Below, in pieces: positions 1-58,822 of a stretch of DNA of 58,822 nucleotides (the stretch's first letter is position 1; each line of letters starts with the position of its first letter). Made by a program: the position numbers and the translations under genes. The stretch spans positions 1 through 58,822 of the forward strand of contig JAETPK010000004.1 of the NCBI GenBank assembly GCA_021771265.1. Direction: 5' to 3'. The notes beneath the pieces are model-generated. The model searched no databases, was not told the DNA's origin, and was given only the letters and a program-made list of their open reading frames with translations. Origin of the DNA: Oscillospiraceae bacterium (GTDB lineage Bacteria > Bacillota > Clostridia > Oscillospirales > Oscillospiraceae).

Positions 1-1047
1 AGGGAGGCCGGCCGTCTGGCCCCCTATACCCCCGGCGAACAGCCCACAGACGCGCAGTACATCAAGCTCAATACCAACGAAAGTCCCTTCCCGCCCTCTC
101 CCAAGGTGGTGAAGGCCCTCTCCCGGGCGGAGCTTTTGAAGCTGAACCTGTATTCCGATCCCACCTGCGGCCAGCTGGTGGCGGCCATTGCCAAGCGGTA
201 TGAATTGCAGCCGGAAAATGTTCTCACCGGCAACGGCTCCGATGAGATTTTGGCCTTTGCCTTCCGGGCCTTCTGCGGCGAGGGCAAGCCCCTGGCCTAT
301 GCCGACATTACCTACGGCTTCTATAAGTCCCAGGTGGCCCTGTTCGGCCTGGAGGCCAAGGTCATCCCCCTGCGGGAGGACTTCACCCTGAACGTGGACG
401 ACTACATGGACTTCCCCGGCACTATCGTCATCGCCAACCCCAACGCCCCCACGGGCATGACGGTCCCCCGGGCGGATATCCAGCGGCTGCTGGAGGCGGA
501 CCCGGACCGGGTGGTCATCGTGGACGAGGCGTATGTGGACTTCGGCGGCGAAAGCTGCGTGCCCATGATCTACCGCTACGAGAACCTGCTGGTGGTCCAG
601 ACCATGTCCAAGAGCCGCTCCCTGGCCGGCGGCCGGGTGGGCTTTGCCCTGGGTAGCCCCGCCCTCATCTCCGCTCTGAACCGGGTGAAATACAGCTTCA
701 ACCCCTATAACGTCAACCGGCTCAGCATCATTGCCGGCACCGTGGCCGTGGAGGACGAGCCCTATTTCCAGACCTGCACCGCAGCCGTCCGGAACAACCG
801 GGCGTGGACGGTCCGGGAGCTGGAGGAGCTGGGCTTTGCCATCCTGCCCTCCTCCGCCAACTTTATTTTCGCCAAGTCTGACAAGCTCCCCGGCGGGGAG
901 CTGTACCGGAAGCTGAAGGAGAACGGCATTCTGGTGCGGTGGTTTGATGCCGACCGCATCCGGGACTATGTCCGCATCACCATCGGCTCCCTAGAACAGA
1001 TGACGGCGCTGGTGGACGAGATCGCCCGCCTGCTGGAAGAGCTGTAA
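1..1047 (+). CDS. hisC: Histidinol-phosphate aminotransferase, 5' truncated by window edge
   Basis: PLP-dependent aminotransferase that converts imidazole-acetol phosphate to L-histidinol phosphate using glutamate. The frame is open from base 1, and the conserved LNTNESPFPPSP segment precedes the first in-window Met (base 106), so that Met is internal and the true start lies upstream. Visible family signatures are NPNAPTG (about 436-456), DEAY (about 523-534) and the PLP-lysine region TMSKSRSLAGGRVG (about 601-642). It is followed after 12 bases by hisB, with an AAGGAGG site overlapping its stop, so it is translated as part of the his operon. hisG and hisD are not visible and presumably lie upstream. 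Confidence 0.95.
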   Translation, partial: REAGRLAPYTPGEQPTDAQYIKLNTNESPFPPSPKVVKALSRAELLKLNLYSDPTCGQLVAAIAKRYELQPENVLTGNGSDEILAFAFRAFCGEGKPLAYADITYGFYKSQVALFGLEAKVIPLREDFTLNVDDYMDFPGTIVIANPNAPTGMTVPRADIQRLLEADPDRVVIVDEAYVDFGGESCVPMIYRYENLLVVQTMSKSRSLAGGRVGFALGSPALISALNRVKYSFNPYNVNRLSIIAGTVAVEDEPYFQTCTAAVRNNRAWTVRELEELGFAILPSSANFIFAKSDKLPGGELYRKLKENGILVRWFDADRIRDYVRITIGSLEQMTALVDEIARLLEEL

Positions 1048-1059
1048 GGAGGTGCCGCC

Positions 1060-1647
1060 ATGCGTACCGCGAGTATCAAGCGCGACACGAAGGAGACCCA
1101 GATCGAACTGATATTGGACCTGGACGGCACCGGAAAAAGTGATATTGTCACTGGCTGCGGCTTTCTGGACCACATGCTGACCTTGTTTGCCCGCCACGGC
1201 GACTTTGACCTGACCGTCACCTGCCGCGGGGACACCGATGTGGATTACCACCACACAGTGGAGGACATCGGCATCTGCCTGGGGCAGGCGTTCACCCGGG
1301 CCCTGGGGGACAAGCGGGGCATCACCCGCTACGGCCAGTTCCTGCTGCCTATGGACGAGACGCTGGTGCTGTGCGCCGTGGACCTCTCCGGCCGGGACTA
1401 TCTGGGCTGGGCCGTGGACCTGCCCGCGGCGAAGGTGGGGACGTTTGACACGGAGCTGGCCAAGGAATTCTGGCTGGGCTTTGTGCGGAACTGCCCCGGC
1501 TCCATCCACATCCGGAAGCTTGCGGGAGAGAATACCCACCACATTCTGGAGGCCGTGTTCAAAGGCATGGGCCGGGCCCTGAAAGAGGCCGTGGCCCCGG
1601 ACGCAAAGCACCTGGAGGAGATACCCAGTACGAAGGGACTGTTGTAA
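1060..1647 (+). CDS. hisB: Imidazoleglycerol-phosphate dehydratase
   Basis: Manganese-dependent dehydratase of the histidine pathway (IGP to imidazole-acetol phosphate). The 195-residue length is that of the monofunctional enzyme, without the phosphatase domain fused in enterobacteria; phosphatase activity is supplied separately by hisJ downstream. Metal-ligand motifs are visible: GCGFLDHML near residue 30, DYHHTVEDIG near residue 63, and ENTHH near residue 158. The ATG start has an AAGGAGG site 6 bases upstream. The stop codon is one base from the hisH start, indicating translational coupling. Confidence 0.96.
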   Translation: MRTASIKRDTKETQIELILDLDGTGKSDIVTGCGFLDHMLTLFARHGDFDLTVTCRGDTDVDYHHTVEDIGICLGQAFTRALGDKRGITRYGQFLLPMDETLVLCAVDLSGRDYLGWAVDLPAAKVGTFDTELAKEFWLGFVRNCPGSIHIRKLAGENTHHILEAVFKGMGRALKEAVAPDAKHLEEIPSTKGLL

Positions 1648-1648
1648 A

Positions 1649-2260
1649 ATGATCGCGATCGTGGATTACGGCGTGGGAAACCTGTTTTCCCTGTCCTCCT
1701 CTCTGAAGGCCCTGGGCCTGGAGACGGAGATCACCCGGGACGCGGACAAGCTCCGGGCGGCGGACCGCGTCATCCTCCCCGGCGTGGGCGCCTTTGGCGA
1801 CGCCCGGGCCAAGCTGGATGCCACCGGCCTGGTGCCAGTCATTCAGGCGGAGGCGGCCCGCAAGCCGCTGCTGGGCATCTGCCTGGGGATGCAGCTGCTG
1901 TTTGACCGCAGCTTTGAGTACGGGGAGCACCCCGGCCTGGGGCTGGTGCCGGGGCAGGTGGTGGACCTCCGCGGCGCCTTGGCGGACAAGACCTTAAAGG
2001 TCCCCCACATGGGCTGGAACAGCCTGCGGATCGTGAAGGACGACCCGCTGTTCCGGTATGTGCGGGACGGGGAGTATGTCTATTACGTCCACAGCTTTTA
2101 CGCCGTGGACTGCCTGCCCAGCACCTTGGCCACCTCCCGGTACGGCAGCGTGGATGTCACCGGCGTGGTGCGCAGCGGCAATGTCTGGGGCACCCAGTTC
2201 CACCCGGAGAAGTCCGGCGACACAGGGCTGCGGCTGTTGCGGGCCTTTGCGGAGCTGTGA
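1649..2260 (+). CDS. hisH: Imidazole glycerol phosphate synthase, glutamine amidotransferase subunit
   Basis: Class-I glutaminase that feeds ammonia to HisF for IGP and AICAR formation. The oxyanion loop PGVGAFG (about residues 44-50), the nucleophile Cys78 in GICLGMQLLF, and the catalytic His/Glu pair in TQFHPEKSG near the C-terminus are all present. The length of 203 residues is normal. Its partner hisF is three genes downstream (3477-4232), separated by a NimA-like gene and hisA. Confidence 0.96.
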   Translation: MIAIVDYGVGNLFSLSSSLKALGLETEITRDADKLRAADRVILPGVGAFGDARAKLDATGLVPVIQAEAARKPLLGICLGMQLLFDRSFEYGEHPGLGLVPGQVVDLRGALADKTLKVPHMGWNSLRIVKDDPLFRYVRDGEYVYYVHSFYAVDCLPSTLATSRYGSVDVTGVVRSGNVWGTQFHPEKSGDTGLRLLRAFAEL

Positions 2261-2273
2261 GGAGGCGGTCAAT

Positions 2274-2744
2274 ATGCGGAGAAAAGACCGGGAGGTCACC
2301 GACCAGAAAAAAATCAATGAGGTCATTGCCGATTGCGTCTGCTGCCGCCTGGGCTTCTGCGACCAGGGACGGCCCTACATCGTGCCCCTGAGTTTCGGCA
2401 CTGCTGTGGAGGATGACAAGTGGGTATTTTATTTCCACAGTGCCAAAGAGGGCCGGAAGATCGACCTGGTCCGGGCCGGCGGCGTGGTGGGGTTTGAGAT
2501 GGACACCCATTACAAGCTGAACGAGAGCGACCGCGCCTGCGGCTACTCTGCCCGGTTCCGGAGCGTCATCGGCACCGGCAGGGTCTCCTTTGTGGAGGGG
2601 CTGGGGGCTAAAAAGGCGGCGCTGGAGCGCATTATGGCGCACACCGCCGGAAAGTCCGGCTGGGACTTTCCGGACCAGGCCGTGGAGGCCGCCTGCATCT
2701 TCCGGCTGGAAGTGGAAGAGCTCTCCTGCAAGGAACATCTGTAA
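2274..2744 (+). CDS. Pyridoxamine 5'-phosphate oxidase-like / NimA-type flavin-binding protein
   Basis: A 156-residue split-barrel flavin-binding-like protein resembling the NimA/5-nitroimidazole-reductase group. The typical N-terminal MRRKDREVTD, the CRLGFCDQGRPYIVPLSFG strand region and the FYFHSAKEGRKIDL motif are present. ATG 2274 is chosen over upstream in-frame codons because GGAGG lies 9 bases before it and upstream codons would run through hisH. The family binds FMN or haem and reduces small molecules, but no substrate can be read from sequence. It lies between hisH and hisA with tight spacing, so it is co-transcribed with histidine genes. Family confident; function unknown. Confidence 0.85.
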   Translation: MRRKDREVTDQKKINEVIADCVCCRLGFCDQGRPYIVPLSFGTAVEDDKWVFYFHSAKEGRKIDLVRAGGVVGFEMDTHYKLNESDRACGYSARFRSVIGTGRVSFVEGLGAKKAALERIMAHTAGKSGWDFPDQAVEAACIFRLEVEELSCKEHL

Positions 2745-2763
2745 AGAGGATTGGAGAACGGTT

Positions 2764-3483
2764 ATGCAGATATTTCCCGCCATTGATCTCTCCGGCGGAC
2801 AGGTGGTCCGCCTGTACCAGGGAGATTACGACCAAATGACCATTTACGGCCAGGACCCCTGCGCCGTGGCGAGAGACTTTATGGCCGCCGGGGCCAAATA
2901 CCTCCATGTGGTGGACCTGGACGGCGCCAGGGACGGCACCCTGGCAAATTTTACATCCATCGCCGCCATTGCAAGGCAGGGCGGCCTGTACATCGAGGTG
3001 GGCGGCGGCATCCGCACCGAGGAGCGCATCCGGCAGTACCTGGACTTGGGCGTGGGCCGCTGCATCCTGGGCACCATTGCCGTGAAGGACTTTGACTTCA
3101 CTGCCCGCATGGCCCGGACCTACGGCGATCAGATCGCCGTGGGTGTGGACGCCCGGGACGGGTATGTGGCCGTCAACGGCTGGAAGGAGCTGTCCGCCGA
3201 AAAGGGCGTGGACTTCTGCCGCCGCCTGCATGACGCCGGCGTGGGCACCGTCATCTATACGGACATCAGCCGGGACGGCGCCGAGCAGGGCACGAATCTG
3301 GAGGTTTACCGGGAGCTTTCCAAGATCGAGGGCCTGGCCGTCACCGCCTCCGGCGGCGTCAGCTCCCTGGAGGAGCTGCGTCAGCTGGAGGCCATGGGCA
3401 CCCGGGCCGCTATTTTGGGCAAAGCGCTGTACACCGGGCGGCTGGAGCTGAAAACGGTCATCGAGGAGGTGGGCGCATGTTAG
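2764..3483 (+). CDS. hisA: ProFAR isomerase (phosphoribosylformimino-AICAR-P isomerase)
   Basis: TIM-barrel isomerase of histidine synthesis. The N-terminal FPAIDLSGGQVVRLYQGDY carries catalytic Asp8, and the C-terminal half has YTDISRDG with the second catalytic Asp. The phosphate-binding GGGIRTEE and ASGGVSS loops are also visible. The start is ATG 2764, 19 bases after the NimA-like gene; the longer upstream frame is out of register with any known HisA N-terminus. The last 7 bases overlap the start of hisF. The 239-residue length is typical. Confidence 0.96.
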   Translation: MQIFPAIDLSGGQVVRLYQGDYDQMTIYGQDPCAVARDFMAAGAKYLHVVDLDGARDGTLANFTSIAAIARQGGLYIEVGGGIRTEERIRQYLDLGVGRCILGTIAVKDFDFTARMARTYGDQIAVGVDARDGYVAVNGWKELSAEKGVDFCRRLHDAGVGTVIYTDISRDGAEQGTNLEVYRELSKIEGLAVTASGGVSSLEELRQLEAMGTRAAILGKALYTGRLELKTVIEEVGAC

Positions 3484-4232
3484 CCAAGCGCATCATTCCC
3501 TGCCTGGACGTGAAGGACGGGCGGGTGGTCAAGGGCACCAATTTCGAAGGGCTGCGGGACATGGCGGACCCGGTGGAAATGGCCCGCTTTTATAACGATT
3601 CCGGCGCCGACGAGCTGGTGTTTTACGACATCACCGCCTCTGTGGAGGGCCGCGGCCTGTTCACGGACATCCTGCGCCGGGTGGCCAGTGAGATCTTCAT
3701 CCCCCTGACAGTAGGCGGCGGCATCCGCACCCTGGACGACTTTGATCGGGTGCTCAAATGCGGTGCCGACAAGGTATCCGTCAACTCCGGCGCCATCGCG
3801 GACCCGTCCATCATCGGCGCGGCGGCCAGGAAGTACGGCGACCAGTGCGTGGTCCTCAGCATGGACGTGAAGCGGGTGGATGGGCAGTTCCGTCTGTTCG
3901 CCAAGGGCGGCCGGGAAGATACCGGCATCGATGCCATGGAGTGGGCCGTCCGGGGCGTGGGCGACGGCGCGGGGGAGATCGTGCTGAACTCCATCGATAC
4001 CGACGGCGTGAAAAACGGCTTTGACCTGGAGATGCTGGACGCTCTGGCGCAGCGTGTCAGCGTGCCCATCGTTGCCAGCGGCGGCGCCGGAAGCATGGAG
4101 CATTTTGCCAGGTTGTTCACCCATCCCGGCATCGACGCGGGTCTGGCGGCCTCCATTTTCCACACGAAGCAAGTGGACATCAAGGATCTAAAGCGATACC
4201 TCCGCGCCCAGGGCGTGGAAACGCGCTTGTAA
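3477..4232 (+). CDS. hisF: Imidazole glycerol phosphate synthase, cyclase subunit
   Basis: Cyclase subunit of IGP synthase, a TIM barrel paralogous to HisA. The conserved start [20 protein letters not shown] (catalytic Asp11), GGGIRTLDD, the VVLSMDVKR strand with the second catalytic Asp, and [12 protein letters not shown] are all present. It has 251 residues, as expected. It starts inside the hisA stop region, showing coupled translation, and works with HisH (1649-2260). Confidence 0.97.
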
Positions 4233-4251
4233 GAGGGGAGTAAAGCAACCA

Positions 4252-4887
4252 ATGGAACTGAAATTTGACGAGCGGGGCCTCATCCCCGCCATTGTCCAGG
4301 ACCACTATACCAAGGAGGTCCTGACCCTGGCCTACATGAACGCGGAGAGTTTGGCCATCACCATCGACGAGCGGCGCACCTGCTTCTGGAGCCGCAGCCG
4401 CCAGGAGCTGTGGCGCAAGGGAGAGACCTCCGGCAATGTGCAGCATGTGGTGTCCATCACCGCCGACTGCGACGGCGACGCCCTGGTGGTGGAGGTGGTG
4501 AAGGACGGCCCCGCCTGCCACACCGGCGCGGAGAGCTGCTTTTTCCATGAGCTCTACCTCTCCGACGAACTGAAGCAGTTCAGCTACGAGGGGCTGTACC
4601 GCCTCATCCAGGGCCGTAAGACCAGTCCCAAGGAGGGCAGCTACACCACCTATCTTTTTGAAAAGGGCCTGGACAAGATTTTGAAAAAGGTGGGCGAGGA
4701 GTGCACAGAGGTCATCATCGGCGGCCGCAAGGAGGACAAGGAGGAGACCATTTACGAGATCGCGGACCTGGCGTACCATGTCATGGTGCTGATGGTCCAA
4801 ATGGGCATCACCGTGGAGGATATCACCCGGGAACTGGAAAAGCGCCATGTGGTGGACCACAAGGTGAAGCAGGAGCGGATGCAATGA
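4252..4887 (+). CDS. hisIE: Bifunctional phosphoribosyl-AMP cyclohydrolase / phosphoribosyl-ATP pyrophosphatase
   Basis: Fusion of HisI (about residues 1-115) and HisE (about 120-205), catalysing steps 2 and 3 of histidine synthesis. The HisI part shows [31 protein letters not shown], the metal-binding DCDGDALV and a Cys in PACHTG. The HisE part shows [13 protein letters not shown] and [13 protein letters not shown]. The fusion is common in Firmicutes and enterobacteria. Its stop overlaps the start of the next gene in an ATGA arrangement. Confidence 0.95.
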
Positions 4888-5711
4888 GCCTGACGCCCGC
4901 CGCCTGTTCCGTCCACACCCACACCGGTTTCTGTGACGGAAAGAACACCCTGGCGGAGATGGCCGCCGCCGCATATGCGGCGGGAGTGCGGTATTACGGC
5001 GTCTCCTGTCACGCTCACACGCCTATCCCCGCCGACGAGGGGGCTGTCCTGCCAAGGGACATGACCGCCTACCGCCGGGTGGTGCTGAATCTGCGGGCGG
5101 AATACGCCGGCCGTATGGAGGTGCTGCTGGGCCTGGAATGGGACAGCCAGTCCGATGTTGAGCCGGTGGGCTTTGACTACTGGATTGGCAGTGTCCACTA
5201 TCAAAAGGGCGGAAACGGCCGCTTTTACGCCGCCGACTGGGGAGAGAAGCAGTTTATCGCCTGCCGGGACGAGCTGTTCGGCGGCGACGCCCTGGCGGTG
5301 GCGGAGGGATATTTTCGGGAGGTGTGCCGGGTAGCGGCGAAAAAGCCGCCCATTCTGGGCCACCTGGATCTCATTACCAAGCTGAACGCCGGAAACCGCT
5401 TTTTCGACGAGGCCGCGCCCCGGTACAAAGCCGCTGCCCTGGCGGCCCTCCACGCCGTGGACCCAGCCGCCACGCTGCTGGAGATCAACACCGGCGGCGT
5501 GTCCCGGGGCTACCGGACCGAACCCTATCCGGCACTGTTCCTGCTGGAGGAGTGGCGCCGCATGGGCGGCAGGATCATCCTCACTTCCGATGCCCACAGC
5601 GCGGACACCGTGGTGTACGGCTACGGCCAGTCCGCCGCCCTGGCAAAGGCGGCTGGCTTTGCGAAGAGCACGCTGCTGACGCTGGGGGGACCGGTGGAAT
5701 GCGCCCTGTAA
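4884..5711 (+). CDS. hisJ: PHP-family histidinol-phosphatase
   Basis: A 275-residue metal-dependent phosphoesterase of the PHP (HisJ/HisK) type that hydrolyses histidinol phosphate. The N-terminal [11 protein letters not shown] supplies metal-binding His11 and His13; GLEWDSQ, GSVHYQ and GHLDLITK provide further metal ligands; LTSDAHSAD is the C-terminal ligand cluster. ATG 4884 overlaps the hisIE stop by 4 bases. As the last gene of the operon it is followed by an intrinsic terminator at 5723. It supplies the phosphatase step absent from the monofunctional HisB. Confidence 0.92.
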
Positions 5712-5722
5712 CAGCACAGATC

Positions 5723-5763
5723 CACGAAAAAGCCGCGGCTTTGGCCGTGGCTTTCGTGTTTCT
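5723..5763 (+). terminator. Intrinsic terminator of the his operon
   Basis: Stem arms 5731-5738 and 5745-5752 (one G-T wobble) are extended by outer CACGAA/TTCGTG pairs, then a T-containing run. It sits 12 bases after the hisJ stop. Confidence 0.7.
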
Positions 5764-5768
5764 GCCTC

Positions 5769-5797
5769 TTGAGATGGCGGCGGAGACTTGGTACAAT
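5769..5797 (+). promoter_or_regulatory. Sigma-A-type promoter of the HAD gene
   Basis: TTGAGA (5769-5774), 17-base spacer, TACAAT (5792-5797). Located between the his terminator and the ATG at 5835. Confidence 0.65.
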
Positions 5798-5834
5798 AAA
5801 AAGACTTTCAAGAAACAGTGCGAGGTGGTCTGAT

Positions 5835-6488
5835 ATGTATCGGACAGTCATTTTTGATTTGGACGGAACGCTTTTGAATACCATTGAGGATTTGGCAGCG
5901 GCGGGGAACCACGTCTGCCGGGAAAATGGCTGGCCGGAGTATTCCGTGGCGGAGTTCCAGCAGATGGTGGGCCACGGCATTCCCAACCTGGTGCGGCAAT
6001 TTTCCCCGGAGGACTGCCGCAGTCCCCTGATGGTGGCCAACACAGTGGTCCAGTTCTCCGACTATTACGGCGCCCACAATATGGACAAGACCGCCCCTTA
6101 TCCGGGCATCCCGGCTATGCTGGCGCGTCTGAAGGCCGCCGGTGTGCATCTGGCCGTGTATTCCAACAAGGCCGACGAGTTCAGCCAGACCATCATCCGC
6201 CACTATTTTCCGGACATCTTTGACCTGGTGCGGGGCAAGCTGCCGGGGGTGCCGGTGAAGCCGGACCCCACCGGCGTGCGACAGGTGCTGGAGACATTGG
6301 GCGCCGCCGCGCCCGATACCCTGTTCGTGGGAGACAGCGACACGGACATGGACACCGCCCACAACGCAGGACTTGCCGCCTGCGGCGTCACTTGGGGCTT
6401 CCGGGACCGGCAGGTACTGGTGGATGCCGGGGCGGAACTGCTGGCGGACACCGTGGAGCAGCTGGAGACCTATATTCTGGAGCATTGA
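5835..6488 (+). CDS. HAD-superfamily phosphatase, phosphoglycolate-phosphatase-like
   Basis: A 217-residue HAD hydrolase, subfamily IA. Motif I is [12 protein letters not shown] at the N-terminus (nucleophile Asp), motif II is the YSNKADE region (Ser/Thr position), motif III a lysine in GVPVKPDP, and motif IV is [12 protein letters not shown]. The helical cap (about residues 18-85) is of the C1 type found in Gph-like phosphatases. ATG 5835 is preceded by CGAGGTGG; an upstream in-frame codon at 5769 lies inside the promoter. Substrate cannot be fixed from sequence; 2-phosphoglycolate or another sugar phosphate is likely. It has its own promoter and terminator, so it is monocistronic. Confidence 0.88.
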
Positions 6489-6517
6489 AAAAAGCCGCCC
6501 GAAGGGCGGCTTTTTGA
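6488..6517. terminator. Bidirectional intrinsic terminator
   Basis: AAAAGCCGCCC loop GAA GGGCGGCTTTTT between two convergent genes (HAD phosphatase and GNAT); poly-A on the left and poly-T on the right allow use on both strands. Confidence 0.9.
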
Positions 6518-6521
6518 TATC

Positions 6522-6977
6522 TCAGGGCGTTTCTGTCCGCCACAGGATCTGGGCGTTCAGCTGAAAACCATATTTTTCATAGAGGTGAATGGCGGGATTT
6601 CCCGCCACGACTTTTACTTCGACCCTGCGGACACCGGCGGCGCGGAAAGCGCCCATGGCCCAATCCATCAGGACTTTTCCCAGCCCCTGACCGCGGAAGG
6701 ATTGCTGTATGAAAAGATAGTCCAGCTTTCCTGCCTCCCGGTGCAGGTCGGCCTTGACAAAGCCGATGGGGCAGCGGTCTTTTTCCAAAACGGCGATCTG
6801 CGAAGTGCCGGCGGCCACGGCGGCGGAGAATTCTTCCAGCACCTGGGCCGGCGGACGGCCGGGATAGGCGCCCCGGTGGTGCAGGGAAACTTGATTGTGA
6901 TAATCCGCCAGCTCGCAAAGACAGTCCTGCAAAAATGGGACTTCCTCCGGTGCCAGCAGCCGCGGGACCATGTTCAT
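6522..6977 (-). CDS. GNAT-family N-acetyltransferase
   Basis: A 151-residue single-domain acetyl-CoA-dependent acetyltransferase. The acetyl-CoA pyrophosphate loop is visible as SFRGQGLGKVLMDWA (motif A, Q/RxxGxG/A), preceded by the beta strand KLDYLFIQ and followed by VEVKVVAGNPAIHLYEKYGF (motif B). An AAGGAGG site lies 8 bases upstream of the ATG at 6977. The acceptor substrate is unknown. It is convergent with the HAD gene and shares its terminator. Confidence 0.9.
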   Translation of the reverse strand: MNMVPRLLAPEEVPFLQDCLCELADYHNQVSLHHRGAYPGRPPAQVLEEFSAAVAAGTSQIAVLEKDRCPIGFVKADLHREAGKLDYLFIQQSFRGQGLGKVLMDWAMGAFRAAGVRRVEVKVVAGNPAIHLYEKYGFQLNAQILWRTETP

Positions 6978-7009
6978 GACGGCGCCTCCTTGATGACGAA
7001 TATAGAATT

Positions 7010-7037
7010 ATTGTAACAGGCAGATGGAAAAAAGCAA
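7010..7037 (-). promoter_or_regulatory. Predicted promoter of the GNAT gene
   Basis: On the minus strand: TTGCTT (7037-7032), 16-base spacer, TACAAT (7015-7010), about 33 bases before the ATG. Plausible but the -35 is weak. Confidence 0.5.
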
Positions 7038-7078
7038 GCGAAAACAGCCCGAAGGCATCGCCTTCGGGCTGTTTTCGC
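7038..7078 (-). terminator. Intrinsic terminator, 19-bp perfect stem
   Basis: Arms 7038-7056 and 7060-7078 are perfectly complementary around a 3-base loop and are flanked by A/T runs. It terminates the lipoprotein transcript on the minus strand before it enters the GNAT promoter. Confidence 0.85.
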
Positions 7079-7092
7079 GGCGCTGCGGCCCG

Positions 7093-7470
7093 TTAAAGCA
7101 GTTGGCCGTAGCTGACGCCGCCGGCATTCCGCTGCCGGGCGGCAGTATCGCCGTTGGTGTTGCTGGTGTTGTTGTTGGCATTGTTGTCCGGCAGCACATC
7201 GTCAATAACGTCGTTCACACCGTTTTCCACATCGTTTACGCCGTTTTGGATGTCCTGAGACAGGTCGCCGTTGTGGCCATCATTGGTGGTCCCGGTTCCG
7301 TTGTTCGTGCCGTTGTTGGCTCCATTGGTGCCATTTTCCGTTGTGCCGTTGGTTGTGCCGTTCGTGGTCCCATTGGTGGTCCCGTTGTTGGTTTTGTTTC
7401 CGCCGCCGCAGGCCGTCAGAGAAAGCGTCAGCAGCAGGACGGTCAGCAGGAGCGCAAAATTCTTCTTCAC
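7093..7470 (-). CDS. Low-complexity Asn/Gly/Thr-repeat lipoprotein
   Basis: A 125-residue predicted secreted lipoprotein. The N-terminus KKNFALLLTVLLLTLSLTAC is a signal peptide ending in a lipobox (Leu-Thr-Ala-Cys). The mature chain begins with a Gly run, then tandem Asn-Gly-Thr-Thr units (about residues 25-60), then an Asp/Val-rich segment with two NGVNDV copies, and a C-terminal Tyr-Gly-Gln-Leu-Leu. The GTG start at 7470 is chosen because AAAGGAGG lies 9 bases upstream; the long open frame further upstream runs through the neighbouring promoter and is not coding. No catalytic domain is visible. I do not recognise the family; a cell-surface linker-like protein is an inference. Confidence 0.7.
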   Translation of the reverse strand: MKKNFALLLTVLLLTLSLTACGGGNKTNNGTTNGTTNGTTNGTTENGTNGANNGTNNGTGTTNDGHNGDLSQDIQNGVNDVENGVNDVIDDVLPDNNANNNTSNTNGDTAARQRNAGGVSYGQLL

Positions 7471-7570
7471 AGTTGTGATCCTCCTTTTGCGGGGACGATA
7501 GGTGTGCGATACCCGAAGTCTATTGTGAGCAAAAATCACATAACTATTAAAGGAAATTTTTGAAAAAGCC

Positions 7571-7599
7571 TTGACTTTTTTGGGAATGTTTGCTATAAC
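7571..7599 (+). promoter_or_regulatory. Promoter of the Fur-family / rubrerythrin operon
   Basis: TTGACT (7571-7576), 17-base spacer, TATAAC (7594-7599). It is immediately followed by an AT-rich palindrome and the regulator gene. Confidence 0.75.
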
Positions 7600-7604
7600 A
7601 ATAT

Positions 7605-7616
7605 TAATAATTATTA
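7605..7616. promoter_or_regulatory. Candidate Fur/PerR operator
   Basis: TAATAATTATTA is a perfect 12-base palindrome starting 5 bases after the -10 and overlapping the expected transcription start. Its AT composition and dyad resemble Fur/PerR boxes (ATAATnATTAT-type). This position would let the adjacent regulator repress itself and rubrerythrin; binding is inferred. Confidence 0.55.
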
Positions 7617-7635
7617 CTGATAAGGAGTGACGATT

Positions 7636-8028
7636 ATGCAGGACCGGCGGTTTTCCCACCAGCGGGAGAGGATCTACGCCGCTGTACTGAACAGCCATGC
7701 CCATCCCTCCGCTGAAATGGTGTATCAGCAGCTGAAGCCAGAAATGCCCCGCCTCAGCCTGGGCACGGTGTACCGCAATCTGCGGCAGATGGCGGCGGAG
7801 GGCAGGCTGATGGAGCTGTCCGGCCCGGCAGCCCGGTTCGACGCGGTCGTCATCCCCCACACGCATTTCCGGTGCACCGGCTGCGGCGCGGTGCTGGACC
7901 TGGACCTGCCCTACGACCCGGCGCTGGATGCCCAGGCGGCGGAGCAGGGCTGCACGGTCATGGGACATAGTCTTTGTTTTACGGGGCTTTGCCCGCAATG
8001 CGGGGCAGGCGCCGGCACAAATTTATAA
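7636..8028 (+). CDS. Fur-family metalloregulator, PerR-like
   Basis: A 130-residue Fur-superfamily repressor. The N-terminal winged helix contains HPSAEMVYQQL and LSLGTVYRNLRQMA (recognition helix), followed by the metal/dimerisation domain with HTHFRCTGCG and a C-terminal CPQC, giving the paired CxxC zinc site. The start is ATG 7636 with AAGGAG 8 bases upstream; the GTG at 7627 overlaps that site. It is upstream of rubrerythrin by 24 bases, so it is probably an autoregulated peroxide-stress operon. PerR rather than Fur or Zur is inferred from this neighbour. Confidence 0.88.
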   Translation: MQDRRFSHQRERIYAAVLNSHAHPSAEMVYQQLKPEMPRLSLGTVYRNLRQMAAEGRLMELSGPAARFDAVVIPHTHFRCTGCGAVLDLDLPYDPALDAQAAEQGCTVMGHSLCFTGLCPQCGAGAGTNL

Positions 8029-8052
8029 AGTTGACAGAAAGGGGAAAATTTT

Positions 8053-8586
8053 ATGGAACTGAAGGGAAGCAAGACGGAGGCCAACCTGTGGAGGGCGTTT
8101 GCCGGTGAATCCCAGGCCCGCAACAAGTACGATTATTTTGCCAGCAAGGCTAAAAAGGAGGGCTACGAGCAGATCGCGGCCATTTTCCAGGAGACCGCGC
8201 TGAATGAGAAGGAGCACGCCAAGCTGTGGTTCAAGGCCCTTGGCGGTATTGGCTCCACGGAGGAAAACCTGGTGGCTGCCGCTGCCGGCGAGAACGAGGA
8301 GTGGACCTCCATATACGCCGAGATGGCTCGCACCGCCGAGGAGGAGGGCTTCCTGGCCCTGGCCGCCCAGTTCGAGGGCGTGGCCAAGATCGAAAAGACC
8401 CACGAAGAGCGCTATCTGAAGCTGCTGGATAACCTGAAGAAGGGCGAGGTCTTCAAGAAGGGCGAAAAGGTCATGTGGTTCTGCCGCAACTGCGGCCACG
8501 TGGAGGTGGCGGAGAGCGCCCCCGCTGTGTGCCCCGTGTGCGCGCATCCCCAGGCCTACTTCCAGGTGAAGGCCACCAATTATTGA
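8053..8586 (+). CDS. rbr: Rubrerythrin
   Basis: A 177-residue non-haem di-iron peroxidase that detoxifies H2O2 in anaerobes. The N-terminal ferritin-like four-helix domain carries the Glu/His iron ligands ([40 protein letters not shown]). The C-terminal rubredoxin-like domain has CRNCG and CPVCAHP CxxC pairs for one Fe(Cys)4. The length is slightly shorter than the classical 190 residues. An AGAAAGGGG site precedes the ATG. It is co-transcribed with the PerR-like gene and ends at a strong terminator. Confidence 0.95.
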
Positions 8587-8590
8587 GACG

Positions 8591-8627
8591 AAAAGCGCCG
8601 CCGGCTGCGACCGGCGGCGCTTTTTCA
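8591..8627 (+). terminator. Intrinsic terminator after rubrerythrin
   Basis: AAAAGCGCCGCCGG / CCGGCGGCGCTTTTT stem-loop within 10 bases of the stop codon. Confidence 0.9.
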
Positions 8628-8741
8628 CATATTTGGCCGCAAAAGGGAATAAAATCGCAGATATAGGTCAAAAGTGGTATAAACCACCAAAAAGAAATTT
8701 TGCCGAAAGATGTTTTTTCAAAATGTTTGTGAAAAACGCCG

Positions 8742-8770
8742 TTGACGGCGCAGGGAAAAGCGGTTATGAT
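8742..8770 (+). promoter_or_regulatory. Promoter of the HPr gene
   Basis: TTGACG (8742-8747), 17-base spacer, TATGAT (8765-8770). A second TTGACT at 8783 has no good -10 at the right distance. Confidence 0.7.
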
Positions 8771-8840
8771 AAGAATAGTAAATTGACTTGCTATGCGAAG
8801 CTGTTCAATCTGACTTGGTATAGAAAAGGAGAGCTGTATC

Positions 8841-9104
8841 ATGTATACACAGGAGATCACCGTTAATAACGAAGTGGGCCTGCACGCCAGACCTGCCACT
8901 TTCTTCATCCAGAAGGCCAACGAATTCAAGAGCGGCATCTGGGTCGAGAAGGAGGACCGCCGTGTCAACGCCAAGAGCCTGCTGGGTGTGCTGTCCCTGG
9001 GCATTGTGAAGGGCACCACCATCACCCTGATCGCTGACGGCGCAGACGAGAAGGAAGCCGTTGGCGCCCTGGTGGAGCTGGTCAACGACAACTTTGGCGA
9101 ATAA
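8841..9104 (+). CDS. ptsH: HPr-family phosphocarrier protein
   Basis: An 87-residue HPr. The phosphorylatable His15 lies in GLHARPATFF, as in a PTS-competent HPr and unlike Crh. A Ser in the AKSLLGVLSLG segment matches the Ser46 site phosphorylated by HPr kinase, so it may serve both sugar transport and CcpA-type catabolite control. AAAGGAGAG precedes the ATG. No PTS enzyme I or II genes are in the window; the gene stands alone between its own promoter and terminator. Confidence 0.95.
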   Translation: MYTQEITVNNEVGLHARPATFFIQKANEFKSGIWVEKEDRRVNAKSLLGVLSLGIVKGTTITLIADGADEKEAVGALVELVNDNFGE

Positions 9105-9127
9105 TTCCCCTAGGATACAGAACCCCA

Positions 9128-9156
9128 GAGGCCCCGCGCGGATGCGCGGGGCCTTA
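9128..9156 (+). terminator. Intrinsic terminator after HPr
   Basis: AGGCCCCGCGC / GCGCGGGGCCTT stem with a short T run. Confidence 0.8.
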
Positions 9157-9197
9157 TTGACTTGCTTGCGGTGCGATCAGGAAAGGAGAGATGCCCG

Positions 9198-11027
9198 GTG
9201 ACAAAGGACGAACTGCGGGAAAAAGCAAACGACCTGCCTCTGGCCCCCGGCGTCTATCTCATGATGGACAAGACGGGCAAGGTCATTTATGTGGGCAAGG
9301 CGAAAAAACTGAAGAACCGGGTAAGCCAGTACTTTCAGGACAGCGCCGGCCATACGGCCAAGACCCGGCAGATGGTGTCTCAGGTGGATAAATTCGACAC
9401 CATTTTCGTCACCAGCGAGTTCGAGGCCCTGGTATTGGAAAACTCCCTGATCAAGCGGCATATGCCCCGTTACAACATCCTGCTGAAGGATGACAAGGGC
9501 TACCCCTTTGTCCGGCTCTCCCGGGGCCCGTATCCCCGCTTTTCCATGGTGAATAAGTGCGCCAACGACGGGGCGAAGTACTTTGGCCCCTTCGGCGGCC
9601 GGTTTGAGACCCGCCAGGCGCTGGACGCCGTGTGCACGGCCTTGCGGCTGCCCACCTGCGGCCGGAAATTTCCCCGGGACATCGGCGCGGAGCGGCCCTG
9701 CCTGAATTTCCATATGGGCCGGTGCGACGGCTTCTGCCGCCCGGAGATGACAGCGGAGGAATATGACCGCCGGATCCGGCAGGCCTGCCAGCTGCTGGAG
9801 GGCAAGTCCAGGCAGCTTCTGCGGGAGATGACCGCCGAAATGGAGGCGGAGGCGGAGGCCCTGCGGTTTGAGCAGGCGGCGGCTATCCGGGACCGCGTCA
9901 ACGCCATCGCCGCCCTGGGGAAAAAGCAGACGGTCATTGCGGGCCTGTGCGCCGACACGGATATCTGGGGCCTTTACCGGGGAGCCGGCAAGTGCTGCTA
10001 CGCCATTTTGCACATGGAGGAGGGGAACCTGGCCGGCCGGGAGACGGAGCTGTTCGCCGCGCCCATCGACGAGAGCGAGGAGGAGATGCTCTCCGCCATC
10101 ACCGCCCAGTATTACCTGCCCCGGGCCATTTTGCCCCATGAGATCCTGCTGCCTCAGGGGGCGGAGGAGGACTGCGAGAGCCTGTCCGCGGTTTTGACCA
10201 AGCGGGCGGGCCACAAGGTTTGGGTCCATGTGCCCCAGCGGGGAGAAAAGGCGGAGCTGCGGGCCATGGCCCAGCGGAACGCCGCCGAGGAGGCGGAGCG
10301 GGCCACCACCGCCGAAGAGCGGACGGCCCATACCTTGACGATGCTGGGCAAGCTCCTGGGGCTGCCTCAGCCTCCCGCCCGCATGGAGTCCTTTGATATC
10401 TCCAATACCGGTAAAAGTGACATCGTGGCCTCCATGGTGGTGTACAGCGGCACCCGGCCGCTGAAATCCGCCTATCGCCGCTTCCGCATTCAGTCTCTGG
10501 AGGGGCATCCGGATGACTATGCCTCCATGCAGGAGGTGCTGACCCGGCGGCTCCAGCGTGCGGCGGAGGGAGACGAAAAATTCCTGCCCCTGCCGGATGT
10601 GTTCCTCATCGACGGCGGCGAGACCCATGCCCGGGCCGCCCAGGAGGTGGCGGAACGATTCGGCGTGAACGTGCCCATCTTCGGCATGGTGAAGGATGAC
10701 CGCCACCGGACCCGGGCCCTGGTGACGCCGGAGGGGCGGGAGCTCGGCATCGTGACGAATCAGGCGGTGTTCTCCCTCATCGGTCAGATCCAGGAGGAGA
10801 CCCACCGCTTCGCCATCACCTATCACCATGAGAGCCATACGAAAAGCACCATGCGGTCTGCCCTGGACGGCATCCCCGGTCTCGGTCCCAAGCGGCAGGC
10901 GGCGCTGCGAAAGGCGTTCGGCACCATGAAGGCCATCAAAGAGGCGGATGTGGACACCCTGTCCGCCGTGGTGCCCCGAAGCACGGCAGAGGCGGTGTGG
11001 CGGCATTTTCATGGAGGAAATTCGTAA
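9198..11027 (+). CDS. uvrC: Excinuclease ABC subunit C
   Basis: A 609-residue nuclease subunit of nucleotide-excision repair that makes both incisions in the UvrB-DNA complex. Domain order is a GIY-YIG nuclease (about 10-95; PGVYLMMDKTGKVIYVGKAKKLKNR), a Cys-rich region (CLNFHMGRCDGFC), a UVR/UvrB-interacting helix pair (about 205-240), an RNase-H-like nuclease (ESFDISNTGKSDIVASMVV, LIDGGETHARAAQ) and a C-terminal helix-hairpin-helix (DGIPGLGPKRQAALRKAFG). The GTG start at 9198 is preferred: GAAAGGAGAG lies about 9 bases upstream, while ATG 9191 is out of frame. UvrA and UvrB are elsewhere. Confidence 0.96.
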   Translation: MTKDELREKANDLPLAPGVYLMMDKTGKVIYVGKAKKLKNRVSQYFQDSAGHTAKTRQMVSQVDKFDTIFVTSEFEALVLENSLIKRHMPRYNILLKDDKGYPFVRLSRGPYPRFSMVNKCANDGAKYFGPFGGRFETRQALDAVCTALRLPTCGRKFPRDIGAERPCLNFHMGRCDGFCRPEMTAEEYDRRIRQACQLLEGKSRQLLREMTAEMEAEAEALRFEQAAAIRDRVNAIAALGKKQTVIAGLCADTDIWGLYRGAGKCCYAILHMEEGNLAGRETELFAAPIDESEEEMLSAITAQYYLPRAILPHEILLPQGAEEDCESLSAVLTKRAGHKVWVHVPQRGEKAELRAMAQRNAAEEAERATTAEERTAHTLTMLGKLLGLPQPPARMESFDISNTGKSDIVASMVVYSGTRPLKSAYRRFRIQSLEGHPDDYASMQEVLTRRLQRAAEGDEKFLPLPDVFLIDGGETHARAAQEVAERFGVNVPIFGMVKDDRHRTRALVTPEGRELGIVTNQAVFSLIGQIQEETHRFAITYHHESHTKSTMRSALDGIPGLGPKRQAALRKAFGTMKAIKEADVDTLSAVVPRSTAEAVWRHFHGGNS

Positions 11028-11028
11028 A

Positions 11029-11066
11029 AAGGCGCCTGTTTGCAAAGCAAACAGGCGCCCTTTATT
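11029..11066. terminator. Bidirectional intrinsic terminator
   Basis: GGCGCCTGTTTGC / GCAAACAGGCGCC perfect stem flanked by A and T runs, between the convergent uvrC and the minus-strand gene ending at 11062. Confidence 0.85.
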
Positions 11067-11556
11067 TCTCAGGGGCGGGTGGTATCGATTCCAGCCGCAG
11101 GATGATATTTTCATCATTGAAAGGATTATGAACATACGTCACACGGATATTCTTCATGTCCGCATGGATCACCCCATCATCCAGTGTGGTGTCGTGATAG
11201 CCGAATGTGAGCGCATTGTGATTGTATTGAAATGCGACGCCATTCACGCTGAATGATTCGGCCCGATTATACGGATTGGTCGGTCCTGCAAAATCTTCAA
11301 CCTTTCCTTCAACTACATCGTAGTGGTGAAAATAATACGGAAGTAACTCTGTTGCAAATGCGTATATGTGTCCAGATAGGGCAAGTACTTGCACAAGAGC
11401 AAAAAATTTCAGCGTTTTTTTGGACCTGATGAAATCAAGGCGAGATTTTAAAGGAAAGGAAAGTAGGAAACAAAGTAAATACAGTGCCATTGGTGCGAAT
11501 ATCCATATGGGCCGGATACGATAGAGGTGAGCGGAAAATAGGACGATACGATCCAT
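11062..11556 (-). CDS. Two-TM membrane protein of unknown function
   Basis: A 164-residue protein with two hydrophobic helices (about residues 15-35 and 50-70) followed by an approximately 90-residue soluble C-terminal domain. That domain has a beta-rich pattern (EGKVEDF, ESFSVNGVAFQYN, GYHDTTLDDGVI, VRVTYVHNPF-like), resembling uncharacterised proteins in which a short soluble domain follows two helices. Composition is clearly more AT-rich than its neighbours (poly-A/T runs, AAA/ATT codons), suggesting recent acquisition. It ends within the uvrC terminator. No functional assignment is justified. Confidence 0.65.
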   Translation of the reverse strand: MDRIVLFSAHLYRIRPIWIFAPMALYLLCFLLSFPLKSRLDFIRSKKTLKFFALVQVLALSGHIYAFATELLPYYFHHYDVVEGKVEDFAGPTNPYNRAESFSVNGVAFQYNHNALTFGYHDTTLDDGVIHADMKNIRVTYVHNPFNDENIILRLESIPPAPEK

Positions 11557-11603
11557 TTTGATCCCTCCATCCCTGCGTTACTGACCCTTTTGCAAAGTTC
11601 AAT

Positions 11604-12125
11604 TTATGAGATGAACCGCTTCCGAAGCTTCCGCCGCCACAGATTCGTCAACCGGGCCAGCGCCAGGTCCAGCAGGAGAAATACCAGGTTTCCCATCACC
11701 AACAGAGCGCCGTTCAGCAGCCGGGAGGCCTCAGCCAGGTCCGCCGTCAGTCCCAGCAGCCGCAGCAGCAGGCCGTACAGTACCGCGATCACCCCGTTGC
11801 AGACCGCCAGCTTGGTGGCCAGCCGCAAAAACCGGGAGGGGATGCGGGCGAGCCGGGGCCGCAGGATGGGATACCACCCGAAGCAGATATACACCAGCGC
11901 CGTCTCCCGGTCCGGCATCAGCAGGAGTGCCAGAAGGGACACCGCGCCGTAGGCCGCTCCGGCGGTCCCGGGGCCGTATTCCTCCAGCACGGGCAGCAGC
12001 ACCGCCATGGCCAGCAGCGGCGCGCAGTAGACGGCCAGGGAGAAAAGCCCGCCCAGCAGCAAAACCACCACCGCCAGACCGCACAGCATGCCGCACAGGG
12101 CAAGCCTTCGGCTCTGGGCACTCAT
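11604..12125 (-). CDS. Multi-pass membrane protein, possibly ECF-substrate-component-like
   Basis: A 173-residue hydrophobic protein with about five predicted membrane helices and a basic C-terminus (RRKLRKRF). Small hydrophobic proteins of this size with a long first helix and GMLCGLAVVVLLLG start resemble S-components or DUF2232-like proteins, but no diagnostic motif is present. Its start overlaps the stop of the LTA-synthase-like gene by 4 bases (ATGA), so the two are translationally coupled, suggesting a role in the same envelope process. Function unknown. Confidence 0.75.
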   Translation of the reverse strand: MSAQSRRLALCGMLCGLAVVVLLLGGLFSLAVYCAPLLAMAVLLPVLEEYGPGTAGAAYGAVSLLALLLMPDRETALVYICFGWYPILRPRLARIPSRFLRLATKLAVCNGVIAVLYGLLLRLLGLTADLAEASRLLNGALLVMGNLVFLLLDLALARLTNLWRRKLRKRFIS

Positions 12126-14047
12126 CCGCTGATCTCCTTATACCGCAGATTGTAAAAGCTCCACTGGCGCCACTTCTGGACGAGCTGACGGATGTCACGG
12201 CCACTGGCGCCCTCCGCCGGGGCCCACTGGTCCAGCTCCCGGTCGGGGATACAGGTGCCGTCCATGGTCACATACGTCTTTTTCTGCACCACCGGAACCA
12301 CCCGCCGGAGGTCGTTCAAAAAGCGGAACCAGGCGCTCTCGTCCACCCGTCCGGTCAGCTCCACCAGGGCGGCGCCCAGAAAGCTGGCGGAAAGGCGGCC
12401 GTCCGCCGGCAGGTCCAGGGCTTCCACGGCGGCTTCCCAGTCCAAAAGCTCCGCCGCGGCGCCGTTGGCCCAGATGACATAGGGGGTCTCGTAGGAACAA
12501 AGAGGGTTTTCCCGGTCCTTCTCCTGCACGGCCACCTGGGAGCCCAGCTCCCGGTAGCCCAGCTGGTTGTCCCCCAGATAAGGCAGATGATCGCCCCAAA
12601 AGGCCAGCACCACCGGCTCCTCTGTGGCGGAGAAGTACTCCACCAGACGGCCCAGCATGGCGTCCGCGTCCCGGGCGCCCTCCACATAGACCTCCAGCAT
12701 GGTCTCCACCGTGTCGGAAAGGTCGGCGGTGGTTTCCACCGCCGGGTACACATAGCCCTCCCCATATTTGTCCAGGGTGTAGGACATGTGGTTTTGAATG
12801 GTGGTGGTGTAATTGCACAGAAGCTGCCCCTGGGACACGGCCTCCTCGAATTTTTCCTCGATGAAGGATGCCATATAGTCATCTGTCACCCAGCGGCCCT
12901 TGTACTCCAGGCCTTCCATCTGGTCGGCGAACACCGTCTCCTCCGCGCCTAGCCAGCGGTACACATTCTCCCGGTTGTAAAACCAGTCGTCGCCGGGATG
13001 GAAGAAGGAGGTGTGGTAGCCGTCCTCCCGGAACAGCCGCAGCACACTGTCCAGATTCCGGTTCACCACCCGGAAGGAGGAAGTGGTGGTGGCGGAGAGG
13101 GCGTTGGTCTGCATGCCTGTCAGCACGTCGAATTCCGTATTGGCGGTGCCGCCGGCAAAGCCGGGTACCACCACATGGCCGCTGATGGCGTGGTCATCCT
13201 GGCGCAGGGCGTGGAGGTTGGGCAGAGGGTCTTCCGCGTAAGTGAACACCGGATCGTCCGTCAGGTCGGAAAAGGCCTCGTTCATGACCATGATGAGATG
13301 AACGTCCTTGCCCTGGGCTTCCTCCACGGCGGCGGTGTCCCAGGCCATGGCCTGGGACTTGCTGAAGCCCTCCGGACGGTCCACGGGATAGGTGGTGAAC
13401 TGGTGGCAGAAGCAATAGGGGAAGCCCAGCTCGTTGAACACGGAGGGGATATAGTAGGCGTTGGAGACCTGGAAGGAGTCGTACAGGCTGTTGGAGGCGT
13501 ATACCGTCAGAATGAGGGCGGTCAGCATGCCGAAGCTGGCGGCGGAACCCAGAAGACTGCCTGCCCAGCCCCGGAGCCGGGCGATGGGGAAGGGGCGGCA
13601 GCGGACGAAGACGCCCAGCACGACCAGCACTGCCGTGGCAGCCACCACCACGGCGATGACATTCACTGGAAAGCGGATGTCGTAGGTGCCCATGGCGCTG
13701 CCAACCTCTTTCAAAAGGGCGAAGTCCCGGGGAAACACCGGCTCATCCCGGACCTCTAGCTTGATGCGGTTGGCGATGGACAATGTGCATACGGCGAAGT
13801 TTACCAGAGCGCCGGCAAAAAAGACGTTGCGCAGCAGGCAGGTGACGGCCAGCAGCAAAAGGCCGATAGGCATGGCGTTGAGGATAATCAGCAACGGCTG
13901 GCGGCGGAAATTGGCCACAACGGTCCGCAGGGCGTTGGGCTGGCACCACAGGGCCAGCAGCGTGATGCAGCCCGCCAGCAGTACCGCGGCCAGCAGCGTG
14001 GCCCACAGGGGCAGGCGGAGCCGGGGAAAATGATCAGAATGTTTCAA
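12122..14047 (-). CDS. LTA-synthase-family sulfatase-fold membrane phosphotransferase
   Basis: A 641-residue protein with about five N-terminal membrane helices (residues 10-200) and an extracellular alkaline-phosphatase-fold domain. Catalytic signatures of the LtaS family are visible: the metal-binding Glu in LIMVMNEAFSDL, the nucleophile Thr in FAGGTANTEFDVLTG (around residue 300), FHPGDDWFYNRENVY, and the metal ligands in FWGDHLPYLG. It probably transfers glycerol phosphate or phosphoethanolamine to a lipid or glycan on the outer face of the membrane. It is the first gene of a two-gene operon with the small membrane protein. The exact acceptor is unknown. Confidence 0.9.
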   Translation of the reverse strand: MKHSDHFPRLRLPLWATLLAAVLLAGCITLLALWCQPNALRTVVANFRRQPLLIILNAMPIGLLLLAVTCLLRNVFFAGALVNFAVCTLSIANRIKLEVRDEPVFPRDFALLKEVGSAMGTYDIRFPVNVIAVVVAATAVLVVLGVFVRCRPFPIARLRGWAGSLLGSAASFGMLTALILTVYASNSLYDSFQVSNAYYIPSVFNELGFPYCFCHQFTTYPVDRPEGFSKSQAMAWDTAAVEEAQGKDVHLIMVMNEAFSDLTDDPVFTYAEDPLPNLHALRQDDHAISGHVVVPGFAGGTANTEFDVLTGMQTNALSATTTSSFRVVNRNLDSVLRLFREDGYHTSFFHPGDDWFYNRENVYRWLGAEETVFADQMEGLEYKGRWVTDDYMASFIEEKFEEAVSQGQLLCNYTTTIQNHMSYTLDKYGEGYVYPAVETTADLSDTVETMLEVYVEGARDADAMLGRLVEYFSATEEPVVLAFWGDHLPYLGDNQLGYRELGSQVAVQEKDRENPLCSYETPYVIWANGAAAELLDWEAAVEALDLPADGRLSASFLGAALVELTGRVDESAWFRFLNDLRRVVPVVQKKTYVTMDGTCIPDRELDQWAPAEGASGRDIRQLVQKWRQWSFYNLRYKEISG

Positions 14048-14085
14048 GGGCGACAGGTCCTTTCTTTTATTTCCATAACAATATT

Positions 14086-14113
14086 ATTATATGGATTTCA
14101 GGGAAAAAAGCAA
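14086..14113 (-). promoter_or_regulatory. Predicted promoter of the LTA-synthase-like operon
   Basis: Minus strand: TTGCTT (14113-14108), 16-base spacer, TATAAT (14091-14086), 39 bases before the ATG. Confidence 0.6.
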
Positions 14114-14237
14114 GGGCGGGGAAAGTTGGCCCCTTTTACGTAAAGCGCTGCCAAGAAAAAGCTTCGGAAATTTCACCAGCCAGGCAATTCAACACGATAT
14201 TGATATTATGAAAGGTCAGCCTGACCACGGGCCTTCC

Positions 14238-14266
14238 TTGAAGTCATCCCAAGCATATGATACAAT
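14238..14266 (+). promoter_or_regulatory. Promoter of the 14303 gene
   Basis: TTGAAG (14238-14243), 17-base spacer, TACAAT (14261-14266). Confidence 0.6.
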
Positions 14267-14302
14267 GATCTTGGCAAATCGGGATTTGCGGAGGTGAAGA
14301 AT

Positions 14303-14743
14303 TTGAAGATATATAATAAGTCAGCGTTCACATTTGGGGTTTTCTGTGCGGGGGCGTTACTCTTTTTTGCATTAGGTGTGATAGCGGTCGAATGGTGGCA
14401 ATGGGCAATTACCATTGCTATTTCAAGCAGATATTTGTATATCGGCTTATCAAAAACGGCTAGTGAAAATACCAATGCCATTCACCAGCATTATCATGAA
14501 ACCGCCGTTAAGCTCTATGGCAAATATGCCCTCATCAAGGCAAATCTTCCTGTTATTCTTTTAGCCGTTTTCTTCAGCGTCGCGCTTTTTGTCCGATTTG
14601 TTTTTGATATTATAACACCTGTTAGTGTTGCGATCATTTTTTGCATTCTATTAACGATTTCCGTTCTATACAGCATTGGCTTGGAGCGGAACATTAAAAA
14701 TACGATTATAAACGAAAAAGAGAGCGATCGGGAAAAGCAGTGA
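14303..14743 (+). CDS. Small membrane protein of unknown function
   Basis: A 146-residue protein with four likely membrane helices in two hairpins: about residues 10-30 and 33-50, then about 85-105 and 107-127. A charged tail follows. A TTG start at 14303 fits best because GGAGG (14290-14294) lies 8 bases upstream; the GTG at 14294 overlaps that site. The gene is AT-rich compared with the chromosome. A short gap separates it from the small soluble gene at 14841, and both may have arrived together. No family recognised. Confidence 0.65.
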   Translation: MKIYNKSAFTFGVFCAGALLFFALGVIAVEWWQWAITIAISSRYLYIGLSKTASENTNAIHQHYHETAVKLYGKYALIKANLPVILLAVFFSVALFVRFVFDIITPVSVAIIFCILLTISVLYSIGLERNIKNTIINEKESDREKQ

Positions 14744-14840
14744 TTTCCGGCTTATCGGACAGGCGCCGGTTTTCTGTACCTCGCTTTTTATACAAAACTT
14801 TTTGATGGACCTGATGGACCAGAATTTTGAGGAGACGAAC

Positions 14841-15041
14841 ATGGAATACACAAAAGAGGATCTGAGCGAAGCAAAGCGGCAGATCGAATCGACTCTGCAT
14901 AAATTGCGGGAAACGATCAAAACGTTTGAGGCAAAGGAACATCCGGAAAAATACCGGTCACAGATCACATTGGCCAAAAGACGTGTAAGGGCCTTTGAAA
15001 TTGCGGCTCACTTGATCGAAAAAGAAATGGAAAGCAATTAG
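14841..15041 (+). CDS. Small charged helical protein
   Basis: A 66-residue protein, almost entirely charged and helical (EAKRQIESTLHKLRETIKTFE then AKRRVRAFEIAAHLIEKEME), likely a coiled coil or helix pair. ATG 14841 is chosen because GAGGAG lies 7 bases upstream; the in-frame ATG at 14802 has no site. Similar short proteins are common, uncharacterised, in gut Clostridia. Function unknown. Confidence 0.7.
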   Translation: MEYTKEDLSEAKRQIESTLHKLRETIKTFEAKEHPEKYRSQITLAKRRVRAFEIAAHLIEKEMESN

Positions 15042-15104
15042 ACAACACCCGGCTTGACAGCCAGGACCTGGGAAGAACCGCTCTCTGACAAGCGGACCCG
15101 GCGC

Positions 15105-15147
15105 AAAAAGTCTCCCTTCTTTGATAACAGAAGGGAGACTTTTTCTT
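15105..15147. terminator. Bidirectional intrinsic terminator
   Basis: AAAAAGTCTCCCTTCT / AGAAGGGAGACTTTTT stem between convergent transcripts. Confidence 0.9.
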
Positions 15148-15174
15148 TGATTCAACAAAAAGTATTTAATTTCG

Positions 15175-16104
15175 TCAGAAGGTGACGACCTCCTGGGCGG
15201 GCTTTTCGCAGGGGGCGATGGAGAGGATGTCCATGACCGGTCCCTTGCCCTTGTAGGCCTTGTGCTTTTCCACGGCCATGCGGGCCGTGACCTCGATCCA
15301 GTCCCGGTTCTCATACTGGTCCAGCTGCTGGCCCTTGGCGATGATGCCCAGGAACTGCACGTCGTTTTCACAGCACACCATGGCGAAGCGGCCGGGGCAG
15401 TGGATGCCGGGGTACTTCTTGGAATGGCACATGATGAGCTTCATGTGGACCAGGTGCCCGTCGTAGCGCTCCGGGTGGTCCATGACATCCACATACCAGA
15501 CGCCGAAATCGTCATCGGGGATGTCGATGACCTCCTGGCTCATGTCGAAGGGACACTCGTCGCCGGTGAGATAGTCTTCGCTGGTACCGTCCTCCATCTC
15601 CAGATAGATGTCCGCCCGGCGGTTCACCATCCGCAGATTCCGCTTCCGCAGGGAATCCCGCAGCTCCGGTGTGCAGCGGTTGAACACCAGCATGTCGGCG
15701 TTGGTGATCTTCTCCATCATCAGCTGGCCCATGTTCTTGGCGTACATTTCAAAAGTGGAGGCCTCCACAAAGGTCATGATCTGATACAGCACCCAGTTGG
15801 CCGGCAGCACTTCCCTGTAAAGGCGTTCCATTTGCCACATGCCGTTGTATTCGATGAGCACCTGCTTGGGCCGGTACTTCTTTTCCAGCTCCTTCAGCCA
15901 GGAGCATTTCAGGTCGGACTCCTCGTCCACAGTGACCACCGTCACATTGTCCAGGGCCCGGGGATTGTATTCTTCCTCGCCCTCCTCGCAGCAGATGAGC
16001 AGTGTCCGGTCCTGGCGGGCGAAGCCGTCCTCCAGGATTCCGTTGATGAAGTTGGTCTTGCCGCCGTCCAAAAAGCCGGAGACGAGATAAACAGGAATAT
16101 CCAT
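15175..16104 (-). CDS. G3E-type GTPase with DUF1980-like C-terminus
   Basis: A 309-residue P-loop GTPase of the CobW/HypB/UreG class. Walker A is GFLDGGKT (residues 10-17 region), but the CxCC zinc motif of COG0523 proteins is absent; only ICCEEGEEEY follows the second strand. FNRCTPELRD sits at the G4 position. The C-terminal third (HLVHMKLIMCHS through PGRFAMVCCENDVQFLGII) resembles the DUF1980/YcgQ domain found in proteins associated with metal or stress responses. It is co-directional with and 24 bases downstream of the His-rich G3E gene, so the two probably form one metallochaperone module. The metal is unknown. Confidence 0.8.
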   Translation of the reverse strand: MDIPVYLVSGFLDGGKTNFINGILEDGFARQDRTLLICCEEGEEEYNPRALDNVTVVTVDEESDLKCSWLKELEKKYRPKQVLIEYNGMWQMERLYREVLPANWVLYQIMTFVEASTFEMYAKNMGQLMMEKITNADMLVFNRCTPELRDSLRKRNLRMVNRRADIYLEMEDGTSEDYLTGDECPFDMSQEVIDIPDDDFGVWYVDVMDHPERYDGHLVHMKLIMCHSKKYPGIHCPGRFAMVCCENDVQFLGIIAKGQQLDQYENRDWIEVTARMAVEKHKAYKGKGPVMDILSIAPCEKPAQEVVTF

Positions 16105-16128
16105 GTGAAGTAAAATTCCTTTCCAGAC

Positions 16129-17277
16129 TTACAGGCCGAAGAGCTCCGCCAGCTTGTCTTCCTTCAGCTCCGAGCCGATGACGCACAGGCGGCCGGTATA
16201 GTCGGGCTTGCCGGAACGGATGTCATGCTCCTCGGGCACATAGTCGAATTCCACCCAGGCGCCGTCGCCGCCGCTGACGATGCCCTTGGCCCGGAGGATC
16301 TTGCCGTAGTCGCCGGTGTCCAGCGCTGTGAGGATGTGCTGGATCTCCGCCTGGGAGAAGGCCTTGGGTGTCTCTTTGCCCCAGGAGGTGAACACCTCGT
16401 CGGCGTGATGGTGATGATGGTGGCAGGAGCAGTTGGGATCGTCGCACTCGTGGTCATGGTGATGGTGCTCCTCGCCGTCGTGATGGTGATGATGCGCATG
16501 CTCGTCCTCATCGTCATCGTGGTCATGATGGTGGTGATGTTCCTCCTCGTCATGGTCGTGATGATGGTGCTCGTGGTCGTGTGCATCATGGGCATCATGG
16601 TCGTGGTGGTGATGGGCGTGCTCCGCCTCCTCGGCTTCATGCTCCGCCCGCATTTTGGCCAGCAGCTCGTCGGCCAGGGACACCTTCTCCATGGCGGAGA
16701 GGATGACGGCGCCGGCCAGCTGGTCCCAGGGAGTGGTGAGGATGGCGGCGTCGGGGTTCTTCTCCCACAGCATGGCCGCGGCGGCCTCCAGCTTTTCCTG
16801 GCTCAGCTTCTGGGTCCGGGACAGGATGATGGCGCCGGCGGATTCGATCTGGTTGTTGTAGAACTCGCCGAAGTTCTTCATGTAGACCTTTACCTTGGTG
16901 GCATCCGCCACGGTGACAAAGCTGTTGAGCTTCATATCGGGGATGTCCGCCACGGTGTTCTGCACAGCCACGATCACGTCGCTGAGCTTGCCCACGCCGG
17001 AGGGCTCAATGAGGATGCGGTCAGGGTGGAACTGGGCCTGCACGTCCTTCAGGGCCTTGCCGAAGTCGCCCACCAGGGAGCAGCAGATGCAGCCGGAGGA
17101 CATCTCGGAGATCTGGACGCCGGAGTCCTTCAAAAAGCCGCCGTCGATGCTGATCTCGCCGAATTCGTTTTCAATGAGCACCAGCTTTTCGCCCTGAAAG
17201 GCCTCCGCCAACAGCTTTTTGATGAGCGTGGTCTTGCCGGCGCCCAGGAAGCCGGAGACGATGTCAATTTTCGTCAT
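16129..17277 (-). CDS. COG0523 metallochaperone GTPase with extreme His-rich loop
   Basis: A 382-residue G3E GTPase. Walker A is GFLGAGKTT (residues 9-17), the invariant zinc motif GCICC supplies Cys63, Cys65 and Cys66, and ENEFGEISID is the G2/Mg region. Between the GTPase and the CobW C-terminal domain (about 300-382) lies a run of about 75 residues made almost wholly of His, Asp and Glu (about 216-292), plus CDDPNCSC. Such loops bind Zn, Ni or Co. Family members hand metal to client enzymes under limitation. It is the promoter-proximal gene of a two-gene operon. Confidence 0.92.
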   Translation of the reverse strand: MTKIDIVSGFLGAGKTTLIKKLLAEAFQGEKLVLIENEFGEISIDGGFLKDSGVQISEMSSGCICCSLVGDFGKALKDVQAQFHPDRILIEPSGVGKLSDVIVAVQNTVADIPDMKLNSFVTVADATKVKVYMKNFGEFYNNQIESAGAIILSRTQKLSQEKLEAAAAMLWEKNPDAAILTTPWDQLAGAVILSAMEKVSLADELLAKMRAEHEAEEAEHAHHHHDHDAHDAHDHEHHHHDHDEEEHHHHHDHDDDEDEHAHHHHHDGEEHHHHDHECDDPNCSCHHHHHHADEVFTSWGKETPKAFSQAEIQHILTALDTGDYGKILRAKGIVSGGDGAWVEFDYVPEEHDIRSGKPDYTGRLCVIGSELKEDKLAELFGL

Positions 17278-17315
17278 AGAATCAAGTCCTTTGCAAAAAA
17301 ATTTTCAACGCCTTT

Positions 17316-17343
17316 ATCTTACCATTAAAATAAGAAAATGCAA
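17316..17343 (-). promoter_or_regulatory. Promoter of the G3E GTPase operon
   Basis: Minus strand: TTGCAT (17343-17338), 16-base spacer, TAAGAT (17321-17316), 38 bases before the ATG. A short CTTA/TAAG dyad overlaps the spacer and could be an operator, but is too small to assign. Confidence 0.6.
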
Positions 17344-17375
17344 CTCCGTCACAGAAAATTTACAGGCTTTCTCCA

Positions 17376-18719
17376 TCATTTCCGGTGAAATTCCGGTTGG
17401 AACGCCTGCATTTCCCGGGCAGCGGCACTGGAGAGCAGCACCAGACAGACCAGGTTCGGCAGGGCCATGAGGCAGTTGAGCAGGTCCGAGAGGCCGAAAG
17501 CGGCCTCCACATCCAAAAAGGCCCCGGCCCAGGCCACGGCGGCAAACAGGCAGCGGTACAGGGGCACGGCCCGGCGTCCCGCCAGATAGACCAGGGCGAT
17601 CTCCCCCTGGTAGGCCCAGCCCAGCATGGAGGAAAAGGCAAACAGCACGATGGCAGCCGCCAGAAATATCCGCCCGGCGCTGCCCAGTACCGTTTCAAAG
17701 GCCAGAATGGTCAGGGCGGCGCCCTCCGCCGGAAGGCCCGTGGCGCTGTCCACAGCGCTCAAAGCGCCGGAGCAGCAGATGGCAAGGCCCGTGACGGTGC
17801 AGACCACAATGGTGTCAAAAAAGACGCCGGTCATGTGGATGCAGCCCTGAAGGGCGGGGGAGCCGCCGGCGGAGGCGGCGGTGATGGCGGCGGAGCCCAT
17901 GCCCGCCTCGTTGGAGAAGATGCCCCGTGCCACGCCCCAGCGCAAAGCGGTGCCGGCGGCGCCTCCGGCCACGGCGGCGGGAGAGAGGGCCTGGGAGAAC
18001 ATTTCCCCCAGGGCGGCGGGGACGCTCTGCCAGTGGAACGCGATGACGGCCAGCCCTGCCAGCAGATAGCCGCCCGCCATGACCGGCACCAGCACGGACG
18101 CCGTCCCGGCGATGCGGCGGATGCCGCCCTGAATGATGACGAGGGTCAGCGCCGCCGTCACAAAGCCCACCAGTGCCGGCGGCAGGGCGCATGCCTGGCG
18201 AAGGGCGGCGGCGATGGAGTTGGACTGGGTCACATCGCCGATGCCCAAGGAGGCCAGCACCGCGAAAAACGCGAAAGCGGCGGCCAGGCCCCGCCCCAGG
18301 AGCCGGGGGCGGATGCCCCGGGCCATGGTGTACATGGGACCGCCGGAGACCTCGCCGGGGCGGCGGAACTTGACCGCCAGGGCGCATTCGGCAAATTTGG
18401 CGGAAAGGCCGAACAGGGCCGCAATCTCCATCCACACCAGGGCGCCGGGACCGCCGGCGGTGATGGCGGTGGCTACGCCCACGATGTTGCCGGTGCCGAT
18501 GGTGGCCGCCAGGGCGGTCATGAGGGTGGAGAGAGGGGAGACCCGGCCGCCGCCGGCGGAGCGGGCTTCCCGTCGGGTGAGGAGCTTCAAGGCGGGGAAC
18601 AGGTTCCGCCAGGGGAGAAACCCCATGCGCAGGGTCAAAAATACGCCGGTGCCCAGCAGGGCCGGCAGCGTCACGGCGCGGACGGCCCGGGCCATGGAGA
18701 GGGAGCAGGATGCCAGCAT
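17376..18719 (-). CDS. Alanine/glycine:cation symporter (AGCS family)
   Basis: A 447-residue sodium-coupled amino-acid symporter with about ten membrane helices. Family signatures visible are LMTALAATIGTGNIVGVATAI (N-terminal sodium site), GGPGALVWMEIAALFGLSAKFAECALAVKFR, GGPMYTMARG and the FSNEAGMGSAAI loop. Typical substrates are alanine and glycine. GGAGG-type AAAGGAGG precedes the ATG at 18719. It appears monocistronic, followed upstream by the spoVT terminator. Confidence 0.92.
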   Translation of the reverse strand: MLASCSLSMARAVRAVTLPALLGTGVFLTLRMGFLPWRNLFPALKLLTRREARSAGGGRVSPLSTLMTALAATIGTGNIVGVATAITAGGPGALVWMEIAALFGLSAKFAECALAVKFRRPGEVSGGPMYTMARGIRPRLLGRGLAAAFAFFAVLASLGIGDVTQSNSIAAALRQACALPPALVGFVTAALTLVIIQGGIRRIAGTASVLVPVMAGGYLLAGLAVIAFHWQSVPAALGEMFSQALSPAAVAGGAAGTALRWGVARGIFSNEAGMGSAAITAASAGGSPALQGCIHMTGVFFDTIVVCTVTGLAICCSGALSAVDSATGLPAEGAALTILAFETVLGSAGRIFLAAAIVLFAFSSMLGWAYQGEIALVYLAGRRAVPLYRCLFAAVAWAGAFLDVEAAFGLSDLLNCLMALPNLVCLVLLSSAAAREMQAFQPEFHRK

Positions 18720-18779
18720 AAGACCGCCTCCTTTTTCAGATCCCTAAAGCATACGGCGGCGGGGTTGTCCCTATACGGA

Positions 18780-18812
18780 AAAACACGGACGCCTGGGCGT
18801 CCGTGCGTTTCT
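18780..18812 (-). terminator. Intrinsic terminator after spoVT
   Basis: AAACACGGACGCC / GGCGTCCGTGCGTTT stem immediately downstream (minus strand) of the spoVT stop. Confidence 0.85.
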
Positions 18813-19351
18813 CAGCTTTCCATGTGCCGCCCCAAAAAGGCGGCGATGGTCTGGGCCAGCTTGAATTCCGTTTCGCCGGTGACGGTGTCCCCGTCGCCCA
18901 CGAACAGTACCAGCCCCAAAAGGTCGCCCTCCGCCAGGATGGGCGCGGCCACGCAGGCCCGAAGCTTGTCGGAGTCCTCCGACACAGGAACGGCGGGACT
19001 CTCTCCGACAGATTGGTAGATCTTCCGGGCCTCCATGATCCGCTCCAGCTCCGGGGAGATGCGCTTGCCCATCAGTTCCCGGCGGGCCCCGCCGGCCACG
19101 GCGATGACAGTGTCTCGGTCCGTGACGGCGCAGATGGCGCCGGTGGAGCGGCTCATGGTCTCACACAGGTCCGTCGAAAAGTCCTCCAGTCCTCCCAACA
19201 AAGAGTATTTTTTGAAGATGACCTCTCCGTCCCGGCTGGTGTAGATCTCCAGCGGGTCTCCCTCCCGGATGCGCATGGTGCGGCGGATCTCCTTGGGAAT
19301 GACCACGCGGCCCAGATCATCGATCCTTCTGACGATTCCAGTTGCCTTCAT
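18812..19351 (-). CDS. spoVT: Stage V sporulation protein T
   Basis: A 179-residue AbrB/SpoVT regulator. The N-terminal swapped-hairpin DNA-binding domain reads MKATGIVRRIDDLGRVVIPK...RTMRIREGDPLEIYTSRDGEVIFKKYS, nearly identical to the B. subtilis protein; the remainder (about 60-179) is a GAF-like sensor domain. ATG 19351 has AGGAAAGG about 13 bases upstream; the upstream in-frame Met is discarded. In Bacillus it acts late in the forespore. A sigma-G-like promoter precedes it, supporting sporulation competence of the host. Confidence 0.95.
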   Translation of the reverse strand: MKATGIVRRIDDLGRVVIPKEIRRTMRIREGDPLEIYTSRDGEVIFKKYSLLGGLEDFSTDLCETMSRSTGAICAVTDRDTVIAVAGGARRELMGKRISPELERIMEARKIYQSVGESPAVPVSEDSDKLRACVAAPILAEGDLLGLVLFVGDGDTVTGETEFKLAQTIAAFLGRHMES

Positions 19352-19430
19352 TATACATTCAAACCTTTCCTGCTGTTTTTGCAATACGTTTCAGCCCGGC
19401 TGCGGCGCCCGGGCGAGCGGAAACTAAAGG

Positions 19431-19459
19431 TAGTATTTACCCCCAGAAATCTGTTATGC
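19431..19459 (-). promoter_or_regulatory. Sigma-G-like promoter of spoVT
   Basis: Minus strand: GCATA (19459-19455), 17-base spacer, AATACTA (19437-19431), matching the forespore consensus GnATR / CATnnTA with one mismatch. No TTGACA/TATAAT pair is nearby. Confidence 0.55.
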
Positions 19460-19492
19460 TGGAAAAATCGGGGAGAAAACGGCGCACAACAG

Positions 19493-19527
19493 AAAAGCGC
19501 CGGCTGGCAGCCGGCGCTTTTTTGAAA
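19493..19527 (-). terminator. Intrinsic terminator after the DAACS symporter
   Basis: AAAAGCGCCGGCTG / CAGCCGGCGCTTTTTT stem downstream (minus strand) of the stop at 19537. Confidence 0.9.
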
Positions 19528-19536
19528 AATTTGAAG

Positions 19537-20754
19537 TTACTTTTTCTTGCTCTCCCACTTGGTGACGCACAGGGAGCAGGCGATGTCGCCGGTGACGTTC
19601 AGGCAGGTACGGCCCATGTCAAACAGGCGGTCCACGCCGTAGATGATCATGATGAGGTTCACATCGATGCCCATGGCGGTCAGTACCATGGCCAGCATGA
19701 TCATGCCGGCGCCGGAGACACCCGCGGTGCCGATGGAAGCCAGGGTGGCGGTGACCACAACGGTGACCATCTGACCGATGGTCAGGTGCATACCGGCACA
19801 GGTGGCCAGGAACACGGTGGCCACGCACTGGTAGATGGCGGTGCCGTCCATGTTGATGGTGGAGCCCAGGGGCAGCACGAAAGCGGCCACATCGTCGTCG
19901 GCGCCCAGCTCATGGGCGCACTCCTTGGAGACGGGCAGGGTGGCGGCGGAGGAGGTGGAGGTGAAGGCGAACATCATGGCGGCGAAGGCGCCCTTGAAGA
20001 ACGTCACAGGGTTGATGCCGGCGAAAGCCTTGGCGGAGAAGGAGTACACCAGCACGGCGTGAAGGATATAGGCGATATAGGCGCACAGCAGCACCAGCGC
20101 CAGATGCCCCAGGATATCGGCGCCCTGGGTGGCCACCACCCAGGCCATCATGGTGAACACGCCGATGGGGCTGAGACTGATGATGAAGGTCATAAGCTTG
20201 TTGATGACCTCATTGAAAGAGGAGACGATGTCCCGGCACAGTTGTCCCTTCTCGCCGGCGGCCATGATGGCGCCGCCGAAGAACAGGGCGATGACGATGA
20301 CCTGGAGCATATTGGCCTTGGTGAAGGCCTCCCACATGTTGGAGGGGAAGATGCCTACCAGGGTGTCCATGAAGTTGGCGGAGGTGGCCTTATCCCAGGT
20401 GGCACCTTCCTCCAGGGTCAAGGTGGGGAACAGGCCGGCGTTGTTGAACAGGTTGGCCATCACCAGGCCGATGACGCAGGCGATGGCGGTGGTGCACAGG
20501 AAGAACGCCACGGTCTTCCAACCCACGGCGCCCACCTTCTTCATGTCGTTCATGGAGAGGATGCCGTCGATCATGGACAGCAGGACCACGGGGACCACGA
20601 TGAATTTCAGCAGGTTGACGAAGATGGTGCCGAAGGGCTTGAGATAATTGGTGGTGAAATCAGCGGTGCCGGTCGTGTAGCACACCAGGCCGACCACGAT
20701 GCCGAGGATCAGCGCGATCAGGATCTGAACGGGCAGACTGAGTTTTTTCTTCAT
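19537..20754 (-). CDS. Dicarboxylate/amino-acid:cation symporter (DAACS family)
   Basis: A 405-residue secondary transporter of the GltP/DctA/SstT family, with the elevator fold. Signatures are LSPIGVF, the serine-rich hairpin FAFTSTSSAATLPVS, the NMDGTAIY motif, and the DRLFDMGRTCLNVTGD substrate-binding helix 8. Substrates are acidic or neutral amino acids or C4-dicarboxylates; the Arg/Asp in the last motif favours dicarboxylic substrates but is not decisive. It has its own promoter and terminator. Confidence 0.93.
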   Translation of the reverse strand: MKKKLSLPVQILIALILGIVVGLVCYTTGTADFTTNYLKPFGTIFVNLLKFIVVPVVLLSMIDGILSMNDMKKVGAVGWKTVAFFLCTTAIACVIGLVMANLFNNAGLFPTLTLEEGATWDKATSANFMDTLVGIFPSNMWEAFTKANMLQVIVIALFFGGAIMAAGEKGQLCRDIVSSFNEVINKLMTFIISLSPIGVFTMMAWVVATQGADILGHLALVLLCAYIAYILHAVLVYSFSAKAFAGINPVTFFKGAFAAMMFAFTSTSSAATLPVSKECAHELGADDDVAAFVLPLGSTINMDGTAIYQCVATVFLATCAGMHLTIGQMVTVVVTATLASIGTAGVSGAGMIMLAMVLTAMGIDVNLIMIIYGVDRLFDMGRTCLNVTGDIACSLCVTKWESKKK

Positions 20755-20841
20755 AGGCTCACCTCATAATAATAAGTTTGCGGCGGGATGGGCCCGCCGC
20801 GCTTCGGCGATAAGCACGAAGCTTCCCCTCAAATTGTAAGC

Positions 20842-20870
20842 ATTATAGCAAAATATCAAGAACGTGTAAA
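20842..20870 (-). promoter_or_regulatory. Promoter of the DAACS symporter
   Basis: Minus strand: TTTACA (20870-20865), 17-base spacer, TATAAT (20847-20842), an excellent sigma-A match, with an 87-base leader. Confidence 0.75.
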
Positions 20871-20917
20871 GAAGCATGACCAGAATCTGTAAAAAATGTA
20901 AATAAAACGAGACAAAA

Positions 20918-20956
20918 AGGTGCCCGGTCAGGCAAAATGCCAAACCGGGCGTGAAA
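20918..20956 (-). terminator. Intrinsic terminator after the racemase gene
   Basis: GCCCGGT / ACCGGGC stem with an inner GGC/GCC pair and flanking A/T runs, just past the stop at 20965 on the minus strand. Confidence 0.75.
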
Positions 20957-20964
20957 AATTTGCG

Positions 20965-21672
20965 TTATTCGCCTTTGACCTGGAAGCCGCACCAGCGGAT
21001 GGCAGCTTTTGCCAGCTCCTCCGTGGGGTCCAGCGTGGGTACGGACAGCCCCAGTGCCGCCGCGGCCAGCGGCAGCTCCGTGCAGCCCAGGATGAAATAA
21101 TCGGCGCCCCGGCGGGACAGGGAGTCCACCACGGTCTCCAGGTCGGCCCGATAGGCCTCCGGAGCGGCGTCGGCCTTCACACCGTCGTAAATGACCCGCA
21201 TAAGGGCATCCTGCTCCGCCGCGTCGGGGATCAGGCAGGGGACCTCCTCCGCTTCCAGGGCCCGCTGGTACAGGCCGGAGGACAGGGTGCCCCGGGTGGC
21301 CAGCACGGCGGCGGTCCCGCCGGGATAGCGGCCCCGGGCGGCCTTGGCGGCGGCTTCCAGCATGCTGAGGAAGGGAACGTCCGTCAGCGCCTGGAGCCGG
21401 GGCAGAAAGTAATGGGCGGTGTTGCAGGGCATGATGATGCAGTCGGCGCCGCAGCGCTCCAGCTTCCGCAGGGAGTCCCGCATGGCGGGCAGGGGATCGG
21501 GGCCGCCGTTCAAAATGGCCGCCGTCCGGTCGGGAATGGAGGAATTGCTGTCGATGTAGACGCGGATGTGGTCGCCGTCACAGCCAGCGCGGGTCAGGGT
21601 CACGATCTTGCGGAACAGGTCCGCTGTGGCCAGCGGGCCCATGCCGCCCAAAATGCCAATGGATTTTTTCAT
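20965..21672 (-). CDS. Aspartate/glutamate racemase-family protein
   Basis: A 235-residue cofactor-independent racemase fold. The two catalytic cysteines are in MPCNTAH (first half) and LGCTELPL (second half); the N-terminus KSIGILGGMGPLATADLFRKI is characteristic of YgeA/RacD-type aspartate racemases. ATG 21672 has GAGGTG upstream. It lies 10 bases after the TauE/SafE gene on the same strand, implying one transcript. Substrate specificity (Asp, Glu or a related acid) cannot be read. Confidence 0.9.
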   Translation of the reverse strand: MKKSIGILGGMGPLATADLFRKIVTLTRAGCDGDHIRVYIDSNSSIPDRTAAILNGGPDPLPAMRDSLRKLERCGADCIIMPCNTAHYFLPRLQALTDVPFLSMLEAAAKAARGRYPGGTAAVLATRGTLSSGLYQRALEAEEVPCLIPDAAEQDALMRVIYDGVKADAAPEAYRADLETVVDSLSRRGADYFILGCTELPLAAAALGLSVPTLDPTEELAKAAIRWCGFQVKGE

Positions 21673-21682
21673 CAGGCACACC

Positions 21683-22504
21683 TCAACTCCAGAATTCCGG
21701 GAACAGCAGCTCACTGCCCACTTTCACTGTCAGCAGGATCAAAACCAGGATGACGGTGGGGCGGACGATCTTGCTGCCGCTTTTGATGGCCAGACCGGCG
21801 CCCAGGTAGTGGCCCGCGATGGAGGCCGCGGCGGAGATGAGGCCCACGCCCACATATACATATCCGGCGGTGAGGGCGGTGAAGAGGCTCCCTAGGTTGG
21901 AGGAGAGGTTGATGACCTTCACGCCGCCGGCGGCGTGGCGGGTGTCCAGCCTGGCCAGACGGATGAAGATGATCATGAGGAACGTGCCGGTGCCGGGACC
22001 GTAATAGCCGTCGTAGCCGCCCACCAGGAAGGAGGCAGCCCAGACGATGGCCGCCTGGGCCCGGGGGTCCATCTCGCCAGGCTCGTCGGGCCAGCTGCGG
22101 TTGCGCAGCGTCACTGCCGCCACCACCGGCAGCACCGCCAGCAGCAGGTATTTCAGCACCCGTTCCGGCGTGTGGAGCTGGAGCCAGGTGCCGCACATGG
22201 AGCCGCCCAGAGCCAGGGCAATGGCGGGGGCGAACAGGCTCCAACGGACATAGCCCTGCCGAATAAACCGGGCGGTGGAGAATACGGTGCCGATGCCGGA
22301 GGAGAGCTTGTTGGTGCCCAGCGCGTAATAGGCGGGCAGATCGCCGAAGGCGATGAGGTAGGTGGGGACGGAGATGATGCCGCCGCCTCCGGCGATGGCA
22401 TCCATAAAGGACGCCAGAAACACACCCACGCAGATGAGCAGTACCACCCACAGGGCAATGCCGTCCACCGTTACACCGGTGAGCAGGGAAAGGATCGCAT
22501 CCAT
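21683..22504 (-). CDS. TauE/SafE-family anion exporter
   Basis: A 273-residue membrane protein with about eight helices and the TauE signatures GVFLASFMDAIAGGGGIISVPT and GTNKLSSGIGT in the first half, repeated as SFLVGGYDGYYGPGTGTF in the second. Family members export sulfite, sulfoacetate or other organic anions. AGGAGG lies 8 bases upstream of the ATG at 22504; an upstream in-frame Met at 22528 has no such site. It is the first gene of an operon with the racemase-like gene. Confidence 0.9.
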   Translation of the reverse strand: MDAILSLLTGVTVDGIALWVVLLICVGVFLASFMDAIAGGGGIISVPTYLIAFGDLPAYYALGTNKLSSGIGTVFSTARFIRQGYVRWSLFAPAIALALGGSMCGTWLQLHTPERVLKYLLLAVLPVVAAVTLRNRSWPDEPGEMDPRAQAAIVWAASFLVGGYDGYYGPGTGTFLMIIFIRLARLDTRHAAGGVKVINLSSNLGSLFTALTAGYVYVGVGLISAAASIAGHYLGAGLAIKSGSKIVRPTVILVLILLTVKVGSELLFPEFWS

Positions 22505-22548
22505 GGCCTGGACCTCCTGAAAAATCACTCTTTTGCAAAATCCGACTT

Positions 22549-22577
22549 ATTATACCAGCGCAAAGGGGTAAAATCAA
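22549..22577 (-). promoter_or_regulatory. Promoter of the TauE/racemase operon
   Basis: Minus strand: TTGATT (22577-22572), 17-base spacer, TATAAT (22554-22549). Confidence 0.75.
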
Positions 22578-22771
22578 CAGCGGGGCGCCGGCCGGGACCG
22601 CCGCCCGGAAAAAGGAGGCGGAAAAAATTCCCAAAATGTAGGTAAAAAGCGGGAAAAGTCCCCGTGTGATCCTGTCTTTTTTGACAAAGGTATCCAAAAA
22701 TAACTGTGAAAACAGAGAATAAAATGGTAAAACAAGCCAAAAACGAGGCTCCTTTTTCGACGGAGGCATCC
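22578..22771. other. Divergent intergenic spacer with no gene seen
   Basis: Between the divergent TauE and glgB promoters. It is AT-rich with several A/T runs and no good coding frame or large stem. It could hold operators for either operon, but none is identifiable. Confidence 0.5.
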
Positions 22772-22800
22772 TTGACGGTGTTTCACCAAAGAAGTATAAT
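22772..22800 (+). promoter_or_regulatory. Promoter of the glg operon
   Basis: TTGACG (22772-22777), 17-base spacer, TATAAT (22795-22800). About 90-base leader before the glgB ATG. Confidence 0.8.
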
Positions 22801-22896
22801 ATACACGATATATAGTGGCAGGTCATTTGTGTAAAGCAACAAAGGAAAAGCGCGAACCGGCGCCGGGAACGGCGTCCGGTGAGAGGAGTAAACAAC

Positions 22897-24819
22897 ATGA
22901 CAAACAAGGAACAAGCGGCTCAATACCACGCAGGCAAGCTGACAGACGGCTGGCTTTGGTTTGGCGCCCACCCAACGGAGAAACGGGGAAAAGAAGGCTG
23001 GACCTTCCGGGTCTGGGCTCCCCACGCGAAAAGCGTCTCCGTGGTGGGCGATTTCAACAGCTGGGATAAAGCGGCCGACCTCTTGACCCGCAAGGGCGAG
23101 GTGTGGGAGGGCTTCATCCCCGGCCTGCAGGAGTTCACCGCTTACAAATACGCGGTCACCGGCCCCGACGGGGAGACCCGCCTGAAGGCTGACCCTTACG
23201 GATTCCATACGGAGACCCGCCCCGCCACCGCCAGCAAGCTGTATGACATCACCGGCTTCCGCTGGAGCGACAAGGCCTTTCGGGAGCGGCAGGGCAAGCA
23301 TCCGGTCTATTCCTCCCCCCTGAATATTTATGAGGTACATCTGGGCTCCTGGAAAAAGCGGGACAACGGCGACTTCATTGATTACAAGGACCTGGCCAGG
23401 GAGCTGGCCGCCTATGTCAAGGACATGGGCTATACCGCTATCGAGCTGCTGCCGGTGACGGAGCATCCGCTGGATGATTCCTGGGGCTATCAGTGCACGG
23501 GGTATTTCGCGCCCACCTCCCGCTTTGGCCAGCCCAAGGACTTCATGTGGTTCGTGAACCATATGCATAAAAACGGCATCTCCGTCATCCTGGACTGGGT
23601 GCCCGCCCACTTCTGCAAGGATATCCAGGGCCTGTATGAGTTTGACGGCACCTGCTGCTACGAGTACAGCGACCCCAACAAGTGGGAGCACGGCGGCTGG
23701 GGCACCCGGGTCTTTGACTACGGCCGGCCGGAGGTGCAGAGCTTTCTGCTCTCCTCCGCGCGCTTCTGGCTGGAGGAGTACCATGTGGACGGCCTGCGGG
23801 TGGACGCTGTGGCCTCCATGCTGTATCTGGACTACGGACGCCAGGGCGGCGCCTGGACCCCCAATAAATACGGCGGACATGAAAATCTGGAGGCCATCGA
23901 ATTTTTGCGCCAGCTGAACGCCATGGCCTTCTCCGTCAACCCCAATGTGCTGATGATCGCGGAGGAATCCACCGCCTGGCCCATGGTGAGCCGTCCGGCG
24001 GAGATCGGCGGCCTGGGCTTCAATCTGAAGTGGAACATGGGCTGGATGAACGACATGTGCCACTACCTGAAAATGGACCCCTGGTTCCGCCAGGACCATC
24101 ACAAGGATATCACCTTCTCCATGATGTATGCCTTCTCCGAAAACTTCGTGCTGCCCATCTCCCATGACGAGGTGGTCCACATGAAGGGCAGCGTGGTGGG
24201 GAAGATGCCCGGCGACTATTCCAACCAGCTGCGCTGCGTGAAGGGCTTTTACGCGTACCTGCTGGCCCATCCCGGCAAGAAACTGCTGTTCATGGGCGCG
24301 GAGCTGGGCCAGTGGCACGAGTGGAACTCCGACCAGCAGCTGGACTGGTACCTGCTGGAGCGAGAGGAGAATCAGAAGATCCACCGGTTCTTCAAGGACA
24401 TCAACGCCTTTTACAAAAAGGAGCCGGCCCTGTGGGAGATCGACTTCGACTGGTCGGGCTTTGAGTGGCTGGTGTCGGATGACAACCACAACAACGTGGT
24501 GGTGTTCCTACGGAAGGACAAAAAGGGCCGCGACCTTCTGTGCGCGGTGAACTTCTCCCCCAATACCTATGAAAACTACCGGATGGGTGTCCCGGCCCAC
24601 CGGAAGTACGTTCCCGTGTTCAATACCGACGATGCCGCTTACGGCGGCGCCGGCTTCGGCGACGCCGGGCCGGTGCCGGTGGAGGCCGTTCCCTCCCATG
24701 GAAGGGACTATTCCGCCGCCATCCGTATTCCGGCCTTCGGCGCGGTGTTTCTGCGGGGCGAAGGCACATATCCAAAGCCCAGGAAGAAAAAACAGGCAAA
24801 GGAGCTGGAGAAAAAATGA
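22897..24819 (+). CDS. glgB: 1,4-alpha-glucan branching enzyme
   Basis: A 640-residue GH13 branching enzyme that makes the alpha-1,6 branch points of glycogen. An N-terminal CBM48 domain (about 25-120; [20 protein letters not shown]) precedes the catalytic barrel with [17 protein letters not shown] (nucleophile Asp near 303), MIAEEST (acid/base Glu near 356) and ISHDEVVH (Asp near 422). A C-terminal beta domain follows. ATG 22897 has GAGAGGAG 8 bases upstream. It is the first gene of the operon, and its stop overlaps glgC (ATGA). Confidence 0.96.
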
Positions 24820-26024
24820 AAAAAGAATGTATCGCCATGTTGCTGGCCGGCGGCCAGGGCAGCAGACTGTACGTCCTGACCGGCGAAATGGCGAAGCCGG
24901 CCGTCCCCTTCGGCGGCAAGTACCGTATCATTGATTTCCCCCTGTCCAACTGCATCAATTCCGGCATCGACACCGTGGGCGTTCTGACCCAGTATCGCCC
25001 TCTGGAGCTGAACAGCTATATCGGCAGCGGTCAGCCCTGGGACCTGGATGGCTCCACCGGCGGCGTACATATCCTGCCGCCCTATCAGGGCAGCAAGGGC
25101 GGCACCTGGTATAAGGGTACCGCAAACGCCATTTATCAGAACATCGGCTTCATCGACCTGTATGATCCCGATTACGTGGTCATCCTCTCCGGCGACCATA
25201 TCTACAAGATGGACTATTCCAAGATGGTGGCGCGCCACAAGGCGGCCGGTGCCGCCTGCACCATCTCCGTTATGGAGGTGCCCTGGTCCGAGGCCTCCCG
25301 CTTCGGCATCATGGCGGTGGACGGCAACGATATGATCACCGAGTTCGCCGAAAAACCCAAGGAGCCCAAGAGCAATCTGGCCTCCATGGGCATTTACGTG
25401 TTCTCCTGGAAGGCCCTGCGCCGCTACCTGACGGAGGACGAGGCGGACCCCAACTCCGAAAATGACTTTGGCAAGAACGTCATCCCCGCCATGCTGAATA
25501 ACGGCGAGCGGATGGCCGCCTACCGTTTCGAGGGCTATTGGAAGGACGTGGGCACCCTGGAATCCCTGTGGGACGCCAACATGGATATGCTCTCTCCCGC
25601 GTCCGGCCTGGACCTGCTGGACGAGACCTGGCCCATTTACGCCCGCTCCGTCAACGCACCGCCCGCCTTCCTGGGCGGCGACTCCCAGGTGCACCACAGT
25701 GCCTTTAACCGCGGCAGCATCCTGGAGGGCACCGTGGAAAACTCCGTTCTGGCTCCCAATGTGGTGGTGAGCAAGGGTGCCCGGGTCAGCTATTCCGTCC
25801 TGATGCCCGGCACTGTGGTCAAGCCCGGCGCCGTGGTGGAGTATGCCATTCTGGGCGAGAGCTGCTCCATCGGTGAAAACTGCCATGTGGGCGGCACGCC
25901 GGAGGAGACGGCGCCTGATTCCTGGGGATTGACGGTCCTGGCTCCCGGCTGCTCTCTGGCGGAGGGGAAAGAGGTCCGGCCCGGCGTGATGCTGGACCGC
26001 AACGGTGAGGAGGTGTCCAGATGA
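24816..26024 (+). CDS. glgC: Glucose-1-phosphate adenylyltransferase, catalytic subunit
   Basis: A 402-residue ADP-glucose pyrophosphorylase. The nucleotidyltransferase domain has [31 protein letters not shown] and [12 protein letters not shown] (metal Asp), followed by the substrate-binding FGIMAVD and YWKDVGT regions. A C-terminal left-handed beta helix (about 290-400) begins near [15 protein letters not shown]. It starts inside the glgB stop. It makes ADP-glucose for GlgA and is expected to pair with GlgD. Confidence 0.96.
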
Positions 26025-27133
26025 ACGGACTGCATGGTATCATCTTTTCTTATGAAAAGCGCAACGACCTGCGGGAGCTGAGTGAGATCCGCTCCGCGGC
26101 GTCCATTCCCTTCGGCGGACGGTACCGGGCGGTGGACTTTGCCTTGTCCAACCTGGTGAACGCCGGCAGCACGGATGTGGGCGTGGTGCTCCACGGCCGC
26201 TATCAGAGCATGGTGGACCACCTGGGCACCGGCAAGGCGTGGGACCTGTCCCGCAAGCGGGGCGGTCTGCGGCTGCTGCCTCCCTTCAATTATCAAAAGG
26301 ACTGGGGCGTCATGCCCTTCCGCGGCAAGATGGAGGCGCTGGCCGGTGTGCGCAGCTATCTGGACACCATCCGGCAGGAGTACGTGGCCATGATGGACGG
26401 CGACCTGGTGGTGAACCTGCCTCTGGCGGACGTTTATGAAAACCACATCAAGTCCGGCGCCGACATCACCGTGGTCTGCGGCAACGACAGTTTTGCCACC
26501 GCTGACGGTACATATTATGAAAAGGACGCCGACGGCCGTATCACCGAGGTCCTTTACAACCTGAACAAGCCCCGGGGCTACCGGGGTCTGGAGGTGTACA
26601 TCGTCTCCACCACCCTGCTGAAGGAGCTGGTGGACGAGTGCAACGCCAAGGACCAGTTCAGCTGGCGCCGGGATGTGCTGCGGGCCAAGAAGGACACGCT
26701 GAACATCCGCTGCTACATCTGGAAGGGCTTTGCCGCCCAGATCCGGTCCGTGCAGGAGTATTACGACCGCAGCATGCAGCTGCTGGACCCCGCCATCCGG
26801 GCCGAGCTGTTCTGTCCTGAGCGTCCCATCCGGGCCAAGGGCGCGGACAAATCCTCCACCTACATCAGTGACAGCGGCCGCTGTGTCAACTCTCTGGTGG
26901 CGGACGGCTGCCGCATCGAGGGCGTGGTGGAAAACTCCATCCTGTTCCCCGGCGCGGTGGTGGAGGAGGGCGCTGTTGTCCGCAACTGCGTCCTGTTCAA
27001 GGAGGACATCGTCCGCCGCGGTGCCCAGCTGTCCTACATCATCGCCGACAAGGATGTGGAGGTGCTGGAGGGCCGGACCCTGATGGGTCATGCCACGTAC
27101 CCCATCGTGCTGGCAAAGGGCAGCATCGTGTAA
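26021..27133 (+). CDS. glgD: Glucose-1-phosphate adenylyltransferase regulatory subunit
   Basis: A 370-residue GlgC paralogue. The N-terminal dinucleotide loop is altered ([23 protein letters not shown] replaces the GGQGSRL loop), which marks the non-catalytic clostridial GlgD, while the downstream [20 protein letters not shown] is retained. It acts with GlgC to tune ADP-glucose synthesis. Its start overlaps the glgC stop by 4 bases. The pair GlgC/GlgD is typical of Firmicutes. Confidence 0.95.
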
Positions 27134-27224
27134 AGCCTGAAAAGGGGGGACCGTTCGTCCCCCCTTTATCCCGGTATTCAGGAAACCGATTACTAAAGGA
27201 ATATTGATTGAAAAGGAGTATTTT

Positions 27225-29066
27225 ATGAAGATCTTGTATGCGACCAGTGAGGCTGTGCCCTTCTGTAAAACCGGCGGACTGGCCGACGTGGCCGGCTCTC
27301 TGCCCCCCGCCCTGGCCGCCGAAGGCGCCCAGGTGGCTGTGATCCTGCCCATGTATCAGAAGGTGAAGGAGAAGTTCGGCGGCCAGTTGAAGTTCCTGTG
27401 CTATGACTATGTGAATCTGGCCTGGCGCCATTGCTACTGCGGCCTGTTTTCTCTGGAGCGGGACGGCGTTACCTGGTACTTTGTGGACAATGAGCAGTAC
27501 TTCAACCGCCCCGATCTGTACGGCTATATGGATGACGGAGAGCGCTTTGGCTTCTTCTCCCGGGCGGTGGTGCGGATGCTGCCCCACCTGGCCTTCTGGC
27601 CCGATGTGATCCACTGCAATGACTGGCAGACCGCCCTGGTGCCCATTTACCTGAAAGATGACGGTGCCCGGGAGGACCGCTACCGCTCCATCAAGACCAC
27701 TTTGACCATCCATAACATCGAATACCAGGGCCGTTACGGCCAGAACACCTTGGGCGACCTGTTCGGCCTGGACCACGGTTGGGCGGAGGACGGCACCATC
27801 ATGATGGATGGCGACGTGAATCTGCTCAAGGGCGCCATTTTGTGCGCGGACGCGGTGAACGCCGTATCTCCCACCTATGCCAATGAGCTGAAAATGGCCT
27901 ACTTCGCTCACCGGTTGGACGGCATCATGCGCCAGTGCGGCTATAAGCTCTCCGGCGTGCTCAACGGCATCGACATGAAGCGCTACGACCCCGCCGGCGA
28001 TGAGCACATCGCCGCCCGCTTCTCCGTGGCGGACATGGCCGGCAAGTCCGTGGATAAGGCAGAGCTGCAAAAGCTCATGGGACTGCGGCAGGAACCCAAC
28101 GTGCCCATCGTGGGCATCGTGTCCAGACTGGTGTCCCACAAGGGTTTGGACTTGATTTGTGAGGTCCTTCATGATATGATGGAGCTCCCGCTGCAGCTGG
28201 TGGTGCTGGGCAAGGGCGATCAGAAGTATGAGGAGTTCTTCCACTGGGCCGCCCAGCAGTATCATGGCCGTATGGCCGTCCGGCTGGATTACAACGAGAG
28301 CCTGTCCATGGCCATCTACTCCGGCGCGGATCTGTTCCTGATGCCCTCCAAGAGTGAGCCCTGCGGCCTGAGCCAGATGATCGCCATGCGCTACGGCGCC
28401 GTGCCCATCGTCCGGGAGACCGGCGGCCTGAAAGACACCGTGCAGCCCTATGAGGCCTGGAGAGACGCCGGCAACGGATTCACCTTTGCCAATTATTCCA
28501 GCGGCGATATGCTTCATGTCATCCGGGAGGCTGTGTATCTGTACAAGGACTATCCCGATGCCTTTGCCCGCCTGCGCCGCCGTGGTATGGAGTGCGATTT
28601 CAGCTGGGGCCGCAGCGCCAAGGAGTACCTGCGCATCTACGCAGGCATCACCGGCCAGGCCTGGCCTCCGGTGGAGGAAGCCGCTCCCACCGCGGAGGAA
28701 CCCGCTGCGGAAGCCGCCCCTGTGGAGGAGGTCCCTGCCGCTGAGCCCGTGTCCGTGGAGGAGTCCGCGCCCGTCCAGGAGACTCCCGCTGCGGAAGCCG
28801 CCCCTGTGGAGGCGGTCCCCGCCGCTGAACCCGCTCCCGCAGAGGAGCCTGCTCCCGCTCAGGAGCCGGTGAAGAAGCCTCGCGCCCGGAAGGCCGCAGC
28901 CAAGAAGCCCGCTGCCAAAGCGGCGGAGAAGGCCGACGGGACCACGGAGAAAAAGCCCGCTGTGAAAAAGCCGGCCGCTAAGAAGGCCGCTGCGAAGAAA
29001 ACGGCGGAAAAAAAGCCGTCTGTCAAGAAAACTGCCGCCAAAAAGACAAAGGATCAGGCGGAGTAA
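27225..29066 (+). CDS. glgA: Glycogen synthase with histone-like C-terminal tail
   Basis: A GT5 ADP-glucose-dependent synthase elongating alpha-1,4-glucan. The N-terminal KTGGLADVAGSLP (Lys15 in the substrate site), the PDVIHCNDWQTALVP loop, VNAVSPTYANEL and the C-terminal SKSEPCGLSQMIAMRYG and RETGGLKDTV are all present; the canonical enzyme ends near residue 478. Residues about 479-613 are an added tail: an Ala/Pro/Glu segment containing a 28-residue unit repeated twice (bases 28701-28784 and 28785-28868), then from about residue 549 a Lys/Ala/Pro stretch resembling histone H1 or Hup-type tails. ATG 27225 has AAAAGGAG upstream. The normal family length is about 475-490. Confidence 0.93.
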   Translation: MKILYATSEAVPFCKTGGLADVAGSLPPALAAEGAQVAVILPMYQKVKEKFGGQLKFLCYDYVNLAWRHCYCGLFSLERDGVTWYFVDNEQYFNRPDLYGYMDDGERFGFFSRAVVRMLPHLAFWPDVIHCNDWQTALVPIYLKDDGAREDRYRSIKTTLTIHNIEYQGRYGQNTLGDLFGLDHGWAEDGTIMMDGDVNLLKGAILCADAVNAVSPTYANELKMAYFAHRLDGIMRQCGYKLSGVLNGIDMKRYDPAGDEHIAARFSVADMAGKSVDKAELQKLMGLRQEPNVPIVGIVSRLVSHKGLDLICEVLHDMMELPLQLVVLGKGDQKYEEFFHWAAQQYHGRMAVRLDYNESLSMAIYSGADLFLMPSKSEPCGLSQMIAMRYGAVPIVRETGGLKDTVQPYEAWRDAGNGFTFANYSSGDMLHVIREAVYLYKDYPDAFARLRRRGMECDFSWGRSAKEYLRIYAGITGQAWPPVEEAAPTAEEPAAEAAPVEEVPAAEPVSVEESAPVQETPAAEAAPVEAVPAAEPAPAEEPAPAQEPVKKPRARKAAAKKPAAKAAEKADGTTEKKPAVKKPAAKKAAAKKTAEKKPSVKKTAAKKTKDQAE

Positions 29067-29163
29067 ATAAGCCAATGCATAAGGGGCCGCTTCGGCGGCC
29101 CCGCAGAAAGAGACCACAAAGAAAGGGCCCGCCGTAAAAGGTAAGAAGAACGCGGCGGAGTAA
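29067..29163 (+). other. Degenerate remnant of the glgA tail, with hairpin
   Basis: After the glgA stop comes a GGGGCCGC/GCGGCCCC hairpin (about 29083-29103), then in another frame an open stretch 29104-29163. It encodes a Lys/Ala-rich peptide ending in KGKKNAAE and a stop, resembling the tail just upstream and ending in the same GCGGAGTAA as glgA. It looks like the former 3' end of glgA displaced by a rearrangement. It carries the AAGGA site for glgP. Confidence 0.5.
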
Positions 29164-29171
29164 GGAAAACT

Positions 29172-31598
29172 ATGACACCATTTACCACACAATCGCTGGA
29201 AAGCGCTCTGACCGCCAAGCTGATGCTGAACTTCGGCAAAACGCCGGAGGAGGCCACGGACCAGGAGATGATGAAGGCCTGCGCCCTGGTGCTCCGGGAT
29301 GTGATGGCCCTGCGGCGGGTGGAGGCAAAAAAGCAGATCCGCCGGGAGCAGAAAAAGCAGGTCCACTACCTGTCCTTGGAGTTCCTCATGGGCCGCAGCC
29401 TCATGAAAAACGCCTATAATCTGGAGGTCCTGCCGCAGCTGCGGGAGGCTCTGGATCATCTGGGCTTCAAGGCGGCGGATATTTTTGAGATCGAGCCGGA
29501 CGCCGGCCTCGGCAACGGCGGCCTGGGCCGTCTTGCGGCCTGCTATCTGGATTCCATGACCACGCTGGAGATCCCCGCCGCAGGTTATTCCATCTGCTAT
29601 GAGCTGGGCATTTTCAAGCAGAAGATCGTGGAGGGTCAGCAGGTGGAGCTGCCGGACAACTGGAAGGACCTGGGCGCCGCCTGGCTGCTGCCCAAGCCCG
29701 AGGAGGCGCAGACCGTCCAATTCGGCGGCACCCTGCGGGAATTCTGGGATGACGGCCATCTGCACATCGTCAACGAGAACGCCACCTCCGTGCTGGCCGT
29801 CCCCTGCGACATGGTGGTGGCCGGCTACGGCACGGAGCATGTGAACACCCTGCGCCTGTGGGATGCCCGCTCCACCAAGCCGGTGGATATGTCCCTGTTC
29901 TCCCGGGGCGAGTATCTGAAGGCGGCGGAGGAGGAGGCCATGGCGGCCACCATCGCCAAGGTCCTGTACCCCGAGGATAACCACTACGAGGGCAAGTCCC
30001 TGCGGCTGAAGCAGCAGTACTTCTTCGTGTCCGCCACTGTCCAGTCCATTGCCACCAAGCATCTGGACACCTATGGCACCTTAAAGAATTTCCACGAAAA
30101 GAATGTCATCCAGATCAACGACACCCATCCCGCCCTGGTTGTCCCCGAGCTGATGCGCATCTTCATTGACGAGGCCGGTATGGATTGGGATGAGGCCTGG
30201 GACATCACCACCAAGTCCGTGGCCTACACCAATCACACCGTGCTGGCGGAGGCGCTGGAGCGCTGGCCCCAGTCCCTGATGGAGAGCCTGCTGCCCCGCG
30301 TATGGCAGATTATTCAGGAGATCTCCGCCCGCTGGCAACAGAAGGTGGAGAACTTCTATCACGATCCCGCTAAAACGGCCAACATGGCCATCATCTGGGG
30401 CGGCGAGGTCCGCATGGCCAATTTGTGCATTGCCGGCGGCATGGCCGTCAACGGTGTCAGCGGCCTGCACTCCGAGATCCTGAAAAAGGATGTGTTCCGG
30501 GACGCCTGCACCATGGAGCCCCAGAAATTCCAGAACGTCACCAACGGCATCGACCACCGCCGCTGGCTCAGTGAGATCAATCCCGGCCTGGACGCCCTAG
30601 TGAAGGAGCTCACCGGCGGGGACGAGTATCTGCTCCACCCCACGGCTCTGCAAAAGCTGGATGCCTACGCTGATGACAAGGCGGTCCTGGAGCGTTTGGC
30701 CGCCATCAAGCGGGCCAATAAGGAGGATTTTGCTGTCTACGCCAAAAAGACCCGGGGCGTTCTCCTGAACCCAGACGCTATTTTTGACGTACAGGTGAAG
30801 CGGCTCCATGAGTATAAGCGGCAGCTTTTGAATGTGCTGCACATCATCGCCCTGTACCAGAGACTTCAGGACGATCCCAATGCCATCGCCCATCCTCACA
30901 CCTTCCTGTTCGGCGCCAAGGCGGCCCCCGGCTACGCGGTGGCTAAGCGGATCATCCGCCTCATCAACTCCCTGGCGGACCAGATCGACCACGACCCCAT
31001 CTGCAAGGATAAGCTGCAGGTGGTGTTCCTGGAGAACTACCGGGTCTCCCTGGCGGAGCGGCTCATGCCCGCCAGTGAGGTCAGCCAGCAGATCTCCACC
31101 GCCGGCAAGGAGGCCAGCGGCACCGGCAATATGAAGTTTATGATGAACGGCGCCCTGACCGTGGGCACGCTGGACGGCGCCAATGTGGAGATGCACAGTG
31201 TGCTGGGCGACGAGAATATGTTCCTTTTCGGCCTCCGTGCCGACGAGGTGGACCGCGTGAAGCGGGAGGGCTACGTGCCCCAGCGGATCTACAGCCACAA
31301 CGATACCCTGCGCCGCTGCCTGGACGCGCTGCGCCACGGTTTCCGGGACGGCGTCAGCTACGACGATCTGTACCAGCGGCTGCTGTTCGGCGCCGGCGGC
31401 AGCCCTGCCGACGAGTATTTGCTGCTGATGGATTTCGATTCCTACTGCGAGGCGGAGCGCCGCATGGCGGAGACCTATGCCGACCCCGCAAAGTGGAACC
31501 GCATGAGCCTGCACAACATCGCCCGCAGCGGCATCTTTGCCGCCGACCGGGCCGTGGCGGAGTATGCCGACAACATCTGGCACGTTCCCCACAAATAA
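29172..31598 (+). CDS. glgP: Glycogen/starch phosphorylase
   Basis: An 808-residue GT35 phosphorylase that releases glucose-1-phosphate from alpha-1,4-glucan. Family landmarks are QKKQVHYLSLEFLMGRSL near the N-terminus, DAGLGNGGLGRLAACYLDSM, INDTHPALVVPELMRI, VKRLHEYKRQLLN and the PLP-lysine region EASGTGNMKFMMNGALTVGTLDGANVE near residues 655-680. The full length is normal. Last gene of the glg operon, so breakdown and synthesis are co-transcribed; a strong terminator follows. Confidence 0.97.
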   Translation: MTPFTTQSLESALTAKLMLNFGKTPEEATDQEMMKACALVLRDVMALRRVEAKKQIRREQKKQVHYLSLEFLMGRSLMKNAYNLEVLPQLREALDHLGFKAADIFEIEPDAGLGNGGLGRLAACYLDSMTTLEIPAAGYSICYELGIFKQKIVEGQQVELPDNWKDLGAAWLLPKPEEAQTVQFGGTLREFWDDGHLHIVNENATSVLAVPCDMVVAGYGTEHVNTLRLWDARSTKPVDMSLFSRGEYLKAAEEEAMAATIAKVLYPEDNHYEGKSLRLKQQYFFVSATVQSIATKHLDTYGTLKNFHEKNVIQINDTHPALVVPELMRIFIDEAGMDWDEAWDITTKSVAYTNHTVLAEALERWPQSLMESLLPRVWQIIQEISARWQQKVENFYHDPAKTANMAIIWGGEVRMANLCIAGGMAVNGVSGLHSEILKKDVFRDACTMEPQKFQNVTNGIDHRRWLSEINPGLDALVKELTGGDEYLLHPTALQKLDAYADDKAVLERLAAIKRANKEDFAVYAKKTRGVLLNPDAIFDVQVKRLHEYKRQLLNVLHIIALYQRLQDDPNAIAHPHTFLFGAKAAPGYAVAKRIIRLINSLADQIDHDPICKDKLQVVFLENYRVSLAERLMPASEVSQQISTAGKEASGTGNMKFMMNGALTVGTLDGANVEMHSVLGDENMFLFGLRADEVDRVKREGYVPQRIYSHNDTLRRCLDALRHGFRDGVSYDDLYQRLLFGAGGSPADEYLLLMDFDSYCEAERRMAETYADPAKWNRMSLHNIARSGIFAADRAVAEYADNIWHVPHK

Positions 31599-31606
31599 GC
31601 GGTTTA

Positions 31607-31648
31607 CAAAAAAGCCAGGCGGGCAAACTGCTCCGCCTGGCTTTTTTG
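31607..31648 (+). terminator. Intrinsic terminator of the glg operon
   Basis: AAAAAGCCAGGCGG / CCGCCTGGCTTTTTT stem immediately after glgP. Confidence 0.9.
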
Positions 31649-31702
31649 CGGGATCATCCGGTGAAAAAACAAAGAAAGACAGGCGTTTTTCCTGTCCTTC
31701 TT

Positions 31703-31918
31703 TCAGCGTTCCTTGCTGAGCCCCAGCAGGTAGTCGGTGGATACCCCGTAGTACTTGCTCAGCGTGATCAAATGGTGAATCGGCAGCTCATTGGCACCGC
31801 GCTCATAGCGTGCATACATTGTTTGGGAAGTCCCCAGAACTTCAGCGATCTGCGTCTGCGTCTTGTCGGCATCTTCCCTGAGATCACGCAAAATCCGTAC
31901 ATACTCCATTCCGTTCAC
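31703..31918 (-). CDS. XRE-family helix-turn-helix regulator
   Basis: A 71-residue single-domain HTH_3 repressor. The helix-turn-helix is QTQIAEVLGTSQTMYARYERG, followed by LPIHHLITLSKYYGVSTDYLLGLS, the typical dimerisation-helix end. The start may be GTG 31918 (GGGGG lies 7 bases upstream) or ATG 31909. Targets are unknown; the divergent promoter region towards the DEAD-box gene is one candidate. Confidence 0.88.
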   Translation of the reverse strand: MNGMEYVRILRDLREDADKTQTQIAEVLGTSQTMYARYERGANELPIHHLITLSKYYGVSTDYLLGLSKER

Positions 31919-31965
31919 TTCTCATCCCCCCGTGGCAGGCCCGTGATTCCCGTTAAAAACAATTT

Positions 31966-31994
31966 AGCATAAAATTGAGGATCGGCGGGAACAA
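31966..31994 (-). promoter_or_regulatory. Predicted promoter of the XRE gene
   Basis: Minus strand: TTGTTC (31994-31989), 17-base spacer, TATGCT (31971-31966). Confidence 0.5.
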
Positions 31995-32149
31995 AATACA
32001 CAATTTTACTACAATTAGACAACAAATTTACTGGAAAACAGGAAAATATTGGCGATTTGACAAAATTTTTACTAAAACGGCAACATTATGGTGTGTTTGG
32101 AAGCGGGAAACTTTTTCTCCCGCGGAAAAGCGGGAATTTACACGGACAC

Positions 32150-32177
32150 TTTACAATGTGCTTTTTTGCGGTATAAT
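32150..32177 (+). promoter_or_regulatory. Promoter of the DEAD-box helicase
   Basis: TTTACA (32150-32155), 16-base spacer, TATAAT (32172-32177); about 55-base leader. The 31995-32149 spacer is AT-rich with no gene seen. Confidence 0.7.
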
Positions 32178-32239
32178 ACTGGTATTATGGATGATTCCAT
32201 GCATTTATAAAATGAGAGCGTAAAAAAGAGGAACAGAGT

Positions 32240-33400
32240 ATGGAATATACACAAGGCGTCCGGTTTGACAGCCTGGGGCTGTCGCCGGAGATCATGCGCG
32301 CCATTGGGCAGCGCGATATCCAGGTATCCACGCCGGTCCAGGCGGGCTGCATCCCGCCCATGATGGACTGGCAGGATGTCATTGCCAAGGCGCCCACCGG
32401 CACCGGCAAGACCTTTGCCTACGGCATTCCCATCGTGGAGCACGTGGACCCGGAGGATGAAAGTGTTCAGGCGGTCATCCTGGCGCCCACCCGGGAGCTG
32501 GCCATCCAGATCACGGACGAGATCCGGATGCTGTCCACCTTCAAGCCCGGCGTCCGCTGCGTGTGCCTGTACGGCGGCCAGCCCATCGGCAAGCAGATCG
32601 ATATGCTGAAAAAGCGGCCCCAGATCGTGGTGGCCACCCCCGGCCGCCTGTCGGACCACATGAAGCGCCGCACCGTCCGGGTGGAGACCGCCCAGACCGT
32701 GGTGCTGGACGAGGCGGACCGGATGCTGGACATGGGCTTTATCCACGATGTGACCCGGCTGCTGGACCGCATGAACAAGCGGAAGAACCTGGGGCTGTTC
32801 TCAGCCACCATCTCCCGGGAGGTCATGGACATTGCCTGGGTGTATCAGCGGGACGCGGCGGAGATCACCGTCCGGGAGGACGAGCAGAACAAGCCGGACA
32901 TTAAGCAATTCCGCATGGAGGTGGCCCAGAACGAAAAGGCCGACGCCATCGCCCGCATCCTGGAGGAGACGGGCTTTGACCGCTGCATGGCCTTCTGCAA
33001 CACCAAGGGCTCCACGGAGCGCATCGCGAAATTTTTGCAGATGCAGGGGGTGGACGCCCAGTGCATCCATGGCGACATTCCCCAAAAGCGCCGGGAACAG
33101 GTGATGGACCTGTTCCGCCAGGGGAAGCTGCGGGTGTTCGTGTCCACGGACGTGGCTGCCCGTGGCATCGACGTGGATGACGTGGACATCGTGTTCAACT
33201 GCGATGTGCCCGACGAAAACCAGGACTATGTCCACCGCATCGGCCGCACGGGCCGTGCCAGGCGCCAGGGAGTGGCGGTGACCTTCATTGCCGACTATCC
33301 CTCCAAAATGCGCATCGATGACATTGCCCAAAAGACCCGGAACGAGATCACGCCGGTGAAATTTGGGCCTGACGGCAAGCTGATGGTGGTCGAGCCTTGA
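32240..33400 (+). CDS. DEAD-box ATP-dependent RNA helicase
   Basis: A 386-residue helicase with the complete two-domain core: Q motif (FDSLGLSPEIMRAI), APTGTGKT (motif I), PTRELA (Ia), ATPGR (Ib), DEADRMLDMGF (II), FSATI (III), FCNTKG (IV), STDVAARGIDVDDVD (V) and HRIGRTGRARRQG (VI). It lacks the RNA-binding C-terminal extension seen in CsdA/DeaD and stops just after the second RecA domain. Likely roles are ribosome assembly or mRNA turnover; the specific client is unknown. Confidence 0.94.
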   Translation: MEYTQGVRFDSLGLSPEIMRAIGQRDIQVSTPVQAGCIPPMMDWQDVIAKAPTGTGKTFAYGIPIVEHVDPEDESVQAVILAPTRELAIQITDEIRMLSTFKPGVRCVCLYGGQPIGKQIDMLKKRPQIVVATPGRLSDHMKRRTVRVETAQTVVLDEADRMLDMGFIHDVTRLLDRMNKRKNLGLFSATISREVMDIAWVYQRDAAEITVREDEQNKPDIKQFRMEVAQNEKADAIARILEETGFDRCMAFCNTKGSTERIAKFLQMQGVDAQCIHGDIPQKRREQVMDLFRQGKLRVFVSTDVAARGIDVDDVDIVFNCDVPDENQDYVHRIGRTGRARRQGVAVTFIADYPSKMRIDDIAQKTRNEITPVKFGPDGKLMVVEP

Positions 33401-33422
33401 AAACACAGCGGCTGTAAAGGAA

Positions 33423-33465
33423 AAGCCCGGCCCAGGCGGACGCTTGGGCCGGGCGCTGCTTTGCC
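33423..33465 (+). terminator. Probable intrinsic terminator after the helicase
   Basis: GCCCGGCCCAGGCG / CGCTTGGGCCGGGC stem (33425-33454) with a weak downstream T run. Confidence 0.6.
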
Positions 33466-33529
33466 GTCCTGCGGGAAGCGGATTTTGTGAATAATTTGTA
33501 ATGTTTTGTTACTTTTTGCCCGGAGTGGC

Positions 33530-33558
33530 TTTACAATACGCCTGAAATTCTTTATAAT
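33530..33558 (+). promoter_or_regulatory. Promoter of the oligopeptide-binding lipoprotein
   Basis: TTTACA (33530-33535), 17-base spacer, TATAAT (33553-33558), near-consensus. Confidence 0.8.
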
Positions 33559-33624
33559 AATTCAATGTTTTGGGTGCTGCCCTGCGGCACCTTGTTCGCT
33601 ATTCCAAGGATAAGGAGAGATCAC

Positions 33625-35310
33625 ATGAAGCTCTGGAGACGATGGACCGCCGCCCTGCTGGCGCTGGCCGTGTGCGCATCCCTGCTGGCCGGCTGCGAAA
33701 AGGACGCGGAGGGGATCGCCCTGGCGGTGTGCCTGGGGGACGAGCCCGCCAGCCTGGACCCCATTTACGCCGCGGCGGAGGGGGACCAGACCATCGTGAC
33801 CCACCTGTATGAAAACCTCATGCGGGTGACGGTGGACGTGTCCGGCGGCACCGCTGTTTCCAACGGCATGGCCAAAAGCTACAGCATGGAAAGCAACCAC
33901 GACGGCACGGTCACCTGGACCTTCCGCCTCCGCGGTACCAAATGGTCCGACGGACGGGCGGTGAAGGCGGATGACTTTGTGTATGCCTGGCGGCGGCTGG
34001 CGGACCCGGCCAGCGGCTCGCCCTACGCCTCTGTTTTGTCCGTGGTGGCGGGCTATGACGAAGTCCGCGCCACGGGGGACACGTCTCTGCTGCAAGTCAG
34101 CGCCCGGAACGACAGTACGCTGGAAGTGGTGCTCACCGGCGATTACGACTGGTTTTTGACGGACGTGTGCACCTCCCCCGCCACCAGCCCCTTGCGGGAG
34201 GACGTGGTAGCGCGCCTGCGGGACGCGGCAGTGGAGCGCAACAAGACCGCCGAGGCGGAGACCGGCACGGCGGGGACGGAAAAATGGTGGTCCCAGCCGG
34301 AAAAGCTGGTGACCAACGGTCCCTACCAGATTGGTGTCTACACCGCCGGGGAGTCCCTGACCCTGACGGACTACGCCCGGTATTACGGCAGTCACTCCGG
34401 CCCCACGGAGCTGGAATTCCGCTTTGCCGCCACGGCGGAGGAGGCCCAGGCCCTGTATGACGAGGGGGCGGTGGACCTGATCTGGCCCCTGACGGACGCG
34501 CGGATGGCGGAGCTGGCGGAAAATGAAAATTGGATGCCCGACACGACGCTGGGCACGTATACGCTGCTGCTGAACTGCGGCCGGGATGTGTTTTCCGACC
34601 CCTTGGTGCGCCAAGCGCTGGTGACAGCCATAGACCGGGAGGCCGCGGCCCAGGCGGCCGGCGTGACGGCCCGGGCGGCGGAGGGCATGGTGCCCACCGG
34701 CGTTCCCGGCGATGGGGAGGAGGACTTCCGCGCCGACAGGGCCCTGCTGGACAATGACCCGGACACCTACGCCGACCGCTGCGCCCAGGCCCGGGAGTTT
34801 CTGGAGACCGCCGGCTATGACCGCGGCGCCAGCCTGGGGGCGCTGGAATACCTGTACGCGGACACGCCGGAAAACGCCGCCGTGGCCCAGGAGCTGGCCC
34901 GGCAGTGGAAGCAGGCGCTGGGCGTCACCGTGACGCCGGTGGCCGTGACGGAAAAGGAGCTGCGGACGGCCCTGCAAGAGGGAAATTACACCCTGGCGGG
35001 ACTGGACGTGCGGCCCTCCGGCAATGACGCGGAGTGCTTTTTGATGCTGTGGACCTCTGACAGTGAAAGCAATTACGCCCGTTATGAAAACAGCGCCTAC
35101 GACACGCTCCTGGCCATCATCGCCCGGGCGGAGGTGGGCTCGGCCCGGATGGGCTGTCTCCACGACGCGGAGATGCTGCTGCTGGAGGACAGCGCCGTGG
35201 CACCCCTGTACACCGCCGTCACCGCCTGGGCGGCCCGGGAGACTCTGACCGGCGTTTGCCGGGACGCCCGGGGCTGGTTCAGCCTGACCGGTGTCACCAT
35301 GGGCGGATAA
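33625..35310 (+). CDS. Oligopeptide-type ABC substrate-binding lipoprotein
   Basis: A 561-residue solute-binding protein of the OppA/DppA family (SBP_bac_5). The signal peptide MKLWRRWTAALLALAVCASLLAGC ends in a lipobox Cys; the mature protein has LGDEPASLDPIYAAAEGDQTIVTHLYENL and the typical WTFRLRGTKWSDGRAVKADDFVYAWRRLADP motif, then later VRQALVTAIDREAA. ATG 33625 has AAGGAGAG 5 bases upstream; the in-frame Met at 33565 lies in the promoter region. It is an orphan: no permease or ATPase genes are adjacent. Peptide binding is likely; ligand unknown. Confidence 0.9.
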   Translation: MKLWRRWTAALLALAVCASLLAGCEKDAEGIALAVCLGDEPASLDPIYAAAEGDQTIVTHLYENLMRVTVDVSGGTAVSNGMAKSYSMESNHDGTVTWTFRLRGTKWSDGRAVKADDFVYAWRRLADPASGSPYASVLSVVAGYDEVRATGDTSLLQVSARNDSTLEVVLTGDYDWFLTDVCTSPATSPLREDVVARLRDAAVERNKTAEAETGTAGTEKWWSQPEKLVTNGPYQIGVYTAGESLTLTDYARYYGSHSGPTELEFRFAATAEEAQALYDEGAVDLIWPLTDARMAELAENENWMPDTTLGTYTLLLNCGRDVFSDPLVRQALVTAIDREAAAQAAGVTARAAEGMVPTGVPGDGEEDFRADRALLDNDPDTYADRCAQAREFLETAGYDRGASLGALEYLYADTPENAAVAQELARQWKQALGVTVTPVAVTEKELRTALQEGNYTLAGLDVRPSGNDAECFLMLWTSDSESNYARYENSAYDTLLAIIARAEVGSARMGCLHDAEMLLLEDSAVAPLYTAVTAWAARETLTGVCRDARGWFSLTGVTMGG

Positions 35311-35324
35311 AGTGGATATGCCAA

Positions 35325-35356
35325 GCGCCCCGGCGGTCCCGCCGGGGCGCCTTCTA
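35325..35356 (+). terminator. Intrinsic terminator after the substrate-binding protein
   Basis: GCGCCCCGGCGG / CCGCCGGGGCGC stem followed by CTTCT. Confidence 0.7.
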
Positions 35357-35375
35357 TATAATAGTAAGGAGAAAA

Positions 35376-35406
35376 GTGCCTCAGCCAAGCGGCTGGGGCG
35401 CTTTGT
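35376..35406 (+). terminator. Second hairpin, possible terminator
   Basis: GCCTCAGCC / GGCTGGGGC stem followed by GCTTTG, just before the SLH-protein promoter; insulates it from the upstream gene. Confidence 0.5.
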
Positions 35407-35436
35407 TACGACTGTGTTACAAAAGGCAAAATCCCC

Positions 35437-35465
35437 TTGCAATCCAAAAACGGATTTGTTATCAT
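35437..35465 (+). promoter_or_regulatory. Promoter of the SLH surface protein
   Basis: TTGCAA (35437-35442), 17-base spacer, TATCAT (35460-35465). It leaves an unusually long leader of about 165 bases before the ATG at 35640. Confidence 0.7.
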
Positions 35466-35639
35466 GCAACGTGAACAGAAGAGGACGATTTCGCCCGGCA
35501 GCCCGGCGCAGATACGGACCGGCTAGCCACGGTATGTGTGCCGTGAAGACGGGCAGGACCTCCTTGGACGTTCATATTTCAAATGCCGGAAGGGGACCCA
35601 CAGTCTCCCGAAGGTAAATTTTAAAGGAGGAAAAACCCC

Positions 35640-38093
35640 ATGAAGAAGTTCCTTTCTCTGGTTCTGGCTCTGGTTATGACCATGTCTCTGGTCACCATCA
35701 GCGCCGGCGCCAAGGACTTCACCGATGATGACAAGGTCACCTATGACGATGCCATCGAAGTGATGTCCGAGCTGAAGGTCATCGACGGTTATACCGACGG
35801 TTCCTTCCGCCCCACCACCGAGCTGAATCGTGGCGCTGCCGCCAAGATCATCTGCAACATGATCCTGGGCCCCACCACCGCTTCCGCTCTGAACGCTACC
35901 ACCGCTCCTTTCTCTGATGTTCCCGCCAACTCCGTGTTTGCTGGCTACATCACCTACTGCGCCAAGGAAGGCATCATCAACGGCTATTCTGATGGCACCT
36001 TCCGTCCCACCGCTCCTCTGACTGGCTATGCCTTCATGAAGATGCTGCTGGGCGCTCTGGGCTATGACGCTGATGTGGAAGGCTTCACCGGCGCCAACTG
36101 GTCCGTCAACGTGGCGAAGCAGGCCATCGGCATCGGCCTGGATGACGGCAACGACAACTTTGCCGGCACCAAGTACGTCACCCGTGAAGAGGCTTGCCTG
36201 TATGCTCTGAACACCCTGAAGGCCACCATGGTGGAGTATGACTCCAAGACCACCGTCATCGTCAACGGCGCTGAGGTCGTGGTCGGCGGCTCCGAGGCCA
36301 AGGAAGTCAAGGCCACCGATAAGGAAGACAAGTTCAAGGACGACGGCAAGCTGCAGTTCGCCGAGAAGTACTTCAAGGATCTGACCACCAAGAAGACCAC
36401 CGACGACTTCGGCCGTCCCGCTTCTATCTGGAAGATCAAGAACAAGGAAGTCGGCACCTACACTGATGACGCTGTTCTCACCTACACTTCCGAGGTCAAG
36501 GGCAAGACCATCTATTCCGACCTGAACGTCGACCTGGACGAGACCGAGTGGTACGCTTCCGTGGATGGCGTTGAGAAGGAGCTCAAGGACCTGAAGTCCG
36601 GCTTTGAAGTGGCCAAGAAGAACGACACCAAGATCGGCGGCAACGGCGTTCTGGTCGAGGTCTTCTATGACGACGACAAGGACGAGGGCACCATCACCCT
36701 GATTAACAGCTACCTGATGCAGGTCAACGGCGACTATGACGAGGATGACGAAGAGCTGGTCATCGACTCCGTCGACGAGTGCGAGGCTCCCTTCGCCAGC
36801 AAGACCCTGTCCTCCGACGATCTGGACGGCCTGGACGCTTTCGAGGACGAGGACTATGTCATCGTCACCGTGGCTGACGGCGACGTCAAGTCCATCGCCA
36901 AGGCTGAGATGGTCACCGGCACTGTCACCGAGTATGTGGTTGACGACACCGTGACCATGGGCGGCACTGACTATGAGTATGCCGCTACCTATGAGGATTC
37001 TGACCGTTCTTACGAGGTCAAGGAAGACTATGAGCTGTACCTGGATGCCTATGGCTATGTCATGCTGGCCAAGGGCGTTGAGGCTGACGACAACTATGTC
37101 TTCGTGGCTGACTTTGCTTCCAGCAGCCAGCTGACCACCAAGGCCAAGGTTGTGGCTTATGCCTACTTCACCGATGGCACCGAGGACGAGATCACTGTCA
37201 GCAAGGTCGACAAGAAGAAGGTTGTCGGCACCGATGCTGATAAGCTGGACGAAAACGCTTGGTTCAAGTACGTCGAGAAGGACGGCAAGTATGAGCTGAC
37301 CAGCGCCGACAACACCGACGTGAAGGTCGTGGCTGACAAGAAGGTCGTTGACTACAAGGATGCCGATCTGAAGACCTACATTGGCCAGAACCATGACTCC
37401 AAGGGCACCAAGGACACCATCTTTGTGGTCCTGGACAACGATGACAACGTCAAGGTCTACACCGGCATCAAGAACGTCCCCGCTATCACTGCTGCTAAGG
37501 ACGACTCTACCAAGGTCTATGTCTCCGAGGACAAGGGCTATGCCGCTGTCGTGTTCGTTGACCTGGGCGATGGCCACACCAAGGGCGGCGCTTCCAGCAC
37601 CGATGTGATCTACATCACTGGCTTCGATAAGGCCGGTACTGACTCCAGCGACAACGATTACTATCGTTACAAGGCCGTTGTCAACGGCAAGCTGGATCAG
37701 AAGGTCAAGTTCGACGTGACCCCCAAGGAGCTGCCCGAGGGCCTGTATGTCAACATCGAGTATGATTCCGAGACCGGCTTCGTCACCGAGTGGGATGTCG
37801 TTCCCTCCGATGCCGTGGACGAGGATGACTTCGATATGCTGAAGGTCTCCAAGGTCGACTCCCAGAAGGCCGGCGTCATCACCTTCACCGTTGGTAAGGA
37901 TGAGAACGCCAAGTACTACATGGCCGACGACGCCACCATCTTCGTGGTGGAGTACAAGGATGACGGCAAGGTCGACGATGTGAAGACCGTGTCCGCCAAG
38001 ACCCTGGCCAAGGACTTCGCTGACAAGGGTGCTACCGTCTACGGCGTGAAGAACGCTGACGGCGACTACACCGCTCTGTACGTTGCGAAGTAA
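35640..38093 (+). CDS. S-layer-homology (SLH) surface protein
   Basis: An 817-residue secreted protein. The signal peptide MKKFLSLVLALVMTMSLVTISAGA is followed by three SLH repeats: about 25-75 (ELKVIDGYTDGSFRPTTELNRG), about 92-140 (KEGIINGYSDGTFRPTAPLTG) and about 145-200 (GFTGANWS...YVTREEACLYAL). SLH domains bind pyruvylated cell-wall polymers. The remaining 600 residues are acidic, Asp/Lys/Val-rich beta-type sequence with no recognised catalytic domain. The gene uses GCT, GTC and AAG codons far more uniformly than its neighbours, the pattern of a very highly expressed gene. A perfect AAAGGAGG site lies 9 bases before the ATG. Likely the S-layer protein or a major wall protein. Confidence 0.9.
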   Translation: MKKFLSLVLALVMTMSLVTISAGAKDFTDDDKVTYDDAIEVMSELKVIDGYTDGSFRPTTELNRGAAAKIICNMILGPTTASALNATTAPFSDVPANSVFAGYITYCAKEGIINGYSDGTFRPTAPLTGYAFMKMLLGALGYDADVEGFTGANWSVNVAKQAIGIGLDDGNDNFAGTKYVTREEACLYALNTLKATMVEYDSKTTVIVNGAEVVVGGSEAKEVKATDKEDKFKDDGKLQFAEKYFKDLTTKKTTDDFGRPASIWKIKNKEVGTYTDDAVLTYTSEVKGKTIYSDLNVDLDETEWYASVDGVEKELKDLKSGFEVAKKNDTKIGGNGVLVEVFYDDDKDEGTITLINSYLMQVNGDYDEDDEELVIDSVDECEAPFASKTLSSDDLDGLDAFEDEDYVIVTVADGDVKSIAKAEMVTGTVTEYVVDDTVTMGGTDYEYAATYEDSDRSYEVKEDYELYLDAYGYVMLAKGVEADDNYVFVADFASSSQLTTKAKVVAYAYFTDGTEDEITVSKVDKKKVVGTDADKLDENAWFKYVEKDGKYELTSADNTDVKVVADKKVVDYKDADLKTYIGQNHDSKGTKDTIFVVLDNDDNVKVYTGIKNVPAITAAKDDSTKVYVSEDKGYAAVVFVDLGDGHTKGGASSTDVIYITGFDKAGTDSSDNDYYRYKAVVNGKLDQKVKFDVTPKELPEGLYVNIEYDSETGFVTEWDVVPSDAVDEDDFDMLKVSKVDSQKAGVITFTVGKDENAKYYMADDATIFVVEYKDDGKVDDVKTVSAKTLAKDFADKGATVYGVKNADGDYTALYVAK

Positions 38094-38129
38094 TTCAGTC
38101 AATATTGACTTGATTACCCAATGACAGCA

Positions 38130-38167
38130 AACAAGGCCCCGCACCGAAAGGTGCGGGGCCTTGTTCT
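38130..38167. terminator. Bidirectional intrinsic terminator
   Basis: AACAAGGCCCCGCACC / GGTGCGGGGCCTTGTT perfect 16-bp stem with a GAAA loop, between the SLH gene and the convergent minus-strand small gene. Confidence 0.9.
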
Positions 38168-38169
38168 GC

Positions 38170-38274
38170 TTACTGCGTTTCTTGGGCTTCCGCGGGAAAA
38201 TAGTCCTCCGGGACTTCCCGCTGCTCCAGCTCCTGGGTGCCGTCCTCCCGGCACACCAACACTTCAATGGTCAT
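38170..38274 (-). CDS. 34-residue phage-like small protein
   Basis: Encodes a 34-residue acidic protein (MTIEVLVCREDGTQELEQ, then a Tyr-Phe-Pro core). Its ATG overlaps the stop of the upstream tail-fibre-like gene in the ATGA pattern, so it is translated with it. Short proteins of this design follow tail-fibre genes in many Firmicutes prophages. Too short for a firm family call; function unknown. Confidence 0.6.
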   Translation of the reverse strand: MTIEVLVCREDGTQELEQREVPEDYFPAEAQETQ

Positions 38275-38987
38275 AACTTCACCCCATAGATCTTGATCCT
38301 GCCGCCCGCCTGGATCTTCACGGTACTGTCCGAGGACACGAAATTCAGCGTCTGCACTGTGGCGGGCGTGACGCCGCTGCTGGCCCGCAGCTGGGCGTAC
38401 TGCGCATTCCCGTGGCCGTTATAGCCCACGTATTCATACATGGACGCCAGCTGTGTTCCGGTCCCGAACAGGCGGATCAGATGATAATACAAATTGTCCC
38501 GATTGGACATTGACGCCAGATACTCCCGGCTGACATCATCCACATCATAGGACTTCTCGGCGATCTTATTGACCCGCAGGTACACGGTGGCGTTATTGCA
38601 GGTCAGCATGGGCACCACCAGCACATAGGCGTACTGCCGCAGGTCGATGCCGCTCATGCTCACGTCCACCTGGACCGCGGCGGCGCTGGTGGTGACCTCC
38701 CGCAGCTTCACAAGGGGCAGGGCGTTCACCTGGGCCTGCAGCGCCGCCAGGGCCGTCTTGTCCGCCTTGGTGGATTCCAGCTGGCTTTTGGCGCTGTTGA
38801 TGGCCTGGGTCCGGGCCTGCTGCTCTGCCGTGATGGCCGCGGCCCGGGCGCTCTCCTCCGCCGCCGCCCGTACGCTCAGCGCCGCCAGCCCCGCCTCCAC
38901 ATTGGCGTTGTCCCGGTTGAAGTCCTCCCGCAGGATGCGGTCCTCCGGGGCCCACTGGCACAGCTGGTACTGACTGGTCTTTTCCAT
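38271..38987 (-). CDS. Prophage tail-fibre-like protein
   Basis: A 238-residue protein. The N-terminus SQYQLCQWAPEDRILREDFNRDNANVEAGLAAL matches the start of many Clostridia phage tail-fibre or tail-associated proteins. Residues about 40-75 form an Ala/Glu/Arg coiled coil (trimerisation), and the C-terminal half (about 95-238) is a beta-rich, Tyr/Asn-containing region typical of receptor-binding tips. AGGGGGTGAG precedes the ATG. No capsid, portal, terminase or integrase is nearby, so this is a stranded tail module or a domesticated adhesin. Function inferred. Confidence 0.65.
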   Translation of the reverse strand: MEKTSQYQLCQWAPEDRILREDFNRDNANVEAGLAALSVRAAAEESARAAAITAEQQARTQAINSAKSQLESTKADKTALAALQAQVNALPLVKLREVTTSAAAVQVDVSMSGIDLRQYAYVLVVPMLTCNNATVYLRVNKIAEKSYDVDDVSREYLASMSNRDNLYYHLIRLFGTGTQLASMYEYVGYNGHGNAQYAQLRASSGVTPATVQTLNFVSSDSTVKIQAGGRIKIYGVKL

Positions 38988-39044
38988 GGTCTCACCCCCT
39001 TCCGGCCCGGTTGGGCTTCTACCTTACGGGGCCCCGGGGGGCGT

Positions 39045-39089
39045 TTGTTGCACGCGGACGTGCAACAATTCCAAAAAAATTTTTTTGGA
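39045..39089. repeat. Two adjacent perfect palindromes
   Basis: First, TTGTTGCACG / CGTGCAACAA arms (39045-39054, 39059-39068) around CGGA. Second, a 20-base perfect palindrome at 39070-39089 with seven A then seven T flanked by TCC/GGA. Both lie in the leader of the tail-fibre-like gene. They could be an operator plus a hairpin or part of a mobile-element end. Confidence 0.6.
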
Positions 39090-39093
39090 CGCG

Positions 39094-39123
39094 AAAAAAG
39101 GCCGCCCTTTCGGGCGGCCTGTG
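39094..39123 (-). terminator. Intrinsic terminator after the O-antigen-ligase-like gene
   Basis: AAAAAAGGCCGCCC / GGGCGGCC stem; T run on the minus strand. Confidence 0.85.
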
Positions 39124-39136
39124 GCCTGTCCGGGAC

Positions 39137-41536
39137 TTATTCCCCCAGCAGGGCCTGTAAAATACCGTAAGCGGTCTCGCCATCGGCGCCGGACTCCGCC
39201 AGGGAGACGGCGGCATCCAAAAAGACTTGGTTTTCGTCCTCCAGGACGATTTCCTCCAGCCGGCTGGAGCTGTTGAAGTCCGCCAGCTGACCGGCAAAGT
39301 CCGACACCCCGGGGAGGAAGTCTTCCAGCTCCTCCGGCTCCAATTGTCCGGCGGCCTGGGCGTATAGGTTGGTGACGCTGTTCCACGCGGCGGGGTTGGA
39401 GGCCTCCTGGGCCAGACCCGTCTGGGAGACCCGGAAGAAGCCGGCAAAGTCCCGCAGGGGCAGGTAATAATAGGCGGCGGCGTGATAGCAGTTGTCGAAT
39501 TCGCCGGTGGCCTCCAGTTTTTTGGCGTAGCCGGCGGCGATGCCCCGGCCGGTGACGCTGTCCATTTGCAAGGCGTTGGCCATGGCGTTGATCTGGTAGG
39601 TGGAGTCGTCATAGACCTCCATGCGGTCCAGCTTTTGCAGCCGGGCCACGAACTGGCTGACGGAAAGGTCCTCGTCCTCCAGGGCCTGGAAGGAGCGGGC
39701 CGCCAGCAGGGAGCTGGCCTGGAAGCCGGTGAACACCAGCACGATAATGCCCAGAGCCGCCGCCAGCCCGGCGCCCACCGTCAGGGACCGCTTCCCCTCC
39801 GCGGCGGGGGCGAAGCGGATGATGAGCACGGCGAAAAGGACGTACACCACCACCTGGTACATCTGGGCGGACCAGACTACCTCCGTCATGGAGTGGCAGA
39901 TCATCATGGTCAGGCAGGCCGCCAGCATGGGGACCAAGGGGTCCTCCTCCCGCCGGCGGCGCAGCAGGGTCCAAATGGCGCTGCCCAGCAGCAGCAGGAA
40001 GCTGCCCAGGCCCAGGATGCCCGCCTCGTCCAGGATCTGAATGAGCTGGTTGTGGATATACTTGGATTCGTAGTAGAAGCTCTGCACGCTGGTCAGCTGG
40101 CCTTCCACGCCGCCCACACCCCAGCCGATAAGGGGGCTTTGCTTCCAAAGCTGGATGCCGTCCCGGAAGAAAACCAGCCGCTGGATGAAGTTTTGGTTGG
40201 CCCACAGACCCTGGAGCCGGTTGGCGGCAAAGCCGGGCAGCAGCTTATAGCCCAAGGGCAGCTTTGTTCCGTCAGACAGGGTGACGGCGTTCAGGGCGCC
40301 GTCCCCGGAGAGGACGAACCACACCACCCGGGAATCCTCCGGTACGGTGAAGGAGGCCTGGGACAGGCTGCCCTCATAGAGGACGGTGTTGGTGTGCATC
40401 ATCAGCTGCACGTCGTTCTGGGTGTAGATCTGCACCTGAGCGTCCGCACCGTCCACGGTGACGGTGTAGGTCCCGGCGTCGGGGTAGATGGCGCGGGAGA
40501 GGGGAGCGCCCTCCGCCAGCGTGGTGCCGCCGGTGAGCTGCATGGCCAGTACCACATATACCACCGCCAGTGCCGCCAGGGCGCCGCCGGCGATGGCCAC
40601 CGCCTTGCCCCGGTCCTCCAGGGCGGCGGCCGCCTTGCGGCCCACGAAGCGGTCCAGGGCCCATATGGCGCCGCCGCACACAAAGGCCAGCAGGTCCGGC
40701 AGGATGCTGCCGGTGCCCAGGAAGGGATACGCCGCGAAGGCGCAGACCACCGTCACCACCACGCACTCCAGCATCAGTAGAAACAGCGGCAGGCGGTGGC
40801 CCTTGCCTGCGCACAGCACGTACACCAGGCAGGTGACGCCAAAGGCGGCCATGGCACCCATGGAGAAGGACAGGAAGAAGGCCAGGGCCTCCACCCCAAG
40901 GGCCGCGGCGGCCGCAGCCCGGCCCTTTTCACATTGGGCGGTCTTGTACAGGTACAGGGAGACCAGCAGACCGAAGGCGATGAGACCGGCGGAGACGTTG
41001 GCGTTGGAGAAGATGCCGGTGATGCGGACGCCGGATTCATAGCCGATGGTGCTCAGGGGGTAGTTGGAATGGAACAGCTTCATGAGGGCGGAAAAGCCCT
41101 GGGTGGGCAGCAGCCAGCCGCTGGCGTCAATGCACAGGAAGGACACCACGGCCAGCACTCCGTTCAGGGCCCACAACAGCCCGGAGAGCTTGTCCTTTCC
41201 CGTCCGGGCCAGCACCAGGCCGAACACCGCCAGGGCGATGAGCATTTTGATGCTCTCCCGGGCGGCGTAGCTGCCGAAGCTGCACCACAGGCCGGAGGCC
41301 AGGTACACCAACGAGTACAGGACCACCGCCGCTGTCAACAGGGAGACACGGCGGCGCAGTCGGCCCAGGGGCGTCCGCCCCAGGACCAGAAGAAAGCAAA
41401 CCACCGCAAAGCCCACGGCGAACTGGCGGCTGATGGCCGTCACCGCCAGGAACAGCAGCACCGGCAGCAGGCAGGGGTAGACCTTTCCCAGTGGGTCCCG
41501 GGGAGCGGGAGAGGCGGGGCGTTGAAATTTAGCCAA
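39137..41536 (-). CDS. O-antigen-ligase/polymerase-like membrane protein with inserted beta domain
   Basis: A 799-residue membrane protein of the Wzy_C superfamily. There are about ten or more membrane helices in the first 330 residues, then a large extracytoplasmic block (about 355-440) with TYTVTVDGADAQVQIYTQND and SFTVPEDSRVVWFVLSG, unusual for the family. The ligase signature follows: FFRDGIQLWKQSPLIGWGVGGVE and YIHNQLIQILDEAGILGLG, then more helices. The C-terminal 200 residues are soluble and helical, possibly TPR-like. It likely transfers or polymerises a lipid-linked glycan for the cell surface. Own promoter and terminator. Confidence 0.82.
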   Translation of the reverse strand: MAKFQRPASPAPRDPLGKVYPCLLPVLLFLAVTAISRQFAVGFAVVCFLLVLGRTPLGRLRRRVSLLTAAVVLYSLVYLASGLWCSFGSYAARESIKMLIALAVFGLVLARTGKDKLSGLLWALNGVLAVVSFLCIDASGWLLPTQGFSALMKLFHSNYPLSTIGYESGVRITGIFSNANVSAGLIAFGLLVSLYLYKTAQCEKGRAAAAAALGVEALAFFLSFSMGAMAAFGVTCLVYVLCAGKGHRLPLFLLMLECVVVTVVCAFAAYPFLGTGSILPDLLAFVCGGAIWALDRFVGRKAAAALEDRGKAVAIAGGALAALAVVYVVLAMQLTGGTTLAEGAPLSRAIYPDAGTYTVTVDGADAQVQIYTQNDVQLMMHTNTVLYEGSLSQASFTVPEDSRVVWFVLSGDGALNAVTLSDGTKLPLGYKLLPGFAANRLQGLWANQNFIQRLVFFRDGIQLWKQSPLIGWGVGGVEGQLTSVQSFYYESKYIHNQLIQILDEAGILGLGSFLLLLGSAIWTLLRRRREEDPLVPMLAACLTMMICHSMTEVVWSAQMYQVVVYVLFAVLIIRFAPAAEGKRSLTVGAGLAAALGIIVLVFTGFQASSLLAARSFQALEDEDLSVSQFVARLQKLDRMEVYDDSTYQINAMANALQMDSVTGRGIAAGYAKKLEATGEFDNCYHAAAYYYLPLRDFAGFFRVSQTGLAQEASNPAAWNSVTNLYAQAAGQLEPEELEDFLPGVSDFAGQLADFNSSSRLEEIVLEDENQVFLDAAVSLAESGADGETAYGILQALLGE

Positions 41537-41575
41537 GGAACTTCACTCCTATATCACATAATTTAACAGCATAAT

Positions 41576-41604
41576 ATTATAAACATATTATCCCGCCTTT
41601 TCAA
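41576..41604 (-). promoter_or_regulatory. Promoter of the ligase-like gene
   Basis: Minus strand: TTGAAA (41604-41599), 17-base spacer, TATAAT (41581-41576). Confidence 0.75.
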
Positions 41605-41636
41605 CTATTTTCCGGTGAAGGATGGCTGAAAAAACA

Positions 41637-41669
41637 AAAAAACGCCCCGCGCCGCCGGCGCGGGGCATT
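41637..41669 (-). terminator. Intrinsic terminator after the glycosyltransferase
   Basis: CGCCCCGCGCCG / CGGCGCGGGGC stem with a T run on the minus strand. Confidence 0.85.
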
Positions 41670-41687
41670 GGTGCGTCCGGAAAGCCG

Positions 41688-42800
41688 TCACGGCTCCACG
41701 GCGGAGAGGTAAAGGGCCATCACCTGGGGCAGCACCCGGTCCAGGCGGTAAGCCTCCGCGGCCTCCCGGGCGGCGGCGCCCAGGGCGGCGGCCTCCGCCG
41801 GCGACGCCAGCAGGCGGCGGACGGCGGAGGCAAAGGCCGCTTCGTCATCGCAGGGGTACAGCAGGCCGGACTGGCCGTCGGTGATGAGGTCGGTGTGGCC
41901 CTTCACGGCGCTGGCCACCACGGGGAGCCCGGCGTGCATGGCCTCCATGATGTTGAAGGGCAGTCCCTCGGACCGGCTGGCGGACACGGCGGCGTCCGCC
42001 ATGGCGTACCAGGGCCCCATGGGGGACACATAGCCGGGGAACAGCACCCGCCGCTCCACCCCCAGGCGGCGGGCCAAGGCCCGGCACTCCTCCAGCAGGG
42101 CGCCCTGGCCCGGCAGGGCCAGCTTCACCCGCTCCGGCAGCAGCGGCAGCGCCCGCAGCAGGGCCGCCTGGTTTTTCCGGTGAGAGAACTCCGCCGCGTA
42201 CAGCAGGAGATGATCCTCCGGGCTGAGCCCCAGCTGCTTCCGGCCGGCGGTCCGCTCCGCCGGGGACAGGGGAGTGAGCCGGTCAAAATCCACCCCCACG
42301 CCGGGGATGTTCACAACGCGCTTGCCCAGATGATATGCCTGGGCGGCATCGTAGTCCCAGCGGTTCATGGTCAGCAGCAGATCCGTCTGGGGGGCCGTCA
42401 TGCGCTCAGCGGTCAGCAGGATGGCCCGCTTCAGGGCAGGGGTGCGGTCATCGAACAGATAGCCGTGGGCCATGTTCACCAGGACCGGCCGGGGACGGAG
42501 GCCCGCCGCCGCCCGGCGGGCGAAAAAGGCCGCCAGGGAGGTGTGGACGCACACCAGGCCGTACCGCTGGGTCCGCATCAGGCGGCGCAGCAGCGCCTGG
42601 GCCCGGAGGTTGGCGGGAGATGTCATTTTCTTCTCAAAGGGCAGCTGGCAGCACAGCGCCGCCTCCGGGATATCCCGCTGCTCTCCGCCGCAGGCAACGT
42701 GGACCGTCCAGCCCAATTGCCGGAAGGCCCGGAGATAGGGCAGATGAAAATTGGTGATGTGGGACCAGGTGGACGCCACGAACAGTACGGTGCCCGGCAT
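41688..42800 (-). CDS. Glycosyltransferase family 4 protein
   Basis: A 370-residue GT-B fold glycosyltransferase. The N-terminal domain begins PGTVLFVASTWSHITNFHLPYLRAFRQLGWTVHVA; the C-terminal GT4 domain has FSHRKNQAALLRALPLL and the donor-phosphate EGLPFNIMEAMHAGLPVVAS motif with the nucleotide-sugar Glu. AGGAGG lies 7 bases before ATG 42800; the upstream in-frame Met is not supported. It is divergent from the glycosylphosphotransferase gene, with which it shares an intergenic promoter region, suggesting joint surface-glycan synthesis. Sugar donor unknown. Confidence 0.9.
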   Translation of the reverse strand: MPGTVLFVASTWSHITNFHLPYLRAFRQLGWTVHVACGGEQRDIPEAALCCQLPFEKKMTSPANLRAQALLRRLMRTQRYGLVCVHTSLAAFFARRAAAGLRPRPVLVNMAHGYLFDDRTPALKRAILLTAERMTAPQTDLLLTMNRWDYDAAQAYHLGKRVVNIPGVGVDFDRLTPLSPAERTAGRKQLGLSPEDHLLLYAAEFSHRKNQAALLRALPLLPERVKLALPGQGALLEECRALARRLGVERRVLFPGYVSPMGPWYAMADAAVSASRSEGLPFNIMEAMHAGLPVVASAVKGHTDLITDGQSGLLYPCDDEAAFASAVRRLLASPAEAAALGAAAREAAEAYRLDRVLPQVMALYLSAVEP

Positions 42801-42835
42801 GGCAGCACCTCCTTGTGCAGGTATCATGATAAACC

Positions 42836-42864
42836 ATTATAGGTGGAAGTAATTGTCTTTGCAA
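42836..42864 (-). promoter_or_regulatory. Promoter of the glycosyltransferase gene
   Basis: Minus strand: TTGCAA (42864-42859), 17-base spacer, TATAAT (42841-42836). Lies back-to-back with the plus-strand promoter 5 bases away. Confidence 0.75.
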
Positions 42865-42869
42865 GAAAT

Positions 42870-42898
42870 TTGACAGGAAGTGACGGAATGAGTACAAT
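42870..42898 (+). promoter_or_regulatory. Promoter of the glycosylphosphotransferase gene
   Basis: TTGACA (42870-42875), 17-base spacer, TACAAT (42893-42898). Confidence 0.8.
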
Positions 42899-42933
42899 AG
42901 AAGCGAAATCCGACAGCAAAAAGGAGCGCTGCT

Positions 42934-44313
42934 ATGATCAAAGAAAATCAGCGGCTTTTAAACCAGCTGCACGTGCTTTCCGACGGACTGCTGGTGTTCT
43001 TCTCCATGATGGTGGCCTATTGGATCCGCTTTTATGTGTTCACCGGCATTGAGGGCGTTCCCTTCGCCTGGTATATCCGTCTGGCCGCTGTGGCCGTGGC
43101 GCTGTGCCTGCTTTCCTACGCCATGGTGGGACTGTACAGCTCCTACCGGTCCATCCGCTTCCACCGGGAGGCGGCCCGGTTCCTCTGCGCCAACGTTCTG
43201 GACACCATCTGCCTGATGGCAGGCCTATTCGTGTTCCGGCTGGAGCACATGTCCCGCTGGACACTGGTGTTTTTCTTCCTGGTGAGCTCGTTTCTGCTGC
43301 TGGGCAAGCGGGCCGCCATGCGCCTGGTCCTGCGGCGCTGCCGGCGCATGGGCTATAACCAGAAGCACGTGGTCCTGGTGGGCAGGGGGCCCATGGCAGA
43401 AAAGTACCTTTATAAGATCCGGCGGGACAAAAACCTGGGCTTCCGGGTGGACGGCTATGTGGCGGACGAGGACGGCTGGAAGGCCCTGCCCTGTCTGGGC
43501 ACATACAGCCAGCTGGAGCGGGTGCTGGATACATATACCCCCGATGAGGTGGTGGTGGCCATCGCCGCCCAGGATGAGGAAAAAATGCCGAAAATCATCG
43601 CCGCCTGTGAAAAAACCGGCACAAAGGTCTCCGTCATTCCCTTTTACGCGGCGTACATCCCCTCCAATCCCCAGGTGGACAACATCGACGGCCTGCCCAT
43701 GATCAATCTGCGGCGCATCCCTCTGGACAACATCGGCAACGCCTTCGTGAAACGGGTCTTTGACATCATGGGCGCCCTGGTGCTCATTGTGGTGACCTCG
43801 CCGCTGATGCTGATGGCGGCGGTGGGGGTGAAGCTGTCCTCTCCCGGTCCCATTATTTTCAGGCAGCTGCGGGTGGGCAAGGACAAAAAGGAATTTTACA
43901 TGTACAAATTCCGCTCCATGCGGGTGAATGCCCGGGAGCAAAGCGGCTGGAGCACCAATGAGGACCCCCGGAAGACGGCCTTCGGCTCCTTTATCCGCAA
44001 GTGTTCCATCGACGAGCTGCCCCAGTTTTTCAACGTCCTGAAGGGGGACATGAGCCTGGTGGGCCCCCGGCCGGAGGTGCCCCACTATGTGGGGCAGTTC
44101 AAGGAGGAAATCCCCCGCTATATGGTCAAGCACCAGGTGCGGCCCGGCATCACTGGCTGGGCCCAGGTGAACGGCCTCCGGGGCGACACCTCCATCCGGG
44201 ACCGCATCGAGCATGACCTCTATTACATCGAAAACTGGAACATCCTCTTTGATGTGAAAATTTTGCTGATGACGCTGTTCAAGGCCGTGAACAAGGAAAA
44301 ACTGAACGTGTGA
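42934..44313 (+). CDS. Polyprenyl-phosphate hexose-1-phosphate transferase (WbaP/CpsE-like)
   Basis: A 459-residue polyisoprenyl-phosphate hexose-1-phosphate transferase that begins assembly of a lipid-linked surface glycan. Four N-terminal membrane helices (about 10-130) are followed by a CoA-binding-like cytoplasmic domain (HVVLVGRGPMAEKYLYKI) and a re-entrant helix. The bacterial sugar-transferase domain (about 270-459) contains KRVFDIMGALVLIVVTSPLM, FRQLRVGKDKKEFYMYKFRSM and SLVGPRPEVPHYVGQF with the catalytic Asp-Glu region RKCSIDELPQF. The full length matches the family. Sugar (Glc or Gal) unknown. Confidence 0.95.
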   Translation: MIKENQRLLNQLHVLSDGLLVFFSMMVAYWIRFYVFTGIEGVPFAWYIRLAAVAVALCLLSYAMVGLYSSYRSIRFHREAARFLCANVLDTICLMAGLFVFRLEHMSRWTLVFFFLVSSFLLLGKRAAMRLVLRRCRRMGYNQKHVVLVGRGPMAEKYLYKIRRDKNLGFRVDGYVADEDGWKALPCLGTYSQLERVLDTYTPDEVVVAIAAQDEEKMPKIIAACEKTGTKVSVIPFYAAYIPSNPQVDNIDGLPMINLRRIPLDNIGNAFVKRVFDIMGALVLIVVTSPLMLMAAVGVKLSSPGPIIFRQLRVGKDKKEFYMYKFRSMRVNAREQSGWSTNEDPRKTAFGSFIRKCSIDELPQFFNVLKGDMSLVGPRPEVPHYVGQFKEEIPRYMVKHQVRPGITGWAQVNGLRGDTSIRDRIEHDLYYIENWNILFDVKILLMTLFKAVNKEKLNV

Positions 44314-44343
44314 AAAAAGCGGGGCGCCGCCCCGCTTTTTCCC
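44314..44343 (+). terminator. Intrinsic terminator
   Basis: AAAAAAGCGGGGCG / CGCCCCGCTTTTT stem right after the glycosylphosphotransferase stop. Confidence 0.9.
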
Positions 44344-44361
44344 TGAAAGGACGTGACGGAC

Positions 44362-45303
44362 ATGGTGGGACGGTTCGCTCCCTCGCCCAGCGGGCGCATC
44401 CATCTGGGCAACATCCTGTGCTGTCTGCTGGCCTGGCTCAGCGCCCGGCAGCAGGAGGGGCAGGTGGTCCTGCGTATTGAGGATCTGGATACCGCCCGCT
44501 GTCCCCGGCGGTATGCCCGCCAGATGGAGGAGGACCTCCGCTGGCTGGGGCTGGACTGGGACCGGGGCCCCACGGTGGGCGGGCCCGACGGGCCGTACTA
44601 CCAAAGTGAGCGGACGGCCCTGTACCAGGCGGCCCTGGAGAAGCTGAGGGGTCTGGGGCTGGTGTATCCCTGCTTTTGCACCCGGGCGGAGCTCCACGCC
44701 GCCAGCGCCCCCCACCGGGAGGATGGCCAGGTGGTCTACGCCGGCACCTGCCGCGCCTTGACAGCCGCCCAGGCGGCGGAAAAGCGGCGCCTGACGGGCC
44801 GGGAGCCGGCCCTGCGGCTGCGAGTGCCTGACGAGGAGATGGCCTTTACAGACGGCCACATGGGCCTTTACAGGGAAAATCTCGCAAGGAACTGCGGCGA
44901 CTTTCTCCTGCGGCGGTCCGACGGGATGTTCGCCTACCAGCTGGCGGTGGTCGTGGATGACGCCGCCATGGGCGTCACGGAGGTGGTCCGGGGCGCGGAC
45001 CTGCTGGACTCCACACCCCGGCAGCTGCTGCTGTACCGCCTGCTGGGCCTGCCGGCGCCGTCCTTTTTCCACTTTCCCCTTCTGCTGTCCGCTGACGGCC
45101 GCCGTCTCAGCAAGCGGGATGCCGCCGCGGGTCTGGATGTTTTGCGGGACCGCTGCACCCCGGAGGAGGTGCTGGGCAGGCTGGCGTATCTGGCGGGCTT
45201 CAATCCCTCGGCAGCGCCCAAAAGCGCCCGGGCGCTGCTGGCGGACTTTGCCTGGGACAAGGTGCCCCAGGCGGACATCCGCATCCCGGATGGATTGTTT
45301 TAA
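44362..45303 (+). CDS. gluQRS: Glutamyl-Q tRNA(Asp) synthetase
   Basis: A 313-residue truncated glutamyl-tRNA-synthetase paralogue that glutamylates queuosine in tRNA-Asp. The HIGH-like GRFAPSPSGRIHLGN, the zinc-binding YPCFCTRAEL with a later TCR cysteine, the PALRLRV and FLLRRSDGMFAYQLAVVVDD strands and the KMSKS-like GRRLSKRDA are present. The anticodon-binding half of GltX is absent, as expected for this enzyme. ATG 44362 is preferred over GTG 44353, which sits only one base from the AAAGGA site. Confidence 0.92.
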   Translation: MVGRFAPSPSGRIHLGNILCCLLAWLSARQQEGQVVLRIEDLDTARCPRRYARQMEEDLRWLGLDWDRGPTVGGPDGPYYQSERTALYQAALEKLRGLGLVYPCFCTRAELHAASAPHREDGQVVYAGTCRALTAAQAAEKRRLTGREPALRLRVPDEEMAFTDGHMGLYRENLARNCGDFLLRRSDGMFAYQLAVVVDDAAMGVTEVVRGADLLDSTPRQLLLYRLLGLPAPSFFHFPLLLSADGRRLSKRDAAAGLDVLRDRCTPEEVLGRLAYLAGFNPSAAPKSARALLADFAWDKVPQADIRIPDGLF

Positions 45304-45307
45304 AACA

Positions 45308-45344
45308 AGAAAAGGCCCGCAGGAAAAGCCTGCGGGTCTTTGCA
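45308..45344. terminator. Bidirectional intrinsic terminator
   Basis: AAAGGCCCGCAGG / CCTGCGGGTCTTT stem between convergent gluQRS and trmO. Confidence 0.8.
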
Positions 45345-45346
45345 TA

Positions 45347-46036
45347 TCATTGCGGGATGATCTCCCGGACGGTCAGCACCTCTCCCGCCACGGAGAAGCG
45401 GACCTCCATGCCGGCGAAGGTGAAGCCGTAGATCCGGTCCGGATCGTTTTGATAGTGGGGGCGGGGGTCCTGGGCCAGCACGCCCCGCAGAGCCTCCCGG
45501 CGGTGCTCCGGCACCTGTTCCAGCAGCGCCGGGGGAATGACCACTGTCAGCGTCTCCCCGGCGGGAGCGCTGGCAAAGCCCCCCACGGCCTCCGGATGGC
45601 TGTCGCCATAGGGAATATAGGGCTTGATGTCAAAGATGGGCGTGCCGTCCACCAGGTCGGCGCCCCGCACGTGGAGCACCGGCCCCAGGTCCGCCGTCAG
45701 CTCCACCCGGTCCAGCCGCACAGAGGAAAGACCGATGGGATTTGGCCGGAAGGGGGAGCGGGTGGCGAACACCCCCATGCGGGCGTTGCCGCCCAGCCGG
45801 GGCGGACGCACCGTGGGCGACCAGGTGTCCCGCACCGCCTGGTGGAAGGCCCAGATGAGCCAGATATGGGAAAAACTCTCCAGCCCCCGGACAGCGTCTG
45901 GATTCCGGAACTCCGGCTCAAAAACCACGGACGCCTCCAAAGCGTCCACCAGGCCGCTTTGCCGGGGCACGCCGAACTTGGAGGAAAAGTCGCTGCGGAT
46001 ACGGGCGACCACCTGCATGGGAAATACCTGCTCCAT
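45347..46036 (-). CDS. trmO: tRNA (N6-threonylcarbamoyladenosine(37)-N6)-methyltransferase TrmO
   Basis: A 229-residue SAM-dependent methyltransferase of the TsaA/YaeB fold, methylating t6A37 of tRNA-Thr. The conserved N-terminus VVARIRSDFSSKFGVPRQSGLV, GNARMGVFATRSPFRPNPIGLS and LVDGTPIFDIKPYIPYGDSH are all present. Start ATG 46036 with GAGGG 6 bases upstream fits; a TATAAT at 46077-46072 would place the transcript start at about 46065, so the in-frame ATG at 46066 is excluded. Confidence 0.93.
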   Translation of the reverse strand: MEQVFPMQVVARIRSDFSSKFGVPRQSGLVDALEASVVFEPEFRNPDAVRGLESFSHIWLIWAFHQAVRDTWSPTVRPPRLGGNARMGVFATRSPFRPNPIGLSSVRLDRVELTADLGPVLHVRGADLVDGTPIFDIKPYIPYGDSHPEAVGGFASAPAGETLTVVIPPALLEQVPEHRREALRGVLAQDPRPHYQNDPDRIYGFTFAGMEVRFSVAGEVLTVREIIPQ

Positions 46037-46100
46037 GAAAAGCCCTCGTTTCTTTGTTGATTCCATGCCCCATTATACAGCAGACGCCGCCAAAAGAAAA

Positions 46101-46136
46101 GCAGGCGCTTTCGGCAAAAGCGAAAGCGCCTGTCTC
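46101..46136. terminator. Hairpin terminator split by the inserted element
   Basis: CAGGCGCTTTC / GAAAGCGCCTG stem (46102-46132). Its right arm is duplicated at 46355-46368, on the far side of the candidate insertion. Confidence 0.6.
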
Positions 46137-46368
46137 AGCCTGTCAAAAAAGTCTTCCGGACTTTTTTGACAGGCTTCACAACACCTCGCTTTTCGGACTG
46201 CCCCGCAGCCCGAAAAGCTGCCGCTTCGCGGCGCAAACGCCTGTTTTCACAGGCTTTTTGCAGGTATTCGATCCAACACGAAGGGACTCCCGTCCCCTCG
46301 TACTCCCCTTGCTTTTTGCCGCCGCCTTTCCGATCCATCAGGTTTTTGTCAAGTGAAAGCGCCTGTCT
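46136..46368. mobile_element. Candidate 233-bp non-autonomous inserted element
   Basis: The 14 bases GAAAGCGCCTGTCT occur at 46122-46135 and again at 46355-46368, exactly 233 bases apart, as a target duplication would. Removing the unit restores one terminator, with a continuous AAGCAGGCGCTTTC / GAAAGCGCCTG hairpin, just after the gene ending at 46371. The unit begins with a perfect 17-bp hairpin (46137-46153 / 46159-46175), then an 8-bp CTTTTCGG/CCGAAAAG stem (46189-46217), and ends with GTTTTTGTCAAG, a weak inverted match to its first bases. It contains no transposase. A minus-strand frame is open through it but is probably not coding. Confidence 0.45.
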
Positions 46369-46370
46369 GC

Positions 46371-46688
46371 TTAAAAGTGAATGGCGCCGGGATAATGGAC
46401 AAGGCACCAGGCGGCGGCGAACAGCACCAGGGAAACACACACGATGAGGCAGCACAAAACCATACCCACCCAGTCGTATTTCACCCGGCCGCCGCCCCGG
46501 GCGGCCAGCAAAGTCTCCACCCCCAGACTGATGAGGGCCAGGGGGGACAGCTGCAAAAGCCAGGTAAATTCCAGCTGGGGGAAAAACATGGACACCAGCA
46601 TGGCCAGGCCGGATACCACCAGCACCATGCCGAAGGTAAAGGTGCCCACCCGGCGGCAGGGCCGGGAAACGGCGTCAGTCTTCTCCAT
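46371..46688 (-). CDS. Small three-TM membrane protein
   Basis: A 105-residue hydrophobic protein with three likely helices (about 15-35, 43-62 and 75-98) and a basic N-terminus. It overlaps the preceding gene by 14 bases and is the last member of a sigma/anti-sigma operon. No family motif is visible; a role in anchoring or tuning the anti-sigma complex is only an inference from position. Confidence 0.7.
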   Translation of the reverse strand: MEKTDAVSRPCRRVGTFTFGMVLVVSGLAMLVSMFFPQLEFTWLLQLSPLALISLGVETLLAARGGGRVKYDWVGMVLCCLIVCVSLVLFAAAWCLVHYPGAIHF

Positions 46689-47253
46689 GGCCGTCCTCCT
46701 GCTCTGCCTGCGGCGGGGTAAAGGTGGGGATGTCCTCCGCGGGCGGCGCTTTGGGCCCCCGGATGAACCAGACGCCCAGGGCGATGATGCCGATGGTCAC
46801 CGCCAGCCGGGGCACAGCGTCAAGCAGGATGCCGTACAGCCACCAGGAATCAAAAAACTGGCCCAGAATGTCCACTACCCAGCTGACCACTGTGGAGTAC
46901 AGGATGCACACGCCCAGGGCCACCAGGGCCCAGCCCACCAGGCTGTGGCGCTTGCGGCAGAGAAGGGCCATCCGCTCTCCGTCCACCTGGTCCAGCCCCA
47001 GCAGGAAGGCGTCCGCCGGGGCGGCGCCCCCGTCCAGCCGGGCCCGCAGATTATAGCTGTCAAAAAAGGCGTACAGCCAGACCGGCGCCATCAGCGCGGT
47101 CAAAGCGCCGATATGCAAAAAGGCGGCAATGGCGAAAATACCGCAGAAGATCGTCAGCAGGGACATGCCCCGCTTCATATAGCCCTGGTGCATCTGGCCG
47201 CAGCCAGGAATGCAGGAGCTGATGAAAAATAAAAGTCCTTGCTTTCGTTTCAT
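46675..47253 (-). CDS. Membrane protein with TM2-like N-terminus
   Basis: A 192-residue protein. Its N-terminus FFISSCIPGCGQMHQGYMKRG resembles the PGxG(Q)xYxG start of TM2-type small membrane domains, followed by about four further hydrophobic segments and an acidic Pro-rich tail. The start codon overlaps the anti-sigma stop (ATGA), and its 3' end overlaps the next gene. Function unknown; cotranscribed with the sigma factor system. Confidence 0.75.
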   Translation of the reverse strand: MKRKQGLLFFISSCIPGCGQMHQGYMKRGMSLLTIFCGIFAIAAFLHIGALTALMAPVWLYAFFDSYNLRARLDGGAAPADAFLLGLDQVDGERMALLCRKRHSLVGWALVALGVCILYSTVVSWVVDILGQFFDSWWLYGILLDAVPRLAVTIGIIALGVWFIRGPKAPPAEDIPTFTPPQAEQEDGHGED

Positions 47254-47717
47254 GTGTTTCCTCCTTGGGCGGGCCGGGAGGCACCGCCGAGATCATCAAA
47301 CATGCCATTGAACCGGGAGAGGGCGCCGTCCAGAGAGTCGTTCCACCGCTCCGGCCAGTGCTGGAGCCGCTGGGGGATCTCCGGCAGGACCGGCTCCCGC
47401 TGGGGAAGGGAAACACCGGAGCTGCCCCAAAGCACCGTCAGCGCCAGGGCCACGGCGGCGGCCGCCGTGGCGTACCGGCTGGTGAGGAGCCGGAGGGTCC
47501 GGACCCGGAGGCGCCGCCACAGGCTCTCCTGGCAGCTGCGGGCGGGGGTCAGCAGGGGGGCGTCCGTCAGCAAAACAGTGTACCGCTGGAGACACCGGTC
47601 ACAATAGGCCAGGTGCTCCGCCATCTCCAGCCGGTCAAGCTCATCAAGTTCTTCACTGCGGACCAGGGCCAGCAGGGCGCGGTCCGTCAAGTGGCCCGAG
47701 GGGTCAAACAGGTCCAT
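47250..47717 (-). CDS. Putative anti-sigma factor with zinc-finger HC2 domain
   Basis: A 155-residue protein with an N-terminal His/Cys zinc-finger (HLTDRALLAL then EMAEHLAYCDRCLQRY, giving H-x3-C-x2-C) and one central membrane helix (about 93-113), then a short extracytoplasmic tail. This is the usual design of membrane anti-sigma factors of the zf-HC2 class, which sequester the partner ECF sigma factor. ATG 47717 has AAAGGAGAG upstream. It overlaps the sigma factor by 14 bases, so the two are produced in fixed ratio. Confidence 0.85.
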   Translation of the reverse strand: MDLFDPSGHLTDRALLALVRSEELDELDRLEMAEHLAYCDRCLQRYTVLLTDAPLLTPARSCQESLWRRLRVRTLRLLTSRYATAAAAVALALTVLWGSSGVSLPQREPVLPEIPQRLQHWPERWNDSLDGALSRFNGMFDDLGGASRPAQGGNT

Positions 47718-48225
47718 GGCGTTCTCTCCTTTCCAGCTGCTCCCGCAAAAGCCGTTTTCCACGGGACAGCTGCGTATGTATGGTCTTTACCGGCCGCCCC
47801 AGAGCCAGGGCCGCCTCCTCCGGTGACCGCTCCTCCAGCAGGCACAGCCTGCACACAGGGCGGTAGGGCTCCTTCATGCGGTCAATGAGGGCGGCGATGT
47901 CCGCCGCCTCGCTCTGGGCGATGGCCACTTCCTCCGTGGGCGGAGACAGTCCGGGAGGCATGGCCTCGTCTCCCGGCAGGACCGTGCGCCGGTTCCAGGC
48001 GCTTTGCAGGTGGTCCTTGGCCTTGTTGGCGGCGATGCGTCCCAGCCACTGCCGCTCATAACCTGCCGGCATGGTGTCCCGGTGGAGGTAGGCGGCCAGG
48101 AAGGTGTCCTGGGTCAGGTCCTCCGCCGCCGGGGCGTCCCGCACCAGCTGGAAGCAGATGGTGTACACCAGCCGCTCATACTGCTCCACCAGCTGGGAAA
48201 AGGATTCTTTTGTCCAATCAACCAC
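47704..48225 (-). CDS. ECF-type RNA polymerase sigma factor
   Basis: A 173-residue sigma-70 family factor. Region 2 is FSQLVEQYERLVYTICFQLVRDAPAAEDLTQDTFLAAY (core binding and -10 recognition), and region 4 is SPEEAALALGRPVKTIHTQLSRGKRLLREQL (-35 helix-turn-helix). The GTG start at 48225 has AGGAGG 12 bases upstream; spacing is longer than usual. It heads a four-gene operon with its anti-sigma factor and two membrane proteins. The signal it senses is unknown. Confidence 0.9.
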   Translation of the reverse strand: MVDWTKESFSQLVEQYERLVYTICFQLVRDAPAAEDLTQDTFLAAYLHRDTMPAGYERQWLGRIAANKAKDHLQSAWNRRTVLPGDEAMPPGLSPPTEEVAIAQSEAADIAALIDRMKEPYRPVCRLCLLEERSPEEAALALGRPVKTIHTQLSRGKRLLREQLERRERHGPV

Positions 48226-48318
48226 GCCGCGCCGCCACCTCCTCTCGTCCTTTGCTGACCATACTACGAAACAGGGCCGCGCAATTCTTCAATAGTTTGA
48301 AAAATTTTTTGCGCTCCA

Positions 48319-48351
48319 TGAAAAAAGAGACGGGACCTCCCGTCTCTTTTC
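48319..48351 (-). terminator. Intrinsic terminator after the lar/ABC operon
   Basis: AAAAGAGACGGG / CCCGTCTCTTTT stem immediately past the ABC ATPase stop on the minus strand. Confidence 0.85.
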
Positions 48352-49108
48352 AGCGCTCCAGCGCCGGAATGACCACCGGCACGCCCCGGACCCGCTCCAC
48401 CGCCGCGTCCATGCCGTAAACGGCCCGGATGTTTGCCGGCGTCACCGCCTCCGGCCCGCCGAAGGCAAGGACCCGACCGCTGTGGAGGAACAAAAAGCGG
48501 TCACAGAACCGCAGAGCCAGGTTCAGGTCGTGGATGACCAGCACGGCGGTGATGTGCCGCTCCCGGCAGAAGCGCCGCACCAGTCCCAGCACCTCGTACT
48601 GGTTTTTCAGGTCCAGACTGCTGGTGGGCTCGTCCAGAAGCAGCAGCTTCGGCTCCTGGACCAGGGCCCGGGCCAGCAGGATCTTTTGCCGCTCGCCGCC
48701 GGAGAGCTGGTCCAGATACCGCATGGCGAAGGGCTCCAGCTCCAGCTGCCGCAAGATGTCGCCCACCACCGCCCGGTCATGCTGGCTGACGCCCCACTTC
48801 ATATAGGGCTTGCGTCCCAGCAGCAGCGTGTCGTACACCGTCAGCCGGGTGGACGGCGCGCTTTGGGCCATGAGGGCCGCCTCCCGGGCCAGCTCCCCCA
48901 GGGACAGGGACAGAATGTCCCGCCCGTCCACCAGCACCTGGCCGGACTGGGGCCGCAGGATATGGCTGAGGCACTTGAGCAGGGTGCTTTTGCCGGCACC
49001 GTTGTTGCCCAGCACCGCCAGACATTCCCCGGCGTCCGCGTGGAAGGAGATATCCTCCAGGATCTTCCGCCCGCAGGGATAGGAAAAGCACAGGTGTTCC
49101 ACAGTCAT
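48350..49108 (-). CDS. ABC transporter ATP-binding protein (FecE/BtuD-like)
   Basis: A 252-residue ATPase of the iron-siderophore/cobalamin class. Walker A GNNGAGKST (near residue 37), Q-loop LMAQSAPST, signature LSGGERQKILLARAL, Walker B LLLLDEPTSSLD and the H-loop IHDLNLALRF are intact. Start ATG 49108 overlaps the stop of the permease gene by one base. It powers uptake by the permease and binding protein encoded upstream. The position at the end of the lar operon points to metal or metallophore uptake. Confidence 0.93.
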   Translation of the reverse strand: MTVEHLCFSYPCGRKILEDISFHADAGECLAVLGNNGAGKSTLLKCLSHILRPQSGQVLVDGRDILSLSLGELAREAALMAQSAPSTRLTVYDTLLLGRKPYMKWGVSQHDRAVVGDILRQLELEPFAMRYLDQLSGGERQKILLARALVQEPKLLLLDEPTSSLDLKNQYEVLGLVRRFCRERHITAVLVIHDLNLALRFCDRFLFLHSGRVLAFGGPEAVTPANIRAVYGMDAAVERVRGVPVVIPALER

Positions 49109-50190
49109 CACAGCCGGTCCCTCCCCTTGAACAGCATGTACAAAAACAGCGGCGCCCCCAAAAAGGAGGTGATAGCGCCGATGGGCAGCACCACGGGGGC
49201 CAGGAGCTGCCGGGCCGCCAGGTCGCCCAAAAGCAGCAGCAGCGCGCCCATGAGGGCGGAGCCCGGCAGCAGCCAGCAGTAGTTGCCGCCCACCACCCGC
49301 CGCACCAGATGGGGGGCCACCAGGCCGATGAAATTGATGACGCCCACATAGGCCACAACCACGGAGCAGACCAGAGAGCACAGCAGCACGTTCCAAAGCC
49401 GCAGGCGCACCACATGGACCCCCAGGCTGACGGCGGTGTGCTCGCCGCTTTCCAGGGCGTTGTAATTCCAGCGATTCAGAAGAAAGACCGCCGCGGCCGC
49501 CAGGATCACCGCCGCCATGATGCGCACCTCCCGCCAGGAGGTGCGGCCCAGGTCGCCGAAGGTCCAGAACACGATGCTGGACAGCTGCACATCGTCGGCG
49601 AAGTATTGCAGCAGGGTGGACGCGCCGGAAAACAGGGAGCTGAGGGCCACGCCCGCCAGCACCATGGCCTCCGGCGTGATGGCCCGCAGCCGGGACAGGG
49701 CTAAAATCACCAGCGACACCGCCATGCTGCACACAAAGGCGCACACGCTGATGGTGACGGGAGCGGTGAAGGACATGGCGCCGGAGGCGCTGCTGCCGGA
49801 CTGGAGACCGGCGCCCAGCACGATAATGGCAAAGGCGGCGCCGAAGCTGGCCCCCTGGGAGATGCCCAGGGTGGAGGCGGAGGCCAGGGGGTTGCGCAGC
49901 ACGGATTGCAGCACACAGCCGGAGATGCCCAGCCCCGCGCCGCCCAGCAGCGCGGTACAGATGCGGGGCAGACGGAGATTGCGCACCACGGTGTTGACGC
50001 TTTTGTCTCCGGCCCGGCCGAACACGCCCCGCACCAGCTCCGGCAGGGGCGTTTCATAGGACCCGCACCACAAGGAGACCAGGACGGCGCACACCAACGC
50101 CGCCGCCAGCACCAGCAAAAACGCCGCCCGCCGCCCCTGGTGCCGGGCATAGGCCTCCGGCGCCTGCTGCCGAAGAGATGGATGGTTCAT
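49108..50190 (-). CDS. FecCD-family ABC permease
   Basis: A 360-residue membrane permease with about ten helices of the BtuC/FecC/FhuB type. The signatures RLPRICTALLGGAGLGISGCVLQSVLRNPLASASTLGISQGASFGA and the later EALVLAG-like MVLAGVALSSLFSG, plus FIGLVAPHLVRRVVGG coupling helix, are visible. It shares a one-base junction with the ATPase and is downstream of the binding lipoprotein. Substrates in this family are chelated iron, cobalamin or other metallophores. Confidence 0.93.
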   Translation of the reverse strand: MNHPSLRQQAPEAYARHQGRRAAFLLVLAAALVCAVLVSLWCGSYETPLPELVRGVFGRAGDKSVNTVVRNLRLPRICTALLGGAGLGISGCVLQSVLRNPLASASTLGISQGASFGAAFAIIVLGAGLQSGSSASGAMSFTAPVTISVCAFVCSMAVSLVILALSRLRAITPEAMVLAGVALSSLFSGASTLLQYFADDVQLSSIVFWTFGDLGRTSWREVRIMAAVILAAAAVFLLNRWNYNALESGEHTAVSLGVHVVRLRLWNVLLCSLVCSVVVAYVGVINFIGLVAPHLVRRVVGGNYCWLLPGSALMGALLLLLGDLAARQLLAPVVLPIGAITSFLGAPLFLYMLFKGRDRL

Positions 50191-50191
50191 G

Positions 50192-51283
50192 TCACGCCCC
50201 CAGTTTCAGCGTTGTAAAGGTGTAGCCCTGGGCGGCGTACTGGCTGTACGCATCCTCCACGCCCAGCATCATCTGGAAGATCTCGTTGAATTTTTCCGCC
50301 GGGTCGATGTCGGCGAACTGCTCCGGATAGAGGACCGTGCCGGCGTAATAGGCGTCCGCCAGGGCCAGTTCCGCGTTGGTGGCGCTGGAGCGGAAGGAGA
50401 TCTGGGAATACAGCCGCCCGTTTTCCACGGCGGAAAGGCTGCTGTAAAAATCGGGGTTCACGGTGTGGCTTTCCTGAACGAGGGCCATGCCGTTCCAATC
50501 CAGGAAGATCACGTCCGGGTCCCACTGAAGCACCTGCTCCGTGTCGATGCTGAAGGGGCCGGACTGGCCGGTCTGGTCCGCCAGGTTCCGGGCGTGGATG
50601 GCCGCCAGCGGGGGATACCCCGCCTCAGTGCCCTCAAAGCCGTGGGTGCCCTTGTAGGAGACGCCCGCCACGTATACCGTGGGCTTTTCCGCCTCCGGGA
50701 TGTCTCGGGTGCGGCCGTCCAGGTCCGCCTGGGCCGCCAGCAGGTAATCTGTCAGCTCCTGGGCACGGCTCTCCCGGTGGTACACCTCCCCCAACAGGGA
50801 GAGGGTGGTGAGGGCCGCCTCGTCGAACATGCCCTCATTGAGGGGAATAGTCACCACGGGGATGCCGGTGCGGGACTGGAGGCTGTCGGCGGTGTCGCCG
50901 TCCAGATAGGCCACGATGACATCCGGCGCCAGGCGGAGGATGTCCTCGTCGTAGGTGGTGCCGTTGTCGCCGGTCACCGGCAGGGCGGTGAAGCGCTCTC
51001 GGTTAAAATAACTGAAGGGCTTGGCCAGTGTGGCCGTCTGCTCTCCCTGCTCCACGCCCACCGCCAGGTCCTGGGCCTGGAGATAGGTGGTGTACCGCAG
51101 GGCGCCCACGCCCACGCAGACCACAGATGTTACTTCCTCCGGCAGCTCCACCTGGCGGCCGCTGGCGTCGGTGACGGTGCGAAGCGGCTCGCTGCTCTCC
51201 TGCGGGGCGGGCTCCGTTTGGGCGCCGCAGGCGGTCAACAGCAGCAGGGAGAGGCAAAGGAAAATGATACGCAGCTTTTTCAT
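50192..51283 (-). CDS. Metal/metallophore-binding lipoprotein of the BtuF/FecB type
   Basis: A 363-residue lipoprotein with a signal peptide ending in LLLLTAC (lipobox) and a class-III periplasmic-binding fold: RTVTDASGRQVELPEEVTSVVCVGVGALR (N lobe), EDILRLAPDVIVAY, and QWDPDVIFLDW (C lobe). Unlike classical BtuF, the ligand is not fixed by a motif. It starts after a short gap from fmdE and precedes the permease. With the lar genes, nickel-chelate or cobalt transport is a reasonable inference. Confidence 0.9.
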   Translation of the reverse strand: MKKLRIIFLCLSLLLLTACGAQTEPAPQESSEPLRTVTDASGRQVELPEEVTSVVCVGVGALRYTTYLQAQDLAVGVEQGEQTATLAKPFSYFNRERFTALPVTGDNGTTYDEDILRLAPDVIVAYLDGDTADSLQSRTGIPVVTIPLNEGMFDEAALTTLSLLGEVYHRESRAQELTDYLLAAQADLDGRTRDIPEAEKPTVYVAGVSYKGTHGFEGTEAGYPPLAAIHARNLADQTGQSGPFSIDTEQVLQWDPDVIFLDWNGMALVQESHTVNPDFYSSLSAVENGRLYSQISFRSSATNAELALADAYYAGTVLYPEQFADIDPAEKFNEIFQMMLGVEDAYSQYAAQGYTFTTLKLGA

Positions 51284-51304
51284 AAAAATGATACCCTCAA
51301 TTTC

Positions 51305-51832
51305 TTACCAGCCCCGGTCATAAGGGACGAAGCAGTCCAGACAGTAGGGCTTGCCGTCCACCAGGCGGACCTTGTGCTCCGGCACGGTCTCGCCGCAGCC
51401 GGCGCAGGTGACATTGGCAAACCGCCGGGCCGGCTCCGGCACGGGGCGGGTGGGAGTGCTGACGGCGAAGATCTGCTCCGCCGGAGCCTCCAGGATCATC
51501 CGCCGCCGCGCCTCCCGGTCCAGGTCTTCCGGCAGGGGCCTGAGCATGAGGCGGACGGCCCGGCCACTGCGGCGGCAATAAAAGGAGAAGGCCATTTTCC
51601 CGGTGCCCCGGTAAAGGAGGTTCCCTTTGCCCAGGGTGCAGCCGGTGATGACCTGGACGGCGTCCACACCGCAGGCGTCATTTTCCGTGACGCACACCAG
51701 TTCCTCGTCCCGGGCGCTTTCCGCCCCGCCCAGCAGCTCCAGAGCCAGGGTGGCCGCCCGGAAGCCGATGGCCAGTCCCGGGCAGGAGTGGCCGTGAAAG
51801 GCCACGCACTTGTCCCACAGTTCCTTATTCAT
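51305..51832 (-). CDS. FmdE-family protein with C-terminal zinc ribbon
   Basis: A 175-residue protein. The FmdE domain has FHGHSCPGLAIGFRAA (Cys/His cluster) and VTENDACGVDAVQVITGCTLGKGNL, the conserved Cys motif of FmdE/tungsten-formylmethanofuran-dehydrogenase accessory proteins. The C-terminal 40 residues form a zinc ribbon (CAGCGETVPEHKVRLVDGKPYCLDC). FmdE proteins are linked to Mo/W or metal enzyme maturation, but the exact role is unproven. It overlaps larC by 8 bases, so it is part of the lar operon. Confidence 0.88.
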   Translation of the reverse strand: MNKELWDKCVAFHGHSCPGLAIGFRAATLALELLGGAESARDEELVCVTENDACGVDAVQVITGCTLGKGNLLYRGTGKMAFSFYCRRSGRAVRLMLRPLPEDLDREARRRMILEAPAEQIFAVSTPTRPVPEPARRFANVTCAGCGETVPEHKVRLVDGKPYCLDCFVPYDRGW

Positions 51833-53153
51833 TCCGGCCCTCCCTGGCGGCGGCCAGTACGTCCTCCCACACCTGCTGGAAGGGGAGGCCCTGCTCTTTT
51901 GCCACCCGGGCCACGTCCCGGTATTCCGGCTTCTCCCGGCGGATGCCGAAGCCCCGGCCCGTTTTCACGGCCATGGGGCCATACGCCGTCTCCACCGTCC
52001 GCGCGGAGGGAGAGAGGATATAGCGCTCACAGCGGCGGACCCGGACGCCAAGGGTGCTGGTCTCCCGGAGGACAACCTTGGCCAGACGTTCCTCATCGGC
52101 GGGGCGGCATAGCACCGTGAGGGCCCACGCCGTCCGGCCCTTTTTCATGGTGATGGGAGCGGTGGACACATCCAGAGCCCCGTCGTCCAGCAGACGCTCC
52201 CCGGCGAAGGCCAGGGCCTCGGCCGTCATGTCGTCAATGTGACACACCAGCTCGGAAACGGCTTCCCGGCCGCCATCCTCTGTCTCACCCAGAAAGGCCC
52301 GGACGCAGTTGGCGGCGGGGAATTCCTTGACACCGGCGCCGATGCCGACGGCGGTTACCGCCATGGCGGGCTGGGGGCCGAAGCTCCCGCAGAAATGGGC
52401 CAGCAGGGCGGCGCCGGTGGGGGTGCACAGCTCGCCCCGGATTTCCCCGCCGTAGGTGGGAATGCCGGTGAGCAGATGGGCGGTGGCGGGGGCGGGCACC
52501 GGCATGACGCCGTGGGCGCAGCGGACCTGGCCGCTGCCCACGTGGACGGGAGAGGCCACCACCCGGTCCGGCGCCAGCAGGTGCATGGCCAGGCACACGC
52601 CGGTGACATCCGCCACGGCGTCCAGGGTACCCACCTCGTGAAAGTGGATCTCCGTCACCGGCACGCCGTGGGCCTTGGCCTCGGCGGCGGCGATGCGGTC
52701 ATAGACGGCCCTGGCGTTGGACTTTACCGCCTCCGGCACATCCAAATTTGCCAAAATGGCGGCGATGTCCGCCGGGGAGGCGTGGTGATGGTGATGGGCA
52801 TGGCCGTGGTCGTGGTCGTGATCGTGCTCATGCGCGTGTTCGTGGTGGTGGTCGTAGCCGTGATGGGCCTCGTCATGGGCCGTCTCGTGGCCGTGGTCAT
52901 GAACGGCGTCCCGGGCGGTGCCCAGGGCCACGTCGTGGCTGTGCTCCTCCTGCCCGTGGACCAGCACCTCCATGCGGGTGCCGACGATGCCGCAGGTGAC
53001 GGCGCTCCGGGGCGTCACGGTGACGCTGGGGAGCAGGCGGTTCATGGTGTCCAGAAAGGCGCCCTTCTGGGCTTGGGGCAGCAGCTCGTACAGGGCGGCC
53101 GTCAGCATGTCGCCGGCGGCGCCCATATTGCATTCCAGATACAGTGTTTTCAT
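51825..53153 (-). CDS. larC: Nickel insertion protein LarC, fused single reading frame
   Basis: A 442-residue CTP-dependent cyclometallase that inserts nickel into the pincer nucleotide to form the lactate-racemase cofactor. The N-terminus YLECNMGAAGDM, the FHEVGTLDAVADVTG motif and GELCTPTGAALLAHF are diagnostic. A His-rich loop (about residues 68-125) precedes the core. In some species larC is made from two frames by programmed frameshifting; here one frame covers LarC1 and LarC2. It overlaps larB by 4 bases. Confidence 0.94.
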   Translation of the reverse strand: MKTLYLECNMGAAGDMLTAALYELLPQAQKGAFLDTMNRLLPSVTVTPRSAVTCGIVGTRMEVLVHGQEEHSHDVALGTARDAVHDHGHETAHDEAHHGYDHHHEHAHEHDHDHDHGHAHHHHHASPADIAAILANLDVPEAVKSNARAVYDRIAAAEAKAHGVPVTEIHFHEVGTLDAVADVTGVCLAMHLLAPDRVVASPVHVGSGQVRCAHGVMPVPAPATAHLLTGIPTYGGEIRGELCTPTGAALLAHFCGSFGPQPAMAVTAVGIGAGVKEFPAANCVRAFLGETEDGGREAVSELVCHIDDMTAEALAFAGERLLDDGALDVSTAPITMKKGRTAWALTVLCRPADEERLAKVVLRETSTLGVRVRRCERYILSPSARTVETAYGPMAVKTGRGFGIRREKPEYRDVARVAKEQGLPFQQVWEDVLAAAREGRNE

Positions 53154-53902
53154 TTTAGACCCTCCATTTGATTGATGCGGCTGGCCAGGAAGCCCGCGCC
53201 GAAGCCGTTGTCGATATTTACCACGCTGACGCCGCTGGCGCAGGAGTTCAGCATGGATAGAAGCGCGCTCATGCCCCCGAAGGAGGCGCCGTAGCCCACG
53301 CTGGTGGGCACGGCGATGACCGGGCAGTCCACAAGACCGCCGATGACGCTGGCCAGGGCACCCTCCATGCCCGCCACGGCAATGACCACCCGGGCGGTCA
53401 TGAGCGGCTCCAGATTGCTCAAAAGCCGGTGCAGCCCCGCCACACCCACGTCGTACAGCCGGGTGACCCGGTTGCCCAGGGTCTCGGCGGTGATGGCGGC
53501 CTCCTCGGCCACGCCCATGTCGCTGGTGCCGCCGGTGGCCACTACGATGCTGCCCCGGCCCTCCACGGTCTTGGGCAGCGCCACCGCCAGGCGGGACAAT
53601 GGCTCGTAACGCAGGGGGAACTGCTCCGCCAGAAATTCCGCCGTCTCCCGTGGGATGCGGGTCACCAGGATGTTGGCGCAGTCCCGGCGGGCCATGGCCT
53701 CCAGAATGCCGGCAATCTGCTCCGGCGTTTTGGACTGGCCGTAAATGACCTCCGGCACCCCCTGGCGGGCGGAGCGGTGGTGATCCACCTTGGCGTAGCC
53801 CAGATCCTCATAGGGGGCCAGCTTCAATTGCAGCAGGGCGTCCTCCGGCGTCAGGGCGCCGGCCTGGACTGCCTGCAGGACCGATAAAATGTTGTTTGCC
53901 AT
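53150..53902 (-). CDS. larB: Pyridinium-3,5-biscarboxylic acid mononucleotide synthase LarB
   Basis: A 250-residue LarB, which carboxylates and hydrolyses NaAD at the start of nickel-pincer-nucleotide synthesis. The N-terminal region LQLKLAPYEDLGYAKVDHHRSARQGVPEVIYGQSKTPEQ and the C-terminal PurE-like domain (VVATGGTSDMGVAEEAAITAE, GMEGALASVIGGLVDCPVIAVPTSVGYG) are characteristic. Of two adjacent ATGs (53905 and 53902) the second gives the better distance to AAGGAGG. It follows larE by 10 bases on the same strand. Confidence 0.94.
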   Translation of the reverse strand: MANNILSVLQAVQAGALTPEDALLQLKLAPYEDLGYAKVDHHRSARQGVPEVIYGQSKTPEQIAGILEAMARRDCANILVTRIPRETAEFLAEQFPLRYEPLSRLAVALPKTVEGRGSIVVATGGTSDMGVAEEAAITAETLGNRVTRLYDVGVAGLHRLLSNLEPLMTARVVIAVAGMEGALASVIGGLVDCPVIAVPTSVGYGASFGGMSALLSMLNSCASGVSVVNIDNGFGAGFLASRINQMEGLK

Positions 53903-53912
53903 CATGTCCTCC

Positions 53913-54668
53913 TTACTCCGACGGGACCCGGGGCGCCAGGTCCAAGGCCGCACTTTCAAACAGGGGCCGCAGCCGCCTTTGGATCTCATTCCGGCGGGCG
54001 GCGGCCAGGGGCCACTGGGTCTCTGTTACCTGCACCAGGGCCATGCCCTGGCGAACACGCACCCGAAAGTCCCGGAAGCCCAGCTCCGTCAGGGCGGCCT
54101 CCGCCGCTTCCACAGACCGCAGCAGCTCCGCCGTCAGCGCCGTGCCGGCGGGGACGCGGGTGGCAAGGCAGGCGTAGGCGGGCTTGTCCCAGGTGGGAAG
54201 ACCCGCCTCCCGGCTCAGTCGCCGGACACCGGCCTTGGTCAGGCCGCATTCCCGCAGGGGGGAGCGGACCTCCAGCTCCCGCAGCGCCCGCATGCCGGGC
54301 CGGTCTCCGGCGTCGTCAGAGGCGTTGGTGCCGTCGATGACCAGGGGGCAGCCGTCCCGTCGGGCCTGGTCCAGGATGGCGGAAAAGAGCAAGCGCTTGC
54401 AGTGATAGCAGCGGTCGGGAGGGTTGGCGGCCACCGTCTCATTTTGCAGCACATCCACGTCCAGCACCGTCAGCGGCAGGCCGCACTGGCCAGCCACCTG
54501 CCGGGCGTCCGCCAGCTCAAAGGCGGGCTGGAAGGGGGAGTGCACATAGTAGGCCCGCCAATCGCTGCCGTACCGGGCGGCGGCCCACACCAGCAGGGAG
54601 GAGTCCACTCCGCCGGAAAAGGCCACGGCCCCGGCGGGGTGTGATCGGAAAAATTCAGAGAGTTCCAT
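53913..54668 (-). CDS. larE: ATP-dependent sacrificial sulfur transferase LarE
   Basis: A 251-residue PP-loop enzyme of cofactor synthesis. The ATP-binding SGGVDSS is at residues 18-24, CYHCKRLLF at about 87-95, and the sulfur-donor region YACLATR includes Cys167, matching the sacrificial cysteine of the single-use LarE class. It is the first gene of the lar operon and is preceded by a structured leader ending in a terminator. LarA itself is not in the window. Confidence 0.94.
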   Translation of the reverse strand: MELSEFFRSHPAGAVAFSGGVDSSLLVWAAARYGSDWRAYYVHSPFQPAFELADARQVAGQCGLPLTVLDVDVLQNETVAANPPDRCYHCKRLLFSAILDQARRDGCPLVIDGTNASDDAGDRPGMRALRELEVRSPLRECGLTKAGVRRLSREAGLPTWDKPAYACLATRVPAGTALTAELLRSVEAAEAALTELGFRDFRVRVRQGMALVQVTETQWPLAAARRNEIQRRLRPLFESAALDLAPRVPSE

Positions 54669-54810
54669 AGAACGGTCCTTTCATAAAAAAACAGCATACC
54701 CCCTGGGAGGGTATGCCTTCTGACATCCGGCGCGGCTTCAGCCGCCCATAAAATGGAAACGTTTGAAAACAGGCGCTTCTGCGCCGGGCGGTCCTTCAGG
54801 GCCGCGATGT
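54669..54810 (-). promoter_or_regulatory. Structured leader of the lar operon, candidate riboswitch/attenuator
   Basis: The approximately 140-base leader before larE can fold as several compact hairpins: GCGG/CCGC with a UGAA loop, GGCGC/GCGCC with an AGAA loop, GCGGC/GCCGC with a UGAA loop, and a possible closing pair ACAUC/GAUGU. An alternative CCGCCC/GGGCGG pairing would break the first and third hairpins. The leader ends in an intrinsic terminator (54684-54719). That switch-like arrangement is typical of riboswitches or attenuators; I could not match it to a known class. Confidence 0.55.
54684..54719 (-). terminator. Intrinsic terminator inside the lar leader
   Basis: Minus strand: GCATACCC / GGGTATGC stem followed by TGTTTTTTT, located 16 bases upstream of the larE ATG. 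It precedes the coding region rather than following one, so it is regulatory. Confidence 0.8.
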
Positions 54811-54816
54811 ATCCCC

Positions 54817-54845
54817 AGTATACCGGAACACGCCGCCAGCGTCAA
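54817..54845 (-). promoter_or_regulatory. Promoter of the lar operon
   Basis: Minus strand: TTGACG (54845-54840), 17-base spacer, TATACT (54822-54817). About 150-base leader to larE. Confidence 0.75.
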
Positions 54846-54863
54846 GGGAAACTGTGATTTCCG

Positions 54864-54893
54864 TTGACAAGTCCCGCCGCGGCGGGGTATGCT
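54864..54893 (+). promoter_or_regulatory. Promoter of the DUF3842 gene
   Basis: TTGACA (54864-54869), 18-base spacer, TATGCT (54888-54893). Confidence 0.65.
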
Positions 54894-54928
54894 GGTACAT
54901 ATATTAAGATACAATCGAGGTAACAGCT

Positions 54929-55363
54929 ATGAAGCGGACAGAACTGCTGGTGGCCGTCGTGGACGGCCAGGGCGGCGGCATGGGCCGGGCCCTGACAGAA
55001 GCGGTGAAAAAGAAATTCCCGGACCTGCGGGTCCGTGCCCTGGGCACCAACGCCCTGGCCACCGCCGCCATGCTGAAGGGCGGCGCCGACGAGGGGGCCA
55101 CCGGGGAGAATGCCGTGGCCTTCGGCGCCGCCAGGGCCCACGTCCTGCTGGGACCCGTGGGCGTTCTGGCGGCCAACGGATTGCTGGGGGAGGTGACGCC
55201 CTGCATGGCGGAGGCCATTGGCGCCAGCGAGGCGGTGAAGATCCTGCTGCCCTCCCAGCGGTGCAGCATCCGCCTGGCGGTGGGGCCGGCCCAGCCGCTG
55301 CAATATTATCTGGAAGACGCCATGCGGCTGCTGGACGAGGAAGTCCGGCGGCTGACGGCGTGA
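54929..55363 (+). CDS. DUF3842 family protein
   Basis: A 144-residue protein beginning KRTELLVAVVDGQGGGMGRALTEAVKKKFPD. A Gly-rich loop VDGQGGGMG follows the first strand and could bind a nucleotide or phosphate, and LGPVGVLAANGLLGEVTPCMAEAIGAS lies in the middle. The family is widespread in Clostridia but uncharacterised. It is divergent from larE and starts a plus-strand group with the broken transporter and xdhC. Function unknown. Confidence 0.8.
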   Translation: MKRTELLVAVVDGQGGGMGRALTEAVKKKFPDLRVRALGTNALATAAMLKGGADEGATGENAVAFGAARAHVLLGPVGVLAANGLLGEVTPCMAEAIGASEAVKILLPSQRCSIRLAVGPAQPLQYYLEDAMRLLDEEVRRLTA

Positions 55364-55385
55364 GCATGGGGAGAGGAGAGCACGT

Positions 55386-56635
55386 ATGACAAAGCAGAAA
55401 ACGACTGTGGGGAGGGACGCCTTTCGGTCCCAGTGGGGCTTCCGGCTGGCCTGTGTGGGCTCTGCCGTGGGCATGGGCAACATCTGGCTGTTTCCCGCCC
55501 GGGTGTCCCGCTACGGCGGTGCCACTTTTTTGATCCCCTACGTTTTGTTCGTGGTGCTCATTGCCTCCACCGGCGTCATTGGGGAGATGGCCTTCGGCCG
55601 GGCCACCGGCGGTGGTCCCGTGGTGGCCTTCGGCGCCGCCGCCCGGCGGCGCACGGGGCAGCGGCGCTGGGGCGAGGCCCTGGGCCTTGTGCCTGTGGTG
55701 GGCTCCCTGGCCCTGGCCATCGGCTATTCCGTGGTGGTGGGCTGGCTGCTGAAATACGCCGTGGGCGCCTTCACCGGCGCTGTGCTGGCCAACGAGGGCG
55801 TGGCGGGCTTTGACGCGTACTTCTCCGCAGCGGCCTCCGCCTGGGGCAATACCGGCTGGCAGGTGGCGGCCATGGTGGTGACGATGCTGGTCATGGCCTT
55901 CGGCATCGGCGGCGGCATCGAAAAGGTGAACAAGATCCTCATGCCGGTGTTCTTCATTTTGTTTTTGGTGCTGGCCATTTATATCGCGGGCCTGCCCGGC
56001 GCGGCGGAGGGCTACCGCTATATCTTCGTGCTGCGGCCCAAAGAGCTGCTGGACCCCATGGTGTGGGTCTATGCCTTGGGGCAGGCGTTTTTCTCGCTGT
56101 CCATCGCGGGCAACGGCACGCTGATCTACGGCTCCTACCTCTCCAGGCGGGAGAGACTTTGGATAAAAGCGGCCCGGGCCTCATGTTCATCTTCCTGCCC
56201 AATCTGTTCAAGACCATGCCCGGCGGCACGGTTATCATGATGGTATTTTTCGTGGCGGCACTGTTTGCGGGCTTTACCTCCCTGATGAACCTCTTTGAGG
56301 CCCCCACCGCCACCCTCCAGGAAAAACTGCGCCTCAGCCGCCGCCAGGCGGTGGCGGTCATCGGCGCTGTGGGCCTGACTGTGGGCCTTTCCATCCAGGG
56401 CATCGTCTCCGGGTGGATGGACATCTGCTCCATCTATGCCTGCCCGGTGGGCGCCCTGCTGGCCGGCGTGTTCTTCTTCTGGGTGTACGGCCGGGAGGAG
56501 TGCCTGGAGCAGGTGAACCTGGCCCGGCAGAAGCCACTTGGCCCCTGGTTCTATCCGCTGGCGAAATACGGCTTTTGCGGTGTGACGGTACTGGTGCTCA
56601 TTCTGGGCGCCGCCGTGAAGGGAGGCATCGGCTGA
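55386..56635 (+). pseudogene. Sodium:neurotransmitter symporter (NSS/SNF), deleted and frameshifted
   Basis: An NSS transporter interrupted by a frame change. The 5' part (55386 to about 56155) reads WGFRLACVGSAVGMGNIWLFPARVSRYGG, the sodium-site helix 1, through GNGTLIYGSYLSRRE at helix 6. The sequence then goes out of frame and resumes in the +2 frame as DKSGPGLMFIFLPNLF (about 56165) to the stop at 56635. The intervening part of helix 7, about 30-40 residues judged against the family, is missing. The remaining helices are intact. A deletion or an assembly error near 56155 explains it. Family size is about 450 residues; this spans 417 codons. Confidence 0.85.
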
Positions 56636-56636
56636 C

Positions 56637-57635
56637 ATGCGGGAATTCTGGCGGCAGATGGTTCACGCCCTGGAGGCGGGACGGCCGGTGGAGCTGGTGA
56701 GCATCCTCGCCTCCGGCGGCTCCACGCCCCGGGGGGCCGGTGCCATGATGGCGGTGTTTGCCGATGGCGCATCCGCCGGCACTGTGGGCGGCGGCAATGT
56801 GGAATATGAGGCCCAGCGCCTGGCGGCGGAGCTGCTGGCGAAGGGGGTTGGCACGGTGCGAAGCTTCCGTTTCGTCCAGGGGGACGCGGCCAGCCTGGGC
56901 ATGGTGTGCGGCGGCGATGTGTCGCTGCACTTCCAGTTTCTGCCCGGTGGAGACCGGCACGTCATTGCCGTGCTGCGGGACGTGATGGACTCCTTCGGCG
57001 GCGATCAGGACACCTGGCTCATCCGCCGTCTGGAGGGGGAGCGGGTGACGGACATGGGCACCGGCAGCCGCGCCGGCTTCCGCCATCTGACGCAGACTCC
57101 GCCGGAGGGACTGCTGGAGAGCCGGACGGTGGTCCGGGACGGCTGGACCAGTATGCAGGTAGTCCGGGCGGGGAAGGTGTATATTTTCGGCGGCGGCCAC
57201 GTATCCCAGGCCCTGGTACCGGTCATTGCGGCGGCGGGGTTCCGGCCTGTGGTGTATGACGACCGGCCGGAGTTCACGGACCCGGCCCTTTTCCCGGCGG
57301 CGGAGGGAACTTTCTGCGGGGATTTCAAGGATATTTCCCAAAGGGTGAGGGTGACGGCGGATGACTACGTGGTCATCATGACCCGGGGCCACCAGGCGGA
57401 TTACGAGGTCCTCTCCCAGACCCTCCGCAGCGGCGCCAAGTACCTGGGGTGCATCGGCTCCCGGAAAAAGCTGGCCCTGTGCCGGGAGCGGCTGCTGGCG
57501 GCGGGCTTCACGGCGGAGGAATACGCCCGCCTCCACGCCCCCATCGGCCTTGCCATCGGGGCGGAGACACCGGCGGAGATCGCCGTCTCCGTGGCGGCGG
57601 AGCTCATCGCTGTCCGGTCGGGGAAAATGGAGTGA
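56637..57635 (+). CDS. XdhC/CoxI-family molybdenum-hydroxylase maturation factor
   Basis: A 332-residue XdhC-type protein. The N-terminal XdhC_CoxI domain has LVSILASGGSTPRGAGAMMAV and TVGGGNVEYEAQR, and the C-terminal Rossmann domain contains VYIFGGGHVSQALVPVIAAAGFRPVVYDDRPEF with a Gly-rich nucleotide-binding loop and CIGSRKK. XdhC sulfurates or delivers Moco to xanthine-dehydrogenase-type enzymes. No hydroxylase subunit is in the window. ATG 56637 follows the symporter frame's stop by one base, so the gene is probably part of its transcript. Confidence 0.92.
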   Translation: MREFWRQMVHALEAGRPVELVSILASGGSTPRGAGAMMAVFADGASAGTVGGGNVEYEAQRLAAELLAKGVGTVRSFRFVQGDAASLGMVCGGDVSLHFQFLPGGDRHVIAVLRDVMDSFGGDQDTWLIRRLEGERVTDMGTGSRAGFRHLTQTPPEGLLESRTVVRDGWTSMQVVRAGKVYIFGGGHVSQALVPVIAAAGFRPVVYDDRPEFTDPALFPAAEGTFCGDFKDISQRVRVTADDYVVIMTRGHQADYEVLSQTLRSGAKYLGCIGSRKKLALCRERLLAAGFTAEEYARLHAPIGLAIGAETPAEIAVSVAAELIAVRSGKME

Positions 57636-57642
57636 ATGGAGG

Positions 57643-57670
57643 AGCGGACGCGGCGGCGTCCGCTTTTTCG
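57643..57670 (+). terminator. Intrinsic terminator after xdhC
   Basis: AGCGGACGC / GCGTCCGCT stem followed by TTTTT. Confidence 0.8.
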
Positions 57671-57719
57671 TGCCCTTGCGGCAAAATGGTGCCAGATGGT
57701 GGGAAACTCCGCTCTTTTC

Positions 57720-57748
57720 TTGCCAAGGCGCCGGGGGCGTGTTACAAT
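57720..57748 (+). promoter_or_regulatory. Promoter of the deaminase gene
   Basis: TTGCCA (57720-57725), 17-base spacer, TACAAT (57743-57748). Confidence 0.7.
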
Positions 57749-57776
57749 AAAGCAACAAAACAGTGGAGGGAAGCCT

Positions 57777-58280
57777 ATGGACCGTATTAGTAAAGAAAAC
57801 TACTATCTGGACATTGCGCAGACCGTGCTGGAGCGGGCCACCTGCCTGCGCCGGGTCTACGGCGCCATCATCGTGAAAAACGACGAGATCATCTCCACCG
57901 GCTATAACGGTGCCCCCCGGGGCCGCGCCAACTGCGTGGATATGGGCTACTGCTCCCGGGAGGCCATGCGGGTACCCCGGGGAGAGCGGTACGAGCTGTG
58001 CCGCAGCGTCCACGCCGAGGCCAACGCCATCATCTCCGCTTCCCGGCGGGACATGGTGGGCGGCACCATCTATCTGGTGGGCCGGGACGCCCGGACGGGA
58101 GAACTCCTCGGTGACGCCACCTCCTGTCCCATGTGCCGCCGCCTGGTCATCAACGCCGGCCTCAGCCGGGTGGTCATCCGCCGGACGCAGACGGAGTTTG
58201 ACGTGGTGGATGTACGGGAGTGGGTGGAGGAGGACGACCTGCTCAGCCCTGTGAACATCATTCCGCCGGATCTGCCGTAA
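57777..58280 (+). CDS. dCMP deaminase-like zinc deaminase (ComEB type)
   Basis: A 167-residue cytidine/deoxycytidylate deaminase family protein. The catalytic zinc motif is HAEANAIISA with SCPMCRRLV (Cys-x2-Cys), and the N-terminal substrate loop is SIIVKNDEIISTGYNGAPRG-like. In Firmicutes the ComEB relative deaminates dCMP to dUMP and often lies in the competence region; no comE genes are here. ATG 57777 has TGGAGGG 5 bases upstream. Confidence 0.9.
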   Translation: MDRISKENYYLDIAQTVLERATCLRRVYGAIIVKNDEIISTGYNGAPRGRANCVDMGYCSREAMRVPRGERYELCRSVHAEANAIISASRRDMVGGTIYLVGRDARTGELLGDATSCPMCRRLVINAGLSRVVIRRTQTEFDVVDVREWVEEDDLLSPVNIIPPDLP

Positions 58281-58299
58281 CAGAAAGGAAGTCTCTCAG

Positions 58300-58822
58300 T
58301 TGAAGACAGGACTTGTTACCTTCTACCATATCCATCACTACGGGGCCCTGCTCCAGGCCTACGCCACGGAGCAAGCCGTGGAGCGCTGCGGCAGCCAGTG
58401 CGAGATCGTGGACTACTACGTGAACCAGAATAACGACTTGTTCCGCAGACCCACCGGACTGGGCAGCGCCGCCGCCGACGTCCACACCGCCCTGCACTAC
58501 GCTCCGCTGAAAGCCCGTTACCAGCGGTTTGAGGACTTTTCCAGACAGTACCTGTGCATCTCCGGCCGCCGCTTTCAAAGTCTGGAGGAGTTGAGGAGCG
58601 CGGAGCTGCCCTATGATGTCATCCTTGCCGGCAGCGACCAGATCTGGAATCCGAAGATTTTCCCGGACGGCCGGTTCGACCCGGTATTTTTCGGCGCCTT
58701 TTCCCGGCGGCGGAAGATCGCCTATGCCCCCTCCTTCGGCGTTCCCCATGTACCGGAGAGCATGGAGGAGGAGCTGCGGGAGTATCTGGCGGGATTCTCC
58801 CACGTCTCCGTCCGGGAGCGCC
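58300..58822 (+). CDS. Polysaccharide pyruvyl transferase family protein, 3' truncated by window edge
   Basis: The frame begins at TTG 58300, with AAAGGAA 10 bases upstream, and is open to the end of the window (about 174 residues visible). It starts MKTGLVTFYHIHHYGALLQAYATEQAV and contains YDVILAGSDQIWNP, both diagnostic of the polysaccharide pyruvyl transferase family, which ketal-pyruvylates wall glycans. Pyruvylated polymers are the ligands of SLH domains, so a link to the SLH protein at 35640 is attractive but unproven. Confidence 0.85.
   Translation, partial: MKTGLVTFYHIHHYGALLQAYATEQAVERCGSQCEIVDYYVNQNNDLFRRPTGLGSAAADVHTALHYAPLKARYQRFEDFSRQYLCISGRRFQSLEELRSAELPYDVILAGSDQIWNPKIFPDGRFDPVFFGAFSRRRKIAYAPSFGVPHVPESMEEELREYLAGFSHVSVRER

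Follow-up and report, generated by a model that had tools for sequence, protein, structure and literature searches.

What decides whether RNA polymerase, once it has left the larE promoter, enters the genes for synthesis of the nickel-pincer nucleotide, a cofactor that derives from the NAD pathway? The question is raised by the minus strand of a 58,822-nucleotide stretch of DNA from an Oscillospiraceae bacterium, which was analysed as a whole and is called the window here. A promoter-like site is followed by four hairpins, an intrinsic terminator and then larE, with 16 nt between the U-tract and the larE ATG, and the genes behind this leader are, in order, larE, larB, larC, an FmdE-like gene and genes for an iron/cobalamin-type ABC importer (Table 1). 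The initial annotation had recognised the promoter, hairpins with UGAA and AGAA loops and the terminator at that distance from the ATG, all of which are present in the sequence, and had read the leader as riboswitch-like. The reading preferred here, to which I give a probability of about one half, is antitermination: a switch that is off by default and is worked by a trans-acting protein, most likely DUF3842.

Table 1. Positions in the window of the larE leader, the lar operon and the divergent DUF3842 gene.
Feature	Coordinates	Strand	Basis or remark
ABC importer substrate-binding protein and FecCD permease (two genes)	49108..51283	-	Pfam PF01497, PF01032
FmdE-like protein, C-terminal zinc finger, same gene row	51305..51832	-	Pfam PF02663 and PF01258
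larC	51825..53153	-	Pfam Ni_insertion PF01969, E 1.4e-128
larB (first ATG probably upstream of the actual start)	53150..53989	-	AIR carboxylase domain (Pfam), as expected of LarB
larE	53913..54668	-	NCBIfam TIGR00268, 246 bits against a cut-off of 150
Intrinsic terminator, 11 bp stem	54693..54717	-	followed by U-tract 54691-54685
H4, AUGUC-AGAA-GGCAU, putative antiterminator	54713..54726	-	sequence; GGCAU common with terminator
H3, GCGGC-UGAA-GCCGC, downstream pair member 1	54732..54745	-	sequence
H2, GGCGC-AGAA-GCGCC, upstream pair member 2	54772..54785	-	covarying unit in larE alignment A1
H1, CGGCCC-UGAA-GGACCG, one mismatch, upstream pair member 1	54789..54804	-	sequence
larE promoter-like site, TTGACG-17-TATACT	54817..54845	-	consensus scan, 10/12 matches
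DUF3842 gene, transcribed away from larE; candidate trans-acting factor	54929..55363	+	Pfam PF12953

Beside the DUF3842 gene lies a gene for an SNF-family symporter (window 55386-56635) that looks split by eye: a 284-aa frame stops at 56240 and a C-terminal-like frame runs from about 56063 to 56635. A frameshift or an assembly error is therefore likely.

The four hairpins carry C-[A/U]GAA-G loops and are arranged as two pairs, the loop-to-loop distance being 14 nt for H1-H2 and 15 nt for H3-H4. H4 does not appear in the initial annotation. Its 3' arm, GGCAU, doubles as the first part of the terminator's 5' arm; H4 and the terminator are therefore mutually exclusive, and the corresponding energies are -3.7 and -16.8 kcal/mol. 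Because the terminator is the stronger of the two, the switch is off by default, as long as nothing holds H4. Overlap of an H4-type hairpin with the terminator is also visible by eye in other larE leaders. A different two-state pairing had been proposed from the sequence of the window, between CCGCCC (54791-54786) and GGGCGG (54747-54742); the two segments are complementary, but the pairing is absent from five of five other larE leaders. The competing structure is H4 against the terminator.

Could the leader simply be constitutive, with an ordinary partial terminator and hairpins that are GC-rich by chance or for the sake of RNA stability? Its folding energy is compatible with this, being unexceptional and not decisive (z of -1.78 for the entire leader, -1.20 with the terminator removed). 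The hairpins argue otherwise. By strict criteria the 144-nt leader holds 3 hairpins of this loop class, whereas dinucleotide shuffles of it average 0.07 and one of 5000 attained 3; the loop class was defined after the sequences had been viewed. Direct DNA similarity to the leader is so sparse (4 of 99 genomes match, the window's own among them) that structure was used for comparison instead, and larE leaders elsewhere in the genus follow the same plan despite their weak DNA similarity. Among the 4-nt-loop hairpins with stems of at least 4 in 23 upstream regions, AGAA is the commonest loop (27) and UGAA is tied second (6). In nine of the 23 regions (L011, L016, L018-L021, L023, L025, L026), a leader of this kind could not be seen by eye immediately upstream of larE, in several cases because larE is internal to a longer operon.

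Alignment of 13 larE pair units (A1) gave a loop-to-loop distance of exactly 15 nt in 11 and 14 nt in 2, with standard pairs in 97.7% of pair cells. Double-change cells numbered 48, against 15.6 in shuffles (reached by 0 of 500), a test that is biased if taken alone because the units were chosen for possessing stems. In 19 alignable leaders of genes encoding an ECF transporter S-component (ECF-S), H1 and H2 covary as well, with 11 double-change cells against 3.0 and none of 500 shuffles reaching that value; the number of pair types in these leaders is not above shuffles (212/500), and H3 is almost invariant and contributes nothing to the signal. The shuffle test and the covariation, together with recurrence of the leader before one functional gene set, make a constitutive leader very improbable.

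Recurrence was assessed with a covariance model of the 13 larE pair units (R1), which was run against 86 genomes of the genus. The best of the R1 matches listed is the H3-H4 unit of the window (41.7 bits), which belonged to the training set, and other larE leaders of that set were retrieved too. Among the same matches, R1, built from larE leaders alone, also retrieves leaders of ECF-S genes. In genome G049, an R1-matched leader is flanked by DUF3842 on one side and, on the other, by an ABC operon of the NikA type that continues into larE. A minority of the weak R1 matches was read, in some cases because DUF3842 was nearby. A second model of 16 units (R2), used with an E cut-off of 0.02 on 394 genomes of the order, gave matches in 43 of them; the reading covered 31 of 46 rows, and 28 new loci were judged true in 7 cases (one larE leader, four ECF-S leaders and two leaders of a membrane-like gene) and false in 21. 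Matches of either model in coding sequence were dismissed as false by eye. The rpsF leaders L089 and L092-L095, which were matched by the tandem-hairpin model, were treated as false positives; they resemble the S6:S18-binding RNA motif. At L087, L090, L126 and L128, a small gene starting MACF(L/I)VP(A/T)AEA stands directly behind such a leader, and two fragments of it that were searched had no Pfam match.

Hairpins of the same kind also precede cbiM in Bacillus marasmi and in a Calditrichales bacterium, where, counted by hand, the loops lie 40 nt apart in either case. Within the genus, many ECF-S leaders have a final hairpin that overlaps a CUCCC arm complementary to the GGGAG ribosome-binding site, so that similar switching may act on translation. 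As this design stands before genes for nickel uptake and for vitamin-type transporters alike, it probably represents one on-switch common to them.

What would hold the last hairpin? The main rival of protein-type antitermination is a direct riboswitch, in which the hairpin pairs would stabilise the last hairpin by taking up a ligand themselves: nickel, pincer nucleotide or a precursor. That a single control element governs both the making of a cofactor and its probable import is the usual logic of riboswitches, and the stems covary while the loops are conserved. Against this, the loops vary across leaders (AGAA, UGAA, AUGAA, ACGAA, AGGAA, CAA, CCAA), as do the number of hairpins and the spacing between pairs, so that a binding pocket would have little conserved sequence to draw on, and the leader is found in only one of seven genomes that retain the ECF-S gene without DUF3842. 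At the gathering cut-off, the Rfam 15 covariance models gave no match in the window or in 14 related loci, and at a permissive threshold the leader gave four chance-level matches (best E 1.2). The initial annotation, which could place the leader in no riboswitch class, is borne out on that point. It would have given way to a lack of covariation across larE leaders or to a match with a known RNA class unrelated to the operon; covariation was found and the Rfam scan returned no such match. What stands of its riboswitch idea is a leader with a terminator before the lar operon, and its guess of nickel or the pincer nucleotide as the ligand fits the gene set; direct sensing by the RNA is less likely than sensing by a protein, and I consider it unlikely.

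Repeated short-loop hairpins in variable copy number, in a leader missing from most DUF3842-less genomes, point to a trans-acting protein, for which DUF3842 is the best candidate. Among the matches listed, DUF3842 was found in 25 of the 27 genomes with sites judged true after the RNA-model searches, 7 of those sites having been read partly because DUF3842 shared the contig (18 of 20 without them). Of the genomes with a completeness of 90% or more, all 32 that are motif-positive have it, compared with 4 of the remaining 10 (p 4e-5); the motif-positive list was drawn up partly by eye and leaves out G052 (leader L017, seen by eye), and motif-negative means that the motif was not seen, the upstream ends of Nik-lar operons being unread in, for example, G019, G021, G113 and G031. 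Leaders with at least two hairpins precede ECF-S in 41 of 46 DUF3842-positive genomes and in 1 of 7 DUF3842-negative ones (p 1.3e-4), a count that covers 53 of the 56 ECF-S genomes (the leaders of G025, G054 and G100 were not taken in) and, like the other genus statistics, ignores phylogeny. The five exceptions among the positive genomes are G013, G101, G119, G030 and G114, and the motif occurs with no DUF3842 detected in G058 (67% complete), G015 (65%) and G290 (85%).

At 30 order-level DUF3842 loci, a leader lies directly downstream in only 10 (by eye; L141 not parsed), and the genes behind these leaders in other genera are ECF-S, larE, a membrane-like gene and cbiM. In the best 80 of 576 DUF3842 loci, which were picked via DUF3842 and not via the RNA, the neighbours include ECF-S (15), a kinase-like protein, Kin (12), CbiM (8), LarB and LarC (7 each), LarE (6), CooT (4), NikB (3) and NikA (2), besides FmdE-like genes, which thus lie near DUF3842 in 4 of these loci as well. 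By a strict rule (loops NGAA or NNGAA, closed by C-G), at least two hairpins precede 8 of 49 neighbours of the lar, nickel or ECF-S type but 1 of 421 other open reading frames in these 80 loci (p 7e-8), one of the 8, at L144, coming from a genome that the genus set also contains; at least one hairpin precedes 17 of 49 and 17 of 421, respectively. The majority of target neighbours are therefore without a leader by this rule. CooT-type nickel-protein genes directly follow DUF3842 at L113 (by Pfam), at L167, L169, L177 and L191 (by similarity) and at L114 (by eye), so that the nickel link reaches past the lar pathway.

The structure model of DUF3842 (pLDDT 95.9) showed a common Rossmann-like arrangement in a fold search, in which no RNA-binding fold stood out among the matches listed, and a sequence search of the PDB returned nothing significant. 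This lack of a recognised RNA-binding module among those matches counts against the preferred reading, and the role of DUF3842 as the RNA-binding factor, although the most likely assignment, is predicted from sequence comparison.

The hairpins might instead be bound by another RNA-binding protein, with DUF3842 a protein of the pathway. ANTAR-type proteins come to mind, since dual hairpins of which the second overlaps a terminator are the ANTAR design (PMC3369931, PMC8934654, in the parts available), and they are encoded in 45 of the 86 genus genomes, including that of the window. However, the loops are not hexaloops with A1 and G4, and no ANTAR protein (PF03861) was found in 10 of the 32 motif-positive near-complete genomes, and the presence of ANTAR does not follow that of the motif (p 0.45). 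ANTAR was therefore rejected as the general factor. As the genome of the window has an ANTAR protein, this argument applies to the class and not to the window itself. Binding by some other protein, ANTAR-type or not, seems to me distinctly unlikely. Four weak R1 matches near ANTAR genes proved, when read by eye, to be antisense to coding sequence, presumably glnA, and were discarded.

What the switch may serve is suggested by the distribution of synthesis and transport genes. In the 86 genus genomes, LarC or LarE is present in 34 and ECF-S in 56, and ECF-S accompanies 46 of the 52 genomes without LarC/LarE against 10 of the 34 with them (p 2.4e-8, phylogeny ignored). With cut-offs of my own choosing (Lar_N 100 bits, ECF-S 90 bits), 40 genomes have a strong LarA; 25 of these are without LarC/E, and 22 of the 25 carry ECF-S. 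The three that have neither are 71-84% complete, and among strong-LarA genomes without LarC/E that are at least 90% complete, ECF-S is present in 12 of 12. This make-or-import pattern suggests that ECF-S is a cofactor importer, which may carry the pincer cofactor itself, a precursor or the corresponding nucleoside. Part of the genus encodes a kinase-like protein (L069:2268-3332 and relatives) between DUF3842 and ECF-S; the likeness of its C-terminal half to nucleoside-type kinases is distant and below curated cut-offs, and the protein is a possible salvage kinase. Since one type of leader stands over synthesis and import, the signal may be the cofactor or nickel. In 24 of the 86 genomes, ECF-S occurs without a strong LarA and without LarC/E (weaker Lar_N matches occur in many genomes), and 69 of 134 DUF3842-positive genomes of the order are without LarA at E 1e-10, so that there may be contexts or substrates other than the pincer cofactor.

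The protein-worked antitermination switch would then operate as follows. Polymerase transcribes the hairpins and, when the factor is absent, the terminator would prevail. When present, the trans-acting protein would bind the loops pairwise and stabilise H4, the terminator would be prevented and polymerase would enter larEBC; in ECF-S leaders, stabilisation of the final hairpin would free translation. The most likely binding protein is DUF3842, Rossmann-like and encoded beside many such leaders, which would signal that nickel-pincer nucleotide or nickel is scarce. Switching on would bring larEBC synthesis, probable import through ECF-S and the kinase-like protein, and nickel uptake through the NikA-type ABC importer and CbiM. 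A broader reading, which I offer tentatively, is that DUF3842 is the first member of a new class of RNA-binding regulators, a Rossmann sensor of nickel-pincer nucleotide or nickel that would act through tandem ..GAA hairpins on termination or translation, perhaps in several phyla, and that ECF-S and the kinase would be the first uptake system for the pincer cofactor or its nucleoside.

If these proposals are true, the nickel-pincer pathway gains a regulatory system, DUF3842, a family so far uncharacterised, and an orphan ECF transporter each acquire a function, and gut anaerobes may share the cofactor, many LarA-bearing gut bacteria using that made by others. The protein working the switch would be one with no previously known regulatory role. 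Within the literature searched, a scope outside which most subscription journals lie, DUF3842 is not mentioned, and among the papers listed no title or abstract start describes such a leader switch before larE or the lar operon, or the proposed cofactor import. The available portions of the main text of PMC8632094 and PMC11109978 do not contain nickel, larE, racemase or ECF, and in those of PMC12611868, PMC11770544 and PMC7583248 neither leader regulation nor cofactor import was found.

The larE leader can be set beside three known systems. Like the NiCo riboswitch, which contains a four-way junction, it stands before nickel/cobalt-related genes; unlike it, it is made of tandem hairpins with no such junction, and Rfam gave no match to that class. 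The guanidine-II (mini-ykkC) riboswitch, which controls other genes, consists of two tandem small hairpins with repeated ACGR loops. The leader has tandem small hairpins with a repeated loop as well, but its loops are not ACGR and Rfam returned no match to guanidine-II. The RNA targets of ANTAR proteins such as EutV, as the accessible parts of PMC3369931 and PMC8934654 describe them, are two small, close hairpins with a conserved loop and top pair, of which the second overlaps a terminator, the default being off. H3 and H4 share these features, the second likewise overlapping the terminator in a leader that is off by default. The ANTAR targets have hexaloops with A1 and G4, whereas the leaders described here have short ..GAA or ..CAA loops closed by C-G; the NGAA and NNGAA loops are tetraloops and pentaloops, a tetraloop with its closing pair reading C-N-G-A-A-G. 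Unlike the ANTAR targets, too, the fullest larE leaders have two pairs of hairpins, and the loops within a pair lie 14-15 nt apart in all 13 larE units.
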